In this document: in pieces, positions 1 to 64,000 of the stretch | How positions within the stretch are numbered: the stretch's first letter is position 1 | Layout: every line of letters starts with the position of its first letter | From: Vibrio sp. B1FLJ16 | GTDB lineage: Bacteria; Pseudomonadota; Gammaproteobacteria; Enterobacterales; Vibrionaceae | Assembly (NCBI RefSeq): GCF_905175385.1 | Contig: NZ_HG992749.1 | Location: forward strand, 2,170,001-2,234,000 | DNA: 64,000 bases | Direction: 5' to 3' | Translations under genes and position numbers: made by a program | Notes under the pieces: model-generated | The model's database searches: none | What the model was told of the DNA's origin: nothing | The model's input: only the letters and a program-made list of their open reading frames with translations

Positions 1-599
1 TTGGTGTAGCTCATCGTAAGCTGAGTTTTATCACTGATAGCCCAGGACGCGTCTTTACCTTCTTCTGCTGAGTAGCTCTTACCACCCATTGAAGAAGTAT
101 CAGTACGCAGGTTGCCCATAGTAAGCATTACTGCTTCACCAGAGTCAGCACCAATTTGGAAAGATTTAGTACCGAAAGTACCATTCAGAAGTTTGTTACC
201 ACCAAAAGAAGTAGTTTCCGCAATACGGTTTAACTCGTCGTTTAAGGCTGTTACTTCTTCTTGAATCGCTACACGTTCTGCTTTCGAGTTTGAGCCGTTC
301 GATGATTGAAGCGACAGATCACGCATACGTTGTAGGATGTTGGTAGATTCATTCATTGCACCTTCAGCAACCTGTGCAATAGAAATACCGTTGTTCGCGT
401 TTTGTACTGCCATGTCCAGACCACGGCTTTGTGCGTTCAATCGGTTTGAAATCTGCAGGCCCGCTGCATCGTCTTTCGCGCTATTGATTTTATAACCCGA
501 AGACAAGCGCTCCATTGATTTTTGTTGACCTTCAGCCGCTTGGTTTAGGTAACGCTGTGCGGTCATCGCAGAAACGTTAGTATTAACGTTAATCGCCAT
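1..599 (-). CDS. polar flagellin (3' part outside window)
   Basis: Structural subunit of the polar flagellar filament, exported by the flagellar type III apparatus. The start reads [18 protein letters not shown] and about 199 residues are visible, covering the conserved N-terminal D0/D1 coiled-coil region ([20 protein letters not shown]) and the family block around [14 protein letters not shown]; the gene runs off the left edge. An AGGAG ribosome site lies just before the ATG. It is the third of three tandem flagellins. By position next to yfeX this matches the V. cholerae flaEDB cluster, but flagellin letters differ between vibrios, so no symbol is given. Unlike its two neighbours it has a leader of about 250 bases that contains a repeat element. 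Confidence 0.95.
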
Positions 600-621
600 A
601 AATTAATCTCCTGTAGGCTTG

Positions 622-801
622 ATACCAACCGAAGTAAATAGCCACTCATCTTAGCTTGCTAAACATTCAACACCTGCGTTACGTTTTTCGTTATTAAAGA
701 CGGTTTGGTTGCAGAGCAACAACCGACCGAAAAAGTACGCTTGGTTATCAAACACTTCCGCTTAACTACTTATGATCACTAAATTACTGTGATTGGTATT
801 A
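622..801 (-). repeat. intergenic hairpin repeat, copy 1, in flagellin leader
   Basis: The element is bounded by ATACCAACC at 622-630 and GATTGGTATTA at 791-801, an imperfect terminal inverted repeat. On the minus strand its core reads an AACCAAGCG-like box, a hairpin (arms at 701-711 and 720-729) and AACGCAG (about 674-680). Order and end sequences match the copies at 16776 and 24103, although the interior has diverged. It lies between the sigma-28 type promoter at 861-888 and the flagellin start at 599, so it would be transcribed as part of the leader. Confidence 0.7.
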
Positions 802-860
802 GTTGATGCACCGTCGTGTCTCTCACCTCACTTAGGTACATCTCATTTCTCTCAATCCCT

Positions 861-888
861 TTAACGGCGACCAAGACATAACCTTTAG
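861..888 (-). promoter_or_regulatory. sigma-28 (FliA) promoter of flagellin 1-599
   Basis: On the minus strand CTAAA is followed by 15 bases and GCCGTTAA, close to the FliA consensus TAAA-N15-GCCGATAA. The same motif with the same 15-base gap precedes the other two flagellins. It lies about 260 bases before the start codon. Confidence 0.85.
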
Positions 889-989
889 GGGAAATACTCA
901 AATTTTTTCGATTAACGTCCTCTGGTCACTAAAATGTGACGCGCATCTACCTTAGCTATTTCAGTCGCTTATCAAATTTCCACACATAG

Positions 990-1015
990 AAAAAAACCCA
1001 GCCGAAGCTGGGTTT
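990..1015 (-). terminator. intrinsic terminator after middle flagellin
   Basis: On the minus strand AAACCCAGC, loop TTCG, GCTGGGTTT is followed by a T run. It sits about 50 bases beyond the stop of the flagellin at 1068-2201 and separates it from the next flagellin promoter. Confidence 0.85.
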
Positions 1016-1067
1016 ACTCGCTCATCTCTCACCACGAGCCAATGAGGTTCTGGTCTTAAGCTGGAAA

Positions 1068-2201
1068 TTAGCCTAGCAGACTTAGCGCTGAGTTTGGCGC
1101 TTGTTTCGCTTGCGCAAGGATTGAGCTTGACGCTTGCGATAGAATTTGTGACTTAGTCATTGCCGTCGTTTCCTTCGCGAAGTCAGTATCTTTGATACGG
1201 CTCTTCGACGCGTTCACGTTCTCGTTAATGTTTTCTAAGTTGCTGATCGCATGGTTGAAACGGTTTTGGAATGCACCTAATTCTGCGCGGTGGCTGTCTA
1301 CGTACTTAAGCGCTGCATCAATGATAGCAACTGATTCTTGCGCGCCACCTACTGATGTTACATCGATAGTATCAACCGTTACTTTTTTACCGTCGCCTAG
1401 ACCCAGTTCACCAGACAGGCTGCCAGAGAACGATACATCACCTTCAACTTTGTTGTTACCTGCAAAAAGCTGTAGTTTGCCTTCTTGGTCTACAGACGCA
1501 TTTACAAGATCAGTCTGACCGTTGATGTAAGTCGCTAGCTCTTCGATATCATCGCCCGTTTTCGCGTTAATCGAGATTTCCTGCTCTTCACCGAAGCTGT
1601 CTGTCAGGCTGATTTTCAGGTCATTCTTACCTTCAGCAACACTCCAGTTTTCGCCTTTCGCGTTTTCAGACTGGTAGCTCACACCACCCATCATTTTGTT
1701 GTCTGAACGCATGTCTTTTAGCTGAAGCATCACAGCTTCACCGTTGTCAGAACCGATTTGGAATGACTTAGTACCGTGCGTACCGTTAAGCAGCTTGTTA
1801 CCACCAAAAGAGGTAGTTTCTGCGATACGGTTTAGCTCATCATTCAGAGCCGTTACTTCTTCCTGAATAGCTACACGGTCTGCTTTAGAGTTTGAACCGT
1901 TTGCAGATTGTAGAGACAAATCACGCATACGTTGCAGGATGTTAGATGTCTCGTTCATTGCACCTTCAGCAGTTTGTGCAATAGAGATACCATCGTTCGC
2001 GTTACGAACAGCGACATCCAGACCACGGCTTTGTACGTTCAGACGGTTTGAGATTTGCAGACCCGCTGCGTCATCTTTCGCGCTGTTGATTTTAAAGCCA
2101 GAAGACAAACGCTCCATTGATGTTTGTTGTGCTGAGTTTGCGCTGTTCAGGTAGCGTTGTGCAGTCATCGCTGCTACGTTTGTGTTTACATTCACTGCCA
2201 T
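1068..2201 (-). CDS. polar flagellin
   Basis: Filament subunit of 377 residues. I take the start at [15 protein letters not shown] (2201) because GGAG lies directly before it; the longer open frame to 2258 adds 19 residues that do not resemble any flagellin. Conserved D0/D1 regions are at both ends: N-terminal [17 protein letters not shown] and C-terminal coiled coil ending [11 protein letters not shown]. The middle (about 175-280) is the variable surface domain. It is closely related to its tandem neighbours, so the cluster arose by duplication. It has its own sigma-28 type promoter and terminator, so it is probably a single-gene unit expressed late in flagellar assembly. Confidence 0.95.
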
Positions 2202-2282
2202 GGTGATTTCTCCAATTGATTTTCCGGTAATGCGGTTTCCGACGTCTCGGAAAACCAAGTAGTTCTCTCAAAGTTACTTTTA

Positions 2283-2310
2283 TTAACGGCGCATAACCTG
2301 ATTCCTTTAG
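2283..2310 (-). promoter_or_regulatory. sigma-28 (FliA) promoter of middle flagellin
   Basis: On the minus strand CTAAA, 15 bases, GCCGTTAA. It lies about 80 bases before the start at 2201 and differs from the FliA consensus -10 by one base. Confidence 0.85.
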
Positions 2311-2454
2311 AGAAAATCTTCAGTTTTTTTGAAAAAAGTTCATTTCGAGGGGGTATCGTGATGAAACAGATAAAAAACTAAAAAAACTTTAATTTTTCTC
2401 TAAAGCTTCTTTATAACCTGTCGATACAGGCTGTTTTTTTATTAGTTTTGAGGT

Positions 2455-3588
2455 CTAACCTAGTAAAGATAAAACAAGGTTTGGCGCTTGTTTCGCCTGA
2501 GCAAGAATGGAAGTACTGACTTGTTGCAAGATCTGATGTTTAACCATTTGGGTGGTTTCTTTGGCGTAGTCCGTATCTTGAATACGACTTCTAGACGCAG
2601 CAACATTCTCATGAATATTGTCCAGATTTCTAATCGCATGGTTAAAGCGATTCTGGTACGCACCTAGCTCAGCGCGGTGGCTATCGACATATTTCATCGC
2701 TGTATCCAGCACAGCGACCGCTTGCTGAGCGCCGCCCACGCTGGTGATATCAATATTGTCGACTGCCTGATACTCTTGCAGCGCCATACCAAGTTCATTT
2801 GCCAGTTCACCGGAGAAAGAGATCGGACCGGACGTTTCCTGGCCTGCCATAAAGATTTGCAGTTGCCCTTTTTCATTAACCGAGGCTGATACTTTGTCTG
2901 TCTGTCCGTTGATGTAGGTCGCTAACTCTTCAATATCGTTACCAGCTTTAGCGTTAATCCGGATCTGTTCTGTCTCACCCAGCCTATTAGTAAAGGACAT
3001 AGTGAACTGGTTAGCATTACTACTTACTTGCCAATCGGAGCCTGCTTTACCTTTTGAAATGTAACTAAAGCCGCCCATATCAAGGCCATCGCTGCGCATC
3101 GACTTTAATTCGACTTGTACAGCTTCTCCGGCAGACGCTCCTATCTGAAAAGAAGATGTGCCAAAGGTGCCGTTAAGCAGTTTACGTCCGCCGAACGAGG
3201 TACTTTCCGCGATACGGTTCAGCTCATCATTCAGTGCGCCTACTTCTTCTTGCAATGCGACTCTTTCTGCCTTGCTGTTCGAGCCATTCGCCGACTGCAA
3301 AGACAAGTCCCGCATACGCTGCATAATATTAGTGACTTCATTCATTGCCCCTTCTGCGGTCTGCATGATTGAAATACCATCGTTTGCATTGCGTACGGCA
3401 ACATCTAAGCCTCGCATCTGCGCTTGAAGACGGTTTGATATCTGTAACCCTGCTGCGTCATCCTTTGCGCTGTTAATACGCTTCCCTGAAGACAGACGCT
3501 CCATGGATTGATTCAGCATGTCCGTCGCATTGGTCAGATGACGCTGCGCAACGAGGGCTGAAACATTGGTATTAACGGTGATGGCCAT
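2455..3588 (-). CDS. polar flagellin
   Basis: Flagellin of 377 residues beginning [18 protein letters not shown] and ending [11 protein letters not shown]. The N- and C-terminal D0/D1 helices are conserved; the central domain (about 175-285) differs most from the other two copies. It is the first of the three in the direction of transcription and lies next to yfeX, as flaE does in V. cholerae. A promoter matching the FliA consensus exactly precedes it. The tandem copies allow a multi-flagellin filament; which of them is the major subunit cannot be read from the sequence. Confidence 0.95.
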
Positions 3589-3622
3589 TGATAGATAGTC
3601 CCAAAATTAAGGCTTTGGATAT

Positions 3623-3650
3623 TTATCGGCCAAGACAGACAAAATTTTAG
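3623..3650 (-). promoter_or_regulatory. sigma-28 (FliA) promoter of flagellin 2455-3588
   Basis: On the minus strand CTAAA, 15 bases, GCCGATAA: an exact match to the FliA consensus, about 35 bases before the start codon. It is the best match of the three flagellin promoters. Confidence 0.9.
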
Positions 3651-3690
3651 TGTTTTAAGGAAAATTGTCTTAACAAAGAGCGTTAAAACA

Positions 3691-3712
3691 AAAAACCCTC
3701 CGGGTGGAGGGC
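3691..3712 (-). terminator. intrinsic terminator after yfeX
   Basis: On the minus strand GCCCTCCACCCGGAGGG is followed by TTTTTT. It separates yfeX from the flagellin cluster. Confidence 0.85.
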
Positions 3713-3736
3713 TTGGAAGTTAGAGTGAACTTAACC

Positions 3737-4639
3737 TTACTTAATAGCCAGTTCCGCTAACATCTCCTGAGAAGGAGCGAAGAAATAAGCACCGGTAACA
3801 GCTTTAGTGAAGCGTAACAGCTGGTCTGTTTTACCATCAGTAACACCATACATGCTCTCAAGCATCACTTTGATGTTGTGCAGGTTTTGACAGTAACAGA
3901 TGAACAACAGACCGTGAGCGCCGGTAGCTGTACCGTAAGGTAAGCTGTGACGGACGATCTTGAGGCCTTTACCTTCTTCTTTGATGTCAACACGGCCTAC
4001 GTGAGACGCTGCTGGTACATCATCAAGCTCAACAGAATCTGGTTTTGTACGGCCAACGACTTTTTCTTGTGCTTTTACGTTCAGGCGGTTCCATGCAGGA
4101 AGGTTATGCTCAAAACGCTGAGCCATAACATAACTACCACCAGCAAACGGGCCTTCTTTAATCAGAGCCACTTCAGCACGAGCCTCGCCTTCCGGGTTCT
4201 CAGTGCCGTCAATAAAGTCAGTCATGTCACGAGCATCCAGGTAGCGGAAGCCGTATGTTTCATCAACGACTGTTACGTCTTCAGAAGTTTCCAGCAAGAA
4301 CTTACGCAATACGTAAAAATGCAGATCATGACGTGTTGAGTGACAATGGATTAATACATCTACATCGCTCGATGGTGCAACAGTATCGCCTTCGCCAAGC
4401 TGTGGAAAATCGATCAGTTCTTCTGGCATATCGACGTTCAAGTGTCGCCAGAATGATTTTGTGAATGCAATAGAAAGTGTCAGGTCAGCACCTGGCTGGC
4501 TGTTATTTAGCTCTTCAACCAGCTCCGGAAGCGCTTTTAGTTTCGCCAATACGTTTTCACGGTTTTGGTTCACTTTTAGTTGAGTGTACAGTGCAAATGG
4601 CCCTGCTTCTGGCACAATTGCCGTTTGAGCTTGTAACAT
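3737..4639 (-). CDS. yfeX: DyP-type peroxidase, YfeX family
   Basis: Heme b peroxidase of the dye-decolourising superfamily, 300 residues, the size of E. coli YfeX, and cytoplasmic (no signal peptide). Visible active-site features are the family GXXDG-type motif as FIDGTENP with Asp144, the probable proximal heme ligand His213, and the distal Arg230 in VRHSLPYG; the His-Arg spacing of 17 is the same as in YfeX. In E. coli the protein has been debated as a porphyrinogen oxidase or an iron deferrochelatase, so the natural substrate is open. A GAGGAAA ribosome site precedes the ATG. The DUF2919 gene lies 46 bases upstream on the same strand, so the two are probably co-transcribed. Confidence 0.9.
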   Translation of the reverse strand: MLQAQTAIVPEAGPFALYTQLKVNQNRENVLAKLKALPELVEELNNSQPGADLTLSIAFTKSFWRHLNVDMPEELIDFPQLGEGDTVAPSSDVDVLIHCHSTRHDLHFYVLRKFLLETSEDVTVVDETYGFRYLDARDMTDFIDGTENPEGEARAEVALIKEGPFAGGSYVMAQRFEHNLPAWNRLNVKAQEKVVGRTKPDSVELDDVPAASHVGRVDIKEEGKGLKIVRHSLPYGTATGAHGLLFICYCQNLHNIKVMLESMYGVTDGKTDQLLRFTKAVTGAYFFAPSQEMLAELAIK

Positions 4640-4685
4640 TGAGGTTTCCTCTATACTTTGCCCCTGTGCGGGAAGTTGTTAATTT

Positions 4686-5171
4686 CTAATTCTTTGAAGG
4701 CTGTTCTTGACTGTGCTCGAATCGTGGCACTTCAAAACAGTCTTTTACCCACCTTCCGTTGAGAAGGTAGATCATAAACCAGGATAATAAGGTGATAGTA
4801 AGCGCGTTGGCCCAGTTGAATACACCATGTTCTAGATATACATGATACATGGTCTGGGCAAGTTGAATACCGCACAAGATCAAAGTCACCTCACGACCGT
4901 AGTACATTATTTTATTCACCCACTTGCGTTCTGGCTGACGTAACCCCATCAACCAAACCAACATCAAGCTAGGTATGCCCATCATTAGCCCTAAATACAG
5001 GGTACCTGAATCCGGATAAACAATAGACAGCAGTTTACTTCCGCTTTCTCTGCTTACACCCGCCATGGCAAACACCACCCAGGAGCGGGCGAGAAATATC
5101 CAGCCCAGCCAAACTAAAATCGGCGCTTTCAAGAATCCATGAGTGTCATATTGATCGAATGCGTAGCGCAC
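4686..5171 (-). CDS. DUF2919 membrane protein (YfeZ-like)
   Basis: Inner membrane protein of 161 residues and unknown function, recognised as the DUF2919/YfeZ type. About four hydrophobic segments are visible (near residues 15-37, 57-76, 92-110 and 118-137), with short charged ends. It lies directly upstream of yfeX on the same strand; my recollection is that yfeZ also lies near yfeX in enterobacteria, which suggests a functional link with the heme protein, but this is inference. The ATG start at 5171 gives MRYAFDQYDTHGF, the family's usual N-terminus. Confidence 0.8.
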   Translation of the reverse strand: MRYAFDQYDTHGFLKAPILVWLGWIFLARSWVVFAMAGVSRESGSKLLSIVYPDSGTLYLGLMMGIPSLMLVWLMGLRQPERKWVNKIMYYGREVTLILCGIQLAQTMYHVYLEHGVFNWANALTITLLSWFMIYLLNGRWVKDCFEVPRFEHSQEQPSKN

Positions 5172-5372
5172 AATAACTTCTTCTTTAACTTTTCACTGCG
5201 GTCACTTTACCTGATCGCAGCGAAACTGCAACGCAGCAGACGTGCTACGCCCGCAAACTACGGCGAGCGTCCGCTCATAACGCGGGCTCAGTGGTTCATT
5301 TCAACTAATTTGGCAGGTACTATAACGGAACGATTTCAGATTCAGGCAGCAAAAGCCGGGTGATTCAGAACC

Positions 5373-5729
5373 ATGAAAAAGAAAACTACCGCAGTACCTG
5401 TTCCTTCTCAGGAAACCCAGAATGAAGCGATGAATATCGCAAGAGCGACGCAAAAGCCGGGGCAGACAAAAGAGCAGACTAAACTCATTGCTCAAGGTAT
5501 TGAAAAAGGTATTGCACTATATAAGAAACAACAGAAAGAACGTAACCGCCAGGCAGATAAAGCCAAAAAGAAACAACAAAGAGATAAGCAGCGTCAGTCA
5601 GAAGAGCTGACACATTCAGAGGTTCAGACTACCGCAGAACCAACATCAAAGAACTCATCCACACTGCCGTGGGTACTGCTTGTTCTCAGCTGGATAGGGT
5701 TTGCTGCCACTATTTTGATAGGAAACTGA
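5373..5729 (+). CDS. DUF2956 family protein, single C-terminal membrane anchor
   Basis: Protein of 118 residues of a family known mainly from Vibrio and related marine gammaproteobacteria; function unknown. The N-terminal half carries the conserved stretch around ATQKPGQTKEQTKLIAQGIE, then a Lys/Gln-rich, strongly charged helix (about 50-75), a Ser/Thr linker and one C-terminal membrane segment (about 97-115). This looks like a tail-anchored inner membrane protein with a basic cytoplasmic part. The next gene starts two bases after the stop, so they form a unit. Confidence 0.8.
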   Translation: MKKKTTAVPVPSQETQNEAMNIARATQKPGQTKEQTKLIAQGIEKGIALYKKQQKERNRQADKAKKKQQRDKQRQSEELTHSEVQTTAEPTSKNSSTLPWVLLVLSWIGFAATILIGN

Positions 5730-5731
5730 TT

Positions 5732-6061
5732 ATGCGCCAGGTCATTGTTGTAAGTGCAATACTCTCGCTCTCTGGCTGCTCATCTACTCCGGTAAATCCT
5801 CATGACCAGAGTCAGCAGGTCGAAATCCGGATTGATGGCCAGTTTGCCCCTGCTCAGTGCAAATATCTCGGTGAAATAACAGGCAGTGAAGGACACTGGT
5901 ACAACTACCTGTTCTACACCAATGATGACATGATCGAAGGTGCAGTTAACGACCTGAAAAATAACGCCATGGTAATCAACGCCGACACTGTATTTATGAT
6001 TTCTCCGCAGTACTTCGTGACATCATTTACCGTATTGGGCATCGCCTACCGCTGTAACTAG
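5732..6061 (+). CDS. DUF4156 lipoprotein (YjeI-like)
   Basis: Small predicted lipoprotein of 109 residues. I chose ATG 5732, which gives the signal peptide MRQVIVVSAILSLSGC with lipobox LSGC, and GATAGGAAA lies just upstream; the open frame extends further back but would bury the signal. The mature part resembles E. coli YjeI: a Cys in AQCKYLGEITG, a Gly-rich region, the AVNDLKNNA block and a C-terminal YRC. Function is unknown. Coupled to the DUF2956 gene (two-base gap). Confidence 0.8.
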   Translation: MRQVIVVSAILSLSGCSSTPVNPHDQSQQVEIRIDGQFAPAQCKYLGEITGSEGHWYNYLFYTNDDMIEGAVNDLKNNAMVINADTVFMISPQYFVTSFTVLGIAYRCN

Positions 6062-6108
6062 TTTCTGGTTTTCGCGCATTTTGAAGTCATTTGGGTATAT
6101 AGAAAAAA

Positions 6109-6128
6109 AGCCAGCAATTGCTGGCTTA
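6109..6128 (-). terminator. intrinsic terminator overlapping stop of wHTH gene
   Basis: Minus strand AAGCCAGCAATTGCTGGCTT followed by a T run. The stop codon of the wHTH gene lies within the stem. On the plus strand there is no T run, so it serves the minus-strand gene. Confidence 0.8.
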
Positions 6129-6413
6129 TGCACGAAATCCAAGGCTACTTGCAATATCGCTCTCTCGTTCCAAAACCCATTGACTATCAAAAGGTCCCCA
6201 GTCCGAAAGTTGGTAGTAGCCGTCATTATGACGTCGACCATCCTGAACAAATATAAGTTCAATGCCGATACCCGGTAAAGCCTTCAGTACATCTTGAATT
6301 GTACGACGAGGCCAACCCGTTTTTTCGATTAACTTTGGTACATTCGGCCTTTCAAGACTTTCGACCAACAAGGCCAAATATAACCGCCTTGCAAAAACAG
6401 GACTCAACTCCAT
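6126..6413 (-). CDS. small winged helix-turn-helix protein
   Basis: Protein of 95 residues with a winged-helix DNA-binding look: helix RRLYLALLVESL, then the helix-turn-helix in NVPKLIEKTGWPRRTIQDVL, then a wing (GIELIFVQDGRRHNDGYYQL). Target unknown. I start at ATG 6413 because AGGAGG lies five bases before it; a GTG two codons earlier would overlap that ribosome site. The gene is monocistronic, with a hairpin terminator that includes its stop codon. An inverted repeat at 6533-6557, 120 bases upstream, is a possible self-operator. Confidence 0.7.
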   Translation of the reverse strand: MELSPVFARRLYLALLVESLERPNVPKLIEKTGWPRRTIQDVLKALPGIGIELIFVQDGRRHNDGYYQLSDWGPFDSQWVLERESDIASSLGFRA

Positions 6414-6729
6414 TGACACCTCCTAAACTTGTGCTGAATCATTATTTCGTTTTTGCACGCTAGAATGTTGCGTTTGATCAATAACTCGACGTATCCGGCC
6501 TACTTTGTTGTTATTTTACTCGAATTCCTACAAGTTGAGTTCTTAGTTTCCTCAACTCGGTTGTCAATCCCTATACGTGGAAACCTCGTCTCTATTACCA
6601 CTGCATAAATTATTCTCTTTAGCATTTTGTCAGTTCGGTTGCTTCTTGATAGGATGCGTGAACAGCCCAAACTGCTTTAACGACGCTTCTTCGGAGCTTG
6701 AGAGCAAAAGAAAAAGAAAAGGAAACATT
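6414..6729. other. intergenic region, wHTH gene and yffB-like gene divergent
   Basis: No gene with a credible start is seen. The only structure of note is a 7-bp-arm inverted repeat, AGTTGAG at 6533-6539 and CTCAACT at 6551-6557, 120 bases upstream of the wHTH start; it could be an operator. Confidence 0.4.
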
Positions 6730-7080
6730 ATGACGACAACCATGTTCGGTATACCAAACTGCGACACGATAAAAAAAGCCAAAAAGTGGCTAGAAGCGGA
6801 AGGCATCGCGTATGAGTTTCATGATTACCGAAAACAAGGTGTGGATACCGCATTAGTGACAGAGTTTTGTGATGCTCTGGGCTGGGAAGTTGTTCTAAAC
6901 AAACGTGGCACGACATTCCGCCAGCTGACTCAGGAACAAAAAGACTCTCTCAATCAAGAGAATGCGATTAAGCTGCTGGTAGAGAACCCGGCGATGATTA
7001 AGCGCCCTATTCTGAAAGTAAATGATCAACTTCATATCGGTTTCAAAGCTGATCAATACATGACCATTTTTAACTCATAA
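6730..7080 (+). CDS. ArsC/Spx-family reductase (YffB-like)
   Basis: Thioredoxin-fold protein of 116 residues resembling YffB/Spx-type arsenate reductases. It begins MTTTMFGIPNC; Cys11 in the PNCDT motif is the single N-terminal active-site Cys. Conserved ArsC-fold blocks are YEFHDYRKQGVD, LLNKRGTTFR-like (VLNKRGTTFRQL) and the cis-Pro block IKRPIL. YffB is thought to be a glutathione-dependent thiol reductase rather than a true arsenate reductase. The start at 6730 has AAAAGGAAA before it; the frame extends upstream without a ribosome site. dapE follows after 18 bases, the same yffB-dapE pairing as in E. coli. Confidence 0.85.
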   Translation: MTTTMFGIPNCDTIKKAKKWLEAEGIAYEFHDYRKQGVDTALVTEFCDALGWEVVLNKRGTTFRQLTQEQKDSLNQENAIKLLVENPAMIKRPILKVNDQLHIGFKADQYMTIFNS

Positions 7081-7098
7081 TTTAAGGAACACTCAAGG

Positions 7099-8235
7099 AT
7101 GACAGACAGTTCGGTACTGGCTCTTGCTAAAGACCTAATCAGCAGACAATCGGTAACACCTGAAGACGCAGGTTGCCAGGACGTAATGATCGAGCGACTA
7201 AAGGCGCTTGGCTTCGATATTGAAGTCATGGTGTTCGAGGATACGACTAATTTCTGGGCTCGACGCGGCACAAAAGCACCATTGTTTGCATTTGCCGGCC
7301 ATACCGATGTCGTACCAGCCGGCAAGCTGGAACAATGGGATACGCCCCCATTCGAACCAACCGTTAAGGATGGTTACCTGTATGGTCGTGGCGCCGCTGA
7401 TATGAAAGGCTCTCTTGCAGCGATGTTGGTTGCGGTAGAACGTTTTATTGCCGAGCACCCGGATCACGATGGCTCGATTGGCTTTTTGATCACATCGGAT
7501 GAAGAAGGCCCGTTCATTAACGGCACAGTGCGAGTTGTAGATGCTCTGATGGAGCGCGGCGAAAACATTGATATGTGTATTGTCGGTGAGCCTTCAAGTA
7601 CAGACATCGTTGGCGATGTAGTGAAGAATGGCCGTCGTGGCTCAATCACTGGCGACCTGACAGTAAAAGGCACCCAAGGTCACGTTGCATATCCGCACCT
7701 TGCGAACAACCCTGTTCACTCTTCTCTGTTGGCCATTCACGAGCTGGCGACAACGGAATGGGATAAAGGTAATGATTACTTCCCGCCAACCAGCTTCCAA
7801 ATTCCTAACGTGTCCGCAGGTACTGGTGCATCAAACGTCATTCCGGGCGAGTTCAACGTACAGTTCAACCTGCGTTTCAGCACCGAGCTAAACAACGATG
7901 TGATTGTTGAGCGTGTCACTGAAATACTAAATAAGCACGATCTGAACTATGAGCTGAACTGGACTTTCAACGGCGACCCGTTCCTGACGGATACCGGTGC
8001 CTTGCTCGATGCCGTTGTTGTTGCGGTTGATGAAGTAAACCACACCAAACCAGCACTACTAACGACAGGTGGTACATCTGATGGTCGCTTTATCGCCCGA
8101 ATGGGTGGTCAGGTGGTAGAACTCGGGCCTGTAAACGCAACAATTCATAAAGTGAACGAGTGCGTTAAAGTGGACGACCTTGAGAAATTAACCGATATGT
8201 ACCAAAACACGCTTAAGCATTTGCTGGCGAAGTAA
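7099..8235 (+). CDS. dapE: succinyl-diaminopimelate desuccinylase
   Basis: Cleaves N-succinyl-LL-2,6-diaminopimelate to LL-diaminopimelate and succinate in the lysine and peptidoglycan precursor pathway; cytoplasmic di-zinc M20 peptidase-fold enzyme. Length 378 is normal. Metal and catalytic residues are visible: His68 and Asp70 in GHTDVVPAG, Asp101 in GAADMKG, Glu135-Glu136 in SDEEGP, Glu164 in VGEPS, and a His near the C-terminus in NATIHKVNE. Transcribed after the yffB-like gene and before an M15 peptidase. dapA of the same pathway lies 2 kb away on the other strand. Confidence 0.97.
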
Positions 8236-8271
8236 TCGTCGGCAAGCGATTCTATAGATAACGAGAATAAC

Positions 8272-8973
8272 ATGACACCATCGCAACTCACCGGTATTAC
8301 CGATTCTCACCTTCAATCAATCATGATTGGTCAGAAAGCTTTTTTGCTTCATCCGGAAGTTGCGAATGACTTGCTCAGTATGATTGAAGCGGCGACAGCA
8401 GCAGGATTTAAGATAGAAATTGCCAGTGGCTTCCGGGATTTTGCTCGCCAACGTGCAATCTGGAATGGCAAGTTTTCCGGTGAGTTGCCTATTCTAGATT
8501 CTGATTCTCAGCCCCTGGATAAAGCCCGATTAAGTGATGATGATAAAGTAATGGCGATATTACGCTGGTCTGCACTTCCGGGTGGCAGCCGTCATCACTG
8601 GGGCTGCGATTTCGATGTCTATGCTCGCAACTTGTTGCCTCCGGAAGTCAGTCTACAACTTGAACCATGGGAGTACCTGCAGGGACACCAACATGAGTTC
8701 TATCTTTGGCTAAAAGAGCATCTCAACGAGTTCAATTTTTTCTTCCCTTACCAGAAAGATATGGGTGGTGTTGCGATTGAGCCGTGGCATATTAGCCATA
8801 TTTCTGTCGGTCAGCAGTGTTTGTCACAGTTGACGCCTGATCTCCTCAGAAGCGAGTTGATACAACAAAATGAGCAGAACTGCATTGCAGGAATCGATTC
8901 GATACTAAATAATTTAGAGAAGATTGTGTCTACGTATATCCGTAACATATCACTACCACCGGAGGCACTATGA
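8272..8973 (+). CDS. M15 family D-Ala-D-Ala carboxypeptidase (VanY-like)
   Basis: Zinc peptidase of 233 residues of the M15 (VanY/D,D-carboxypeptidase) type, acting on peptidoglycan stem peptides by family analogy. Motifs: SGFRDFARQ near 52-60; the zinc motif SRHHWGCDFD with His108 and Asp115; and EPWH with Glu170 and the third ligand His173. No signal peptide or lipobox is visible, so its location is uncertain. It follows dapE by 36 bases and overlaps the DUF2897 gene by ATGA, which suggests translational coupling. Confidence 0.85.
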   Translation: MTPSQLTGITDSHLQSIMIGQKAFLLHPEVANDLLSMIEAATAAGFKIEIASGFRDFARQRAIWNGKFSGELPILDSDSQPLDKARLSDDDKVMAILRWSALPGGSRHHWGCDFDVYARNLLPPEVSLQLEPWEYLQGHQHEFYLWLKEHLNEFNFFFPYQKDMGGVAIEPWHISHISVGQQCLSQLTPDLLRSELIQQNEQNCIAGIDSILNNLEKIVSTYIRNISLPPEAL

Positions 8974-9173
8974 TAGAACTGTTGACCAACCCCTGGGTTA
9001 TCATCATTGTGGTGGTAAGTGTTGTGATCGGTAACATCGCCGCATTGAAATACACGGCTAACATGAAGTTTAATCAAATGGATAAAAGCCGTAAAAACGA
9101 GTTGGATCGATTGAATGAAATTGACCAAAAGCGTTATGGCGATAAAGAGACTAAAGACGATGATGCTCCTTAG
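8970..9173 (+). CDS. DUF2897 small membrane protein
   Basis: Protein of 67 residues with one N-terminal membrane segment (about 8-28, WVIIIVVVSVVIGNIAAL) and a charged Lys/Asp-rich tail, typical of DUF2897. Function unknown. Its ATG overlaps the stop of the M15 peptidase gene (ATGA), and a strong terminator follows, so it is the last gene of the dapE unit. Confidence 0.75.
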   Translation: MIELLTNPWVIIIVVVSVVIGNIAALKYTANMKFNQMDKSRKNELDRLNEIDQKRYGDKETKDDDAP

Positions 9174-9197
9174 TAAATATCGCAATCTCAAATAATT

Positions 9198-9224
9198 AAA
9201 AAGGGACCATTAGGTCCCTTTTTA
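9198..9224. terminator. bidirectional terminator between DUF2897 gene and bamC
   Basis: AAAAAGGGACC, loop ATTA, GGTCCCTTTTT. T runs follow on both strands, serving the convergent dapE unit and bamC. Confidence 0.85.
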
Positions 9225-9246
9225 TTAATGCTCTTGTAAATAAAGA

Positions 9247-10266
9247 CTACTGCTTAACCACTTCAGCCAATACAGGCACCAGTGATTTCAGGAACTCTTC
9301 CTCTACAGGCTTACCTGATGAGTCGGTAATATTTATTGAAGTACGGTTACCCAAATCACCCAGTAGGAAGGTATATTTACCCGCCTTTAAGTCGACTGGT
9401 TTAACGCCTATATCATTCCAGTACTCATCATCCGGCGATGCGTATTTGGCCTCGACTGTACCTTGAGACTGCGTGCGGTCCTCAACTGTGAATCCAATCT
9501 TAGGAAGAATCACTGGCAGACGCGGCCACAGGACATCATATTGAGCACGGGCAATAATAACAGGAAGACCGCTTCGGTCCGTACCCATAGTAATTGGGAT
9601 GTGTTTTACCAATTCTTGTGCTTTACGCTGTGCCTCTTCACGGACTTGTTGATCGTATCGAGCAGTCACCAAGTTGGTCATGAAAACGTTATAGCGTTCG
9701 CGGTTTATCGGAGTGACATCTTTAACTTGGTTACCTTCACGCCAGTCGATAAGGCTTACTTTAAAACCGTAACGACCGCCAGACTCAGTACGAGTAATTT
9801 CATAACGGCTGCCGATCTCCATATCTTCATCAGCAGAGTCCCAGGTTACCCAGCCTGTTTCAATACGGGAGTCTGTTTGGCTTTCAACTGGAATTTTTCT
9901 GTCTTCAACCATACCTTGTACAGTATTCCAGACCTTATCCTGTTCATCTTTACGTAATAGCCATAGTGTTACTTCACCATCTCTGCTGCGATCCAGGCGA
10001 GCGCCAGGGATGAGTTCTAACACTTGTTGTGGCGGTCGAATGTCCACATCTTTACCCACACCGCCAACGAAATCGCCCTGAGGAATTTCGAAATTCGGAT
10101 AGTACTGAGACTGAGCACCTTGGGGTACATTCCACTCACCCAACTCAGGGGTGTTTAAATACTCGAAATCGTCCTTTGCCTGACGACGTTGGTTAGCACC
10201 ACCTGAACAGGCAGTCAATACGAATACAGCTAATGAACTTAACACTAACTGGCTTGAAAGCTTCAT
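9247..10266 (-). CDS. bamC: outer membrane assembly lipoprotein BamC
   Basis: Lipoprotein subunit of the BAM complex that inserts beta-barrel proteins into the outer membrane (formerly NlpB). 339 residues; signal peptide with lipobox LTAC and lipidated Cys20. After it comes the conserved unstructured segment (QAKDDFEYLNTPEL) that binds BamD in E. coli, then two helix-grip domains. The dapA-bamC pairing is conserved from E. coli. A strong hairpin between the two genes may reduce read-through. The core subunit bamA lies at 51141-53555 in this window. Confidence 0.95.
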   Translation of the reverse strand: MKLSSQLVLSSLAVFVLTACSGGANQRRQAKDDFEYLNTPELGEWNVPQGAQSQYYPNFEIPQGDFVGGVGKDVDIRPPQQVLELIPGARLDRSRDGEVTLWLLRKDEQDKVWNTVQGMVEDRKIPVESQTDSRIETGWVTWDSADEDMEIGSRYEITRTESGGRYGFKVSLIDWREGNQVKDVTPINRERYNVFMTNLVTARYDQQVREEAQRKAQELVKHIPITMGTDRSGLPVIIARAQYDVLWPRLPVILPKIGFTVEDRTQSQGTVEAKYASPDDEYWNDIGVKPVDLKAGKYTFLLGDLGNRTSINITDSSGKPVEEEFLKSLVPVLAEVVKQ

Positions 10267-10282
10267 TTATACTCCTAAAACA

Positions 10283-10304
10283 CTGAGGGCTCGTAAGCCC
10301 TCAG
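10283..10304 (-). terminator. hairpin between dapA and bamC, possible attenuator
   Basis: Perfect 9-bp stem CTGAGGGCT/AGCCCTCAG with a 4-base loop. On the minus strand it is followed by a weak T-rich stretch (TGTTTTAGG), so it is probably a leaky terminator or an mRNA processing site. Confidence 0.5.
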
Positions 10305-10346
10305 CATGCACTTCAATCCTAGTAACTCAATCTTAACAGCTCAATC

Positions 10347-11225
10347 TTAGTAAATACCTGCGTCTGTTAACGCCTGTTCCACGATCGGCTGCGATTTTTC
10401 AGAAAGCGTGGTTAGCGGAAGACGCAGACTGCCATCATCAATCAATCCAAGCTTGAGTGCCGCCCATTTTACAGGGATCGGACTCGCCTCGACGAACAGA
10501 TTCTTGTGCAGCGTCATTAATCGCTTATTAATAGATTCTGCTTCTTCGAACTTACCTTCACTTGCCAAATGGAACATGTCTGCCATGTCTTTGGCTGCGA
10601 TGTTGTTAGTTACCGAGATAACACCATTGCCACCTAGCTTAACAAAATCTAAGCCAGTCGCATCATCACCACTTAGTAAGATAAAATCTTCGCCACAAAG
10701 TTCACGATGAATTGCAACTCGATCCAAATCGCCTGTCGCATCTTTAAGGCCGACGATATTATCAAGCTTTGACAAACGTGCCACTGTCTCTGGCTGCATA
10801 TCAACAGCCGTGCGCCCTGGAACATTATACAAAATAAGTGGTACATCACTCGCTTCAGCAATTGCCTTATAGTGAAGGAATAAACCTTCTTGTGTTGGTT
10901 TATTGTAGTAAGGCGTTACGCTTAAAAAGCCAGAAATACCCGAATCCGCTAGCAATTTACTAAATGTTACTGCTTCGTGGGTTGCATTTGCCCCTGTACC
11001 AGCGATCACAGGGATGCGGCCATTGGCAAACTCTACAGTCTTGTTAACAACCTTTACATGCTCTTCAATCGTCAGTGTCGCTGACTCTCCGGTTGTACCT
11101 ACGGCTACAATACCATCCGAACCGGATTCGATATGATATTCCACTAGCTTTTGCAGACCGTCAAAGTCTACTTCACCATCGGCTTTAAATGGTGTAATCA
11201 GCGCTACGATACTTCCTGAAAACAT
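10347..11225 (-). CDS. dapA: 4-hydroxy-tetrahydrodipicolinate synthase
   Basis: Condenses pyruvate with aspartate semialdehyde, the first committed step of diaminopimelate/lysine synthesis. 292 residues, normal length. The key residues sit at E. coli numbering: Thr44-Thr45, Tyr107, Tyr133 (YNVPGRT) and the Schiff-base Lys161 (GLKDATGD). Start [13 protein letters not shown] with ATG at 11225. First gene of a dapA-bamC unit, divergent from gcvR across 453 bases. Confidence 0.97.
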
Positions 11226-11678
11226 GTTTATCTCCCTTATTTAGTTCTTTCTGCATGGTACTGTAATGCGATTGAAAAACACAAGAGCGTAAACTCGCTT
11301 ACAAAGTACAAATGAATGAATAATTATCAGATGTTAGAGATCTAGCAACTTAATTGCTCACTTTCGGCATTGATTCAGTTCGGATTTGATAATTTTATTA
11401 TTTAAGTAACTCAATCATCGCGTTATTCAAAAGCTGAAAGTAATAGTTCACCTGTCACTGAGCGCAGAAATATACTCTCTGGTAAGCCTGAGCAAGTCAG
11501 GTTTGAGTGAATAAAAAAATCAGCGTCTAAACATAAGCAGTGCAAATGGTTAACAAACCCTGAATACCGTTACGCAAAACATACACCTGTATTAACTAAA
11601 AAAACAACAGACTCGATATTTCTCCGGCGTAACTGTGCTAACATTCGATCTATTGAAGAAAGGACAAGAAGCTCATTT
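11226..11678. other. intergenic region between divergent dapA and gcvR
   Basis: 453 AT-rich bases without a credible gene. One imperfect hairpin is seen at 11484-11504 (AAGCCTGA, 5-base loop, TCAGGTTT). It must hold the promoters of both genes, but I cannot assign them with confidence. Confidence 0.4.
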
Positions 11679-12221
11679 ATGAAGCAACATCTGGTACTTA
11701 CAGCCGTTGGAACGGATCGCCCTGGCATTTGTAACCAAGTCGTAAAACTCGTTACGCAGGCTGGCTGTAACATTGTCGACAGCCGTATCGCTATCTTTGG
11801 CAATGAATTTACCCTCATTATGCTACTAACCGGTAGCACCAGTAATATCACTCGTGTTGAGACACAAATGCCTTTATTGGGCCAGGAACATGACCTGATT
11901 ACGATAATGAAGCGTACCGCCACTCACGAGTTACTTGATAACAGTTACACAATGGAAGTCTTTATCGAATCAGAAGACCGTCCGGGCCTAACTGAAAAAT
12001 TTACCCAATTCTTTGCGGATCAGCAGATTGGGCTGGATTCGCTTAGCGCACAAACCATCAGTAAGTCGAAGATTCAGGCCGATGTCGATCAATTCCACAT
12101 TGCCATCACTGCATCGGTTAGTGCTGATTGTAACCTTATGCAGTTACAAGAAGATTTCAATGAACTTTGTAAGTTGCTTAACGTACAAGGTTCTCTGAAT
12201 TTCATTAAAAACACACTATAA
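11679..12221 (+). CDS. gcvR: glycine cleavage system regulator GcvR
   Basis: 180-residue protein with two ACT domains (about 5-75 and 93-170). In E. coli GcvR binds GcvA and blocks activation of the glycine cleavage operon when glycine is low. The first ACT domain starts HLVLTAVGTDRPGICNQV and the second MEVFIESEDRPGLTEKF; both show the DRPG ligand-binding turn. It is followed after 16 bases by bcp, an arrangement shared with E. coli. Confidence 0.92.
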   Translation: MKQHLVLTAVGTDRPGICNQVVKLVTQAGCNIVDSRIAIFGNEFTLIMLLTGSTSNITRVETQMPLLGQEHDLITIMKRTATHELLDNSYTMEVFIESEDRPGLTEKFTQFFADQQIGLDSLSAQTISKSKIQADVDQFHIAITASVSADCNLMQLQEDFNELCKLLNVQGSLNFIKNTL

Positions 12222-12237
12222 AGTAAAGGAAATCATA

Positions 12238-12708
12238 ATGAATACGCTGACAGCAGGCTCGCCAGCGCCAGCCTTCTCTTTGCTCGACCAAGACGGCAAT
12301 ACAGTTACTCTTGGCGATTTTAAAGGCAAGAAAGTACTTTTCTACTTTTACCCTAAAGCCATGACTCCGGGCTGTACCGTTCAGGCACAAGGTCTGCGCG
12401 ATGTTAAGGCAGAACTGGACGCACATAATGTCGTTGTTCTCGGTGTTAGTATCGACCCGGTAAAACGCCTAGGCAAATTCATCGAGCGCGACAATCTGAA
12501 CTTTACACTCCTTTCTGATGAAGACCACGCAGTAGCAGAGCAGTTCGGTGTGTGGGGCGAGAAGAAGTTTATGGGTAAAGTCTACGACGGACTTCACCGC
12601 ATCAGCTTTTTAATCAATGAAGAAGGCGTCATTGAACACGTATTCAATAAGTTCAAGACCAAAGATCACCATGAAGTGGTCTTAAACTACCTGAACGAAA
12701 ACGCGTAA
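12238..12708 (+). CDS. bcp: thioredoxin-dependent peroxiredoxin BCP
   Basis: Peroxiredoxin Q/BCP family thiol peroxidase of 156 residues that reduces hydroperoxides. Peroxidatic Cys46 lies in the motif TPGCTVQ. The resolving Cys that many BCPs, including E. coli BCP, carry five residues later is Gln51 here (PGCTVQAQGLRD), and no other Cys exists in the protein, so it must work by a 1-Cys mechanism with an external thiol. Co-directional with gcvR. Confidence 0.95.
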   Translation: MNTLTAGSPAPAFSLLDQDGNTVTLGDFKGKKVLFYFYPKAMTPGCTVQAQGLRDVKAELDAHNVVVLGVSIDPVKRLGKFIERDNLNFTLLSDEDHAVAEQFGVWGEKKFMGKVYDGLHRISFLINEEGVIEHVFNKFKTKDHHEVVLNYLNENA

Positions 12709-12729
12709 CCCTAATAGCCTAACTACAAC

Positions 12730-12755
12730 AAAGCCCAGCAATCGCTGGGCTTTTT
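12730..12755 (+). terminator. intrinsic terminator after bcp
   Basis: AAAGCCCAGC, loop AATC, GCTGGGCTTTTT. Serves bcp; the opposite strand shows only a short T run for the convergent perM. Confidence 0.85.
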
Positions 12756-12769
12756 CTATATAAAGATAA

Positions 12770-13843
12770 TTAATCTTGCTCGGCAGGTTCCGGGTCATCG
12801 GTGCTCGGCAGTGCGTTCCAGACCGCTTTCACCAGGGTCGCAAGCGGGATTGCAAAGAAGACGCCCCAGAACCCCCACAAGCCGCCAAACACTAACACGG
12901 CGACAATGATTGCGACTGGGTGAAGGTTAACAGCTTCAGAGAACAGAACCGGAACCAGTACGTTACCATCTAGTGCCTGGATAATCATGTATGCCACAAA
13001 AAGCCAGTAGAACTGTGGCGTTAGCCCCCACTGGAACAAACCTACGATAGTTACCGGTACTGTAACTGCCGCAGCGCCAATGTATGGAATCAGAACCGAT
13101 AAACCCACAGCAACGGCTAATAATGCAGAATAACGTAAATCAAGAATAGCAAAGGTGACATAGCTGACACAGCCGACAATCAGAATTTCCAGCACCTTAC
13201 CGCGAATATAATTGGAGATTTGCTCATTCATCTCATGCCAGACTTTATTGGCTAACTTACGGTTTTTGGGCATCATGCCGCTGGCCATACCGATCATCAC
13301 TTCTTTATCTTTAAGTAAGAAGAAGATAAGCAGAGGAACCAAAATCAAGTACACCCCTAAAGTCGCTAAACTGACCAGTGAAGCTAGTGAGCCTTTAACA
13401 ACACTCTCACCAAGACCAATAGCCTGATTTTTAGCATTAGTGACAAGGGTTTCTACGATTTGCAGATTAGCCAGTTCTGGGTGACGTTCCGGCAAGGTAA
13501 CAATGAACTTTTGTAGTCCATTGTACATATTAGGGATGTCATTAATAAGATTTCCGACCTGATTCCAGATAGTTGGTACGAGACCAAATAAAGCAAGCAA
13601 CATCAGGCTGATGAAAATAAGCAGAACGAAGATGACAGAAACGGTACGCGGTATTCCCAGACGACACATTTTCACCACCGGCCATTCAAGCAGATAAGCC
13701 AGCACTATCGCTACGAGTAGCGGGGCAATAAGATGACCGAAAAAGTAGATGATGATAAAGCCAAACAGCAATATAGCGACGAGGCTAACTGCATGAGGGT
13801 CTGAGAATCGACGTTGATACCAACGACTTACCATTTCAAACAT
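12770..13843 (-). CDS. perM: AI-2E family transporter PerM
   Basis: Integral inner membrane protein of 357 residues of the AI-2 exporter/PerM (formerly UPF0118) family. About seven to eight hydrophobic segments are visible, with the soluble region near 90-150 (GNLINDIPNMYNG) and the family's C-terminal signature around VGLSVLIPYIGAA and DGNVLVPVLFSE. Substrate unknown; the family includes TqsA and Na+/H+ antiporters. The TusA-like gene ends one base upstream of its start, so the two are co-transcribed. Confidence 0.88.
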   Translation of the reverse strand: MFEMVSRWYQRRFSDPHAVSLVAILLFGFIIIYFFGHLIAPLLVAIVLAYLLEWPVVKMCRLGIPRTVSVIFVLLIFISLMLLALFGLVPTIWNQVGNLINDIPNMYNGLQKFIVTLPERHPELANLQIVETLVTNAKNQAIGLGESVVKGSLASLVSLATLGVYLILVPLLIFFLLKDKEVMIGMASGMMPKNRKLANKVWHEMNEQISNYIRGKVLEILIVGCVSYVTFAILDLRYSALLAVAVGLSVLIPYIGAAAVTVPVTIVGLFQWGLTPQFYWLFVAYMIIQALDGNVLVPVLFSEAVNLHPVAIIVAVLVFGGLWGFWGVFFAIPLATLVKAVWNALPSTDDPEPAEQD

Positions 13844-13844
13844 C

Positions 13845-14090
13845 TTAAGCGGATTCCTTATTACAAACAGTCAATGTGTAGTGATCGGATGTTGGTTGGC
13901 AATCAACCATATACCCTTGGGCATTCAGGTAATTCACAATATCTTGTTTAGAGCTGTAATCCGACACTTGAATGACAAGTTTGTGATACCGCGTTTTTTC
14001 TCCGTTAAAGGTCTTCGCAGCGTGACGCTTGGCAAGTAACAGTGCCATCGGGCAGCGTTGCTCACGCAAATCAAGTAACGTGGATTCCAT
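13845..14090 (-). CDS. TusA-family sulfurtransferase-like protein
   Basis: Small protein (81 residues from ATG 14090) of the TusA/SirA/YedF fold. The family signature is visible as LDLREQRCPMALLLAK with the active-site Cys; the usual CPxP motif is CPMA here, as in several YedF-like members. The role in sulfur relay is by family analogy only. A GTG at 14105 would add five residues; neither start has a strong ribosome site, so the start is uncertain. Confidence 0.75.
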   Translation of the reverse strand: MESTLLDLREQRCPMALLLAKRHAAKTFNGEKTRYHKLVIQVSDYSSKQDIVNYLNAQGYMVDCQPTSDHYTLTVCNKESA

Positions 14091-14388
14091 TGTATTGCTC
14101 TGCACTTGTGATAGGGTTGTATTGTAACGGCTTTTTTAGCTGTAGCTAGCACTTCTGATAGGATTTATCCGTTCACTGAAATCACTCGGATATTTAATCA
14201 GTTACGAAACCAATTCATTTATTGCTGGTCTTATTGCTAGCGCATACCAGGATGACTTCAAGATGCATGGCTTATGGCGATCATCCCGAGGTTATTTAGG
14301 TATACTCATCCAGAGAGTATGGTGGTGATGTTGTGAGATGTTCTGTCTCCACCACGTACTTAGGTATTTGGGAGAACCTTTAAAACGT

Positions 14389-15840
14389 ATGTTAAAACGC
14401 ACTCGATCGCTAGTTTGCTTATGCATTGCTGCCGCAATTAGTTCGCCAACGACCTACGCCAGTAATATCGATTTACCAGATATTGGCACTGCTGCGGGGA
14501 GCACTCTATCGATAGATCAGGAGTTGATTTATGGTGACGCCTACATGCGCATGCTCAGAGCGAGCAAGCCCATCGTAAACGATCCGGTTATCAATGAATA
14601 TATTGATTCTCTCGGCCACCGTCTGGTAGCAAATGCCAATGACGTAAAAACGCCGTACCACTTTTTTATGATACGTGACCGCAATATCAACGCTTTTGCG
14701 TTTTTTGGCGGTTATGTGGCTTTGCACTCTGGATTATTTCTGCACGCCAGATCTGAGAGTGAACTCGCTTCCGTTCTCGCCCATGAAATCGCCCACGTAA
14801 CTCAGCGCCACCTTGCGCGCAGTATGGAAGAACAAGCACGGCGTTCACCTGCAACATTAGCCGCACTGGCGGGCGCGTTGCTCCTATCGATTGCAGCACC
14901 TGAAGCTGGCATCGCAGCCATAACGGCCGCAACCGCAGGTAACATGCAAAGTCAGATAAACTACACCCGATCTAACGAAAAAGAAGCTGACCGCTTTGGT
15001 ATTGCAACACTTGCAAAAGCCGGGTTTGACGTGCAGGCCATGCCGCGCTTCTTCGAGCGATTAGCTGACGAATATCGTTATGCAAGTAAGCCACCTCCGA
15101 TGTTGCTTACCCACCCGCTGCCAGAAGACCGCATTACCGATAGCCGCCAGCGTGCGCGAGCTTATCCACCACTGCGCATCCTTCCGTCCATCGACTACCA
15201 CCTGGCTCGTGCCCGTATTGTTGCCCGCTATGCCGGCATTGATGCAGAAGCTGCTTTAGGTTGGTTTGAGCGCACGCAGGAAAAGGCAACAGCCGATATC
15301 ATGCCTTCGTTTGATTACGGACGAGCTTTGGTTTATTTAGATACCAAACGCTTGTCTGAAGCAGAACCAGTACTGAAAAAACTACTAAACCAAGATCCGG
15401 GAAATCCGTTTTATCTTGATGCAATGAGCGACCTGTACATAGCGAAAAAACAGCCGGAGAAAGCCGCTGAAATGATGGACAGCGCACTCAAGCGCAACCC
15501 TCAGAACAAAGTGTTGACCATTAACTACGCGAATGCGCTGGTCGAAGCGAACAAAAATGATCAAGCTGTCCGAATTTTGCAACGCTACACCCATGATCGC
15601 CCAGAAGACACCAATGGCTGGCATCTATTATCGCAAAGTTACCACGAGCTCGGGCGCAGCGACGAAGAGCTTGCTGCACGCGCCGAAATTTTGGCGCTGC
15701 GGGCTAACTGGAATAAAGCGATTCAATATTATAGTGAAGCGAGTAAAATGGCTAAGTTGGGCAGCTTAGAACAAGCTCGCTACGATGCACGTATCGACCA
15801 ACTCATGATCCAAAGAGATCAATTCATGGCATTACAATAA
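14389..15840 (+). CDS. bepA: periplasmic metalloprotease/chaperone BepA
   Basis: M48-family zinc protease with a TPR domain that helps or degrades outer membrane proteins such as LptD and interacts with the BAM complex in E. coli. 483 residues from ATG 14389, which gives a signal peptide ending TTYA; the longer frame would spoil it. HExxH motif with His132, Glu133 and His136 (AHEIAHVTQRH); the third ligand Glu lies in SNEKEADR. C-terminal TPR region from about 290. The conserved ending SLEQARYDARIDQL matches E. coli BepA. arsC follows after 16 bases. Confidence 0.95.
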   Translation: MLKRTRSLVCLCIAAAISSPTTYASNIDLPDIGTAAGSTLSIDQELIYGDAYMRMLRASKPIVNDPVINEYIDSLGHRLVANANDVKTPYHFFMIRDRNINAFAFFGGYVALHSGLFLHARSESELASVLAHEIAHVTQRHLARSMEEQARRSPATLAALAGALLLSIAAPEAGIAAITAATAGNMQSQINYTRSNEKEADRFGIATLAKAGFDVQAMPRFFERLADEYRYASKPPPMLLTHPLPEDRITDSRQRARAYPPLRILPSIDYHLARARIVARYAGIDAEAALGWFERTQEKATADIMPSFDYGRALVYLDTKRLSEAEPVLKKLLNQDPGNPFYLDAMSDLYIAKKQPEKAAEMMDSALKRNPQNKVLTINYANALVEANKNDQAVRILQRYTHDRPEDTNGWHLLSQSYHELGRSDEELAARAEILALRANWNKAIQYYSEASKMAKLGSLEQARYDARIDQLMIQRDQFMALQ

Positions 15841-15856
15841 CGAAATGGAGAAAACC

Positions 15857-16207
15857 ATGTCAGTCGTGATTTATCACAACCCTCGCTGCTCAAAGAGCCG
15901 TCAAACTTTAGATCTGCTAGAACAAAATGGTGTACAACCAGAAGTTATAAAATACCTGGAAACGCCACTAAACGTCGAGGAACTAAAAGCACTTTACGCT
16001 CAACTTGGTTTCTCATCAGTTCGGGACATGATGCGAACAAAAGAGGCCGATTATAAAGCTCTCGGCTTAGGTGATGCGTCAGTCAGCGATGAGCAACTGT
16101 TCGAAGCAATGGCACAAAACCCGAAACTGTTCGAACGCCCGGTTGTAGTTGCAAACGGCAAAGCAAAAATTGGTCGCCCGCCAGAGCAAGTGCTGGACAT
16201 TCTATAA
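15857..16207 (+). CDS. arsC: glutaredoxin-type arsenate reductase
   Basis: 116-residue ArsC (YfgD) family protein that reduces arsenate to arsenite with glutathione and glutaredoxin. Catalytic Cys11 lies in HNPRCSKSR. The second conserved region, RPVVVANGKAKIGRPPEQV, carries the substrate Arg residues. Start chosen at ATG 15857 because GGAG lies six bases upstream. No arsB or arsR is nearby, so this is the housekeeping yfgD-type copy and not an ars resistance operon. The next gene starts directly after the stop. Confidence 0.9.
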   Translation: MSVVIYHNPRCSKSRQTLDLLEQNGVQPEVIKYLETPLNVEELKALYAQLGFSSVRDMMRTKEADYKALGLGDASVSDEQLFEAMAQNPKLFERPVVVANGKAKIGRPPEQVLDIL

Positions 16208-16938
<731 letters not shown>

Positions 16939-16961
16939 GTAAATTCAAGGATAGTAAATCG

Positions 16962-17402
16962 ATGTCTGAATCTTTCGAGCAACCTGCGCTCAGTGCGCAA
17001 ACCAAAAGCTACCGATATCTGGCTTTGTTTGGCAATTTAGCTCTATTGGCTTGGGTAGCCATCTGGCAACTGGCTTTATCGCCCCACCCTCACTTGAGCA
17101 GTACAACTTTAGCGGTTGCCTGGTGTGTTCCACTTCTGCTCCCTCTTCCGGGCATATTAGCTGGCAAACCCTACACCCATGCCTGGGCAAACTTCGTGTT
17201 AATGCTGTACTTCCTGCATGCTCTGACCATCCTTTATGTCGATGATGGTGAGCGTTGGCTGGCAGTCGTTGAATTGGTACTGACCACGGCAGGCTTTATA
17301 GGTAATATTCTGTTTGCGAGAGCTAGAGGCAAAGAGCTGGGATTGAAACTCAAGCGCTTATCGCAAGTTGAAAAAGAAGAAAAAGCCAAGTTCAACAAAT
17401 AA
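16962..17402 (+). CDS. DUF2069 membrane protein
   Basis: 146-residue inner membrane protein of the DUF2069 family, function unknown. Four hydrophobic segments are visible (about 20-40, 49-66, 75-91, 101-118), with the conserved GKPYTHAWANFVLMLYF block and a basic cytoplasmic tail rich in Lys/Glu. It was probably once continuous with the upstream reductase unit, but the repeat now separates them; a T-run terminator follows. Confidence 0.8.
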   Translation: MSESFEQPALSAQTKSYRYLALFGNLALLAWVAIWQLALSPHPHLSSTTLAVAWCVPLLLPLPGILAGKPYTHAWANFVLMLYFLHALTILYVDDGERWLAVVELVLTTAGFIGNILFARARGKELGLKLKRLSQVEKEEKAKFNK

Positions 17403-17410
17403 ATTAAGTC

Positions 17411-17443
17411 AAAAAAAGAGTCGCGAACTGCGACTCTTTTTTT
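17411..17443. terminator. bidirectional terminator between DUF2069 and DUF2066 genes
   Basis: AAAGAGTCGC, loop GAACT, GCGACTCTTT, with seven A upstream and seven T downstream. Serves both convergent genes. Confidence 0.88.
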
Positions 17444-17447
17444 GATT

Positions 17448-18647
17448 TTATGAAGGTTGACCTGATGTCCACTCATAGATGAGATCATACTGTTCTTGTA
17501 CCGGCGTGATAACAACTGGGACTGATTCCTGAGTTTCCTCTGCCTGAACTTCTGCGGTAACTACCCCCGAGCCTAGCTGAGCTTCATCTACCACAACTTC
17601 TACTTGCTGTGGCTCTTCAGCTGGTTTCACAACGAGCACTTCTTCCATTTGCTGAACTGACTCTTGGTACTCAGTAAGCTGCTTGATTGATGACGCTTCT
17701 TTTTCAAAGGCTTCTTTTGACGCTAATAAATGAAGTTTAAGTATCAATTCATTGCCTTGAACACGCTTCACCGCACTTCCTGCGACAGAGTTGAGTTTCT
17801 TCAGAGCACTTTCTAAACGGAAAAAGTCTGACGCTGAATTGACGTTCACCACTTTCATAGTGATACCATCTGAAGCCTCATCAGTCACAACTACCGCGCT
17901 CTTACTTGCGTAGTAGTCGGTAATACCATCAATCGTTGCGGCAATAGCATTGGTTCCTGATGCAGAGCCACTACGAGGCGCGCGGTGAGAAATCAGAATT
18001 GCAGATGGTGATTGATCGTATAGTGTCCAGCGAACCTGATCGCCTAACACACGCAGAACAAGCACGGCTTCAACCGGATAACGTTGACTGGCTTTTGCAA
18101 TTGGTTCGGCAAAGCCACCCCAGACATCGGACACATTTACACCTGTGACATCTTCAAAATCACCGACAGGAAATGTGATAGGCAGCCCTCGGGCATCTGC
18201 CGAGTCACGCAACCGTGAAAGATTCTGCGAGTCTGAATGTTCCCAGGCGATGCTACGCTCATAGGCTTGTTCTTCCACTACCCAGACAAGAATATTCGAA
18301 CGGTAAGTCGACCATGTAGGCAACTGCGCCTGAGTTAGAAGAGTATGAATCTGACCGCCGTTGAAGCGCATCTTCAAACCAGGCTGACCATTAACCTGAC
18401 CATAACTGAGTTGCGATATATAACGCGAATTTGAGCTCAGCGCTTTTTCAACAACGGGATGGCTTAATGAAGACTGAGAACCAGTCGCTCTGACAATGAC
18501 TTCTTTCATGCCTTGTTCACGAGCCAAAGATTCACCGTTCTCCTGCTCACTATCAATGACCACTTCGGCACGATAGATATCTACCTTAGTCAGTGCATAA
18601 ACTGGCAGGGACATCCAACCTATCAGTAAGAGAGCTAAATAGCGCAT
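17448..18647 (-). CDS. DUF2066 domain-containing exported protein
   Basis: 399-residue protein beginning with a signal peptide (MRYLALLLIGWMSLPVYA), then the DUF2066 region: VDIYRAEVVIDSE, ARATGSQSS-like block (VIVRATGSQSSLSHPVVEKAL), WVVEEQAYERSI and VLRVLGDQVRWTLYDQ. The C-terminal third is acidic and Glu/Val-rich, with low complexity. No catalytic motif is visible; function unknown. Start at 18647 chosen because it restores the signal peptide and has GAGGAAAA upstream; the frame runs 38 codons further back without support. Confidence 0.78.
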   Translation of the reverse strand: MRYLALLLIGWMSLPVYALTKVDIYRAEVVIDSEQENGESLAREQGMKEVIVRATGSQSSLSHPVVEKALSSNSRYISQLSYGQVNGQPGLKMRFNGGQIHTLLTQAQLPTWSTYRSNILVWVVEEQAYERSIAWEHSDSQNLSRLRDSADARGLPITFPVGDFEDVTGVNVSDVWGGFAEPIAKASQRYPVEAVLVLRVLGDQVRWTLYDQSPSAILISHRAPRSGSASGTNAIAATIDGITDYYASKSAVVVTDEASDGITMKVVNVNSASDFFRLESALKKLNSVAGSAVKRVQGNELILKLHLLASKEAFEKEASSIKQLTEYQESVQQMEEVLVVKPAEEPQQVEVVVDEAQLGSGVVTAEVQAEETQESVPVVITPVQEQYDLIYEWTSGQPS

Positions 18648-19078
18648 AGTTTCATTTTCCTCTAAACAAGAAACCGCATGATAAGCAACTATCAAACCTT
18701 GGGCAAGGCAAACCCGGGCAAATAGCTTCAAATTCAAACAACTTATCGTTATTTGATGCACACTAATCAGAGTACATTAATTCGCCAATCTTTACGCCCT
18801 AGAACCTTCTTACTTGTTTGTAGGACTTAAATAGTATCGTAATGCTCTTGTAGTACCTCAAATGTAAGAAGCACGTTGTTTCATACTTTTCTTTGCCGAA
18901 AATCTCATAAAATATGAATTCACGCTCATAAATCAGACAATTTTGCTACCAAATCTCTCTCAATACATACTTTAGCGATGTGAAATCATAAAAAAGTTTG
19001 ATCTAATCATTGTTGCAAACGATTGCTAAATGATATTATTCGCCGAATTTGTCTGCGTATCTTTAATAGGGAATTATT
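18648..19078. other. intergenic region before uraA
   Basis: 431 bases between the divergent DUF2066 gene and uraA, with no gene. It holds a widely spaced inverted repeat (CTTCTTAC at 18806-18813, GTAAGAAG at 18864-18871) and, near uraA, a PurR-box-like palindrome and promoter. Confidence 0.5.
19010..19039 (+). promoter_or_regulatory. uraA promoter with PurR-box-like operator
   Basis: GCAAACGATTGC at 19015-19026 matches the PurR consensus core GCAAACGTTTGC with one change. A plausible sigma-70 promoter, TTGTTG (19010-19015), 18 bases, TATTAT (19034-19039), overlaps it. This suggests repression by PurR when purines are plentiful; inferred from sequence only. Confidence 0.65.
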
Positions 19079-20332
19079 ATGAAAAATGCGTTACAAGGCG
19101 CTCAGATGCTCTTTGTCGCTTTTGGTGCTTTGGTACTCGTGCCTCTTCTGACAGGCCTTGACCCAAACGTTGCACTCTTCGGTGCCGGTGTCGGTACTCT
19201 CCTCTTCCAATTAATCACTAAACGATCTGTTCCAATTTTCCTTGCCTCTTCTTTCGCGTTTATTGCTCCTATCATGTTCGGTATCCAGACTTGGGGTATC
19301 GGCGCAACAATGGGCGGCTTACTCGCGGCAGGTATGGTGTATATTGCTCTTGGAGCGATGATTAAAGTTCGCGGTGTGGGCTTTATCCATAAAATTCTGC
19401 CACCTGTTGTTGTTGGCCCAGTTATTATGGTTATCGGTCTTGGTCTGGCACCAACAGCAGTAAACATGGCAATTGGTAAAACGGGTGATGGCGCGGTTCA
19501 GCTGGTTAATGGTGATGCGGCACTAATAATTTCAGCGGTATCGCTATTAACTACCATTGCATTGAGCGTATTTGCAAAAGGCTTTCTGAAGCTGGTTCCT
19601 ATCGCAGGCGGTATTTTAGCGGGATACTCAGTGTCTCTTGCTTACGGCGTGGTTGACTTCACTCCGGTAGCACAAGCTGCATGGTTGGCAATGCCAAACT
19701 TCACGGCACCGGAATTCAATATTAACGCGATTCTGTTTATGATTCCGGTGGCGATAGCACCTGCTGTAGAACACGTAGGTGATATGTTAGCGATTTCAAA
19801 TGTCACTGGTAAAAACTACCTTAAAAAGCCGGGTCTGCACCGCACTATCGCTGGCGACGGGGTTGCGACTATGGCAGCAGCAATGGTGGGCGCGCCACCA
19901 AATACGACCTATAGCGAAGTGACTGGCGCAGTTATGCTGACTAAAGCATTCAACCCAGTGATCATGACATGGGCAGCGATCACAGCGATCGTCCTGGCTT
20001 TGGTTGGTAAATTAGGTGCGATTCTTCAGACTATTCCAGTCCCTGTAATGGGCGGCATCATGATCCTACTGTTTGGTTCTATCGCAACTGTAGGTCTGAA
20101 TACACTTATCAAAAACCACGTTGACCTTCATAAATCTCGTAACCTTGTTATCGTTGCGGTTACATTAGTGTTTGGTATTGGCGGTATGGCTTTCGGTATT
20201 GGCGAATTCAGCCTCCAAGGTGTGAGCCTGTGTGGTATCGTGGCAATCATTCTTAACCTGGTACTTCCAGACGATTTGGGTGAAAACCACGTTGTGGACA
20301 ACGCACAAATGGAAGAAGAAAGCGCGAAGTAA
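19079..20332 (+). CDS. uraA: uracil permease, NCS2 family
   Basis: Proton-coupled uracil importer in the inner membrane, 417 residues with about 12-14 hydrophobic segments, as in E. coli UraA (429). Family blocks are visible: AFGALVLVPLLTGLDPN at the N-terminus, substrate-site region PAVEHVGDMLAISNVTGKN with the conserved Glu, and GAPPNTTYSEVTGAV. The gene faces upp, so in this organism the two uracil-salvage genes are convergent and not the upp-uraA operon of E. coli. Confidence 0.95.
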   Translation: MKNALQGAQMLFVAFGALVLVPLLTGLDPNVALFGAGVGTLLFQLITKRSVPIFLASSFAFIAPIMFGIQTWGIGATMGGLLAAGMVYIALGAMIKVRGVGFIHKILPPVVVGPVIMVIGLGLAPTAVNMAIGKTGDGAVQLVNGDAALIISAVSLLTTIALSVFAKGFLKLVPIAGGILAGYSVSLAYGVVDFTPVAQAAWLAMPNFTAPEFNINAILFMIPVAIAPAVEHVGDMLAISNVTGKNYLKKPGLHRTIAGDGVATMAAAMVGAPPNTTYSEVTGAVMLTKAFNPVIMTWAAITAIVLALVGKLGAILQTIPVPVMGGIMILLFGSIATVGLNTLIKNHVDLHKSRNLVIVAVTLVFGIGGMAFGIGEFSLQGVSLCGIVAIILNLVLPDDLGENHVVDNAQMEEESAK

Positions 20333-20405
20333 TTTTCGTCTGCACCGTCTCTATTAAAGCGGTGCCTTTTATTCTTCTAACTCTTTGTTAAGAAATAAGA
20401 GATAC

Positions 20406-20440
20406 AAAAAAGGCTTGGTGAAAACCAAGCCTTTGTTTTT
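20406..20440. terminator. bidirectional terminator between uraA and upp
   Basis: AAAAAGGCTTGGT, loop GAAA, ACCAAGCCTTT followed by a T run on the plus strand; the minus strand also ends in six T. Serves both convergent genes. Confidence 0.88.
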
Positions 20441-20473
20441 TCTATTCGGGTTAACTATTCACTAAAGAACGAA

Positions 20474-21100
20474 TTACTTAGTACCGAAGATCTTATCACC
20501 CGCATCACCCAAGCCAGGGACGATGTAACCTTTGTCGTTTAGCTTCTCATCGATTGCGGCAGTGTATAGCTCAACATCTGGGTGAGCTTTCTCTAATGCT
20601 TCGATACCTTCAGGAGCCGCTACCAGAACAAGTACTTTAATCTGGTTACAACCTTTCTCTTTTAAAAGATCGATAGTTGCGATCATAGAACCGCCTGTTG
20701 CAAGCATTGGGTCAACAACCAGTGCGATACGCTCATCAATGTTAGAAGCTAACTTGTTAAAGTAAGGCACTGGTTCAAGTGTTTCTTCATCACGGTAGAT
20801 ACCGACAACACTAATACGTGCACTTGGCATGTGCTCAAGTACACCATCCATCATACCCAGACCAGCGCGCAAGATTGGCACTACCGTTACTTTTTTACCT
20901 TTAATCTGGTCAACTTCTACCGGACCATTCCAACCTTCGATAGTAACTTTCTCAGTTTCAAAGTCTGCTGTCGCTTCGTAAGTAAGTAAGCTACCGACCT
21001 CTGTCGCTAATTCACGAAAACGCTTAGTGCTGATATCACCTTCTCTCATTAGACCAATTTTGTGTTTTACTAGAGGGTGTTTTACTTCAACAACTTTCAT
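20474..21100 (-). CDS. upp: uracil phosphoribosyltransferase
   Basis: Makes UMP from uracil and PRPP in pyrimidine salvage. 208 residues, the same length as E. coli Upp. PRPP-binding loop [11 protein letters not shown], the block [15 protein letters not shown], and C-terminal uracil-binding [19 protein letters not shown] at 21100 gives [16 protein letters not shown]. Divergent from purM across 180 bases that hold a PurR-type operator. Confidence 0.97.
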
Positions 21101-21198
21101 GTCTATCTCCGGCTATAGTTAGCTATATTTAATCAAACCTTCAGATTATACATAATTCTTGCAGGGAAATCAGGATATATCACTAAAGAAAAAAACCT

Positions 21199-21238
21199 GC
21201 GCAAACGTTTGCTATCTGTATTTAAGCACTGGTAGAAT
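21199..21238 (+). promoter_or_regulatory. purM promoter with PurR box
   Basis: GCGCAAACGTTTGCTA at 21199-21214 contains the perfect palindrome GCAAACGTTTGC, the PurR core. A promoter TTGCTA (21209-21214), 18 bases, TAGAAT (21233-21238) overlaps it, so bound PurR would cover the -35 region. Confidence 0.82.
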
Positions 21239-21280
21239 AGCGCCGTTTTCATATCCAACTTAAATACCGAGGACTTCCCT

Positions 21281-22321
21281 GTGAGTGGTAATAACTCTTC
21301 TCTTAGCTATAAAGACGCTGGTGTTGATATTGATGCGGGTAACGCGCTTGTAGATCGTATTAAAGGTGCGGTAAAACGCACTCGTCGCCCTGAAGTGATG
21401 GGTGGTATCGGTGGTTTTGGCGCTTTATGCGAATTACCGACGAAATACAAACAACCTGTATTAGTTTCAGGTACTGACGGTGTAGGCACAAAACTTCGCC
21501 TAGCCCTGGATATGAACAAGCACGATACTATCGGTGTCGACCTAGTTGCGATGTGTGTAAACGATCTAATCGTGCAAGGTGCAGAGCCACTGTTCTTCCT
21601 TGATTACTACGCGACAGGTAAGCTGGACGTAGACACAGCAGCAGACGTTGTTTCTGGTATCGCAGATGGCTGTGTGCAAGCAGGCTGTGCGCTAATTGGT
21701 GGCGAAACCGCTGAAATGCCGGGCATGTACGAAGGAGAAGACTACGACGTAGCAGGTTTCTGTGTTGGTGTGGTTGAAAAAGAAGACATCATCGACGGCA
21801 CGAAAGTAGCCGCAGGTGACGCACTTATCGCAGTTGGCTCAAGCGGTCCTCATTCAAATGGTTATTCGCTAATCCGTAAGATCCTTGAAGTTTCTGGCGC
21901 AGACAAAAACGAAGAGCTAGAAGGCCGCACTATTGGCGAACACCTTCTGGAACCAACTAAGATTTACATCAAATCAGCCCTTAAGATGATTGAGAAGCAC
22001 GATATCCATGCAATCTCTCATATTACAGGTGGCGGTTTCTGGGAAAACATTCCACGCGTTCTGCCTGAAGGCACGAAAGCGGTAATTGACGGCAAGAGCT
22101 GGGAATGGCCTATTATTTTCCAATGGCTGCAAGAAAAAGGTAACGTTGAAACACACGAGATGTACCGTACCTTCAACTGTGGTGTTGGTCTTATTGTTGC
22201 TCTGCCAAAAGATCAGGCTGACGCGGCCGTTGCACTTCTGAAAGAAGAAGGCGAAAACGCATGGGTGATTGGTGAAATCGCTCAAGCTGAAGCAAGCGAA
22301 GAGCAAGTTGAAATCAAATAA
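21281..22321 (+). CDS. purM: phosphoribosylformylglycinamidine cyclo-ligase (AIR synthetase)
   Basis: ATP-dependent fifth step of purine synthesis (FGAM to AIR). 346 residues, normal length. It starts with GTG (21281) after an AGGA-type site (CGAGGACTT), giving [17 protein letters not shown]. Family blocks: [33 protein letters not shown] and [11 protein letters not shown]. Forms a purMN unit, with PurR control indicated by the operator upstream. Confidence 0.97.
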
Positions 22322-22352
22322 TTTGCGCTGCTTGCTCAAAATATAAAAAATA

Positions 22353-22384
22353 ATGGGGACACTAGATTACTAGGTCCTCATTTT
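22353..22384 (+). terminator. hairpin between purM and purN, possible attenuator
   Basis: GGGGAC-A-CTAG, loop ATTA, CTAG-GTCCTC followed by ATTTT. Imperfect stem and short T run, so only a weak terminator or attenuator. Confidence 0.4.
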
Positions 22385-22474
22385 GCTATCTAGAACAACA
22401 AAACCCTTTCTAATAGCAGGTAATTTTTGAAGCTACGCAACTCAAACCTACAGGATCAAGGCAGTCCCAACATC

Positions 22475-23137
22475 ATGAAAAACCATACCCTAAAAAACAT
22501 AGTGGTCCTCATTTCAGGAAACGGCAGCAACTTACAAGCTATTTTAGAAGCGTGCGAAAGCAACATACCTGACGCACAAGTCTCGGCTGTTTTCTCAAAT
22601 AAAGCGGATGCTTATGGGTTAGAACGTGCAAAGCAATTTAATGTTGATGGCCATTTTGTAGATCCTAAAGCTTTTGAATCTCGTGAAGCATTTGACGCAG
22701 AACTGATGACACAAATCGACCAGTATCAACCCGATGTGGTAATTCTCGCTGGTTACATGCGTATTCTCAGCAACGAGTTTGTAAAGCATTACATGGGTAA
22801 GATGATCAATATTCATCCTTCCCTGCTGCCAAAATACCCGGGGTTACACACCCACCAGCGCGCGATTGATGCTAAAGATAAAGAGCACGGCACAAGTGTC
22901 CACTTCGTTACTCCAGAGCTTGATGGCGGTCCGGTGATTCTGCAGGCAAAAGTACCGGTGTTTGAAGATGATGACGCCGTTAGGCTTGCTGCACGTGTTC
23001 AGACTCAGGAACACAGCATCTACCCTATGGTCACCAAATGGCTTGTTGAAGAAAGACTAAAGATGCAAGAGGGCAAAGCGTGGCTCGATGGCAAAGCGCT
23101 TGGGCCTCATGGTTATGCAGCCGCTGAAGAAGAGTAA
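22475..23137 (+). CDS. purN: phosphoribosylglycinamide formyltransferase
   Basis: Transfers formyl from 10-formyl-THF to GAR (third step of purine synthesis). 220 residues from ATG 22475. Phosphate loop SGNGSNLQAI, catalytic Asn-His in INIHPSLLP, and the Asp-containing block GTSVHFVTPELDGG. The start is not certain: the ribosome site before the ATG is weak, and a TTG at 22427 with AGCAGG upstream would add 16 residues. It lies 153 bases after purM. Confidence 0.95.
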   Translation: MKNHTLKNIVVLISGNGSNLQAILEACESNIPDAQVSAVFSNKADAYGLERAKQFNVDGHFVDPKAFESREAFDAELMTQIDQYQPDVVILAGYMRILSNEFVKHYMGKMINIHPSLLPKYPGLHTHQRAIDAKDKEHGTSVHFVTPELDGGPVILQAKVPVFEDDDAVRLAARVQTQEHSIYPMVTKWLVEERLKMQEGKAWLDGKALGPHGYAAAEEE

Positions 23138-23154
23138 CCTCTTTTAATTCCAAG

Positions 23155-23184
23155 AAAAAAGGCAGTCAATTGACTGCCTTTTTT
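23155..23184. terminator. bidirectional terminator between purN and yafJ
   Basis: A perfect 30-base palindrome: six A, GGCAGTCAATTGACTGCC, six T. Serves both convergent genes. Confidence 0.9.
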
Positions 23185-23202
23185 ACAAATGGAAGGATTT
23201 AA

Positions 23203-24048
23203 CTATTCCAGTGGTTCTGTCGGAGCCTGACTTGCTACTTTCTTTGGTGCGAACGCGACATCTGACAGCTCATTAGCATTGTTTTTAACTAACTCACCTA
23301 AATGAAACAGGCCATATTCGCCAGGCTTCATTCGCTGCCATTCCTCATTACCGGTAAGAGGCTGAGTCGCAATCACAGAAACGATATCGTTAGGCGTCGT
23401 CTCTTCCTGGAAGTTAATTTCCACATCCTCATCAAGCAAAGCCGCTTTGCCAAATGGAGCTCTGCGCGTGATCCAGTATAAGTGATTGGTACAATAGGTC
23501 ATAACGTACTCTCCATCGCTGAGCAGCATGTTGAATACACCTTTTTCCTTCAGTTGATCGCAGCACTTAGCAATATAGAGAAAAACGGACTCCATATCTT
23601 GCGGGGGCTCTGGGTAGCGGTCTTCCATCTGTTTCAGCAGCCAGCAAAAAGCCAATTCACTGTCAGTCTGCCCAACGGGACGATGCCGTCCTGTGTACAA
23701 ATCCTGATAGTCCGTCAACTGACCATTGTGAGCAAAAGTCCAGTACTTACCCCATAACTCACGTGTGAACGGATGAGTATTTTCTAAATTAACTCCGCCC
23801 CGGTTTGCCTGACGAATGTGACTGATCACTGCACGGCTTTTAATCGGATAGTTCTGCACCAGTTCAGCAATTTTAGAATCACAGCTAGGTTTAGGATCTT
23901 TAAAAGTCCGGAAACCTTTGCCTTCATAAAACGTGATACCCCAGCCATCCCGGTGCGGGCCTGTACGGCCTCCACGTTGCATCAAGCCTGTAAAGCTGAA
24001 ACAAATATCAGTCGGAACATTGGCGCTCATGCCGAGCAACTCACACAT
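23203..24048 (-). CDS. yafJ: class II glutamine amidotransferase, YafJ-like
   Basis: 281-residue Ntn-type amidotransferase-domain protein. Nucleophile Cys2 follows the initiator Met (MCELLGMSAN). Family blocks: GLMQRGGRTGPHRDGWG, ISHIRQANRGG, NTHPF and FAHNGQL. No partner synthase domain is present, so the acceptor of the ammonia is unknown. In E. coli yafJ lies beside gmhA (lpcA) and fadE, as here. The C-terminal 25 residues are low complexity. Confidence 0.85.
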   Translation of the reverse strand: MCELLGMSANVPTDICFSFTGLMQRGGRTGPHRDGWGITFYEGKGFRTFKDPKPSCDSKIAELVQNYPIKSRAVISHIRQANRGGVNLENTHPFTRELWGKYWTFAHNGQLTDYQDLYTGRHRPVGQTDSELAFCWLLKQMEDRYPEPPQDMESVFLYIAKCCDQLKEKGVFNMLLSDGEYVMTYCTNHLYWITRRAPFGKAALLDEDVEINFQEETTPNDIVSVIATQPLTGNEEWQRMKPGEYGLFHLGELVKNNANELSDVAFAPKKVASQAPTEPLE

Positions 24049-24102
24049 CGTTTAACGAACTCCTTACCTATACCGCAACTCAGATAAAAGCTGCGAAACT
24101 TT

Positions 24103-24266
24103 ATACCAATCTGGATAAGTAAGTGGTCAATGTATTGCTCAGGAAAAATCATTTAGAACAAGGCATAGATTGCTTTAACTAGTTATTCTAATTGCAAAAT
24201 CTATAACGCAGCTATCAGCGATTTTAACCAGCAAGAATGATCAAGTACTTATTTAGATTGGTATTA
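24103..24266 (+). repeat. intergenic hairpin repeat, copy 2
   Basis: Ends ATACCAATC (24103-24111) and GATTGGTATTA (24256-24266) form a terminal inverted repeat. The core has AACAAGGC (24157-24164), a hairpin 24167-24202 with outer arms AGATT and AATCT around TAG-TTATT-CTA, then AACGCAG (24205-24211). The stop codon of gmhA (minus strand TAA, 24264-24266) is the last three bases of the element. Confidence 0.8.
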
Positions 24267-24839
24267 TTCCATCTCTTTTTCAATCAGCTGAATGACGATA
24301 TGAATAATCTTAATATGTACTTCCTGAATACGGTCTGCGTAACCAAAGTGCGGTACACGAATTTCGATATCCGCCAGACCAGCCATTTTACCGCCGTCTT
24401 TACCCGTCAGAGCAATGGTCTTCATACCTTTTGCTTTTGCCGCTTCAATTGCTTTAAGGATATTGCCTGAATTACCAGATGTCGATAAACCAAACAGAAC
24501 GTCACCTTTACGGCCAACCGCTTCCACATAACGAGAGAAAACAAAATCGTAACCAAAATCGTTACTCACACAAGAAAGGTGGCTTGGATCCGAAATCGCG
24601 ATACCAGCATAACCTGGGCGATTATCACGGTAGCGACCTGTCAATTCTTCAGCAAAGTGCATAGCGTCACAGTGTGAACCACCGTTACCACAAGACAGAA
24701 CCTTACCTTCTTGCTTAAACGAATCCGCAATCATTTTTGCAGCCGCTTCAATTTGAGCAATGTTATGGTCATCGCTTAAAAATTTGTTGAGCACTTCAGC
24801 AGCTTCATTTAACTCATTTCTAATCAGATCTTGGTACAT
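24264..24839 (-). CDS. gmhA: sedoheptulose 7-phosphate isomerase
   Basis: Converts sedoheptulose 7-phosphate to heptose 7-phosphate, the first step of the ADP-heptose pathway for LPS core. 191 residues. SIS-domain phosphate loop GNGGS at 51-55, active-site Glu65 in HFAEELTG and His180 near the C-terminus, both at the E. coli positions. Its stop codon coincides with the terminus of a repeat. It diverges from fadE and lies next to yafJ, as in E. coli. Confidence 0.96.
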
Positions 24840-25194
24840 AAGACGTTCTCTTTATTATGTCGGCCTTTGGTATGTAATTGCATTACCTTGGCAAATTGTC
24901 CTGACGCGATTTCCGCACCAGACATCTCGTTACAGAGAGTTTACCCACAAACGAGAATTAGTGTCGATAGTGAACCAGCAGATTTGGATCGGCAGCAGTA
25001 ATAAACTTGGTATTTTGCTTAAGAAAACGGCACCCAAATCGCAACTTTAGAATCATTACTCTACTTAGATCACTTTTTATCCAATCATTGGTTTTACATT
25101 TTATTAATAATTTGCTTACAATTAACATTGCTGGTTAGACCTCTTATCAGAAGCAGACGTACAACATTTATAAAGTCTGAAAAGGAAAATACAT
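24840..25194. other. intergenic region between divergent gmhA and fadE
   Basis: 355 bases, AT-rich toward fadE, no credible gene. A FadR-like operator is seen at 25129-25145. The gmhA promoter is not evident. Confidence 0.5.
25129..25145 (+). promoter_or_regulatory. putative FadR operator before fadE
   Basis: The stretch around TGGTTAGACC (25132-25141) matches the TGGTNNGACC core of FadR sites, about 55 bases before the fadE start. FadR represses fad genes until long-chain acyl-CoA is present. Only this one site was seen and no assay supports it. Confidence 0.5.
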
Positions 25195-27639
25195 ATGGAC
25201 ATCTTGCTTTCAATTATTGCGATGACCGCCGTGTTGGGCATTACGCTCTATCACCGCATGTCACTCGTAAAATCTGTCAGTCTACTGACTGCTGTCATGT
25301 TAGTGCTGACTATCGCCGGCTCTGCAGGCTTTATTGGCTGGGCAGTTTATATACTTGCTATTGCTGTATTCGCAGTTTCAGGTATTCGCCAGTCGCTTAT
25401 CAGCCGCAAGGCGTTAGCTGTTTTCAAAAAAGTCCTTCCGGCTATGTCTCAAACCGAAAAAGAAGCCTTAGATGCAGGCACGGTTTGGTGGGAAGCTGAA
25501 CTGTTTAAGGGCAAGCCTGAATGGCAAAAACTACACGCAATTCAGACACCGAAACTAAGTGCAGAAGAACAGGCGTTCCTTGATGGTCCGGTAAATACCG
25601 TTTGTGCCATGGTTAATGACTTTCAGGTCACCCATGAACTTGCCGATTTGCCACCTGAAGTATGGCAGTACCTGAAAGACAACAAGTTCTTCGCCATGAT
25701 CATCAAGAAGAAATACGGTGGTCTGGAGTTTTCAGCTTACGCACAGTCACTGGTACTGCAAAAACTGACCGGCGTCTCCGGCGTTCTCTCTTCTACTGTC
25801 GGTGTACCTAACTCATTAGGCCCGGGCGAACTACTGCAACACTATGGTACAGAAGAGCAGAAAAACCACTACCTACCTCGTTTAGCCGAAGGTAAAGAGA
25901 TCCCATGTTTCGCTCTGACCAGCCCGGAAGCAGGTTCTGATGCAGGCTCAATCCCAGATTACGGTGTTGTATGTAAAGGCCAATGGGAAGGCAAAGAAGT
26001 GTTAGGTATGCGCCTGACATGGAATAAGCGCTACATTACGCTAGCTCCAGTTGCAACCGTGCTTGGCCTTGCGTTTAAACTGCGCGATCCAGAAGGCTTG
26101 CTTGGTGATAAAGAAGATCTTGGTATTACTTGTGCTCTTATCCCGACCGACGTGAAAGGCGTTGAGATTGGTAATCGTCACTTCCCACTAAACGTACCAT
26201 TCCAGAACGGCCCGACACGCGGTAAAGATATCTTCGTTCCTATCGATTTCATTATCGGCGGTGAGAAGATGGCTGGCCAGGGATGGCGTATGCTGGTTGA
26301 GTGTTTGTCTGTTGGCCGTGGTATTACCCTACCATCTAACTCGACGGGTGGCATTAAAACAGCCGCACTGGCAACCGGTGCTTACGCACGTATCCGCCGT
26401 CAGTTCAAACAGCCTATCGGACACATGGAAGGTATTGAAGAACCATTGGCACGAATCGGTGGTAACGCTTACGTTATGGATGCTGCCAGCAACTTAACTG
26501 TGGCTGGTATCGACCTTGGTGAAAAACCATCCGTCATCTCCGCTATCGTGAAATACCACTGTACACACCGTGGTCAGCAGAGCATCATTGATGCCATGGA
26601 TATCGTCGGTGGTAAGGGCATCTGTATTGGTCCGTCGAACTTCCTCGCTCGTGGTTACCAAGGCTCGCCTATCGCAGTTACCGTAGAAGGTGCAAACATT
26701 CTGACTCGATCTATGATCATCTTCGGTCAGGGTGCGATTCGTTGTCATCCATACGTACTGGAAGAAATGAACGCGGCATATTCAGACGCAAGTGACGCAG
26801 TAGAGAAGTTTGATAAAGCGCTTGCAGGCCATGTCAGCTTTACCATGAGTAACCTTGTACGCAGCATTTGGTTCGGTCTGAGCGATGGTCTTGGTTCATC
26901 AGCACCGACTAAAGATGCGACCAAGCGTTACTACCAGCAACTTAACCGTTACAGTGCTAACCTGGCGCTTCTGTCTGACATTTCTATGGCTGTGCTTGGT
27001 GGTTCACTTAAACGTAAAGAGCGTCTTTCTGCGCGCCTTGGTGATATTCTAAGTCAGCTCTACTTGAGTTCTGCAGCGCTTAAACGCTTCGAACAAGATG
27101 GCCGTCCGGTTGAAGATTTACCACTGGTACACTGGGGATTACAAGACAGCCTGAAGCAGGCAGAAATTGCCGTTGATGAGTTCCTTGCTAACTTCCCAAA
27201 CAAGGTGTTTGGTCGCGCGCTTCGTATACTGATCATGCCATTTGGCCGCGTTCGTAAAGCGCCAAACGACAAACTAGACAGCAAAGTAGCTCGTATTCTG
27301 CAAACACCAAGTGCAACCCGCTCTCGTATCGGTCGCGGTCAGTACCTGGAACCAACAGAGCACAACCCTGCAGGTAAGATTGAACTAGCACTGTCAGTCA
27401 TTTTGCAGGCAGAACCGGTATTCGACAAAGTGTGCAAAGCGCAGGGTAAACGCCGTCCGTTCCTGCGTCTGGATTTGATTGCTGAAGAAGGACTGGAGCA
27501 AGGAATTATTATTCCGGAAGAAGCGGAACTGCTAAAAGAAGCAGAACAGCATCGCCTGGATACCATCAATGTTGATGACTTTGCCCCAGAACTATTAGCC
27601 GCGAAGCCGAGCTATCCTCAGATGGAGAGCGTCGCTTAA
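25195..27639 (+). CDS. fadE: acyl-CoA dehydrogenase FadE
   Basis: FAD-dependent first oxidation step of fatty acid beta-oxidation. 814 residues, the same length as E. coli FadE. Two N-terminal hydrophobic segments (about 2-20 and 27-62) suggest membrane association. The ACAD signature [12 protein letters not shown] lies at about 240-251, and [18 protein letters not shown] and [11 protein letters not shown] are further family blocks. The C-terminal third is the long extension typical of FadE. AAAAGGAAAA precedes the ATG. A FadR-like site lies upstream and a bidirectional terminator downstream. Confidence 0.96.
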
Positions 27640-27670
27640 TCGGATAAAAACTTAAACGATAATAAAAACT

Positions 27671-27695
27671 AACGGGAGCTAATCGGCTCCCGTTT
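27671..27695. terminator. bidirectional terminator between fadE and haloperoxidase gene
   Basis: AACGGGAGC, 6-base loop, GCTCCCGTT followed by TTATTTTT on the plus strand; the minus strand continues AGTTTTTATT. Serves fadE and probably the convergent haloperoxidase gene. Confidence 0.85.
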
Positions 27696-27779
27696 TATTT
27701 TTCATTAATCAGCATTCAGCGACTATAAGCCACCAGCAATTTATTCGTTGCTCTCATGCACTACGTGCTCATTATTGAG

Positions 27780-29579
27780 TTATGGCGCACCGATTCGGCG
27801 AACTTCTCCGTCAAATGTTGGTACAGAAAGAACAAACGGTTCTTGGGTATAGCAAAGTGCTTGCTCCTCTAAAATGCCCAACGCAATTTTCTCACCCATT
27901 CGCAGGCTGTCGTAGTAATCGGAGTAATAGTGCACCCCAGCCATATTTCTCCCGATAGAGATATTAGCAGCCAGTTTGTTTAACTCGCCTTCCACAGTAA
28001 GAAAATGATCAGGTTGTTCTTTAACAAGAGAATCACCTACTTTTGTTGCATCACTATCATCATAATTTGATACATACGCTACGGGAGTATCTCCGGCTTG
28101 TGGTACCGAAAACATGACATTTCCACTACGTTCAAGCAGTGCGCAATTAGTATCGAAATAAGCTTTAAGGATTGTGACACAGGCTCCGGCTACTGTCGCA
28201 TGACCAGCACCATAAGAAGGGTGCATTGGAGAGCCTTCTTGAAAAGCCATAGGAAGTAAACTAGTTCCAGACGAGTTCAAATCCTCTATCGCTGCAACCG
28301 TGTCCAGGATGTCACCCCGCAATCCTGTAAAAAAGCCTTCAACGGAAGGAAAGTTAGTCTCGATTTGCGTTGCTTTATGGATACGGGCAGCTAAAGCTTC
28401 AGGACGCAGACGGCAATGAGTATTAAACTTTTGGTAACGAACGGCTTTTAAGGCACGTGTTGCCACTTCAGTAACGAGTGTCAATATATGCGGGCCGCCC
28501 CAGAGGGCAAAACCACCAGCCTCACGTTCATGAGTTTCCCAGAAACGAGTAATAACAGGATCATCCGGTGCAAAGCTATTCAGGCTTAATTGACCACGAC
28601 CAGACAAACTATCGAAGCCTGGATCAGTAGGCACTTTCATTCCAAGCAGTATTAAGCAAGCATTGAGGTAGGCTTCATAGAGAGCATCGTAATGCACATA
28701 AGTAGCAAGATCTCGCGGGGTGGATATAAACCTTCGTGCCACCGGCGGTGAGCCGTAAAGATCCACTTCGCTACCACTTTGTGTGTCCGCGCCATTTTGT
28801 ACCGCCAACCAACTCGCATCTGTGGTCATGAAGTTCACACCTGCCAGCGCAACGGGTACTTTTTGATTAATACTCAACGCACCGTAACCGATAATACCAT
28901 CCGTGATATCTCCATCACCTGCAACACTTTTGGTACCTAATAGCATGAATTGAGACAAGTATGGTCCTATGTCGACACCAGGTGAAGAGCCTCGAAATGC
29001 TGTCTGACCAATGATATCTCCATCATTATTTTTACGAGAGCGCCCTTCCCTACCAGAAATATCGTATTCGATCTTATTTAAACGATAAATGGATTGTTCA
29101 AGCATAGATCCCGTTAAGTTGCCATTAGAGCTCCCCTTAAACTCAGTTAAAGGAACATCACGTAACAACGCTAACTCATATACCTCTGCCATCTCATAAG
29201 CAAGTTCTTTGGAGCCTAATACAGGTGCGGGAGCCATTGTGACTGAATGAGAATCAGGACCTTGTAAGTCACACACCAAACCTGCCGTGGGCGCTTCCCA
29301 CTGCCTCTGCTTTTGAACCGCAGAGGGGACAGACGTTGTAAATGCATCAACCTTGCCATGGTCAATAGCCGAACGAAACGCTCTAAAGTCTCCTGCGTTT
29401 ACTATCAATCCAGTATCTTCGTCGTGCTCTAGGCCTTTCGTAAAACTCATTGCGTAATTTGCACTCGCGAAGCGTTGCTCATCACCATTACTTTGGTGGT
29501 TCGGATGTTCTCGGTCATAAGCCATTTGACTTGCAGCATCACGAACCCGCTTTGCTTCATCTTTACGATAATCTGTCAT
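27780..29579 (-). CDS. vanadium-dependent haloperoxidase-like protein
   Basis: 599-residue protein of the vanadium haloperoxidase branch of the PAP2 superfamily, closest in motif order to the red-algal bromoperoxidases. Such enzymes use vanadate and hydrogen peroxide to oxidise halides. Visible pocket residues: Lys384 and Arg392 (KFNTHCRLRP, same 8-residue spacing as Corallina Lys398/Arg406), His453 and His460 in HPSYGAGH, Arg544 and His550 in RNMAGVH. The position matching Corallina Ser483 is Ala458. No signal peptide is visible. AGGAGAATAGGAA precedes the ATG. It sits with the divergent SulP gene between fadE and dnaQ, a place where I recall no such gene in V. cholerae, so it is probably accessory. 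Acid phosphatase activity is an alternative. Confidence 0.85.
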   Translation of the reverse strand: MTDYRKDEAKRVRDAASQMAYDREHPNHQSNGDEQRFASANYAMSFTKGLEHDEDTGLIVNAGDFRAFRSAIDHGKVDAFTTSVPSAVQKQRQWEAPTAGLVCDLQGPDSHSVTMAPAPVLGSKELAYEMAEVYELALLRDVPLTEFKGSSNGNLTGSMLEQSIYRLNKIEYDISGREGRSRKNNDGDIIGQTAFRGSSPGVDIGPYLSQFMLLGTKSVAGDGDITDGIIGYGALSINQKVPVALAGVNFMTTDASWLAVQNGADTQSGSEVDLYGSPPVARRFISTPRDLATYVHYDALYEAYLNACLILLGMKVPTDPGFDSLSGRGQLSLNSFAPDDPVITRFWETHEREAGGFALWGGPHILTLVTEVATRALKAVRYQKFNTHCRLRPEALAARIHKATQIETNFPSVEGFFTGLRGDILDTVAAIEDLNSSGTSLLPMAFQEGSPMHPSYGAGHATVAGACVTILKAYFDTNCALLERSGNVMFSVPQAGDTPVAYVSNYDDSDATKVGDSLVKEQPDHFLTVEGELNKLAANISIGRNMAGVHYYSDYYDSLRMGEKIALGILEEQALCYTQEPFVLSVPTFDGEVRRIGAP

Positions 29580-29916
29580 TTCCTATTCTCCTCTTCTTAG
29601 GTAATGGAGGTTTTATTTGACCACCCATACTCTTCAATAGGACCAGATAGACATACAAAGTAAATTTACGGTTATTAACACTAATGTTAATAATAGCCAA
29701 ATTGTACGACGCACGGTAAATATGTGACGTCATTTCAAATTTTGAAACCGAAATTTAAGTGATAATTCCAAATAACAACGACTTGATGATCGGCTTATAA
29801 AACACAGAGATAGAGAGGTGATGCTACTCCGGTTACTTTTCACTTCTGCTGAGAAATAGCTCACGAAGGGTTAACAGAACGGTATATAATTTACAGTGAC
29901 TTAACTAATTTTATGG
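29580..29916. other. intergenic region between divergent haloperoxidase and SulP genes
   Basis: 337 AT-rich bases with no gene. It contains a perfect palindrome (29672-29693) and a TATAAT hexamer at 29885-29890 ahead of SulP, without a good -35 element. Confidence 0.5.
29672..29693. promoter_or_regulatory. palindrome upstream of haloperoxidase gene, candidate operator
   Basis: TTATTAACA, 4-base centre CTAA, TGTTAATAA: perfect 9-bp arms, 93 bases before the haloperoxidase start. There is no T run and the arms are AT-rich, so a protein-binding operator is more likely than a terminator. The regulator is unknown. Confidence 0.5.
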
Positions 29917-31689
29917 GTGAATTTATTGGCCAGAATACTTTTTTTGCAGTGGTTCCCGGGACTCATTCAGCTTAAACATTACCAACGAGAGTGGCTAAGC
30001 AATGATTTCCGTTCTGCATTCTCTGTTGTTGCCGTTGCATTACCTGTCGCCATCGCTTACGCACAGTTAACCGGTGTTTCTGCCATTGTCGGCCTCTATT
30101 CATGTGTACTACCGATGCTGGTATATGCCCTGATGGGGACTTCACGACAACTTATCGTAGGCCCCGATGCGGCAACCTGCGCAGTTATTGCCGCTGTTGT
30201 GACTCCTCTTGCAGCAGGTGATCCCACCAAACACTGGCAACTGGTCATGACCATGACAGCAATGACGGGTATCTGGTGTGTGGTCGCAAGCCGATTCAAT
30301 TTAGGGATCTTTGCTGACTTTCTCTCTCGCCCTATACTCCTTGGGCTACTTAACGGCGTCGCACTCACTATTATCGTCAGCCAGTTTGCGAAGGTCGTTG
30401 GCTGGAAATATGAACAGCGTTACCTGCTGGAGCGTTTATGGGAAGCACCTCAGCGCTTGACTGAACTCCACTGGCCAACGGTTACATTAAGTATTGCCAC
30501 AGTTGTTGTCTATCTGCTCACCAAGCGTTTTCGCCCCACTTGGCCAGCTGCGATGCTTGCCATATTAGTCACGACCACCTCGGTTTGGTTACTGCATTTA
30601 CAAGATATTGGCGTGTCTGTGGTCGGACTGACGCAAGGCGGCTTTCCTCAGTTTCAAGCCCCACAATTTGAACTGGGTGAAGTACGTGAACTGGTCGTCC
30701 CAGCCCTAAACCTCGCGATTGTGAGTTTTGTAAGCATGATGCTTACCGCCCGCAGTTTTGCGGCAAAAAATGGTTATGACATTGATGCGAATAAAGAATT
30801 CAGAGCTCTGGGTTTTGCCAATATTGCCTCGGCTTTTTCTCAGGGATTTGCCATTAGTGGAGCTGATTCTCGTACCGCAGTAAACGATGCTAACGGCGGA
30901 AAATCTCAGTTAGTCTCTATTATTGCAGCGCTCACCATTGCGGTGATCGCTATTTTTATCTACGAGCCTTTGCAGTTTATCCCTATCTCCTCGCTTGGCG
31001 TGGTATTAATCATTGCCTCACAATCACTGCTCGATCTCAAAGCGATCTGGACTTTGAGAGTACGCGACAAGGATGCATTTTATCTGGCGGTTATCACATT
31101 TATTTCCGTACTGGTCGTCGGTGTTATTCCGGGAATTACGTTAGCGGTATTTTTGGGGCTGTTTCAGTTTCTACGTATCGTTATGCGCCCGAGTGACCAG
31201 CTACTTGGCTTAGATGAAAAAGGGACTATCCGTACCATCGACGACACAGGAAAAGCATCGCCGATTCCGGGAATGATGATTTATCGCTTTAACTCACCGC
31301 TTACCTACTTTAATGCGCCTTATTTTAAGCGCCGGATACTAGATCATGTAGAGAGTGATAAAGATGTGACTTGTGTGGTTGTCGATGCGGTGTCCAGCTT
31401 TACGCATCTTGATTTAAGTGTGATGGCCACACTGGCTGACATTCACGACATCCTGAAAAAACGCGGGATCCGCTTAGTATTAGCGGGGCGAAAACGGCGC
31501 TTGCGCCAATGGTGCGACTTGACAGGCATCAGTACCAGCGACGGCGGGATACTGCTTCGTGCAGATATGTACCTGGCAATCAAACTCAGTGGCTGTTACA
31601 TCAGTGCCGTTGGTGAAGGTCAAGTGCCAACTGTACAAAGAGAGCCAGACCCGGAACAGCCACCAAAACCAATCCCGGAAGTGGCGTAA
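29917..31689 (+). CDS. SulP family anion transporter with STAS domain
   Basis: 590-residue inner membrane transporter of the SLC26/SulP family, whose members carry sulfate, bicarbonate, chloride or other anions. About ten or more hydrophobic segments lie between residues 30 and 425, including the SulP block VAVALPVAIAYAQLTGVSA; the C-terminal STAS domain covers about 455-570 (VVVDAVSSFTHLDLSVMATL). The start is GTG 29917 with no clear ribosome site, so it may be misplaced by a few codons. Substrate not predictable. Divergent from the haloperoxidase gene. Confidence 0.88.
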   Translation: MNLLARILFLQWFPGLIQLKHYQREWLSNDFRSAFSVVAVALPVAIAYAQLTGVSAIVGLYSCVLPMLVYALMGTSRQLIVGPDAATCAVIAAVVTPLAAGDPTKHWQLVMTMTAMTGIWCVVASRFNLGIFADFLSRPILLGLLNGVALTIIVSQFAKVVGWKYEQRYLLERLWEAPQRLTELHWPTVTLSIATVVVYLLTKRFRPTWPAAMLAILVTTTSVWLLHLQDIGVSVVGLTQGGFPQFQAPQFELGEVRELVVPALNLAIVSFVSMMLTARSFAAKNGYDIDANKEFRALGFANIASAFSQGFAISGADSRTAVNDANGGKSQLVSIIAALTIAVIAIFIYEPLQFIPISSLGVVLIIASQSLLDLKAIWTLRVRDKDAFYLAVITFISVLVVGVIPGITLAVFLGLFQFLRIVMRPSDQLLGLDEKGTIRTIDDTGKASPIPGMMIYRFNSPLTYFNAPYFKRRILDHVESDKDVTCVVVDAVSSFTHLDLSVMATLADIHDILKKRGIRLVLAGRKRRLRQWCDLTGISTSDGGILLRADMYLAIKLSGCYISAVGEGQVPTVQREPDPEQPPKPIPEVA

Positions 31690-31734
31690 GCGGATAGCTC
31701 GTACCTGCATCGCACATGTAGACTTTTGAAATAG

Positions 31735-31760
31735 AAAACGGAGCCAGTTGGCTCCGTTTT
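31735..31760. terminator. bidirectional terminator between SulP and TIGR03503 genes
   Basis: AAAACGGAGCC, loop AGTT, GGCTCCGTTTT: perfect 11-bp stem ending in four T on either strand. Serves the convergent genes. Confidence 0.88.
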
Positions 31761-31782
31761 CTGTTTATCATGAAATCAATCT

Positions 31783-33033
31783 TTAATTCTTTGGCATTTT
31801 TAGCTGCATTTCTGGTAATTCATCTTTCTGGGCTTTGCGCTTACGCCATATCCGCCAGACCAAAACGCTGATGATCAGCATGATTAAGTTACCAATTGCG
31901 ATAATGATGATACTCCGCTGACGATCAGATTCACGTTTGGCGATAACTCGTTTTTCCAGTGCGATACGGTGCTGCTCTGCCAGTTCTGCTTCCTTCGCTT
32001 TACGCGCGGCTCGCAGATCAATTTCATCCACAACGCTGAACGTCTGCTCCCGGATAGGGAAGACCAGTTCGCGTTTGGTCGCTAAATCGGTAGCAAAGAT
32101 ATTACCTGTCCATGAGTATCTGCCAAGCGCTGGGTCGTTATTCAAACTCAATGTAGTTTTCAAACCATCGTCGGAGACCTGCCCCTGACTGTAGCTCTTA
32201 AATCCATCCGGCGCATTTTGTTCAACATTCACTACCAAGGAACCAGGCGCAATCATACCTTGCTCGCCACTTACCACGAGCTGATGTGCCTCTTCTATGT
32301 TTCGCGACTGAATAAAGGTACGAGATATCGGGTCAGGGTAAACCAACACCACTTGTTCTTGAGCGCGTAAAAACACGCCATTACCCGATGTAATTCGCGC
32401 ACGGTACTTACCCGGTTCAACTTCAATTGGTAACTGGACAGTAAACACACCATCACCCGCTTGCTCATCTAAGCCACGCCCGTCATCTGCAAACTCACCA
32501 ATTACTGCTGGTATCGGGCGAGCTTCTTTGATCAGTTCATCTTCGTTTTCAACAAACTTAGTAAATGTCACGCGAAGATTCACACGGTCGAGAAAATCAC
32601 GTAAAACAAGCGGAGCGTCCTCAGAGGTGAGCCGAGCCGTAAACTTGAGTGCTTCACCGTTATACAGGTGATTAGGGAAGGCATCAGTACCTAACTTTAA
32701 GTGCGAAATTAAACGGACGTTGTTTTTCGGGGTTACTTTACCCACGGCTTGCCAGGGCCCGGGCATCGGATTATCGACAGATATGATATCGAGCGAGGGT
32801 TCCTGGTACCAGCGTACATTATCGTAAGTACCCCAAGCATAATACTTCTTACCGTCAGGACGGACTAATACGACCGGTTGAGAACTTTGTTCACGATAAA
32901 CCAGAAACGTAATTTGTTCTATACTAGGATCAACACGAAAGCGGTTATCTAACAAAGACATAGTTGACTCACCCGCCGCGTTCGCAACACAAGTCCAAAA
33001 CGCCAGAACAGCGGTCAGCAAAGCCCTCAGCAT
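31783..33033 (-). CDS. TIGR03503 family envelope protein
   Basis: 416-residue protein of the TIGR03503 family, function unknown. Signal peptide MLRALLTAVLAFWTCVANA, a large beta-rich periplasmic part, a charged coiled-coil stretch (about 345-370), one membrane segment (about 374-395, IIIIAIGNLIMLIISVLVW) and a basic cytoplasmic tail: a type I membrane protein. Start at ATG 33033 chosen because AGGAG lies seven bases before it; the open frame begins earlier at a TTG. It starts 8 bases after the dnaQ stop and is probably co-transcribed with it. Confidence 0.8.
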   Translation of the reverse strand: MLRALLTAVLAFWTCVANAAGESTMSLLDNRFRVDPSIEQITFLVYREQSSQPVVLVRPDGKKYYAWGTYDNVRWYQEPSLDIISVDNPMPGPWQAVGKVTPKNNVRLISHLKLGTDAFPNHLYNGEALKFTARLTSEDAPLVLRDFLDRVNLRVTFTKFVENEDELIKEARPIPAVIGEFADDGRGLDEQAGDGVFTVQLPIEVEPGKYRARITSGNGVFLRAQEQVVLVYPDPISRTFIQSRNIEEAHQLVVSGEQGMIAPGSLVVNVEQNAPDGFKSYSQGQVSDDGLKTTLSLNNDPALGRYSWTGNIFATDLATKRELVFPIREQTFSVVDEIDLRAARKAKEAELAEQHRIALEKRVIAKRESDRQRSIIIIAIGNLIMLIISVLVWRIWRKRKAQKDELPEMQLKMPKN

Positions 33034-33041
33034 AGCTTCTC

Positions 33042-33764
33042 CTATTGATGCCAAATACAGTCATTCACCAGTTCTAATCTTTTCTGGTGTGCATCTAATT
33101 CATCGGCACTTGCACGCAAAACCTTTAGCGCTTTTCTTCCTTCAATACGGCGAACAGTCTCGACGCCCCCTTCCTGCTTATTCGCGTTAAACTCGAGGCT
33201 TGTCTGGCCACCGGTCATCAGCAAATAAACGTCAGCCAGAATCTCCGCATCGAGCAAAGCCCCGTGAAGAGTACGGTGGGAGTTATCAATACCGTAACGT
33301 TCACAGAGAATGTCGAGGTTATTTCGCTTGCCCGGGAAGATTTTCTTCGCCATGGCTAGCGTATCGGTCACCTTACAGAAATCATCGGTCTTACCGATAG
33401 CCGGATCGAGTTTTTCAAACTCGTAGTCCATAAAGCCGGTATCGAAGGGCGCATTGTGAGCAACCAGCTCCGCACCGTTGATGAAATCGAGAAACTCCTT
33501 GTGAACGCTCGCGTAATCGGGTTTATCAACCAAAAACTCATCAGTAATACCGTGAACCTCAACCGCTTCAGGTTGAATGTCACGATCTGGCTTTAAGTAG
33601 ACGTGGAAGTGACGCCCAGTCAGCTTACGGTTAATGATCTCCACAGCACCGATTTCGATAATGCGGTGCCCTAAGTAGTGAGGACCGCCTTCTTGGTTCA
33701 TACCCGTGGTTTCGGTATCGAGAACGACAATGCGACTATGTTCAGAATTGCTGCTGGTATTCAT
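33042..33764 (-). CDS. dnaQ: DNA polymerase III epsilon subunit (proofreading exonuclease)
   Basis: 3'-5' exonuclease of the replicative polymerase, 240 residues. DEDDh active site: Asp16 and Glu18 in DTETTG, Asp108 in HNAPFD, His167 and Asp172 in HGALLDAE, with the same spacing as in E. coli. The C-terminal region (about 185-240) binds the alpha subunit, encoded by dnaE at 42564-46043. Divergent from rnhA with 58 bases between starts, the conserved E. coli arrangement. Confidence 0.97.
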
Positions 33765-33822
33765 AAGGTTATGTGTGTCAGACTATGCTTTATTAAATAT
33801 TTCGGCTAATAGTACCAAAAAT

Positions 33823-34287
33823 ATGACCAAACACGTTGAGATTTTCACTGACGGATCTTGTTTAGGTAACCCCGGACCTGGTGGTTACGGCATCGTTTTG
33901 CGCTACAAGGACGTGGAAAAGACGCTTTCTAAAGGTTATACACTTACAACCAACAACCGTATGGAAATGCTCGCGGCCGTTGTTGCTCTTCAGACACTAA
34001 AAGAGCCTTGTAAAGTGGCGCTAACCACCGACAGTCAGTATGTGCGACAAGGAATTACGCAGTGGATACATAACTGGAAAAAGCGTGGCTGGAAAACAGC
34101 AGACAAAAAGCCGGTTAAGAATGCCGATTTATGGCAAGCACTGGATAAAGAAACTGCGCGTCATCAGGTAGAATGGCACTGGGTAAAAGGTCACGCAGGT
34201 CACCGGGAAAACGAGATCTGTGACGAGTTAGCCCGAACTGCAGCAGAGAATCCAACTGACGAAGATATCGGCTATCAGCCTTCTTAA
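33823..34287 (+). CDS. rnhA: ribonuclease HI
   Basis: Degrades RNA in RNA-DNA hybrids. 154 residues from ATG 33823 ([13 protein letters not shown]); the longer frame overlaps dnaQ and does not resemble the family. Metal-binding residues Asp10, Glu48 and Asp70 are at E. coli positions, with the fourth Asp in ICDELA. Its stop codon overlaps the stop of the convergent methyltransferase gene in the palindrome TTAA, so the two mRNAs have complementary 3' ends. Confidence 0.97.
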
Positions 34288-35039
34288 CCCTCGTCGCTCG
34301 TTATCTTTTTCGAGCTAATACCCTCTCGATTCATGACTCCAAGTGGCGTAAGCTTTTTCTTTATGCGCCAGTGAGACTTAATAGGTTTGAGAGGGTAAGT
34401 TCGTTTACGTGCAACGATGTAATACAAACTGCCAGCCGGCGACGCCCAGTCCCCTAAACTGTTTTCCAACCACGTCCACATTGTTCGATAGCGTTTCATC
34501 GGGAAAAACGCATATCGGTCACGATGAATCACCTGATAGTTTAACAACCCCAACCAATCCTGAATCCGGTTAGATGAAAACATGCGCCCGCTCCATGGCA
34601 AATTGTTCTTACGCCAGGGTAAAAGGCTCGCTATCCCCGTAAAACTGAACGGGTTAAATCCGGTGATGATCAGATAGCCGTCATCCATCATAACCCTGTC
34701 CACTTCCCTTAACAGGCGATGTGGATCACTTGCATAGTCAAGTTGATGAGCCAGAATAACTACATCAAAACTTTTTTCCAAAAAGGGCAATTCGTAACCA
34801 TCTGCAATCACATTGTGCAACGGATTCTGGATATCTACGTTGACTTGGTGTTGAATGTTACAGTTACAGCTGGTTAGCTCACAGCTCAACCCACCCAGTT
34901 TTAGCATGTGGTAACCGAAAAGTTTCGGACACCACTCATCAAGCCGGGTTTGAATTGACTCAAGCACCCAAGGACCGTTGTTCATATCAGACCAAGACGA
35001 CGGGTGCGGTAAAGTTTTGTTGCTGAGTGCTGGTTTCAT
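34284..35039 (-). CDS. yafS: SAM-dependent methyltransferase, YafS-like
   Basis: 251 residues from ATG 35039 ([16 protein letters not shown]), the family's usual start, with AGGTGG just upstream. Class I methyltransferase domain resembling E. coli Yaf[10 protein letters not shown] motif I region, [27 protein letters not shown], and [20 protein letters not shown]. Substrate unknown. In E. coli yafS lies between gloB and rnhA, exactly as here, and is divergent from gloB with 37 bases between starts. Confidence 0.85.
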
Positions 35040-35076
35040 TAACCACCTGACTAATTTGGGTGACGGAGAACGAATC

Positions 35077-35835
35077 GTGTTAGAGATCAAAAGCATACCT
35101 GCATTTAATGATAATTACATCTGGCTGATACAAAATAACGATAAGCGCTGCGCCGTCGTGGATCCGGGAGATGCAAAACCTGTTTTAGAATATTTGCACG
35201 CTAACGAGTTAACTTTAGAAGCGATAATGATTACGCACCACCACAATGATCACATTGGTGGCGTTCCGGATTTAGTGCGCGCTTTTCCTGATGTCGCCGT
35301 TGTCGGCCCCAAAGCGGAACCGATACCGACCCTTACTGCCCCGATGGAAGAAGGCGATAAGCTGGAACTCTTCGGCGAAATCTTTATGGTTCTGGGTTTA
35401 CCCGGACATACATTAGGTCACATTGGCTATGTAGGTGATGGTAAATTGTTTTGTGGTGATGTGTTATTTTCTGCCGGGTGTGGCCGTATTTTTGAAGGCA
35501 CGTCAGAGCAGATGTTTGAATCACTAAGTAAAATCGCTGCGCTACCAGAAGAAACGAAAGTTTATTGTGCACATGAGTATACTGCCAGCAACGTCGCCTT
35601 TGCCCTTGCGGTAGAACCAGATAATGAGCAACTTCGTCAGTATCGTGACGACGTAAACAGACTGCGCGCGCTGAATACTCCTACCCTTCCTACGACGCTG
35701 CGTCAAGAGAAGTGGATCAATCCATTTTTGCGAACTTCTGCCCCTGACGTTATTAAATCTGTGACAAGCCGTATAAAAAACAGCGATCCGTGCTCGGTTT
35801 TTACTGCATTAAGAGAGTGGAAGAACGAATTTTAA
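35077..35835 (+). CDS. gloB: hydroxyacylglutathione hydrolase (glyoxalase II)
   Basis: Hydrolyses S-D-lactoylglutathione to D-lactate and glutathione, second step of methylglyoxal detoxification. 252 residues from GTG 35077, which has GGAG eight bases before it and gives [16 protein letters not shown]. Binuclear metallo-beta-lactamase motif THHHNDH (His54, His56, Asp58, His59), [20 protein letters not shown], and CAHEYT. The C-terminal HAGH domain is present. Confidence 0.96.
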
Positions 35836-35887
35836 CCAACTTTTACTTGTAAGTTTACAAGACCCCAGTATCATCATGGGTTGTTTT

Positions 35888-35917
35888 TCAGAGAGGCGCC
35901 GCTGGCGCTTCTCTGCG
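35888..35917 (+). terminator. probable terminator after gloB
   Basis: CAGAGAGGCGCC, loop GCT, GGCGCTTCTCTG, with one mismatch, followed by CGTTTT. A second small hairpin (GAGGCTTTAAGCCTC) lies near 35956-35970. The remaining 100 bases before mltD show no gene. Confidence 0.7.
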
Positions 35918-36076
35918 TTTTGGGAAGAGTATAAATATACTTGTATCTCTCCCCGGAGGCTTTAAGCCTCTTTCGTTTATGTTTAAAGAAATATGTCTAT
36001 TATCTTGCGATTGCTACGTAGTGAAAGCTACGCGACAGGCCGGAGAAGATAAAAAGGCCCTAAATAGGCTGAATCC

Positions 36077-37654
36077 ATGCGTTTGAAGTACAGTTTGGCG
36101 TTGGTGTTATTGCTTTCTGGTTGTCAGATGACTTCTCCAGACTCAACAACAACCACTCCTGAAACCAACAAATCAGAGCTAGCTGCAAAGCAAGCAGCTA
36201 AGGAAGAGGCAGATAGTAAGCATCCTTTAGCCGAGAATGAAGCTAAAGAGACGCCGAAAGTGCTTTCTCCCCAGGAACAAGAAGATGTATGGCAGCGTAT
36301 TGCTATGCAGCTGGAAATGGACATTCCGAACAATAAAAAGGTGAACTACTACCGTACCTGGTATTTAAAGCACCCGAACCATTTAAAGACAGTATCAAAA
36401 CGTGCAGAGCCGTTTCTGTACATGATTGTGGAACAAATTGAAAAGCGTGGTTTACCAATGGAGCTGGCTTTACTGCCCGTGGTAGAAAGCTCTTTCGACG
36501 CATTTGCATACTCACATGGTAGTGCTGCCGGACTCTGGCAATTTGTTCCCGGTACGGGAAAAATGATGGGGCTGGAGCAAAACTACTGGTATGACGGACG
36601 TCGTGATGTCGCAGCCTCTACCGAAGCCGCACTAGACTACCTTGTAAAATTAAACAATCGATTTGATGACTGGACACATTCCATCGCTGCGTACAACAGC
36701 GGTGGTGGCCGCGTATCTAAAGCGATTCGCAAAAATAAAAGTCAGGGTAAACCAACCGACTTTTTCTCTTTGGATCTACCTAAAGAAACCAGCGGCTATG
36801 TGCCAAAACTCTTAGCACTTGCTGATGTCATTGCGAACCAGGATAAGTACGGCCTTAACATCCCTGCTATCGCTAACAAACCAGTACTCACACTTGTCGA
36901 CCCTAAAGAACAGCTGGATTTAGCGATTGCTGCCGATTACGCTGGTCTTACTGTTAAAGAGTTACAAAGCTATAACCCTGCTTATAACCAGTGGTCCACC
37001 GCACCAGATGGCCCACACAAGCTGCTGATCCCTATTGAAAAGAAAGACACCTTCCTTGCTGAGGTTGCGGCGAATCGTGGCAAAGGTGTGAAAGTAGCTC
37101 GCTATCAAGTGAAATCCGGCGACTCGCTCGGCGTACTAGCACAGAAATATGGCACAACGACGAAAGTGATTCGACGTGCAAACGGCCTTGCCAATAATAA
37201 CATTCGCATTGGCCAATATCTGTTGATCCCAACATCCACTAAGGATGACGCCAAATACGCGTTATCAGCAGATAACCGCCTGAGCAAGACTCAGTCTAAA
37301 GTACGCGGCGACCTTAAGCTGACGCACGTGGTGCAGTCAGGTGAAAGCTTGTGGACCATTGCTCGTGACAATAACGTGTCATACAAGTCTCTGGCTAAGT
37401 GGAACGGCATGGGACCTAAAGATACGTTAAGAAAGGGTCAAAACATTGTAATCTGGAAGAAAGCAGCGGATGGTGCTGTAATCCGAACGGTATTCTACAA
37501 CGTGCGCTCTGGCGACACCATCAGCGGTATCGCAAGTAAGTTTAAAGTGAAGAGTAAAGACATCGTAAACTGGAACTCTCTTCAGAATAAGAAGTACCTG
37601 CAGCCAGGCCAAAAACTTAAATTGTACGTTGACGTAACTAAGGTAAGTATATGA
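36077..37654 (+). CDS. mltD: membrane-bound lytic murein transglycosylase D
   Basis: Lipoprotein that cleaves peptidoglycan glycan strands to 1,6-anhydro ends. 525 residues; lipobox LLSGC with Cys16. The Slt catalytic domain starts near residue 115, with Glu137 in PVVESSF and the AAGLWQFVPGTG block; three LysM peptidoglycan-binding repeats lie at about 340-385, 414-458 and 473-517. Same position beside gloB as in E. coli. The downstream YIP1 gene overlaps its stop by four bases (ATGA). Confidence 0.96.
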   Translation: MRLKYSLALVLLLSGCQMTSPDSTTTTPETNKSELAAKQAAKEEADSKHPLAENEAKETPKVLSPQEQEDVWQRIAMQLEMDIPNNKKVNYYRTWYLKHPNHLKTVSKRAEPFLYMIVEQIEKRGLPMELALLPVVESSFDAFAYSHGSAAGLWQFVPGTGKMMGLEQNYWYDGRRDVAASTEAALDYLVKLNNRFDDWTHSIAAYNSGGGRVSKAIRKNKSQGKPTDFFSLDLPKETSGYVPKLLALADVIANQDKYGLNIPAIANKPVLTLVDPKEQLDLAIAADYAGLTVKELQSYNPAYNQWSTAPDGPHKLLIPIEKKDTFLAEVAANRGKGVKVARYQVKSGDSLGVLAQKYGTTTKVIRRANGLANNNIRIGQYLLIPTSTKDDAKYALSADNRLSKTQSKVRGDLKLTHVVQSGESLWTIARDNNVSYKSLAKWNGMGPKDTLRKGQNIVIWKKAADGAVIRTVFYNVRSGDTISGIASKFKVKSKDIVNWNSLQNKKYLQPGQKLKLYVDVTKVSI

Positions 37655-38337
37655 ATCCATCAAGCAATCCGCTTGTAATGCTGTTGGACATTTTTCGTGC
37701 ACCAACATCATGTTTTCTTGCGCTATATCAACGTGGTAGTTGGGGGTGGCAACCTTTCATCGTATTGATGATCAGTCCGTTCCTGTTTTGGGGTGCATAC
37801 TTCTCCAATGTCGACTTCTCTTGGCTTAGTGAGCAACTGACTGCTCAGTTCCAGCAAATCGATCCTGATCAAGCCGCACTGTTGGAGCCAAACACCTTAA
37901 TGGCAGGTGCGATCATCAACGATGTAGTCAACCGCTTTGCCACACTACTGCTGTTAGCGCTTTGGTTTTTACTTGCAACGAAAGCAAGCAAACAACAGTA
38001 CGGCTACTGGAAATGGTTTGCAGCGTCGTGTGCTGTTCTGTTCCCAGCTGTTCTTGGGGATATTGCAAGTTATGCAAGTTTGTTACTCAAACATGGTCAA
38101 GTGATGACATACGCGGCCGATCTCAACAGCCTTAATGGTCTGCTGAAATTGCCGCTCACCAATGAGTGGTGTCACTTTGCCAGCTCACTACCTCTGCTGC
38201 TGCCATGGTACATCGTTTTAGGTTACGGCGTCGTTCTGACCTGGACTGAGTTTGAACGCGGGCAGGCTCTGGTGAGTGCAAGCCTGCCATGGATCGTATT
38301 CTACGTAGTCTGGGCGCTTTACATTATCGTGAGTTGA
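37651..38337 (+). CDS. YIP1 family membrane protein
   Basis: 228-residue inner membrane protein with the Yip1-type arrangement: N-terminal NPLVMLLDIFRAPTSCFLALY, then about five hydrophobic segments (near 36-50, 92-110, 123-145, 180-200 and 210-228). Function unknown in bacteria. Its ATG overlaps the mltD stop, which suggests translational coupling and a possible envelope role. Confidence 0.82.
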   Translation: MNPSSNPLVMLLDIFRAPTSCFLALYQRGSWGWQPFIVLMISPFLFWGAYFSNVDFSWLSEQLTAQFQQIDPDQAALLEPNTLMAGAIINDVVNRFATLLLLALWFLLATKASKQQYGYWKWFAASCAVLFPAVLGDIASYASLLLKHGQVMTYAADLNSLNGLLKLPLTNEWCHFASSLPLLLPWYIVLGYGVVLTWTEFERGQALVSASLPWIVFYVVWALYIIVS

Positions 38338-38348
38338 TCGTCTAACGC

Positions 38349-39194
38349 TTAGTCTTCTAGGACAAACGAAACAAGTAATGGATTATGATCGGAAGCGTCG
38401 CTCTGCGGCGCTTTCGCGTTTTTAATGACTAGCCCACGATAGAACACATGGTCGAGTCGTTGTCCGGTAATGAATTGGGTTCTATGGTCCGGTGTAAATT
38501 TCACTTCTTGTAGGTTAGCTTTTTGTAAAGCTTGCTTCATTGCATCCAAGCGGTATTCATTCCAACTGTTAAAATCACCCGCGAATACAATCGGCCCTGA
38601 ATGTTGCTTTAGTAATGTCTCAAGTGCGGAGATCTGGGAGCTGTATTCATCTGTTCCGACCGTGAAATTAATCGCATGTATGTTGACCACCGCAAGCGTA
38701 TCTCCGTTACTCAGGCGATACTGGCTGTACAGTGCGGATTTTGGTAAACGCAACCAGGGTTCAGTCGACGTGTAAGCACAGGCTTTTTCCGGCAATTTTT
38801 GCGCAATATTAATGACCCCAGCCCCGCTTCCCAACGCTTTAAATGCACTTACTTGGTTGCTTATCCAGCTGCCATCCACCAGCCACTGCTTAAATGACTC
38901 TGTCATGCTTGCCTCTTGCAGCAGTAACAATTGCCTGTCTGCTGACAGTCGTTCAAGCGCAGTTTGCCAGTTTTCTTTCCCTTGTTTATATATATTCCAG
39001 ACTAAAACATTGAGCTGACCATTGTCATCTAAGAATTGTGAGTTATTAAACGCAATACACTGAATATCCTCGCTAATCTCTTCACCAGCCTGCGTGATAA
39101 TCTGTGGTTGCTCCGGAACAGTGAAGATGAGTTGAAAGCCGAGTACCACGGCCATGAAAAAAAAGACTATTGCCAGGACAATACGTTTAAGCAT
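38349..39194 (-). CDS. endonuclease/exonuclease/phosphatase family protein, YafD-like
   Basis: 281-residue EEP-fold protein with an N-terminal membrane anchor (about 4-26). Catalytic-fold blocks are visible: VLVWNIYKQG, LLLQEA (metal Glu), VNIHAINF, FAGDFNSWN, RLDHVFYRG and SDHNPLLV with the catalytic His. It resembles E. coli YafD, which also lies near mltD and gloB. Substrate unknown. The stop lies 11 bases from the convergent YIP1 stop with no hairpin between. Confidence 0.85.
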   Translation of the reverse strand: MLKRIVLAIVFFFMAVVLGFQLIFTVPEQPQIITQAGEEISEDIQCIAFNNSQFLDDNGQLNVLVWNIYKQGKENWQTALERLSADRQLLLLQEASMTESFKQWLVDGSWISNQVSAFKALGSGAGVINIAQKLPEKACAYTSTEPWLRLPKSALYSQYRLSNGDTLAVVNIHAINFTVGTDEYSSQISALETLLKQHSGPIVFAGDFNSWNEYRLDAMKQALQKANLQEVKFTPDHRTQFITGQRLDHVFYRGLVIKNAKAPQSDASDHNPLLVSFVLED

Positions 39195-39218
39195 GAGGCC
39201 TTACCTAACTATATGTAA

Positions 39219-39246
39219 TAAAAAAGGAGCCTTATCAGGCTCCCTT
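39219..39246 (-). terminator. intrinsic terminator after glnB
   Basis: Minus strand AAGGGAGCC, 6-base loop, GGCTCCTTTTTT. It lies between glnB and the YafD-like gene. Confidence 0.85.
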
Positions 39247-39278
39247 AAGCTTAATCGAAAATAAATTCGCATTGAAAT

Positions 39279-39626
<348 letters not shown>

Positions 39627-39750
39627 TTAAGCATCAATCGTATGCGGATATTATCGTTTACCGTCTTACAACATTCAATCTTTGTCTCTAATCAGCATTA
39701 TAATATATTGAGTTTGATGAATATTTTAGAGCAAAAATCACAAAGCCAGA

Positions 39751-39772
39751 GCAATGCTCTGGCTTTGGTTAA
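39751..39772 (-). terminator. intrinsic terminator after cytochrome c gene
   Basis: Minus strand AAAGCCAGAGCATTGCTCTGGCTTT followed by GTGATTTTTG, a near-perfect stem with a T-rich tail. Confidence 0.75.
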
Positions 39773-39793
39773 GATTCACTAAAGAAAGTGCAA

Positions 39794-40105
39794 CTATAAG
39801 CTGGAATAGTACGCTGCTAAGTTAGCAATATCATCATCAGAAAGCAGTGATGCTTGTGCCTGCATTACTGCTGCGAGACCACCATTACGCTCTTTGTTCT
39901 TGTACGCTTTGATTGAGCTCATGATGTACTGTGCATTCTGCCCTTTCAGATTCGGGTATCCAGGAATAGCAGCAATACCATCAGCACCATGACACGCAGC
40001 ACACACTGCCGATTTAGCCTGTCCGGCAGCAACATCACCTGTCGCCAACGCTTGCCCTGACAACATGGTTAGCGCCATAACAGCACCCATCATTACTTTT
40101 TTCAT
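39794..40105 (-). CDS. periplasmic cytochrome c (c5/c553 type)
   Basis: 103-residue precursor from ATG 40105, with signal peptide ending GQALA and TAGGTG before the start. The heme-attachment motif is CAACH and the axial Met is probably in [10 protein letters not shown]. The size and the ending LAAYYSSL are typical of small soluble electron carriers. An upstream in-frame start at 40144 would hide the signal. The redox partner is unknown. Confidence 0.9.
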
Positions 40106-40158
40106 TGCATCACCTAATCGATTTTTATTTAGACGTATTTTCAATATTATCTCACGGA

Positions 40159-41476
40159 TTACAGATGCTTACGCCAAATCAGCTCACAATCCTGACCACT
40201 AAATGCCTTATCAATAAACAAATCGGCGACGGCTACTACCTGGCCTTGATACATAAGAATCGGAGTCTGACGACGCAACCAGCTCGGCACCCGGTACTCC
40301 TGAAACAATTTTTTTTAGTTTGCGGCTGTGATTACGTGTTTCCGGATGAGCAGACAGCCCCTCCGGGTTGAATGTAACACTTAGTAGATCGGGCTGCGAC
40401 GGCAGCGCGATGTTAGCTTGTTTTGACGCGGAGCTTAACGTTAAATCACCTAAGCTCCCTGGAAGAACAAGCGGTAAATTAAGGCGTATTGTGCTTTGCC
40501 AGTCGGTGAGATCAGGCATTTCAGTAACCCAGTACAGTTTGTTCTGGAAGCGGCGTACTTCACCCTGCTTTAACTTAAGTTTTGGATTGGCATCTTGCTG
40601 TGCCTGAGCTACTTCTTTCCAGATCAGACCGAGTTGCATTTGAGTTGGCATCTGAGCATTCTGCTTAGCAAGCCACATGCGAATTAAACGAGCGCGGGCA
40701 AGCTCGCTGTGTGACACTAGCTGCGCAATATCTAAGCTTAGGTCTGCCTGCAATGCTCGCTGAAAGATATCATTAAGCAGTTCGTCTAATAGCGATTCTT
40801 GTTGAGCACAAAGGGACGCGCTGCGTTGCACTGCCTGGTGAATACTCTGCCAGCGTCGGGACAACTCGGGGACAACTTGATGGCGCAGAAAATTACGGTC
40901 GTAACGGGTATCTTGGTTGCTCTCATCTTCTACCCATTCAAGGTCTAACGACTGTGCAATGGCCTCGATATCTTCTCGACGAATAGGCAGTAGTGGCCGG
41001 ATAAGAGTACCTTGTGAAAAAGGCATACTCTCAGCCATGCATGACAACCCTTTAGGGCCACTGCCACGTTTTAGCGCCAGAAGGAAGGTTTCAAGCTGAT
41101 CATCAGCATGCTGCCCTGTCATTAACAGATCGCCATGCTCAACGTGCTTCTCAAGTGCCTGGTAGCGTGCTTCACGGGCGAGTAACTCGATACTTTCGCC
41201 ACTACCGATATCCAGACTAACGCGTTCTATCGCAAAGGAAATACCTGCTTGAGCTGCCCACAATCGGCATTTATCAGCCCAATCATCGGCGTTATCGCTT
41301 AATCCATGATGTACATACACAGCATGGCAGCGAATAGCATGTTCTTGCTGATAACGACGCAGTAATTCGAGCAACAAGCGAGAATCAACGCCACCACTAA
41401 AGGCTAAAACGACTTTAGTCTGAGGCTGATAGTACGCCGTTAATATCCGGGCAAAGTGCTGATAAAGCGATTCCAT
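40159..41476 (-). CDS. tilS: tRNA(Ile)-lysidine synthase, frameshifted near the C-terminus
   Basis: Converts C34 of the AUA-reading tRNA-Ile to lysidine; usually essential. ATG 41476 gives [10 protein letters not shown]-loop SGGVDS follows. The reading frame is intact up to SRKLKKI, then enters a wrong frame and stops at 40211. The cause is a run of eight A on the coding strand (eight T at 40309-40316); with seven A the frame continues [16 protein letters not shown], then [11 protein letters not shown] and ends IWRKHL at 40159, which is the normal C-terminal TilS domain (438 residues). Either an assembly error, a recent mutation, or expression by slippage. Confidence 0.88.
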
Positions 41477-41498
41477 AAAGATTCGGTCCAAGAGATAC

Positions 41499-41529
41499 AA
41501 AAAAGGGCCGGACTCACATCCAACCCTTT
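41499..41529 (-). terminator. intrinsic terminator after accA
   Basis: Minus strand AAGGGTTGGA, 6-base loop, TCCGGCCCTTTTTT with two G-T pairs. It overlaps the region just upstream of tilS. Confidence 0.7.
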
Positions 41530-41556
41530 CTATGTTATACCTTATCTAAGCAAGAA

Positions 41557-42516
41557 TCAGCAGTAACCGTAGCTCATCAGACGCTGGTAACGACGCTCAC
41601 GCAACGCTTCTTTATCTAGATGTACTAACTCCTCCAGCTGACGAAGCAGAGTTGCTTTCATGTTTTCTGCCATTTGAACATGATTACGATGTGCACCGCC
41701 CAGAGGCTCTTCGATAATTTCATCGATCAGCTCAAGCTCTTTAAGACGAGGTGCAGTCAGACCCATTGCTTCTGCCGCCTGAGGAGCTTTATCAGAGTCG
41801 CGCCACAAAATAGAAGCACAACCTTCCGGTGAAATTACTGAGTACGTAGAGTACTGAAGCATGTTCACGTAGTCACCCACACCAATCGCGAGAGCACCAC
41901 CTGAACCGCCTTCACCTACAACGTTACAGATCACTGGAACTTTAAGACCTGACATCACTTTAAGGTTCTTTGCGATAGCTTCAGACTGGCCGCGTTCTTC
42001 CGCACCAACACCAGGATAAGCACCAGCAGTGTCGATAAAGGTGATGATTGGCATGTTAAAGCGCTCAGCCATTTCCATCAGGCGAAGCGCTTTACGGTAA
42101 CCTTCAGGTTTTGGCATACCAAAGTTACGTCTCACTTTCTCTTTGGTTTCACGACCTTTCTGGTGACCGATGATCATTACAGGCCGGCCTTCCAGGCGAG
42201 CGATACCACCCACAATAGCTTTGTCGTCCGCGAACGCACGGTCACCTGCAAGTTCATCAAACTCTTCAAATACATGCTGAACGTAATCCAGTGTATACGG
42301 ACGTAATGGGTGACGAGCCAGCTGAGCAGTTTCCCACGCACCTAAGTTACTAAAGGTTTTTTTCTTCAGTTCCAGGCTCTTTTTCTCTAGCTGTTCGATT
42401 TCTTTATCTAGGTCAACCGCAGCATCACCACCGTGGCGAGATACATCGCGCAGGGCTTCAATTTTTGCTTCTAGTTCTGCAATTGGCTTTTCAAATTCAA
42501 GAAAGTTTAGGCTCAT
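41557..42516 (-). CDS. accA: acetyl-CoA carboxylase carboxyltransferase alpha subunit
   Basis: Subunit of the carboxyltransferase that makes malonyl-CoA for fatty acid synthesis. 319 residues, the same length as E. coli AccA. N-terminal helical region [18 protein letters not shown], then the crotonase-like domain with [20 protein letters not shown] and [12 protein letters not shown]. It lies 47 bases after dnaE, as in E. coli; a terminator follows. accD is not in the window. Confidence 0.97.
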
Positions 42517-42563
42517 CTATGAATCCTTGTTGACTCAGCGTCTTACATATCGCACTGAATTTT

Positions 42564-45500
42564 TTAGTTAAATTCAAGTTCTACCTGGGTTGAACCAAGT
42601 AACTGTTTTAAGTCGTCTATTAATGTATCACTAGGCGTTACTCGCCACTCGGTGCCCAATGTTAACCGCGCTCTGGCGTCGGCACGCTGGTAGTATACAT
42701 TGACGGGTACGGTTCCGGCTTTGTGCGGTTCTAAAATACGACTGAACTGCTCGAAGAACTGATCATTGATCTGATTTGCATCAATCGATACCGATAAACC
42801 ACGAGCGTATTTTTCGCGCGCGCTGCCAAGATCCATCACTTCACGCGCCGACATTTTAAGGCCACCATTGAAGTCATCAAAGCTGACCTGTCCGGAAACC
42901 ACTAAAATTCTGTCTTTTTCGAGAAGTTCTGCATACCGATCTAGCGCATCGGAGAATAACATCACTTCCATTCGACCACTTCGGTCATCCAGTGTCATGA
43001 TACCGATACGAGTTCCACGCTTGGTGGTCATAACCCGGGCGGCGATTACTAAGCCTGCGACGGTCACTGATTGATCTCGTCGTGTCGGAGTCGCGTCTTT
43101 TAGTCGACAACTGGTGTATTTGTTTAGTTCCTTCAAATACGCGTTAATGGGATGTCCGGTCAAATATAAGCCAAGAGTCTCACGCTCACCTTCCAACCAT
43201 ACTTTCTCAGGCCATGGAGGGACTTGGGTATATTTGTTTTCAACTTCTTCTGGCGCATCAGTCAGGACACCGAACATATCCCCTTGTCCGAATGCCTCAG
43301 CCTGGTGATGTTGACTCGCCGCTTTTACCGCATCATTCAACGATGCCATCATCGCAGCTCGATGCGGGCCAAGTCGGTCTAGCGCACCAGCATATATCAG
43401 TTTTTCAATAACACGCTTATTGACGCGCTTAAGATCGATACGAGCACAGAAGTCAAACAGGTCTTTAAAGTGACCGCCCTTATTTCGTGCTTCCAAAATT
43501 GCATCAATCGGCCCTTCACCAACCCCTTTAATGGCGCCGATACCGTAAACAATGGCACCGTTTTCATCGACATTAAAGCGGTATAGACCCGAGTTAATAT
43601 CTGGTGGAAGTACGGTCAGTTTCATGCGGAAACATTCGTCCACCAGCCCCACCACTTTCTCGGTGTTATCCATATCGGCGGTCATTACCGCAGCCATGAA
43701 CTCCGCTGGATAATGCATTTTCAGCCACAGCGTCTGGTAGGAAACCAAAGCATATGCGGCAGAGTGCGATTTGTTAAAGCCGTAACCGGCGAACTTTTCT
43801 ACCAAGTCGAAGATTTTCATCGCCAACTCGCCGTCGACACCGTTCTCAACCGCACCAGCTTCAAAGGTAGCACGCTGCTTGGCCATCTCTTCCGGCTTTT
43901 TCTTACCCATCGCACGACGCAACATGTCCGCACCACCCAAGGTGTAACCAGACAGAACCTGTGCAATCTGCATTACCTGCTCCTGATACAGGATGATGCC
44001 GTAAGTTGGATCGAGAATTTCTTTTAATGACTCATGTTGCCATTTTTCATCCGGGTAAGAGATTGCTTCACGGCCATGCTTACGGTCGATAAAGTTATCT
44101 ACCATGCCCGATTGCAGCGGGCCCGGACGAAACAGCGCCACCAGTGCGATAATATCTTCAAAACAGTCAGGCTGAAGTCGTTTGATCAGCTCTTTCATAC
44201 CACGTGATTCCAGCTGGAATACCGCCGTAGTTTCTGAATTTTGCAATAGGCGGAATGACGCCGCATCGTCAAGAGGAATCGACTCGATACGAACCGGTGG
44301 TTTACCTTCACGCTGTAAACGCGGGTTAATCAGACCCAAAGCCCAGTCAATGATGGTCAGAGTGCGCAGACCCAGGAAGTCAAACTTAACCAAACCGGCG
44401 GTTTCAACGTCGTTTTTATCGAACTGAGTAACCGGAAAATGACCTTCGGAGTCCGCATAAATCGGCGCAAAATCCGTAATTGTGGTTGGCGAGATAACCA
44501 CACCACCCGCGTGCTTACCTGCGTTTCGGGTACAACCTTCTAATATGCGACACATATCGATGAGTTCTTTAACTTCCTCATCCGCCTCATACAGCTCAGG
44601 TAGTGCAGGTTCAGCCTTAAACGCTTTCTCAAGCGTCATCCCCGGATCGGGTGGCACCAGCTTGGAGATTCGGTCAACAAAACCGAATGGATGTCCGAGT
44701 ACACGTCCCACGTCGCGAATTACCGCTTTGGCCGCCATGGTACCAAAGGTAATGATCTGAGATACCGCATCACGGCCGTACATTTCGGCCACGTGGTCGA
44801 TCACGCGGTCGCGCTTATCCATACAGAAGTCGACGTCGAAATCGGGCATCGAAACACGTTCCGGGTTCAGGAAACGTTCGAATAGCAAGTCGTACTCAAG
44901 CGGATCGAGATCCGTAATTTTCAGTGCATACGCCACCAAAGAACCGGCACCTGAACCACGACCAGGTCCCACCGGGATATCGTTATCTTTTGACCACTGA
45001 ATGAACTCCATTACGATCAGGAAGTAACCCGGGAAACCCATGTTGTTGATTACTTCAAGTTCGATTTTAAGGCGGTCATCGTATTCCGGGCGGCGTCTCG
45101 CGCGCTCTTCTTCATCCGGGAACAGAAACTCAAGTCGCTCCTCTAAACCCTCTTCCGATTTTTTAACCAGGAATTCGGTTTCTTCCATCCCTTCGGTCGG
45201 GAAAGCGGGCAGGAAGTATTCACCAAGACGCACAGTAACGTTACAGCGCTTAGCAATTTCGACACTGTTTTCCAGTGCTTCAGGAATGTCAGCAAACAGC
45301 TCACACATCTCTTCTTCACTACGAAGGTACTGCTGCGGGCTGTAATTTTTTGGTCTGCGCGGGTCTTCTAAGGTGTAACCGTCATGGATTGCAACACGAA
45401 TTTCATGAGCATCGAAGCGATCAGCACTTAGGAATACGACTTCGTTTGTCGCCACAACAGGGAGATCAACTTGCTCTGCCAGTTCAACTGCAAAGTGCAG

Positions 45501-46043
45501 ATAAGTTTCTTCGTCCGGACGACCGGTACGAATGAGTTCCAAATAATAACGATCAGGGAAATGCTGCTTATAAAACTCAACGCAGCTTTCGACCAACTTA
45601 CGGTTACCTTTGAGCAACGCCTTACCGATATCACCATTCTTAGCGCCGGAAAGGACAATCAAGCCTTCCGACATTTCTGCCAGCCAGGTTTTATCAATAA
45701 CCGGCTGATGCTGGACGTGCCCGCGCAGATAGGCTTTGGAAATAAGCAATGTCAGGTTTTTGTAACCGGCATTATCGGTAGCCAGTACTGTTAACTGTGT
45801 CAGCTCCTCACCGAACTCATCAGATTGCATTTTGAAATCTGCGCCGATGATCGGTTTCACACCGCAGCCATGCGCAGTGCCATAAAATTTCACCAAACCA
45901 CACAGGTTGGTGAAATCGGTCAATGCCATCGCAGGCATGCCAAGCTCGGCGACTTTCTTAACTATCGGTGGAACTTTGTTGATACCATCCACCATCGAGA
46001 AATCACTATGAACACGAAGGTGAATGAATTTGGGATCTGACAT
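42564..46043 (-). CDS. dnaE: DNA polymerase III alpha subunit
   Basis: Catalytic subunit of the replicative polymerase, 1159 residues (E. coli 1160). N-terminal PHP domain ([15 protein letters not shown]), palm with the catalytic Asp pair in [14 protein letters not shown] and the third Asp in LVKFDFLGL, tandem HhH region, and an OB fold near 995-1070 ([13 protein letters not shown]). The PHP domain keeps several metal-type His/Asp residues but is degenerate, as in E. coli. It lies between rnhB and accA in the conserved order. The proofreading partner dnaQ is at 33042-33764. Confidence 0.98.
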
Positions 46044-46141
46044 TAACAGGTACCGTGTAACTCTTTTGATTTGAAATTCTTTTAAGGAAGCGGGTTATAA
46101 CACCTCTATTCCCTTAATACTACTCGTTAATTAATGATGTG

Positions 46142-46840
46142 TTAATCAACAATGCCGAGTACTTTTTTTACCGGCTTAAAGCTCTTGCGATGCTCTTCAA
46201 TGACACCATGTTGTTCTATCGCTTCAAAATGTGCTTTAGTTGGATAGCCCTTGTGCTTGGCAAAGCCAAACTGCGGATATAACTTGTCCAACTCTTCCAT
46301 CTCGTTATCACGCACTACTTTAGCAATAATGGACGCTGCACTTATCTCAGCTACGCGCAAATCTCCCTTTACCACCGCTTGTGCATCCATTGGAAGATCA
46401 GGGCAGCGATTGCCATCAATAAGTACCAGCTCCGGCTGAACATTTAAACCGGCAATTGCACGTTGCATCGCAACCATTGTCGCTTGCAAAATATTTAGTT
46501 CATCAATTTCTTGGGGAGAACATCGACCTACCGCCCAGGCTAGTGCTTTTTCTTTAATCTCAGGCAGAAGAGCTAAGCGCTTTTTCTCACTGAGCTTTTT
46601 AGAGTCATTTAAGCCTTCAATCGGATTATTGGGATCCAAAATTACTGCAGCAGTTACCACATCGCCAACCAAGGGACCACGCCCGACCTCATCAACACCG
46701 GCAATGAGCTGATAGCCCTTAGGATATTCAAACGGCGGAAGTTCGACTTTCGCTTTCGTCGTATTGGTTTTGGGAGACTTAGCTTTGGTAGACCCAGTTT
46801 TTACAGACGTAGTTTTTACGGACGTAGCTTTCGCAACCAT
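46142..46840 (-). CDS. rnhB: ribonuclease HII with Lys/Thr-repeat N-terminal extension
   Basis: Cleaves RNA at ribonucleotides embedded in DNA. 232 residues. Catalytic [10 protein letters not shown] starts at Asp50, and the later acidic residues lie in [11 protein letters not shown] and [14 protein letters not shown]. Residues 4-33 form six pentapeptides beginning with Lys ([30 protein letters not shown]), about 26 residues more than typical RnhB. The start is supported by AAAGGTAG upstream and the 9-base gap to lpxB. The basic tail could bind nucleic acid; that is inference. Confidence 0.95.
46742..46831 (-). repeat. rnhB: 15-bp period repeat inside rnhB
   Basis: Imperfect tandem repeat of six 15-base units encoding pentapeptides with Lys first. 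The two best units differ by few bases (plus strand AGACGTAGTTTTTAC and AGACCCAGTTTTTAC). The repeat keeps frame, so unit number could vary without breaking the gene. Confidence 0.7.
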
Positions 46841-46849
46841 GGATGTTAT

Positions 46850-47989
46850 CTACCTTTCTATCAATTTTAGTACTGCGTTTGCAGCTTGGTGATCCGCGTC
46901 TTTACGTATCCAGTGATGCATTTCGGTAAACTTGTCTAACATCTCTTGGTTATCACTCTCTAGCAGACGAGCGACCTCATCAAACAAGTTTTCCGCGGTA
47001 CAATCTTCTTGCAGGTACTCTTTGACCAACTCTTTGTCGGCGAGAATATTCGGCAGTGACACGTATTGCGTTTTCAACAGACGCTTGGCCAGGAAAGCAG
47101 TCAGCGCATTGACCCGATAACCAACAACCATTGGGCGTTTAAGCAACATGCACTCCAGAGCAACGGTACCCGAAGCCAGCATTACTGCGTCCGACGCCGT
47201 AATTACATTCCGAGCGGTATCGTCCACCAGCTTAAAATCCAGCTCGGGCGCATGTTCTTTCCAAACTTGCTCAAACTGCTCACGGCGTTTTTGGTTTACC
47301 AGTGCAACGACAAAGCCTAAGTCGGGGTATTTCTGGTGCAGTAATTTACAGGTTTCAATAAATGGCTGCGAGAGCATTTTCAGTTCGCTGCCGCGACTTC
47401 CCGGCAAAACAGCTAGCCATTGTTTATCTTGCTCTAGTGCTAGTATCTCACGTGCAGATGCTTTGTCTGACTCAAGAGGAATCGAGTCCGCTAACGTGTG
47501 GCCGATGAATTCACATGGCACATTAAACTTGTCGTAAAAAGCTTTTTCAAACGGCAGGAAGGCTAAAACCAGATTAGTTGCTGCTTCAATCTTGAAAATA
47601 CGTTTCTGTCGCCAAGCCCAAACTGATGGACTGACATAATGAACCGTCTTGATACCCGCTTGTTTAAGGTCTAGTTCAAGACGTAAATTGAAATCGGGTG
47701 CATCAATGCCGACAAAGACGTCCGGTGGGTTTTGAGTAAAGTATTTAACCAGTTCAGCTTTAACTTTGAGTAAGCGAGGTAAACGCCCAAGCACTTCTAC
47801 CAAGCCCATGACAGCCAGCTCTTCCATATCGAAGAGAGACTCACACCCTTGAGCAATCATTTTGGGGCCGCCAATACCCACAAATTCAGCATTTGGATAC
47901 TGTTCTTTAACGGCTTTGATAAAGCCTTCACCCAAAGTATCACCGGAAAGTTCTCCGGCGATGATGCCAATTCGTAATGGTTTTTCCAT
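46850..47989 (-). CDS. lpxB: lipid-A-disaccharide synthase
   Basis: Glycosyltransferase that joins UDP-2,3-diacylglucosamine and lipid X in lipid A synthesis, on the inner face of the inner membrane. 379 residues. N-terminal [36 protein letters not shown], and VLPGSRGSE. Followed by rnhB after 9 bases. Upstream, between lpxA and lpxB, are a hairpin and four 7-bp repeats next to its ribosome site. Confidence 0.97.
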
Positions 47990-47999
47990 ATCGATCCCG

Positions 48000-48027
48000 C
48001 TCTATGTACTATGCCCTGTGCTCTATG
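48000..48027. repeat. four tandem 7-bp repeats before lpxB
   Basis: CTCTATG, TACTATG, CCCTGTG, CTCTATG in direct succession (plus strand). The array ends 10 bases from the lpxB start (47989) and touches its ribosome site GGGA. Confidence 0.7.
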
Positions 48028-48061
48028 AATAAGGTAATGCGATTCCCTATCCATAAAACAC

Positions 48062-48098
48062 AAAAAAGACCGCGGCCCGAGTCGGGCGCGATCTTTTC
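48062..48098 (-). terminator. hairpin between lpxA and lpxB
   Basis: Minus strand GATCGCGCCCGA, short loop, a partly matching CGGGCCGCGGTC and a run of six T. Imperfect but GC-rich; it may reduce transcription from lpxA into lpxB. Confidence 0.6.
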
Positions 48099-48120
48099 AA
48101 TTTATCTGACCATTCGTGAA

Positions 48121-48909
48121 TTAACGAATGATGCCACGTTCCGTAGTTTCCAGAATGTCACAGAAACGCTTTACTGCCGGCCACTCTTGCGCCATTTCAG
48201 CTAAGACAGGTTTCACTTCTTCCAGAGTTTTACCAGAACGGTAGATTTCTTTATACGCCTTTTGCAACGCACGAATCTCTGGTTTCTCGAAGCCGTTACG
48301 CTTCAACCCAACCAAATTCAAACCAAACGGTGTTGCATGGTTACCTTGTGCAAGGACATACGCCGGAATGTCCTGAACAACAGCAGAACAGCCGCCAACG
48401 TAAGCATATGCACCAACAGTACAGAATGGATGAATCGCAGACAGAGCCATAACTCCGGCATGATCTTCAACCGTGACGTGACCACCAAGAATCGAGTTGT
48501 TACCAATATGAGTGTGGTTACCTACAACAACGTCATGAGCGATGTGCGCATTAACACACAGCAGATTATCATCGCCAATGATAGTCGTTGCTTTGTCTTG
48601 CACAGTGCCACGGTGAACCTGAACCGCTTCGCGAATCACATTGCGGTCACCGATAACCACAGTTGTATCTTCTCCGCCGTATTTCTTATCTTGGTTCTCT
48701 TCACCAATCACAGCATGCGGGAAAATGCGGTTATCTTTACCAATTTTTGTATGGCCTTTAATAACAACATGCGACATCACTTCGGTGCCTTCACCAATTT
48801 CAACCGTAGAGGTGATGTAAGTGAATGGACCAACAGTCACATTAGCGCCAATAATTGCGCCTTCTTCTACCACCGCTGCCGGGTGGATTTTAGCGGTTTC
48901 ATGAATCAT
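48121..48909 (-). CDS. lpxA: acyl-ACP--UDP-N-acetylglucosamine O-acyltransferase
   Basis: First step of lipid A synthesis. 262 residues, left-handed parallel beta-helix of hexapeptide repeats (IHPAAVVEEGAIIGANV onward), with the catalytic His in the NAHIAHDVVVGN block and a C-terminal helical domain. Start ATG 48909 (MIHETAKIHP) lies one base after the fabZ stop; the longer frame overlaps fabZ and is not family-like. Confidence 0.97.
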   Translation of the reverse strand: MIHETAKIHPAAVVEEGAIIGANVTVGPFTYITSTVEIGEGTEVMSHVVIKGHTKIGKDNRIFPHAVIGEENQDKKYGGEDTTVVIGDRNVIREAVQVHRGTVQDKATTIIGDDNLLCVNAHIAHDVVVGNHTHIGNNSILGGHVTVEDHAGVMALSAIHPFCTVGAYAYVGGCSAVVQDIPAYVLAQGNHATPFGLNLVGLKRNGFEKPEIRALQKAYKEIYRSGKTLEEVKPVLAEMAQEWPAVKRFCDILETTERGIIR

Positions 48910-48910
48910 A

Positions 48911-49363
48911 TTAAAACTCTCGACGAGCACACTTCAGTTCTGCTGAACATACTACTTCGCCGTCTACTTTTGCCACACCACTAAATGCAGCAATGCCGCG
49001 GCGCTCTTTGATAAATTCTACTTCAATAATCATCTGATCGCCTGGTACTACTGGTTTACGGAACTTAGCACCGTCAACACTTGCAAAGTAGTACAGCTCA
49101 TTATCTGCTGGTGCGCCAAATGATTTAAATCCTAATAGACCCGTAGCCTGAGCCATAGCTTCCAAAATCAAAACGCCAGGGAATACTGGCAGCTGAGGAA
49201 AGTGACCTGTAAACTGAGGCTCGTTAACCGACACATTTTTGATTGCGTGAAGGTACTTGCCTTCTTCAAAATCAATCACTCGGTCGATCAATAAGAATGG
49301 GTAGCGATGAGGTAAAAGCTCTTGAATCTCAGAGATGTTCATCGTTTTCTTTTCAGTAGTCAA
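48911..49363 (-). CDS. fabZ: 3-hydroxyacyl-ACP dehydratase FabZ
   Basis: Dehydrates beta-hydroxyacyl-ACP in fatty acid elongation. 150 residues from a TTG at 49363, chosen because AGGA lies eight bases upstream and [13 protein letters not shown] resembles the Vibrio N-terminus; ATG 49342 is the alternative (143 residues). Active-site His in [13 protein letters not shown] and Glu in [12 protein letters not shown]. It lies between lpxD and lpxA, as in E. coli, and competes with lipid A synthesis for the same substrate. Confidence 0.95.
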
Positions 49364-49486
49364 AGTCGTATTCCTATATAAATTCTCTAAACCAAGATGG
49401 TACGGTAGCCCCAAAATCAGCGGATTTCCGCGAAGGGTATACCAGCTTGATATTAAATATACTAATAGCGCGTCATTATAGACGAA

Positions 49487-49511
49487 AAAGACTCGCACTT
49501 CGCGAGTCTTT
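49487..49511 (-). terminator. hairpin between lpxD and fabZ
   Basis: Minus strand AAAGACTCGC, 5-base loop, GCGAGTCTTT followed by TTC. The 10-bp stem is perfect. It lies in a 216-base gap that may also hold a promoter for fabZ. Confidence 0.75.
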
Positions 49512-49579
49512 GTCCTGAATATGGAACCATGGATTATCTTTTAGGTTTTAATTCAGCTCAGAACAGAAAGAATCTCAGT

Positions 49580-50611
49580 CTAAATGCCTTCTTTCGGCTC
49601 CAGCAGCTTCTCTACTGCCTTAAGACGCTTATTCATCTCTTCAATACGGTGAACGCGAGCCGCAGTTTTACGCCACTCTTTGTTCGTCTGTAAAGGAATA
49701 CCCGATGAATAAACACCTTTTTCTTCGATACTACGCATTACCATGCTCATACCGGTGATCGCAACACCATCTGCTATGGTGATGTGACCGTTAATAACCG
49801 ACGCGCCGCCGATCTGACAGTACTTACCAATGGTAGTACTGCCGGCGACAATAGTACCACCAGGCATGACGGTACCATATCCGATGTGAACGTTGTGCGC
49901 GATTTGAATCTGGTTATCAAGAACGACATTGTCTTCAATAATCGTATCTTCTAGTGCTCCGCGGTCAATCGTCGTCGATGCGCCGATCTCAACACGGTTT
50001 CCGATACGTACAGAGCCAAGCTGGGGAATCTTAATCCATTCGCCTTTTTCATTTGCGTAGCCAAAACCGTCAGAGCCAATAACCGTACCAGACTGAACCA
50101 GGCAATCATCGCCCAGAGAGACTTCATGATAGATGGTCACATTAGCCCAAAGCTTAGTGTTATTACCCAGCTTCGCATTCTTACCAATAAAGCAACCAGC
50201 GCCAATACTTACGTTATCACCAAGCTCGACACCCGTTTCAATGACAGCATTCGCGCCAACTGATACGTTTTGACCCATCTTCACATCTGCTGCGATAACC
50301 GCAGTGGGTGCAATATCTTCAGCAGGTTGAGGAGTCGTGTCCATTGCCTGAACAACGCGAGCAAATGCAACATAAGGATCGGCTACGACAAGCGCGTTGC
50401 CGGGGCATTGATCTTTATGTTCGGCCTTCACCATGATGACTGTCGCTTTACACTCAGATAAGTGTTTGGCGTATTTAGGATTAGACAAGAAGGTCACATC
50501 ACCTTCTTGCGCTTTATCCATCGGAGCAACTCGGTTTACAGACAGCGAGTCATCACCAAAGATTTCACCGCCAGTAACTGTTGCCAACTCGGCTAATGTT
50601 AATGTCTTCAT
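49580..50611 (-). CDS. lpxD: UDP-3-O-(3-hydroxyacyl)glucosamine N-acyltransferase
   Basis: Third step of lipid A synthesis. 343 residues: N-terminal uridine-binding domain ([16 protein letters not shown]), hexapeptide-repeat beta-helix from about 100 (with the catalytic His in [11 protein letters not shown]), and C-terminal helix. It starts six bases after the skp stop, so they are co-transcribed. Confidence 0.97.
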
Positions 50612-50617
50612 AACTTC

Positions 50618-51127
50618 TTATTTTAGAGCTTTAATTACGTCTTCAGAGATATTGTATTCTGGCTTACCGTACTGAAGTGCAGAAATATCAATAACTAGAT
50701 CGTAACCTTTGCTCTTAGCAACTTTTTCCACTGCGTCTTGAATCGTCTTAAACAGCTTCGCTTTCTCTTCCGCTTCACGACGAGCGCTAGCTTTATCTAG
50801 TGCTTGCGCTTTCACTTTGTATTCGCTGTCGAGTTTCGCAATATCAATACGTAGCTTCTCTACTTCGTCTTGACCCAGAAGCTCACCATCACGCTGCAGC
50901 TTCTCAATTTTCGTTTTAGCCTGAGCCTGAATAGACTTAAGTTCATCGGCTTTACCTTTAAAGTCTTTCTGCATTTTTTGCAAAACAACTTCACGCTGAG
51001 GAAGAGCTTGGAAAACTTGAGCTGTGTTTACGTAAGCAATTTGTTGAGCCGCTTCTGCAGCGTTCGCAAACATTGATGAGCTAAGTACTAACAGGCCAAT
51101 CCCAGCCGCTTTAATCATTTTATTCAA
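50618..51127 (-). CDS. skp: periplasmic chaperone Skp/OmpH
   Basis: Trimeric chaperone that carries unfolded outer membrane proteins to BamA. 169 residues from TTG 51127 (MNKMIKAAGIGLL), chosen because AGAGGA lies eight bases upstream; ATG 51118 is too far from that site. Signal peptide ends near ANAAEA. Mature part QQIAYVNTAQVFQALPQRE, then a long charged coiled-coil (about 45-120) that forms the tentacles. It begins 13 bases after bamA. Confidence 0.94.
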   Translation of the reverse strand: MNKMIKAAGIGLLVLSSSMFANAAEAAQQIAYVNTAQVFQALPQREVVLQKMQKDFKGKADELKSIQAQAKTKIEKLQRDGELLGQDEVEKLRIDIAKLDSEYKVKAQALDKASARREAEEKAKLFKTIQDAVEKVAKSKGYDLVIDISALQYGKPEYNISEDVIKALK

Positions 51128-51140
51128 AATATTTTCCTCT

Positions 51141-53555
51141 TTAGAAGGTTCGACCGATAGTAAACGTGAAGAATTCTTCATCATCGCCATCGTATTTCTT
51201 AACTGGTTTCGCTAGTGAGAATACTAACGGCCCCATTGGAGACATCCACTGCAACGCCGCACCGTAAGAAGAGCGGAAGTTGGTTGGATCTGAGTAATCG
51301 TAGTAATAACGGTCACCATACTCCGCACCTGAGTCACGGTAGTCAAATTCGGTATCCCAGACACTTGCCATATCAAAGAAGACACTGGTACGAATTTGGC
51401 TGCGAACCTCATCCGAAGCAAATGGAGTTGGAACAATCAGTTCAAGACTCGCAAGCGCTACCGCGTTACCACCTACAGCATCATCTGTTACCGTATCAGC
51501 ACCGTTGTTCGAGCCTGAGTAGTCACGGTATACCGCTTTCGGACCTACCGAGTTAGAGCCAAAACCACGTAATGATGTAAAGCCACCTGCGTAGTAGTTT
51601 TCGTAGAATGGGAACAAGTTGTCGTTACCATTTGTATCACCGTAACCGTTACCATAGCCTAAGCGACCACGGAACAATAGTGAGAACTCATGCTTTTCGG
51701 TAAGTGGGAAGTACTGACGAACATCGTATTGCATTTTGAAATACTGAACGTCTGAACCCGGAACCGTCATCTTATAAAAAGCACGCTGGTGGTTACCCGC
51801 AGTAGGGAAGTAACCACGGTTCAGGTTATTACGAGTCCAAGAGATGTTGATGTCAAAATCATTAGTATTCAACGACCCATCAGAATCAATATTATCTGCT
51901 TGCGCTCTTAAGAACTGCTCTACCTGAAGGTAAGGTGATAAGTTACCGATCTTGTTATGGGTATAACCAACACCAAACTCAAATCGGTTCAGTTCATCAA
52001 AAGGGAAACCCCATGTCAGGTTTGCGCCGTAGCTTTGGTTGGTGTAGTCAACAATACCTGCTTCAGAAGCTTCAAACTCATCATAGAAGATCTTGCCGCC
52101 TAAACTCACGCCATCAAGGTTCCAGTACGGATCCCGGTAATCTAAACTAACGTTCTTTTGGTAATCGTTCATCATCGCGTTAATACCAACACGATTACCG
52201 CTTCCTAAGAAGTTATCTTGCTGCAGACCAACCTGGAAACTGACACCCGACTCGGTACCATAGCCGACACCAAAGTTCACGCTACCTGAGTTCGCCTCTT
52301 TGACCGAGTAAACCAAATCAACTTGGTCATCACTACCCGGCACACGAACGGTCTGTACTTCTACATTTTCGAAGTAACCAAGACGATTCAGACGCGTTTT
52401 ACCAGTTTCTATCGACTTCGAATTCAGCCAGCTTCCTTCCATCTGACGCATCTCACGACGCAAAACTTCGTCTTTGGTCGCGTTGTTACCGGTGAAGCGG
52501 ATATCACGAACGTAAATACGATGACCAGGGTCGATATTGACGACTAACGACACCTGTTTATTTTCATCATCAAATTCAGGAATGGTGTTTACCTGAGGGT
52601 ATGCATAGCCAGATTCACCCAGCACACGCTTAATGCCCTCTTCCATAGATGTCACTAGTGAGCCGTTGTAAGTTTCATTGCTCTCAAATGGCACCATATT
52701 GTTGAACGTGTCTTGTTGACCAATCAGTTCACCACGGAACTTAACATCCTTAACGGTATACACCTCACCCTCTTCCAAACCGAGGGTAATGTATACCCCT
52801 TTTTTGTCAGGGGAGATTGCTACTTGTGTCGAATCAACGTTAAATTTGAGGTAACCGCGGTCCAGGTAATATGACTTAAGCGCTTCGATATCGCCGGCAA
52901 GAACCTGCTTTTGATATTTCTCATCAGCAAGGAAGTTCCACCAAGGCACGTCAACGTTTAAGTTGAAGCGAGACAGAAGCTCTTCGTCTGAAAAGACTTC
53001 ATTGCCAATAAAGTTGATTTGCTGAATTTTTGCCGACACACCTTCGGTAAAAACAAACTTAAGATCGGAACGATTACGCGGTAGTGGAGTGACAACCGCT
53101 TTAACTGTCGCGTTGTATTTACCAACGCTATAGTAAAAGTCTTCCAGGCCTTTTTCGATGTTACTCAGCGTAGTTCGGTCAAGCGCTTCACCCTCGCGAA
53201 CGCCAGAAGCGTTGAGGTTTTCTTGTAGCTGCTCATCCTTGATAGCTTTGTTCCCAGAAAATGAGATGCTTGCAATTGTCGGACGCTCTTTTACCTGAAC
53301 AATAAGCACGCCACCATCACGCAGCACTCTCACATCTTCAAAGTTACCAGATGCGTACAGTGCGCGGATAATCTCTGCAACATCGCCCTGGTCGATACTA
53401 TCACCGACACGTACAGGCATTTTCAGCAACGCAGCACCTAGTGCTACACGTTGCAATCCATCGATTTCAATATCTTGAACTACGAAGTTCTCTGCTCCAT
53501 TTGCAGATACACTGGTCGCCAGTAAACTTGCAAATAGAATTCGCTTAATCGCCAT
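51141..53555 (-). CDS. bamA: outer membrane protein assembly factor BamA
   Basis: Essential core of the BAM complex. 804 residues: signal peptide ending SANGA, five POTRA domains (about 23-420) starting [14 protein letters not shown], and a C-terminal 16-strand barrel with the conserved [13 protein letters not shown] motif and terminal aromatic residue (IGRTF). Located between rseP and skp, as in E. coli. The lipoprotein partner bamC lies at 9247-10266. Confidence 0.97.
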
Positions 53556-53598
53556 ATTTATTTTAATTATTCCTTGCTACTGCTTTGTCTCTGAACTA

Positions 53599-54957
53599 TC
53601 ACAGACGAGTAAAATCATTAAATAGCGCTAACGCCATGAGCGAGAAGATAATCGCACCACCAATTCTGTACCCCATTTCCTGAATTCGTTCTGGAACTGG
53701 GCGTCGGATGACCGCTTCAATTGCAAAAAACAATAAATGCCCCCCATCCAACATCGGTAACGGCACGAGGTTAATAATACCTAGGTTAACACTAATTAGA
53801 GCGAGAAAACCTAAAAAGTAGACCAGACCATAGTCTGCTGTCGCTCCGGCTCCTTTCGCAATTGAAATAGGTCCGCTTAGATTGTTAAGACCAACATCCC
53901 CGACAATCAGCTTTTTCAGCATACTAATGGTGAGCCCGACAACTTGACCCGTTTTATCAATAGCTTTGCCAATTGACTCGAATACACCAAACTGCAATTC
54001 AAAGCGATAACTTTCTGGCCATTCTGCGACTTTAGGCGCGACACCAGCAAAGCCAATCACCTGATTGTTACCCAGCTCCCGGCTGTCAGGCGTCAGAGTT
54101 AATGACTGTTTGTAACCATCGCGTAAGACGGTTAACTCGATCGGGGTATTTGGATTTGCTCGAACTGCCGCTACCACATCATCCCAAGATTTAACCGTTT
54201 TACCGTCAATCGTCGCGATCTCGTCACCTGGTTGAACGCCTGCTTTTTCAGCAGCCCCACCTTCAGTCACCTGCTGAATGGTCGTGAAGATTTCCGGAGT
54301 AAAGGGCTTAAAGCCAAGCGAGTGCATCGCAGATTCGTTTTCCGGATCAAACTTCCAGTTTCGTAGGTCGAGTGTTTTTGTTTCCTCGGAGCCAATCTCA
54401 GTATCTGACGCGACGGTTACCGTCATCAAATCATCACCAATGTGAGAAATCAATCCCATATTGACTGATTCCCAATCCGGAGTTTTGATACCCGAAATCG
54501 CTTTTAGTTCCATTCCCGATTCAATTCCTGCTTCAGCAACAATGGAATTGGGCGTAATTTCACCAATCACAGGCTTAACCACCGGAACACCAATAAGAAA
54601 AACTAGCCAATAAGCAAAGATAGCAAATAAGAAATTAAAGATAGGACCTGCTGCAACAATCGAGGTGCGTTTCCACAGCGGTTTTTGATCGAAAGCTAAA
54701 TGTTTTTCATGTTGTGGTACTTCATCTACACGGCTGTCGACCATTTTGACGTAACCACCAAGAGGGATCATTGCGATGCTGTATTCCGTTCCGTCCTGCC
54801 CCATCTTGCTCCAGATAGGCTTACCGAAACCGATAGAAAATTTTTCCACTTTTACGCCACAGCGGCGAGCTACCCAAAAGTGGCCAAACTCGTGCACCGC
54901 AACAAGAATGCCAAGGGCAACAATAAAAGAAACGAGATTCCACAAAATACCAGTCAT
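53599..54957 (-). CDS. rseP: site-2 protease RseP
   Basis: Intramembrane zinc protease that cleaves RseA to release sigma-E when outer membrane proteins misfold. 452 residues. HExxH with His22, Glu23 and His26 in the first membrane segment, two PDZ domains (about 125-300), and the third ligand in PMLDGGHLLFF. Its start overlaps the dxr stop by one base. Its neighbours bamA and skp are sigma-E targets in E. coli. Confidence 0.97.
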   Translation of the reverse strand: MTGILWNLVSFIVALGILVAVHEFGHFWVARRCGVKVEKFSIGFGKPIWSKMGQDGTEYSIAMIPLGGYVKMVDSRVDEVPQHEKHLAFDQKPLWKRTSIVAAGPIFNFLFAIFAYWLVFLIGVPVVKPVIGEITPNSIVAEAGIESGMELKAISGIKTPDWESVNMGLISHIGDDLMTVTVASDTEIGSEETKTLDLRNWKFDPENESAMHSLGFKPFTPEIFTTIQQVTEGGAAEKAGVQPGDEIATIDGKTVKSWDDVVAAVRANPNTPIELTVLRDGYKQSLTLTPDSRELGNNQVIGFAGVAPKVAEWPESYRFELQFGVFESIGKAIDKTGQVVGLTISMLKKLIVGDVGLNNLSGPISIAKGAGATADYGLVYFLGFLALISVNLGIINLVPLPMLDGGHLLFFAIEAVIRRPVPERIQEMGYRIGGAIIFSLMALALFNDFTRL

Positions 54958-56162
54958 TAGCCACGCTCGCGTATGAGTTCAAGGGCGATAGTTCTAGCCA
55001 TTCTATCTAGCTCCAACAAGCTTTCCAAGCTCTTAACATATTCACTTTTGTAGCTCGCACTGATTTTATTCAAAACAGATGCATTGATGCGAGCTATATC
55101 AGTAAAACCTAGGCGGTTATTTAAGAACGCGTCAACAGAAACTTCGTTGGCCGCATTGAGTGCCGTTGTCGCATGCTGACCTTCATAACATGCATCAATC
55201 GCCAGTTTAAGGCACGGATAACGGTCGAAGTCAGGTTGCAAGAAAGTCAGTTCTCCAACCCGAGTAAAGTCCAGCGGCTTAACCCCTGCATCGACGCGCG
55301 ACGGATATGACATAGTCAGTGCAATTGGCGTTGCCATATCAGGCTCGCCCATTTGTGCTAAAACCGAGCCATCACGGTACTGTACCATTGAATGGATAAC
55401 TGACTGTGGGTGAATAATCACCTCAAGTTGCTCACGTGCAGCATTAAACAACCACTTTGCCTCTATGTACTCTAGACCTTTATTCATCATAGTTGCTGAG
55501 TCGACCGAAATTTTCGGCCCCATAGACCAGTTAGGATGTGCAATCGCTTGTGCCGGAGTAACACGGTCCAGTTCTGCGATATCTGTGTATCGGAACGGAC
55601 CACCAGAACCAGTCAGCAAAATATGAGAAATACCGTGTTCGTTTAGGTCACAGCGACCCAAACTGGTCTGAACCTGCTGCGGTAGGCATTGAAAAATAGC
55701 ATTATGCTCGCTGTCAACAGGAAGCAACTCCGCACCGTATTGCTCTACCGCATCAATAAACAGTTGCCCGGACATCACGAGAGCTTCTTTGTTTGCCAGT
55801 AGTACCCGTTTGCCCGCTTTCACTGCCGCCATTGTTGGGAGTAAGCCAGCCGCACCAACGATCGCAGCCATTACACTGTCGATTTCAGTTAATGACGCAA
55901 CATGACAAAGAGCATCGATGCCACCAAGAACTTCCGTTCCCGGAGCCGCAATAGTCAGTTCAGATTTCAGGGCAACTGCCGCTTTCTTATCCGCCATTAC
56001 TGCATATTTAGGCTGCCATTTTTGACAAAGTGCTGCCATCTTTTCGACGTTTGTGCCCGCTGCTAGTGCGACCACAGAAAACTGTTCTGGATTCTGTTCG
56101 ACCACTTTAAGTGTACTTGCTCCGATGGAGCCTGTAGCACCTAGAATCGTTAACTTTTGCAT
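54957..56162 (-). CDS. dxr: 1-deoxy-D-xylulose-5-phosphate reductoisomerase
   Basis: NADPH-dependent second step of the MEP isoprenoid pathway. 401 residues. NADPH loop [11 protein letters not shown], the block [15 protein letters not shown], and [19 protein letters not shown]. It feeds precursors to uppS in the same block. Here it lies between cdsA and rseP; in E. coli it precedes uppS, so the order is the Vibrio type. Confidence 0.97.
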
Positions 56163-56177
56163 GTTGTAAAACCGTCA

Positions 56178-56205
56178 GAAAAACTCAGGAGCGATAAGCC
56201 GCTCC
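56178..56205 (-). terminator. hairpin between cdsA and dxr
   Basis: Minus strand GGAGCG, 6-base loop, CGCTCC, then TGAG and five T. Short stem, so weak or partial termination. Confidence 0.55.
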
Positions 56206-56212
56206 CGATAAA

Positions 56213-57055
56213 TTAGAATATGTAGTAAAGAAGAGCAAATACGGGGAATGCTGCGGTTAGGCTATCGATACGGTCGAGTACGCCGCCGTGCCCAGGAATG
56301 ATATTGCTGCTGTCTTTAATGCCTGATATGCGTTTGAACATACTCTCAACCAAATCACCAAGCACAGAAATTATAACGGTAGCTAACGTGATAACGATCA
56401 TATGAACAGGGCTGGCAAATTGGATTTCAAACCAATCTGCAAATAACCACGCAACAAGCAGCGCTGCGATAATGCCACCAATCAAACCTTCAATGGTTTT
56501 ATTCGGGCTTACGCGTGGTGCCATTTTACGCTTGCCCAAACTTTTACCGGCAAAGTAAGCACCACTATCAGCAGCCCATACCAAGAAGCAAACAAATAGT
56601 ACTAACTTTGCGCCGTGGTATGGATCTACCGCAATATCCGTCGCTCTGAGAATGACAACACTCCACAAAAAAGGAAGTAAAGTCAACATACCAAACAGAT
56701 GTTTTAGAATAACACTATTTTGCCAGGTCTTAGTCGTATTGGGATAAGTAATCGCCATCATACTGGCAACAATCCACCAGACAAAACCCAGACCAAGTAC
56801 AACATAATGGGGTGTGGTTAAATTGTTGAGACTATTGGCGTCAGGTGAGATGTATAAGTAGCTTAGTCCAGTGATAATGACTGCTGGAACCAGTGCAGCA
56901 ATACGGGAGCGACTGCCGGTAAACTGAGTCCATTCCCAAAAACCTAATAAAGTTATCGCAGTCAATGCGATGATAAAGCCCACAAGGGGTAACTTAAAAA
57001 TGCCTAAAATAACCAGGGGAGCTAAAATTAGTGCTGTTATTATTCTTTGTTTCAA
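56213..57055 (-). CDS. cdsA: phosphatidate cytidylyltransferase
   Basis: Makes CDP-diacylglycerol from phosphatidic acid and CTP, the branch point of phospholipid synthesis. 280 residues with about eight membrane segments. The family signature near the C-terminus is intact: SMFKRISGIKDSSNIIPGHG followed by GVLDRIDS. It starts 12 bases after uppS. Confidence 0.96.
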   Translation of the reverse strand: MKQRIITALILAPLVILGIFKLPLVGFIIALTAITLLGFWEWTQFTGSRSRIAALVPAVIITGLSYLYISPDANSLNNLTTPHYVVLGLGFVWWIVASMMAITYPNTTKTWQNSVILKHLFGMLTLLPFLWSVVILRATDIAVDPYHGAKLVLFVCFLVWAADSGAYFAGKSLGKRKMAPRVSPNKTIEGLIGGIIAALLVAWLFADWFEIQFASPVHMIVITLATVIISVLGDLVESMFKRISGIKDSSNIIPGHGGVLDRIDSLTAAFPVFALLYYIF

Positions 57056-57067
57056 ACTAACTAGTCC

Positions 57068-57823
57068 TTATTGAGCAACCATCAATGCCTTTACTTGTTC
57101 ACCCGTGCAGCCAAAACGACGCTCTCGGTTAATAAACCAAGTGACTGCTTCAACTAAGCTGTCTTCGTCAAATTCAGGCCAGTACTCGGGAGTAAAATAC
57201 ATTTCTGCATATGCCATTTGCCACAGCATGAAGTTACTGATGCGGCATTCACCACTGGTGCGGATAAGCAGATCTACTTCCGGTAAATCAGCCATGGTCA
57301 AATGCTCGGTAATTAACTGCTCATTAATATCTTCTACACGTATTTCGCCGTTACGTGCTTTTTCTGCTATTGCTTTAGTCGCTTGCGTGATGTCCCATTT
57401 GCCGCCATAGTTCGCTGCAATATTGATCACCAATCCGGTATTTTGCGCCGTTAGTTTCTCTGCTTCTGCAATTTTCTTTTGCAGGCGATCACTAAATCGA
57501 CTTACATCACCAATCACTCGTAATTGCAGATTGTTTTTGTGAAGCTTTTTTACTTCACTCGACAGAACCGTGATAAACAGCTCCATCAGCAGACCGACTT
57601 CTTCCTCTGGACGGCGCCAGTTCTCGCTACTGAATGCAAAAAGCGTCATAGCCTTGATACCAAGCTTAGAAGCCGCTGCGACCGTTTTACGAACAGCACT
57701 TACGCCCTTTTTATGGCCGAATACACGAGGTTTACCTTTAGATTTAGCCCAACGACCATTGCCGTCCATGATGATAGCAATATGTTTAGGAAGGGAGTCA
57801 GAGAAGGCTTGATAATTTTCCAT
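57068..57823 (-). CDS. uppS: undecaprenyl diphosphate synthase
   Basis: Adds eight isopentenyl units to farnesyl diphosphate to make the C55 carrier for peptidoglycan and O-antigen. 251 residues. Catalytic [14 protein letters not shown] with the conserved Asp near residue 20, [11 protein letters not shown], and the C-terminal [19 protein letters not shown]. Co-transcribed with cdsA. Confidence 0.97.
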
Positions 57824-57866
57824 AAGAAGTTAATTGAGTTCCATCAGTTGGACAGACTAACACAAA

Positions 57867-57894
57867 AAAACGCTGAGCTGCGAGCACAGCGTTT
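57867..57894 (-). terminator. intrinsic terminator after frr
   Basis: Minus strand AAAACGCTGtGCTCGCAGCtCAGCG-type stem with a run of seven T. It lies between frr and uppS. Confidence 0.78.
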
Positions 57895-57919
57895 TCCAAC
57901 AGTGATGTGGATGGGAGTA

Positions 57920-58477
57920 TTAAACTTCCATCAACTCTTTTTCTTTTGCAGCAAGAACGTCGTCGATCTTCTTAACAGCGACGTCAGTCAGCTTTTGGAT
58001 CTCATCTTGTGCTTTACGGTCTTCATCTTCAGAGATTTCTTTATCTTTTAGAAGTGCTTTTAGATCGTTATTCGCGTCACGACGGATGTTACGTACTGCA
58101 ACACGGCCGCCTTCCGCTTCACCACGTACAATTTTAACCAGGTCTTTACGACGCTCTTCAGTTAGCGGTGGAAGTGGAACACGAATGATAGTACCAGCTG
58201 ACATTGGGTTCAGACCAAGGTCAGACATCATGATCGCTTTTTCAACTTTTTGAGTAAGTTCTTTGTCGAAAACAGTGATTGCTAGTGTACGTGCGTCTTC
58301 AGCAACTACGTTAGCTACCTGATTTAGCGGAGTAGCCGCACCGTAGTACTCTACAGAAATACCTGATAGCAGGCTTGGGTGTGCACGACCAGTACGAACT
58401 TTAGCCAGGTTGTTCTTTAGCGCTTCAACGCTTTTGTCCATGCGCTCTTGCGCGTCTTTTTTGATTTCGTTAATCAC
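57920..58477 (-). CDS. frr: ribosome recycling factor
   Basis: With EF-G splits post-termination ribosomes. 185 residues, the same length as E. coli. Family blocks [52 protein letters not shown] and the C-terminal helix. Separated from pyrH and uppS by hairpins, so it can be transcribed or dosed separately. Confidence 0.98.
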
Positions 58478-58536
58478 AGTTTCACCTTAAAAATATCATC
58501 TTTCCTGAAGAAAGCTTAAAAGGGTTGAGCAAAGCG

Positions 58537-58567
58537 AAACACCACCCAACCTGTTTGGATGGTGTTT
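58537..58567 (-). terminator. hairpin between pyrH and frr
   Basis: Minus strand AAACACCATCCAA, short loop, TTGGGTGGTGTTT with one mismatch; the T run is short. Partial termination likely. Confidence 0.6.
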
Positions 58568-58571
58568 AGAA

Positions 58572-59303
58572 TTATGCGTCAGAATTGATCAGCGTGCCTT
58601 CTGCTTCACCCATCACCACGCGACGTAGTGCGCCTGGCTTGTTCATATTAAATACGCGGATTGGCATTTTGTGGTCACGTGCAAGAGTGAATGCTGCCAA
58701 ATCCATTACTTTAAGCTCTTTATCCAGAACCTCAGCGTAAGATAGCTTATCATACAGCTCTGCGTCTGGGTTTGCTACTGGGTCTGCAGTAAATACACCA
58801 TCAACTTTCGTCGCTTTTAGAACAACGTCTGCTTCGATTTCGATACCACGCAGACAAGCCGCTGAATCCGTTGTAAAGAATGGGTTTCCCGTACCTGCAG
58901 AGAAGATAACAACACGGCCCTGACGAAGTTCACGAATAGCATCAGCCCAATTATAGTCGTCACAAACACCTTTTAGAGGAATTGCCGACATAACACGAGC
59001 ATTTACATAAGCACGGTGAAGTGCGTCACGCATTGCAAGGCCGTTCATTACTGTAGCAAGCATTCCCATGTGATCACCTACTACACGGTTCATACCAGCT
59101 TCTGCCAGACCTGCACCACGGAACAGGTTACCGCCACCGATAACTACACCAACCTGAACACCTAGTTCAACAAGTTCTTTCACTTCTTGTGCCATACGAT
59201 CAAGGATCGCTGGATCAATACCAAAACCGTCTGCGCCTTGAAGAGCTTCACCACTTAGTTTTAATAGAATACGTTGATATGCTGGTTTAGGGTTCGTAGT
59301 CAT
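58572..59303 (-). CDS. pyrH: UMP kinase
   Basis: Phosphorylates UMP to UDP; hexameric amino acid kinase fold, allosterically controlled by GTP and UTP. 243 residues. [11 protein letters not shown] phosphate-binding start, [24 protein letters not shown] and [12 protein letters not shown]. Preceded by tsf and followed by frr in the conserved order. Confidence 0.98.
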
Positions 59304-59404
59304 GGAGTTTACCTTCCAAAGAGAGTATTTGATTAACAGTCATGAATAGGCACAAAGTTATTTATAACTATTCATCACGGCTAATCATCCCGTTCACTGC
59401 TCAT

Positions 59405-59432
59405 AAAAAGACCGCAGCCTGGGCTACGGTCT
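59405..59432 (-). terminator. intrinsic terminator after tsf
   Basis: Minus strand AGACCGTAGCC, CA loop, GGCTGCGGTCTTTTT. Strong stem with a five-T run, between tsf and pyrH. Confidence 0.82.
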
Positions 59433-59455
59433 AATATTTGTGCAGTCTCTAAGGA

Positions 59456-60301
59456 TTAACCTTTTTGAGCCGCCGCAACTTCTTCAGCGAAGCTCATTTC
59501 TGCAGCTTTCTCGATACCTTCACCCACTTCTAGGCGAACGAATGTTGAAACTGAAGCGCCTTTTTCTTTCAGCATTTCACCTACAGTTTTCTTAGGTTCC
59601 ATGATGAACGCTTGACCAGTTAGAGAGATTTCGCCAGTGAATTTCTTCATACGGCCAACAACCATCTTCTCTGCGATCTCAGCAGGCTTGCCTTCGTTCA
59701 TAGCGATTTCAACTTGAACTTCTTTCTCTTTAGCAACTACTTCAGCTGGTACGTCTTCTGGGTTAACGTACTCTGGCTTAGATGCAGCAACGTGCATTGC
59801 AACGTGCTTAAGAGTTTCTGCGTCGCCTTCACCAGCAACAACAACACCGATTTTCTCACCGTGACGGTAAGAAGCGATTGCAGTACCTTCTGCGTACTGT
59901 ACGCGACGGATGTTGATGTTTTCGCCGATTTTAGCTACTAGCGCTACGCGAGTTTCTTCGAATTGAGCTTGTAGTTCTTCAACTGTAGCTTTTGAAGCTA
60001 GAGCTGCAGCTGCAACTTCTTCTGCAAACGCAGTGAAGTTACCGTCTTTAGCAACGAAGTCAGTTTGGCAGTTAACTTCAAGAAGAACAGCTACGCCGTT
60101 TTCTTCTTTGATGATGATTGCGCCTTCAGCTGCAACGTTACCAGCTTTCTTAGCTGCTTTCGCTGCGCCTGATTTACGCATGTTTTCAATTGCTAGTTCG
60201 ATATCAGCGTTTGCTTCTACAAGCGCTTTCTTACATTCCATCATGCCAGCGCCAGTGCGCTCGCGAAGTTCTTTAACTAGAGCAGCAGTTACAGTTGCCA
60301 T
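59456..60301 (-). CDS. tsf: elongation factor Ts
   Basis: Nucleotide exchange factor for EF-Tu. 281 residues. N-terminal UBA-like domain with [19 protein letters not shown], then the TDFV motif ([10 protein letters not shown]) that contacts EF-Tu, and the C-terminal core. Second gene of the rpsB-tsf unit. Confidence 0.98.
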
Positions 60302-60332
60302 TCTCTATTCCTCGTTTGATTCGAAATAAGGT

Positions 60333-60363
60333 AAAAAACAGGGGCCTAACATTGTCGGCCCCC
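60333..60363 (-). terminator. hairpin between rpsB and tsf
   Basis: Minus strand GGGGCC, 10-base loop, GGCCCC, TG and a run of six T. An attenuator between these genes is known in E. coli; this hairpin is in the matching place. Confidence 0.78.
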
Positions 60364-60433
60364 ATTGCTAACTATAACTCAGTTTATGCTACAACAAGGT
60401 TTCACATAAACTAAGTGTGACAGCAAGCCGCGA

Positions 60434-61162
60434 TTATTCAGCTTCTACGAAACCGTCTTTTTCAGCAACTACTGCAACGTCTTTGTTGCGACCTTCAGTT
60501 ACTGCAGATGCAGCAGCGTTTAGGTATAGTTGAACAGCACGGATCGCGTCGTCGTTACCTGGGATGATGTAGTCAACGCCGTCTGGGTTAGAGTTAGTAT
60601 CTACCACAGCGTATACTGGAATACCTAGGTTGTTAGCTTCTTTGATTGCGATGTGTTCGTGATCAGCGTCGATTACGAATAGAGCGTCTGGTAGGCCGCC
60701 CATATCTTTGATACCACCAAGAGATTTCTCTAGCTTCTCCATTTCACGAGTACGCATTAGAGCTTCTTTCTTAGTTAGCTTGTCGAAAGTACCGTCTTGA
60801 GACTGAGCCTCTAGGTCTTTTAGACGCTTGATAGACTGACGAACAGTTTTGTAGTTTGTTAGCATACCGCCTAACCAGCGGTTGTTAACGTAAAACTGGT
60901 TGCTTGCGATTGCAGCTTCTTTAACAGCTTCAGATGCAGCACGCTTAGTACCTACGAATAGAACTTTACCTTTCTTCTCGCCAACTTTAGCTAGTTCAGC
61001 TAGAGCTTCGTTGAACATTGGTACAGTTTTTTCTAGGTTGATGATGTGAACGCGGTTACGAGCACCAAAGATGAATGGCTTCATTTTTGGGTTCCAGTAA
61101 CGAGTTTGGTGACCGAAGTGAACACCAGCTTTCAGCATATCGCGCATTGATACAGTTGCCAT
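60434..61162 (-). CDS. rpsB: 30S ribosomal protein S2
   Basis: Small-subunit protein, 242 residues from ATG 61162 ([20 protein letters not shown]); the frame runs 11 codons further upstream without family similarity. Family blocks [26 protein letters not shown] and [19 protein letters not shown]. First gene of the long minus-strand block, with a strong promoter and a structured leader of nearly 200 bases. Confidence 0.98.
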
Positions 61163-61345
61163 TTTAAAATCCTCTATGGGGTTAGGCCTCCACATTCCCC
61201 ATAACTCCGACCAAGCTTCTGCTCAGCACCCCGGAATATGTGTCGGAATGTGTGTGATTTAAAGATAAAAGTTTTTTGGATAAAGCCTGCTTCGCCACTC
61301 AGGGTTTTCTGAGTGAAGAGAACAGACCTCTATATCCGGCGCGCT
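61163..61345 (-). promoter_or_regulatory. rpsB leader, possible S2 autoregulatory RNA
   Basis: Transcribed leader of about 180 bases before rpsB. It contains a hairpin CACTCAG/CTGAGTG near 61296-61315 and a GGGG/CCCC pairing close to the ribosome site. In other gammaproteobacteria S2 represses rpsB-tsf through its leader; I place this by position and structure only, without a covariance search. Confidence 0.5.
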
Positions 61346-61349
61346 TTAT

Positions 61350-61379
61350 ATCATATTTTAGCTTACTCTGGCTAGTAAA
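61350..61379 (-). promoter_or_regulatory. rpsB promoter with GC-rich discriminator
   Basis: Minus strand TTTACT, 18 bases, TATGAT, followed by a GCGCGCC discriminator (plus strand 61338-61344). GC-rich discriminators are typical of stringently controlled ribosomal protein promoters. Confidence 0.6.
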
Positions 61380-61454
61380 AATTATTTCTTTGACTGTCCG
61401 TTTCTGCTCTTAAAACGGTAAAAGAGAGTAACATTAAAGGAAGGCAGCAGTTAA

Positions 61455-61724
61455 TTAGGGTCTGTTGACCTTTCGAGCTGATTTTTGCAGCAATTTGTGG
61501 ATTCTTTATACAAGGCAGAGGCTTTGAAATGTAGTTATTCTACTTGATAAGCCGATAACGCGGTAGAAAGGAGCCAAAAATGCTGCCCGAAGGATTCGGC
61601 TAAAAGCGTTTTACTCTTTGTTGAGAGGTGTTTGCTTAGAATGACTAGGCTACAAACCTCTCGCCGCGATTAAAACGCTTTTATCTCGAACAAAATTTAA
61701 CCGCGAAAGGTCAACAGCCCCTAA
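61455..61724 (+). repeat. MITE-like structured repeat between rpsB and map (copy 4 of hairpin core)
   Basis: 270 bases with 21-base terminal inverted repeats (61455-61475 and 61704-61724, TTAGGG.CTGTTGACCTTTCG, one mismatch) and no ORF. Left half: CAAGGC (61511-61516), hairpin 61520-61553 with GGCTT/AAGCC and GTAG/CTAC, AACGCGG (61557-61563), the same core as the other three repeats. Right half: nested stem AAAAGCGTTTTA (61602-61613) with TAAAACGCTTTT (61671-61682), enclosing GAGAGGT/ACCTCTC. The ends resemble those of insertion sequences, and TA lies at both borders, so it may be a non-autonomous element moved by an IS elsewhere. Confidence 0.82.
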
Positions 61725-61748
61725 GAATGACTCATATTCTTAACTGGC

Positions 61749-61778
61749 TTGGGATCATCACATGATGTCTGTTAGAAT
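61749..61778 (+). promoter_or_regulatory. map promoter
   Basis: TTGGGA (61749-61754), 18 bases, TAGAAT (61773-61778), about 45 bases before the start. A small hairpin GCACG-TTTA-CGTGC follows in the leader. The MITE-like element ends 24 bases upstream. Confidence 0.6.
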
Positions 61779-61825
61779 GCGGCCATTCGCACGTTTACGT
61801 GCTTACGAATAAGTAGAGAAAGCCA

Positions 61826-62704
61826 ATGTCAATCAAGATTAAAACTGCTGAAGAAATCGAACGCATGCGCATTGCGGGCAAGCTAGCCGCAGAAGTTCTA
61901 GAAATGATCGAGCCGCATATTAAGGTCGGCGTAACGACAGAAGAGTTAAATAAAATCTGTCATGAATACGCTCTAGAAAGAGGCGCGTACTCTGCACCGC
62001 TTGATTATCATGGATTCCCTAAGTCGATTTGTACCTCTATCAACCACATCGTTTGTCACGGCATTCCGGCAGAAAAAGATGAGATTGGTAGCAACGGTCA
62101 GCTAAAACCCGCTGTACTGAAAGATGGCGACATCATTAACGTTGATATCACTGTTATCATTCCTAACGATGAAAACGCAGATTTGAGCGTTCGCCCTCAG
62201 GGTTACCACGGTGATACTTCGAAGATGTTCTTAGTTGGTGAAGTTTCTCCGGCTAACAAGCGCCTTTGTATGGTTGCCCAAGAGTCACTTTACATCGGTA
62301 TGCGTCAGGTTAAACCAGGCGCAACGGTTGGTGATATCGGTACTGCGATTGAGAAATACATTAAAGAAAACAACAAGAACAACCCGCGTAATAAGTTTTC
62401 TATTGTGAAAGACTTCTGTGGTCACGGCATCGGTGATGAGTTCCACGAAGAGCCGCAAGTGGTTCACTACAAAAACAAAGACCGCCGCGTACTAAAAGAA
62501 GGCATGTGTTTCACAATTGAGCCAATGATCAACGCTGGTAAGTTCGGTTGTAGCGTTGATGCGCAAGACGACTGGACGGTTTACACAGGCGACGGTAAAA
62601 ACTCCGCTCAGTGGGAACATACCGTTGTAGTGACGAAAGACGGTTGTGAAGTTCTGACACTTCGCAGCGACGATTCTATTCCACGCCTGATGAAAAACGC
62701 ATAA
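61826..62704 (+). CDS. map: methionine aminopeptidase type I
   Basis: Removes the initiator Met from nascent proteins. 292 residues, longer than E. coli Map (264). Metal ligands are visible: Asp in NVDITVI, Asp in HGDTSKMF, His in GHGIGDEFHE, Glu in FTIEPMIN and the last Glu in QWEHTVVV. Between the two Asp ligands lies a 13-residue insertion (around PNDENADLSVRPQG) relative to E. coli. Divergent from rpsB. Confidence 0.97.
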   Translation: MSIKIKTAEEIERMRIAGKLAAEVLEMIEPHIKVGVTTEELNKICHEYALERGAYSAPLDYHGFPKSICTSINHIVCHGIPAEKDEIGSNGQLKPAVLKDGDIINVDITVIIPNDENADLSVRPQGYHGDTSKMFLVGEVSPANKRLCMVAQESLYIGMRQVKPGATVGDIGTAIEKYIKENNKNNPRNKFSIVKDFCGHGIGDEFHEEPQVVHYKNKDRRVLKEGMCFTIEPMINAGKFGCSVDAQDDWTVYTGDGKNSAQWEHTVVVTKDGCEVLTLRSDDSIPRLMKNA

Positions 62705-62717
62705 TTACAACGAACTT

Positions 62718-62748
62718 TAATATCCCCGCTCTCGCGGGGATATTTTTT
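62718..62748 (+). terminator. intrinsic terminator after map
   Basis: ATATCCCCGC, loop TCTC, GCGGGGATAT followed by TTTTT. It separates map from glnD. Confidence 0.9.
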
Positions 62749-62802
62749 ATCTGCATCAAATTTGGTAGATTGCTAATAGTTTAGCTTGCACGGATAGCAA
62801 AT

Positions 62803-64000
62803 ATGTCACTTCAGTCCCCTCTTACGTTTACCGATGAACAAATTAATATCGGTGAACTTAAGCAAGAGCTCGAAAAATTCGGCTCTGAACAAAAACAAGA
62901 ATTTCTAAATCACCATCCCGTCACAAGTCTGGTTCTTGCCAGAGCGGAGTACATGGACTTACTCCTAAATCGTTTATGGCAACATTTCGGTTTCAATGAC
63001 ATTTATAATATTTCACTGGTTGCTGTAGGCGGATATGGTCGCGGTGAGCTTCATCCGCTATCTGACATTGATATTCTCATTCTTTCAAACAACAAACTGC
63101 CTAATGCCCTTGAAGCGAAAATCAGTGAGTTCATCACTTTCTTGTGGGATCTCAAACTTGAAGTCGGACATTCTGTTCGTACAGTCAATGAATGTGCCGA
63201 AATTGGACGCGCTGACCTTACCGTAGCGACCAACCTTCAGGAAGCTCGTCTGCTGTGTGGCAGTGAAGATACGTTTCAGGCGCTGAAAAAAGTCGTGTTA
63301 TCCGACTCTTTCTGGCCAAGTGAAACCTTTTATCGCGCCAAAATTCAAGAGCAAAGAGAGCGCCATGCGCGTTACCATGACACCACATACAACTTAGAGC
63401 CAGATATCAAGTCAACACCTGGCGGTTTGAGAGATATTCATACTTTAAGCTGGGTAGCACGCCGCCACTTTGGCGCGACATCCTTGCTAGAGATGAGCCG
63501 TTATGGCTTTTTAACCGATGCAGAGTATCGCGAACTAGTTGAGTGTCAGGATTTCTTATGGCGAGTTCGTTTCGCGTTACATCTCGAGCTGCGCCGCTAC
63601 GACAACCGTCTGACCTTCGCTCATCAGGCTCAAGTCGCAGAAAGCCTAGGTTACGTAGGCGAAGGTAATCGCGGCGTTGAGATGATGATGAAGGAATTTT
63701 ACCGAACCCTTCGTCGTGTCGCAGAGTTGAACAAAATGCTACTGAAGCTGTTTGACCAGGCGATTATCAACGGTGGTATTACCGAGAATGCGGAAATTCT
63801 TGATGACGATTTTCAGCGTCGAGGCTCACTCATTGAAGCTCGTAAGCCGGCGCTATTTCAGGCACGTCCAGAAACCATTCTCGATATGTTTCTGCACATC
63901 GCTAACGATTCAACCATTGAAGGTGTTAGCCCTCCTACTCTGCGTCAGCTGCGAACCGCTCGCCGCCGATTAAACAAGTTTCTTCATACTATGCCCGCAG
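62803..64000 (+). CDS. glnD: PII uridylyltransferase GlnD (3' part outside window)
   Basis: Senses glutamine and uridylylates or deuridylylates PII (GlnB, at 39279-39617). ATG 62803 gives MSLQSPLTFTDEQINIG; 399 residues are visible and the frame is open at the right edge. The nucleotidyltransferase motif is intact: GGYGRGELHPLSDIDILIL with the paired catalytic Asp, followed by PGGLRDIHTLSW. The HD and ACT domains would lie beyond the window. The map-glnD order matches other gammaproteobacteria. Confidence 0.96.
   Translation, partial: MSLQSPLTFTDEQINIGELKQELEKFGSEQKQEFLNHHPVTSLVLARAEYMDLLLNRLWQHFGFNDIYNISLVAVGGYGRGELHPLSDIDILILSNNKLPNALEAKISEFITFLWDLKLEVGHSVRTVNECAEIGRADLTVATNLQEARLLCGSEDTFQALKKVVLSDSFWPSETFYRAKIQEQRERHARYHDTTYNLEPDIKSTPGGLRDIHTLSWVARRHFGATSLLEMSRYGFLTDAEYRELVECQDFLWRVRFALHLELRRYDNRLTFAHQAQVAESLGYVGEGNRGVEMMMKEFYRTLRRVAELNKMLLKLFDQAIINGGITENAEILDDDFQRRGSLIEARKPALFQARPETILDMFLHIANDSTIEGVSPPTLRQLRTARRRLNKFLHTMPA

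Follow-up and report, generated by a model that had tools for sequence, protein, structure and literature searches.

ERIC (IRU, RU-1) is a 127-bp repeat of Enterobacteriaceae and Vibrionaceae that, like the repeats described here, carries no gene, and it has been in use for strain typing for decades. REP and REPIN sequences are strand-specific hairpins, often arranged as inverted pairs, with a RAYT transposase, and the attC sites of integrons keep little sequence but a conserved fold, one strand being favoured. To our knowledge, the Correia/NEMIS and YPAL repeats have no core in common with the present elements. In the passages of PMC10969869 and PMC2229807 that deal with them, Correia/NEMIS and YPAL are short mobile repeats whose transcripts form hairpins, and Correia RNA is cut by RNase III; their likeness to the present elements, as structured MITEs, is one of description. 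According to the same passages, ERIC transcripts are affected via an RNase E site, with orientation crucial. The review PMC2229807 states that no DNA structure or function motifs besides the terminal repeats had been found in ERIC, and the ERIC of V. cholerae was argued, in a passage of PMC2267715, to be unable to fold and perhaps not to act on RNA stability.

The stretch of 64,000 nucleotides analysed here, C1:2170001-2234000 (the window) of a Vibrio genome of 4.78 Mb in two contigs, was found to carry four MITEs, i.e. short gene-less transposons. Judged by sequence, such elements appear to be linked by a common core and not by their ends, and the core is apparently new. They are unlike REP/REPIN in that their core is much larger and that they have terminal repeats and duplicate TNA or TA, and unlike integron attC sites in their fixed AAGGC/AACGCA and TTATT loops and their MITE context. 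The only match to Rfam 15 at gathering score in the window was t44, which lies elsewhere than the copies; at E <= 10 copy 3 gave only a chance match to SNORD5, and no match was found in 6 and 11 further loci. No account of the core was recognised in the literature by title and start of abstract, where Romine 2008 (Shewanella) and Zo 2011 (ERIC) could hold part of it.

The four copies and their surroundings

All four repeats reported in the initial annotation are present, with the order box, hairpin, box described there. Cores were placed with the covariance model R1, described below.

622-801, minus strand: copy 1, MITE-like, its core long and its ends of the TACCAATC type
666-752, minus strand: core of copy 1 (R1, 20.1 bits, E 0.011)
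16777-16935, plus strand: copy 2, family A, flanked by TCA (16774-16776) and TTA (16936-16938)
16823-16891, plus strand: core of copy 2, with CAAGGC (16831-16836) and AATGCAG (16877-16883) (R1, 66.2 bits)
24104-24263, plus strand: copy 3, family B, with TTA on each side (24101-24103, 24264-24266)
24151-24219, plus strand: core of copy 3, with CAAGGC (24159-24164) and AACGCAG (24205-24211) (R1, 65.1 bits)
61458-61721, plus strand: copy 4, family C, with TA on each side (61456-61457, 61722-61723)
61503-61571, plus strand: first core of copy 4, with CAAGGC (61511-61516) and AACGCGG (61557-61563) (R1, 67.7 bits)
61608-61676, minus strand: second, inverted core of copy 4 (R1, 30.8 bits, E 1.6e-5)
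61181-61274, minus strand: t44 RNA leader (RF00127) at rpsB, adjoining copy 4

Copies 1-3 are alike at their ends (TACCAATC-like..GATTGGTA-like) and copy 4 has different ones (GGGTCTGTT..AACAGCCCC), as had been noticed before; the inverted core inside copy 4 had been overlooked. This second core has the degenerate boxes CGCGGC and AACAAAG and the hairpin tip TAGTCATTCTA. Copy 1 is a diverged relative of family A with a longer core, whose left box has changed to CCAAGC (744-739, minus) while AACGCAG is exact (680-674, minus); nine family A copies of the window genome have a comparable insert in the 3' arm.

A flagellin-like ORF (3-599, minus) has its start codon 23 nt beyond the end of copy 1, an NAD(P)H:quinone oxidoreductase gene takes its stop codon from copy 2, and the stop codon of gmhA (minus strand) is the right-hand TTA of copy 3. 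Copy 4 separates two divergent genes, rpsB on the minus strand (60434-61195) and one for a methionyl aminopeptidase on the plus strand (61826-62704). In the right part of A and B elements (window 16876-16935) the motif AGAATGA resembles the reversed tip of the second core of family C, and is either a relic or a coincidence.

Repeat families and mobility

With copy 2 as query (family A), 33 BLAST matches were obtained in the window genome, 25 of them spanning at least 154 of 163 bases. Copy 3 (family B) gave 42 matches, including the A copies, 11 being near full length with at least 82% identity, and copy 4 (family C) gave 44, fragments included, with 20 near full length. Copies 2-4 are 159-264 bp long and have inverted ends; no ORF of 100 amino acids lies inside copy 2 or 3, and none of 90 inside copy 4.

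A TNA duplication flanks 23 of 38 A, B and copy-1 rows, against 10.4 expected, and TA occurs on both flanks in 18 of 20 family C rows; TNA and YTAR targets are typical of IS5 subgroups. The site of copy 2 is empty in all eight related genomes read (L265-L272), for example GGCAG-TCA-GTAA in relative G134 where the window genome has TCA-element-TTA. With their target duplications, and with the empty site of copy 2, the copies are mobile elements. At the copy 2 site of a further relative, G115 (L273), another sequence, beginning TACCCGCC, follows directly after a TNA and is possibly a different element in the same spot.

No GGGTCTGTT-type end pair 421-2999 nt apart was seen within the 273 loci examined, and no transposase gene between family C fragments was recognised by eye among the ORFs of C2:724700-728600.

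Architecture and covariation of the core

The core of about 70 nt consists of an outer stem, the CAAGGC box, an arm of 14-16 nt, a TAG-TTATT-CTA tip, the second arm, the AACGCAG box and the other side of the outer stem. R1 was built on 25 chosen core rows, including copies 3 and 4 and leaving out the long-core copies and copies 1 and 2; copies 2-4 score 65-68 bits and copy 1 only weakly.

The arms had been described as changing in sequence while keeping their pairing, and the covariation tests gave strong compensatory change, surviving both permutation and slide controls. For the 25 rows from the window genome the covariation score was 0.402, against 0.171 in shuffled and at most 0.125 in slid alignments, and 81.9% of the cells paired (68.5% shuffled, 32-47% slid). 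In a 19-row alignment of 17 arm types from other records together with copies 3 and 4, which leaves out 15 of the 33 arm types (other arm lengths or cut flanks) and the shortened L144, the score was 0.604 (0.206 shuffled, at most 0.186 slid). The bare count of pairs with two-sided change is less telling than this score: 15 against 13.0 shuffled in the 25 rows, with 79 of 500 shuffles reaching 15, and 20 against 17.1 in the 19 rows, with 4 of 500 reaching 20.

A pattern blind to pairing, AAGGC-N(12-24)-TAGTTATTCTA-N(11-25)-AACGC, was run on the GTDB genomes and found in at least 119 stretches, 80 of which, carrying 82 matches, are among the matches listed. These fall into 33 arm types by our own grouping (at most 7 differences). 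Over the 33 types, among the matches listed, the eight inner-arm positions adjacent to the boxes pair at 211 of 264 places, and in 20,000 re-pairings among the types never more than 126 were paired, which rules out chance palindromes. Although the pattern allows 12-24 and 11-25 nt, the arms are 14-16 and 14-15 nt long in all 82 matches listed. In IMG/VR the same pattern gave one match, as expected for chance, in coding-like sequence and with arms that did not look complementary by eye. The folds of single copies are poor evidence for the structure, with z values for copies 1-4 of -1.95, -2.47, -0.77 and -2.16 on the sense strand and -0.59, -1.30, -0.78 and -2.54 on the other.

One strand of the core is constrained

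Mismatches in the inner and outer stems of the 33 arm types among the matches listed are strongly asymmetric, with G.T 45 times and A.C 7 times, and A.G 71 and C.T 17 times. The G.T/A.C ratio of 6.43 compares with a mean of 1.86 and a maximum of 2.72 in 2000 re-pairings, and the A.G/C.T ratio of 4.18 with a mean of 1.72 and a maximum of 2.87. The strand read from AAGGC to AACGC also folds better in 27 of the 33 types among the matches listed, which in part restates the G.T bias. It follows from the asymmetry that the fold of one strand, and not a symmetric cruciform, has been kept: the constraint acts on one strand of the core in its folded state, and RNA and single-stranded DNA fit the asymmetry alike. 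A symmetric cruciform or arm-copying repair alone is disfavoured, since both would give symmetric mismatches.

The initial annotation had suggested selection on RNA or cruciform structure and not just mobile debris. Compensatory change agrees with the former, of which the symmetric cruciform is the part that is disfavoured; as to the latter, the structure is conserved, but the copies are mobile elements, as their target duplications and the empty site attest.

Fixed spacing under different ends and double cores

That one core sits in two frames had been recognised from the four copies; more end types were found, and the distance between the transposon tip and the start of the core stays at 45-48 nt under four different terminal sequences. 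Among the pattern matches listed, the distance is 45-46 nt in 21 of 21 cases with GGG-type ends, 45-47 nt in 10 of 12 with TACCC and 45-47 nt in 22 of 24 with TACCAA; these counts take an exact end motif upstream of the pattern match, keep related copies separate and allow one row to be counted in two groups. On the reverse of these stretches the motifs gave five scattered positions only. No recognised end pair was present in 22 of the 82 pattern rows among the matches listed.

Two further ends came from the searches of the class and the phylum, from which 20 stretches were taken, 18 being from beyond the class, with L338 left out; as these loci were found with the model, conservation of their boxes is partly by construction. 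The fourth end, AGGGAAGNGCTGA, lies 48 nt before the core in 6 of 7 loci and 42 nt in the other, and on the right side 47-48 nt after the core in 11 of 11 (19 loci examined). The fifth, GTAACTACT, was present on both sides in 3 of 19 loci, where the 45-48-nt spacing was absent by eye.

Double cores are not confined to copy 4. In the R1 search, 15 of 38 chosen loci had inverted core pairs, 17 pairs in total, and in the 15 pairs measured the starts of the two cores are 103-107 nt apart. The linkers in between are 35-39 nt long and, by eye, many of them contain a small CCC..GGG hairpin. The order is end, core, linker, inverted core, inverted end, as against end, core, inverted end in A and B elements. 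By eye, the two cores of one measured element differ in their arms while the boxes are mostly kept, and the pairs closing the tip also change, e.g. from TAG/CTA to TGG/CCC. In Vibrio penaeicida a second core (L152:1306-1374, minus) lies beside a TACC-ended element, apparently as a TATACCC-ended element inserted beside a TACCAA-like one.

Distribution

A covariance model of the core allows elements of this kind to be annotated. R1 gave 115 matches at E <= 1 in the window genome, 114 of them at E <= 0.021. At E <= 0.01 matches occurred in 38 of 61 relatives (12 of 25 genera), and at E <= 0.001 the class had them in 27 of 274 genomes and in 26 of 222 genera. In the phylum, at this threshold, 47 of 349 genomes had a match, 23 of these 47 being outside the class. 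The genera among the pattern matches listed include Vibrio, Aliivibrio, Grimontia, Shewanella, Colwellia, Pseudoalteromonas and Psychromonas, and further Alishewanella, Rheinheimera, Acinetobacter, Thiodiazotropha, Porticoccus, Venteria and one Nitrosomonas. Core-bearing elements occur in many marine and some other bacteria.

Relationship to ERIC

On the other strand, the E. coli ERIC consensus given in Table 1a of PMC2759123 reads GTTGCAG-CAAGGC-GGC...GCC-AACGCAG-CTGCAGC, so that, as in the window core, CAAGGC faces AACGCAG between two stems. AACGCAG is present twice in this consensus, 9 nt apart, and only the second faces CAAGGC. From AAGGC to the facing AACGC there are 62 nt in the tabulated consensus as against 39-41 in the core described here, the core lies about 18 nt from the transposon tip as against 45-48, and arms and hairpin tip differ. 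The TATACCC..GGGTATA ends of ERIC, as tabulated, resemble those of TACCC-ended core-bearing elements and are unlike those of window copies 1-4 (TACCAATC-type or GGGTCTGTT). On this comparison with the consensus, the agreement of 13 bases in equivalent structural positions speaks well, though not conclusively, for common descent, and ERIC is likely to be a relative of the window elements by its core; the copies themselves are regarded as not ERIC. That no name for the family was known, as the initial annotation put it, is half right, since the tabulated ERIC consensus (PMC2759123) carries the same two boxes.

An ERIC query found one place in the window genome, C1:553266-553392, and matched none of the four window copies; ERIC was present in 31 of 148 relatives and in 5376 of 5426 E. 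coli genomes. In the alignment of ERIC copies the best-kept places include AGGC and AAC, but most Vibrio copies read TAGGC/AACACC in place of the CAAGGC/AACGCAG boxes. The alignment has 28 rows, one of them empty, of which 25 were used for fold and mismatch counts. The strand with AGGC on the left folds better in all 25 copies, again partly a restatement of the G.T bias. In sense-fold pairs G.T outnumbers A.C by 76 to 6, in antisense-fold pairs there are 27 A.C and 7 G.T, and distinct column events number 15 to 8; the ERIC mismatch count was dropped as independent evidence on the strand.

Proposed function and alternatives

The best explanation, to which we assign a probability of about 0.45, is that the elements are MITEs moved in trans whose core would act as RNA in read-through transcripts, read by a factor. 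Cut-and-paste transposases would move them, targeting TNA for the TACC-ended type and TA for the GGGTCTGTT-ended type. The portable core, 45-48 nt from the tip, folds into a long hairpin as a single strand read from AAGGC to AACGC. Two features of this hairpin are fixed, an internal loop of AAGGC/AACGCA and, closed by a G-C pair, a tip loop similar to TTATT; the paired arms that separate them, 14-16 nt long, drift freely. Read-through transcription from an adjacent gene would present this hairpin to a conserved factor of the host, RNA-binding or RNA-cleaving, which may set the processing or decay of the flanking transcript, as has been proposed for ERIC and RNase E, and double-core elements would offer one sense core on either transcript.

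Such a role as RNA is plausible, and RNA rather than DNA is preferred because of the position near gene ends and of the ERIC transcripts treated in the cited passages of PMC2229807 and PMC10969869. In the window genome 17 elements lie between convergent and 8 between divergent genes, and the median distance between an element and the end of a gene reading into it is 69 or 44 nt. No bias in gene orientation was seen there (sense 19, antisense 18), nor in the pattern rows among the matches listed from elsewhere (sense 17, antisense 20), where 64 of 82 rows were placed between ORFs, these being defined simply by their length; at up to 60 nt from a gene end in the window genome, 15 genes read in with the core in sense and 21 against it. 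The even counts of sense and antisense insertions speak against a reading as RNA, as do the weak folds of single copies and the argument on V. cholerae ERIC in PMC2267715; double cores would explain the even counts, but the single-core A and B elements do not.

The missing orientation bias would suit a core that acts as DNA of one strand, either single-stranded or extruded. It would then belong to the transposon end as a subterminal part, fold while DNA is replicated or taken up, and be bound by a transposase or by a DNA factor of the host. One-strand folding of DNA would leave the same mismatch bias as RNA, the distance from tip to core is fixed under different ends, and in elements with inverted cores at 103-107 nt each end has a core of its own, oriented alike with respect to the tip. 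We nevertheless consider DNA folding rather unlikely, as a single reader must serve transposases with unrelated ends, A and B elements have one core for two ends, the core of the tabulated ERIC consensus lies about 18 nt from the tip, and no replication-fork bias was seen in the window genome (54 of 114, with the origin assumed at coordinate 1). A strand-specific structure without orientation bias, and 114 matches in one genome at E <= 0.021, could also be expected of a trans-acting RNA made by the core and serving the element family, e.g. by binding the transposase or its mRNA; several end types would need one common target, however, and no gene or transposase was found between such ends in the stretches inspected, which makes this improbable. 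Equally improbable is an absence of function, with common descent of a palindromic MITE and arm-copying repair keeping the arms complementary. The elements are indeed mobile and palindromic, and arm-copying repair of quasi-palindromes is known, but repair is blind to the strand, yet G.T/A.C and A.G/C.T are skewed beyond every re-pairing, and boxes, tip and arm length are fixed while the arms drift. The mismatch asymmetry has already weakened this explanation.

A wider reading, somewhat less likely than not, is that of a single portable, strand-specific hairpin core kept by selection across Pseudomonadota under at least four, probably five, unrelated ends, with ERIC as a long-armed member and a single conserved host factor reading the AAGGC/AACGCA loop and the TTATT tip; the core, and not the ends, would then make the elements succeed. 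Such a core may help to explain how about 100 copies per genome arise while the ends change, and, common to ERIC and many other repeats, it provides a definite ligand for isolating the host factor.

Variation at the hairpin tip

A Y-N-R-N-Y rule for the tip loop fits 61, 61 and 60 of 61 copies of the window genome at its three fixed places, but is weakened because most changes are transitions, which mutation bias could produce, and because the tip differs outside the class. In copies that are otherwise alike, few places vary as much as the tip loop (window 61535-61539; family C copies L031-L049): when the 264 columns of 19 family C copies of the window genome are ordered by entropy, loop columns come 1st, 7th and 11th.
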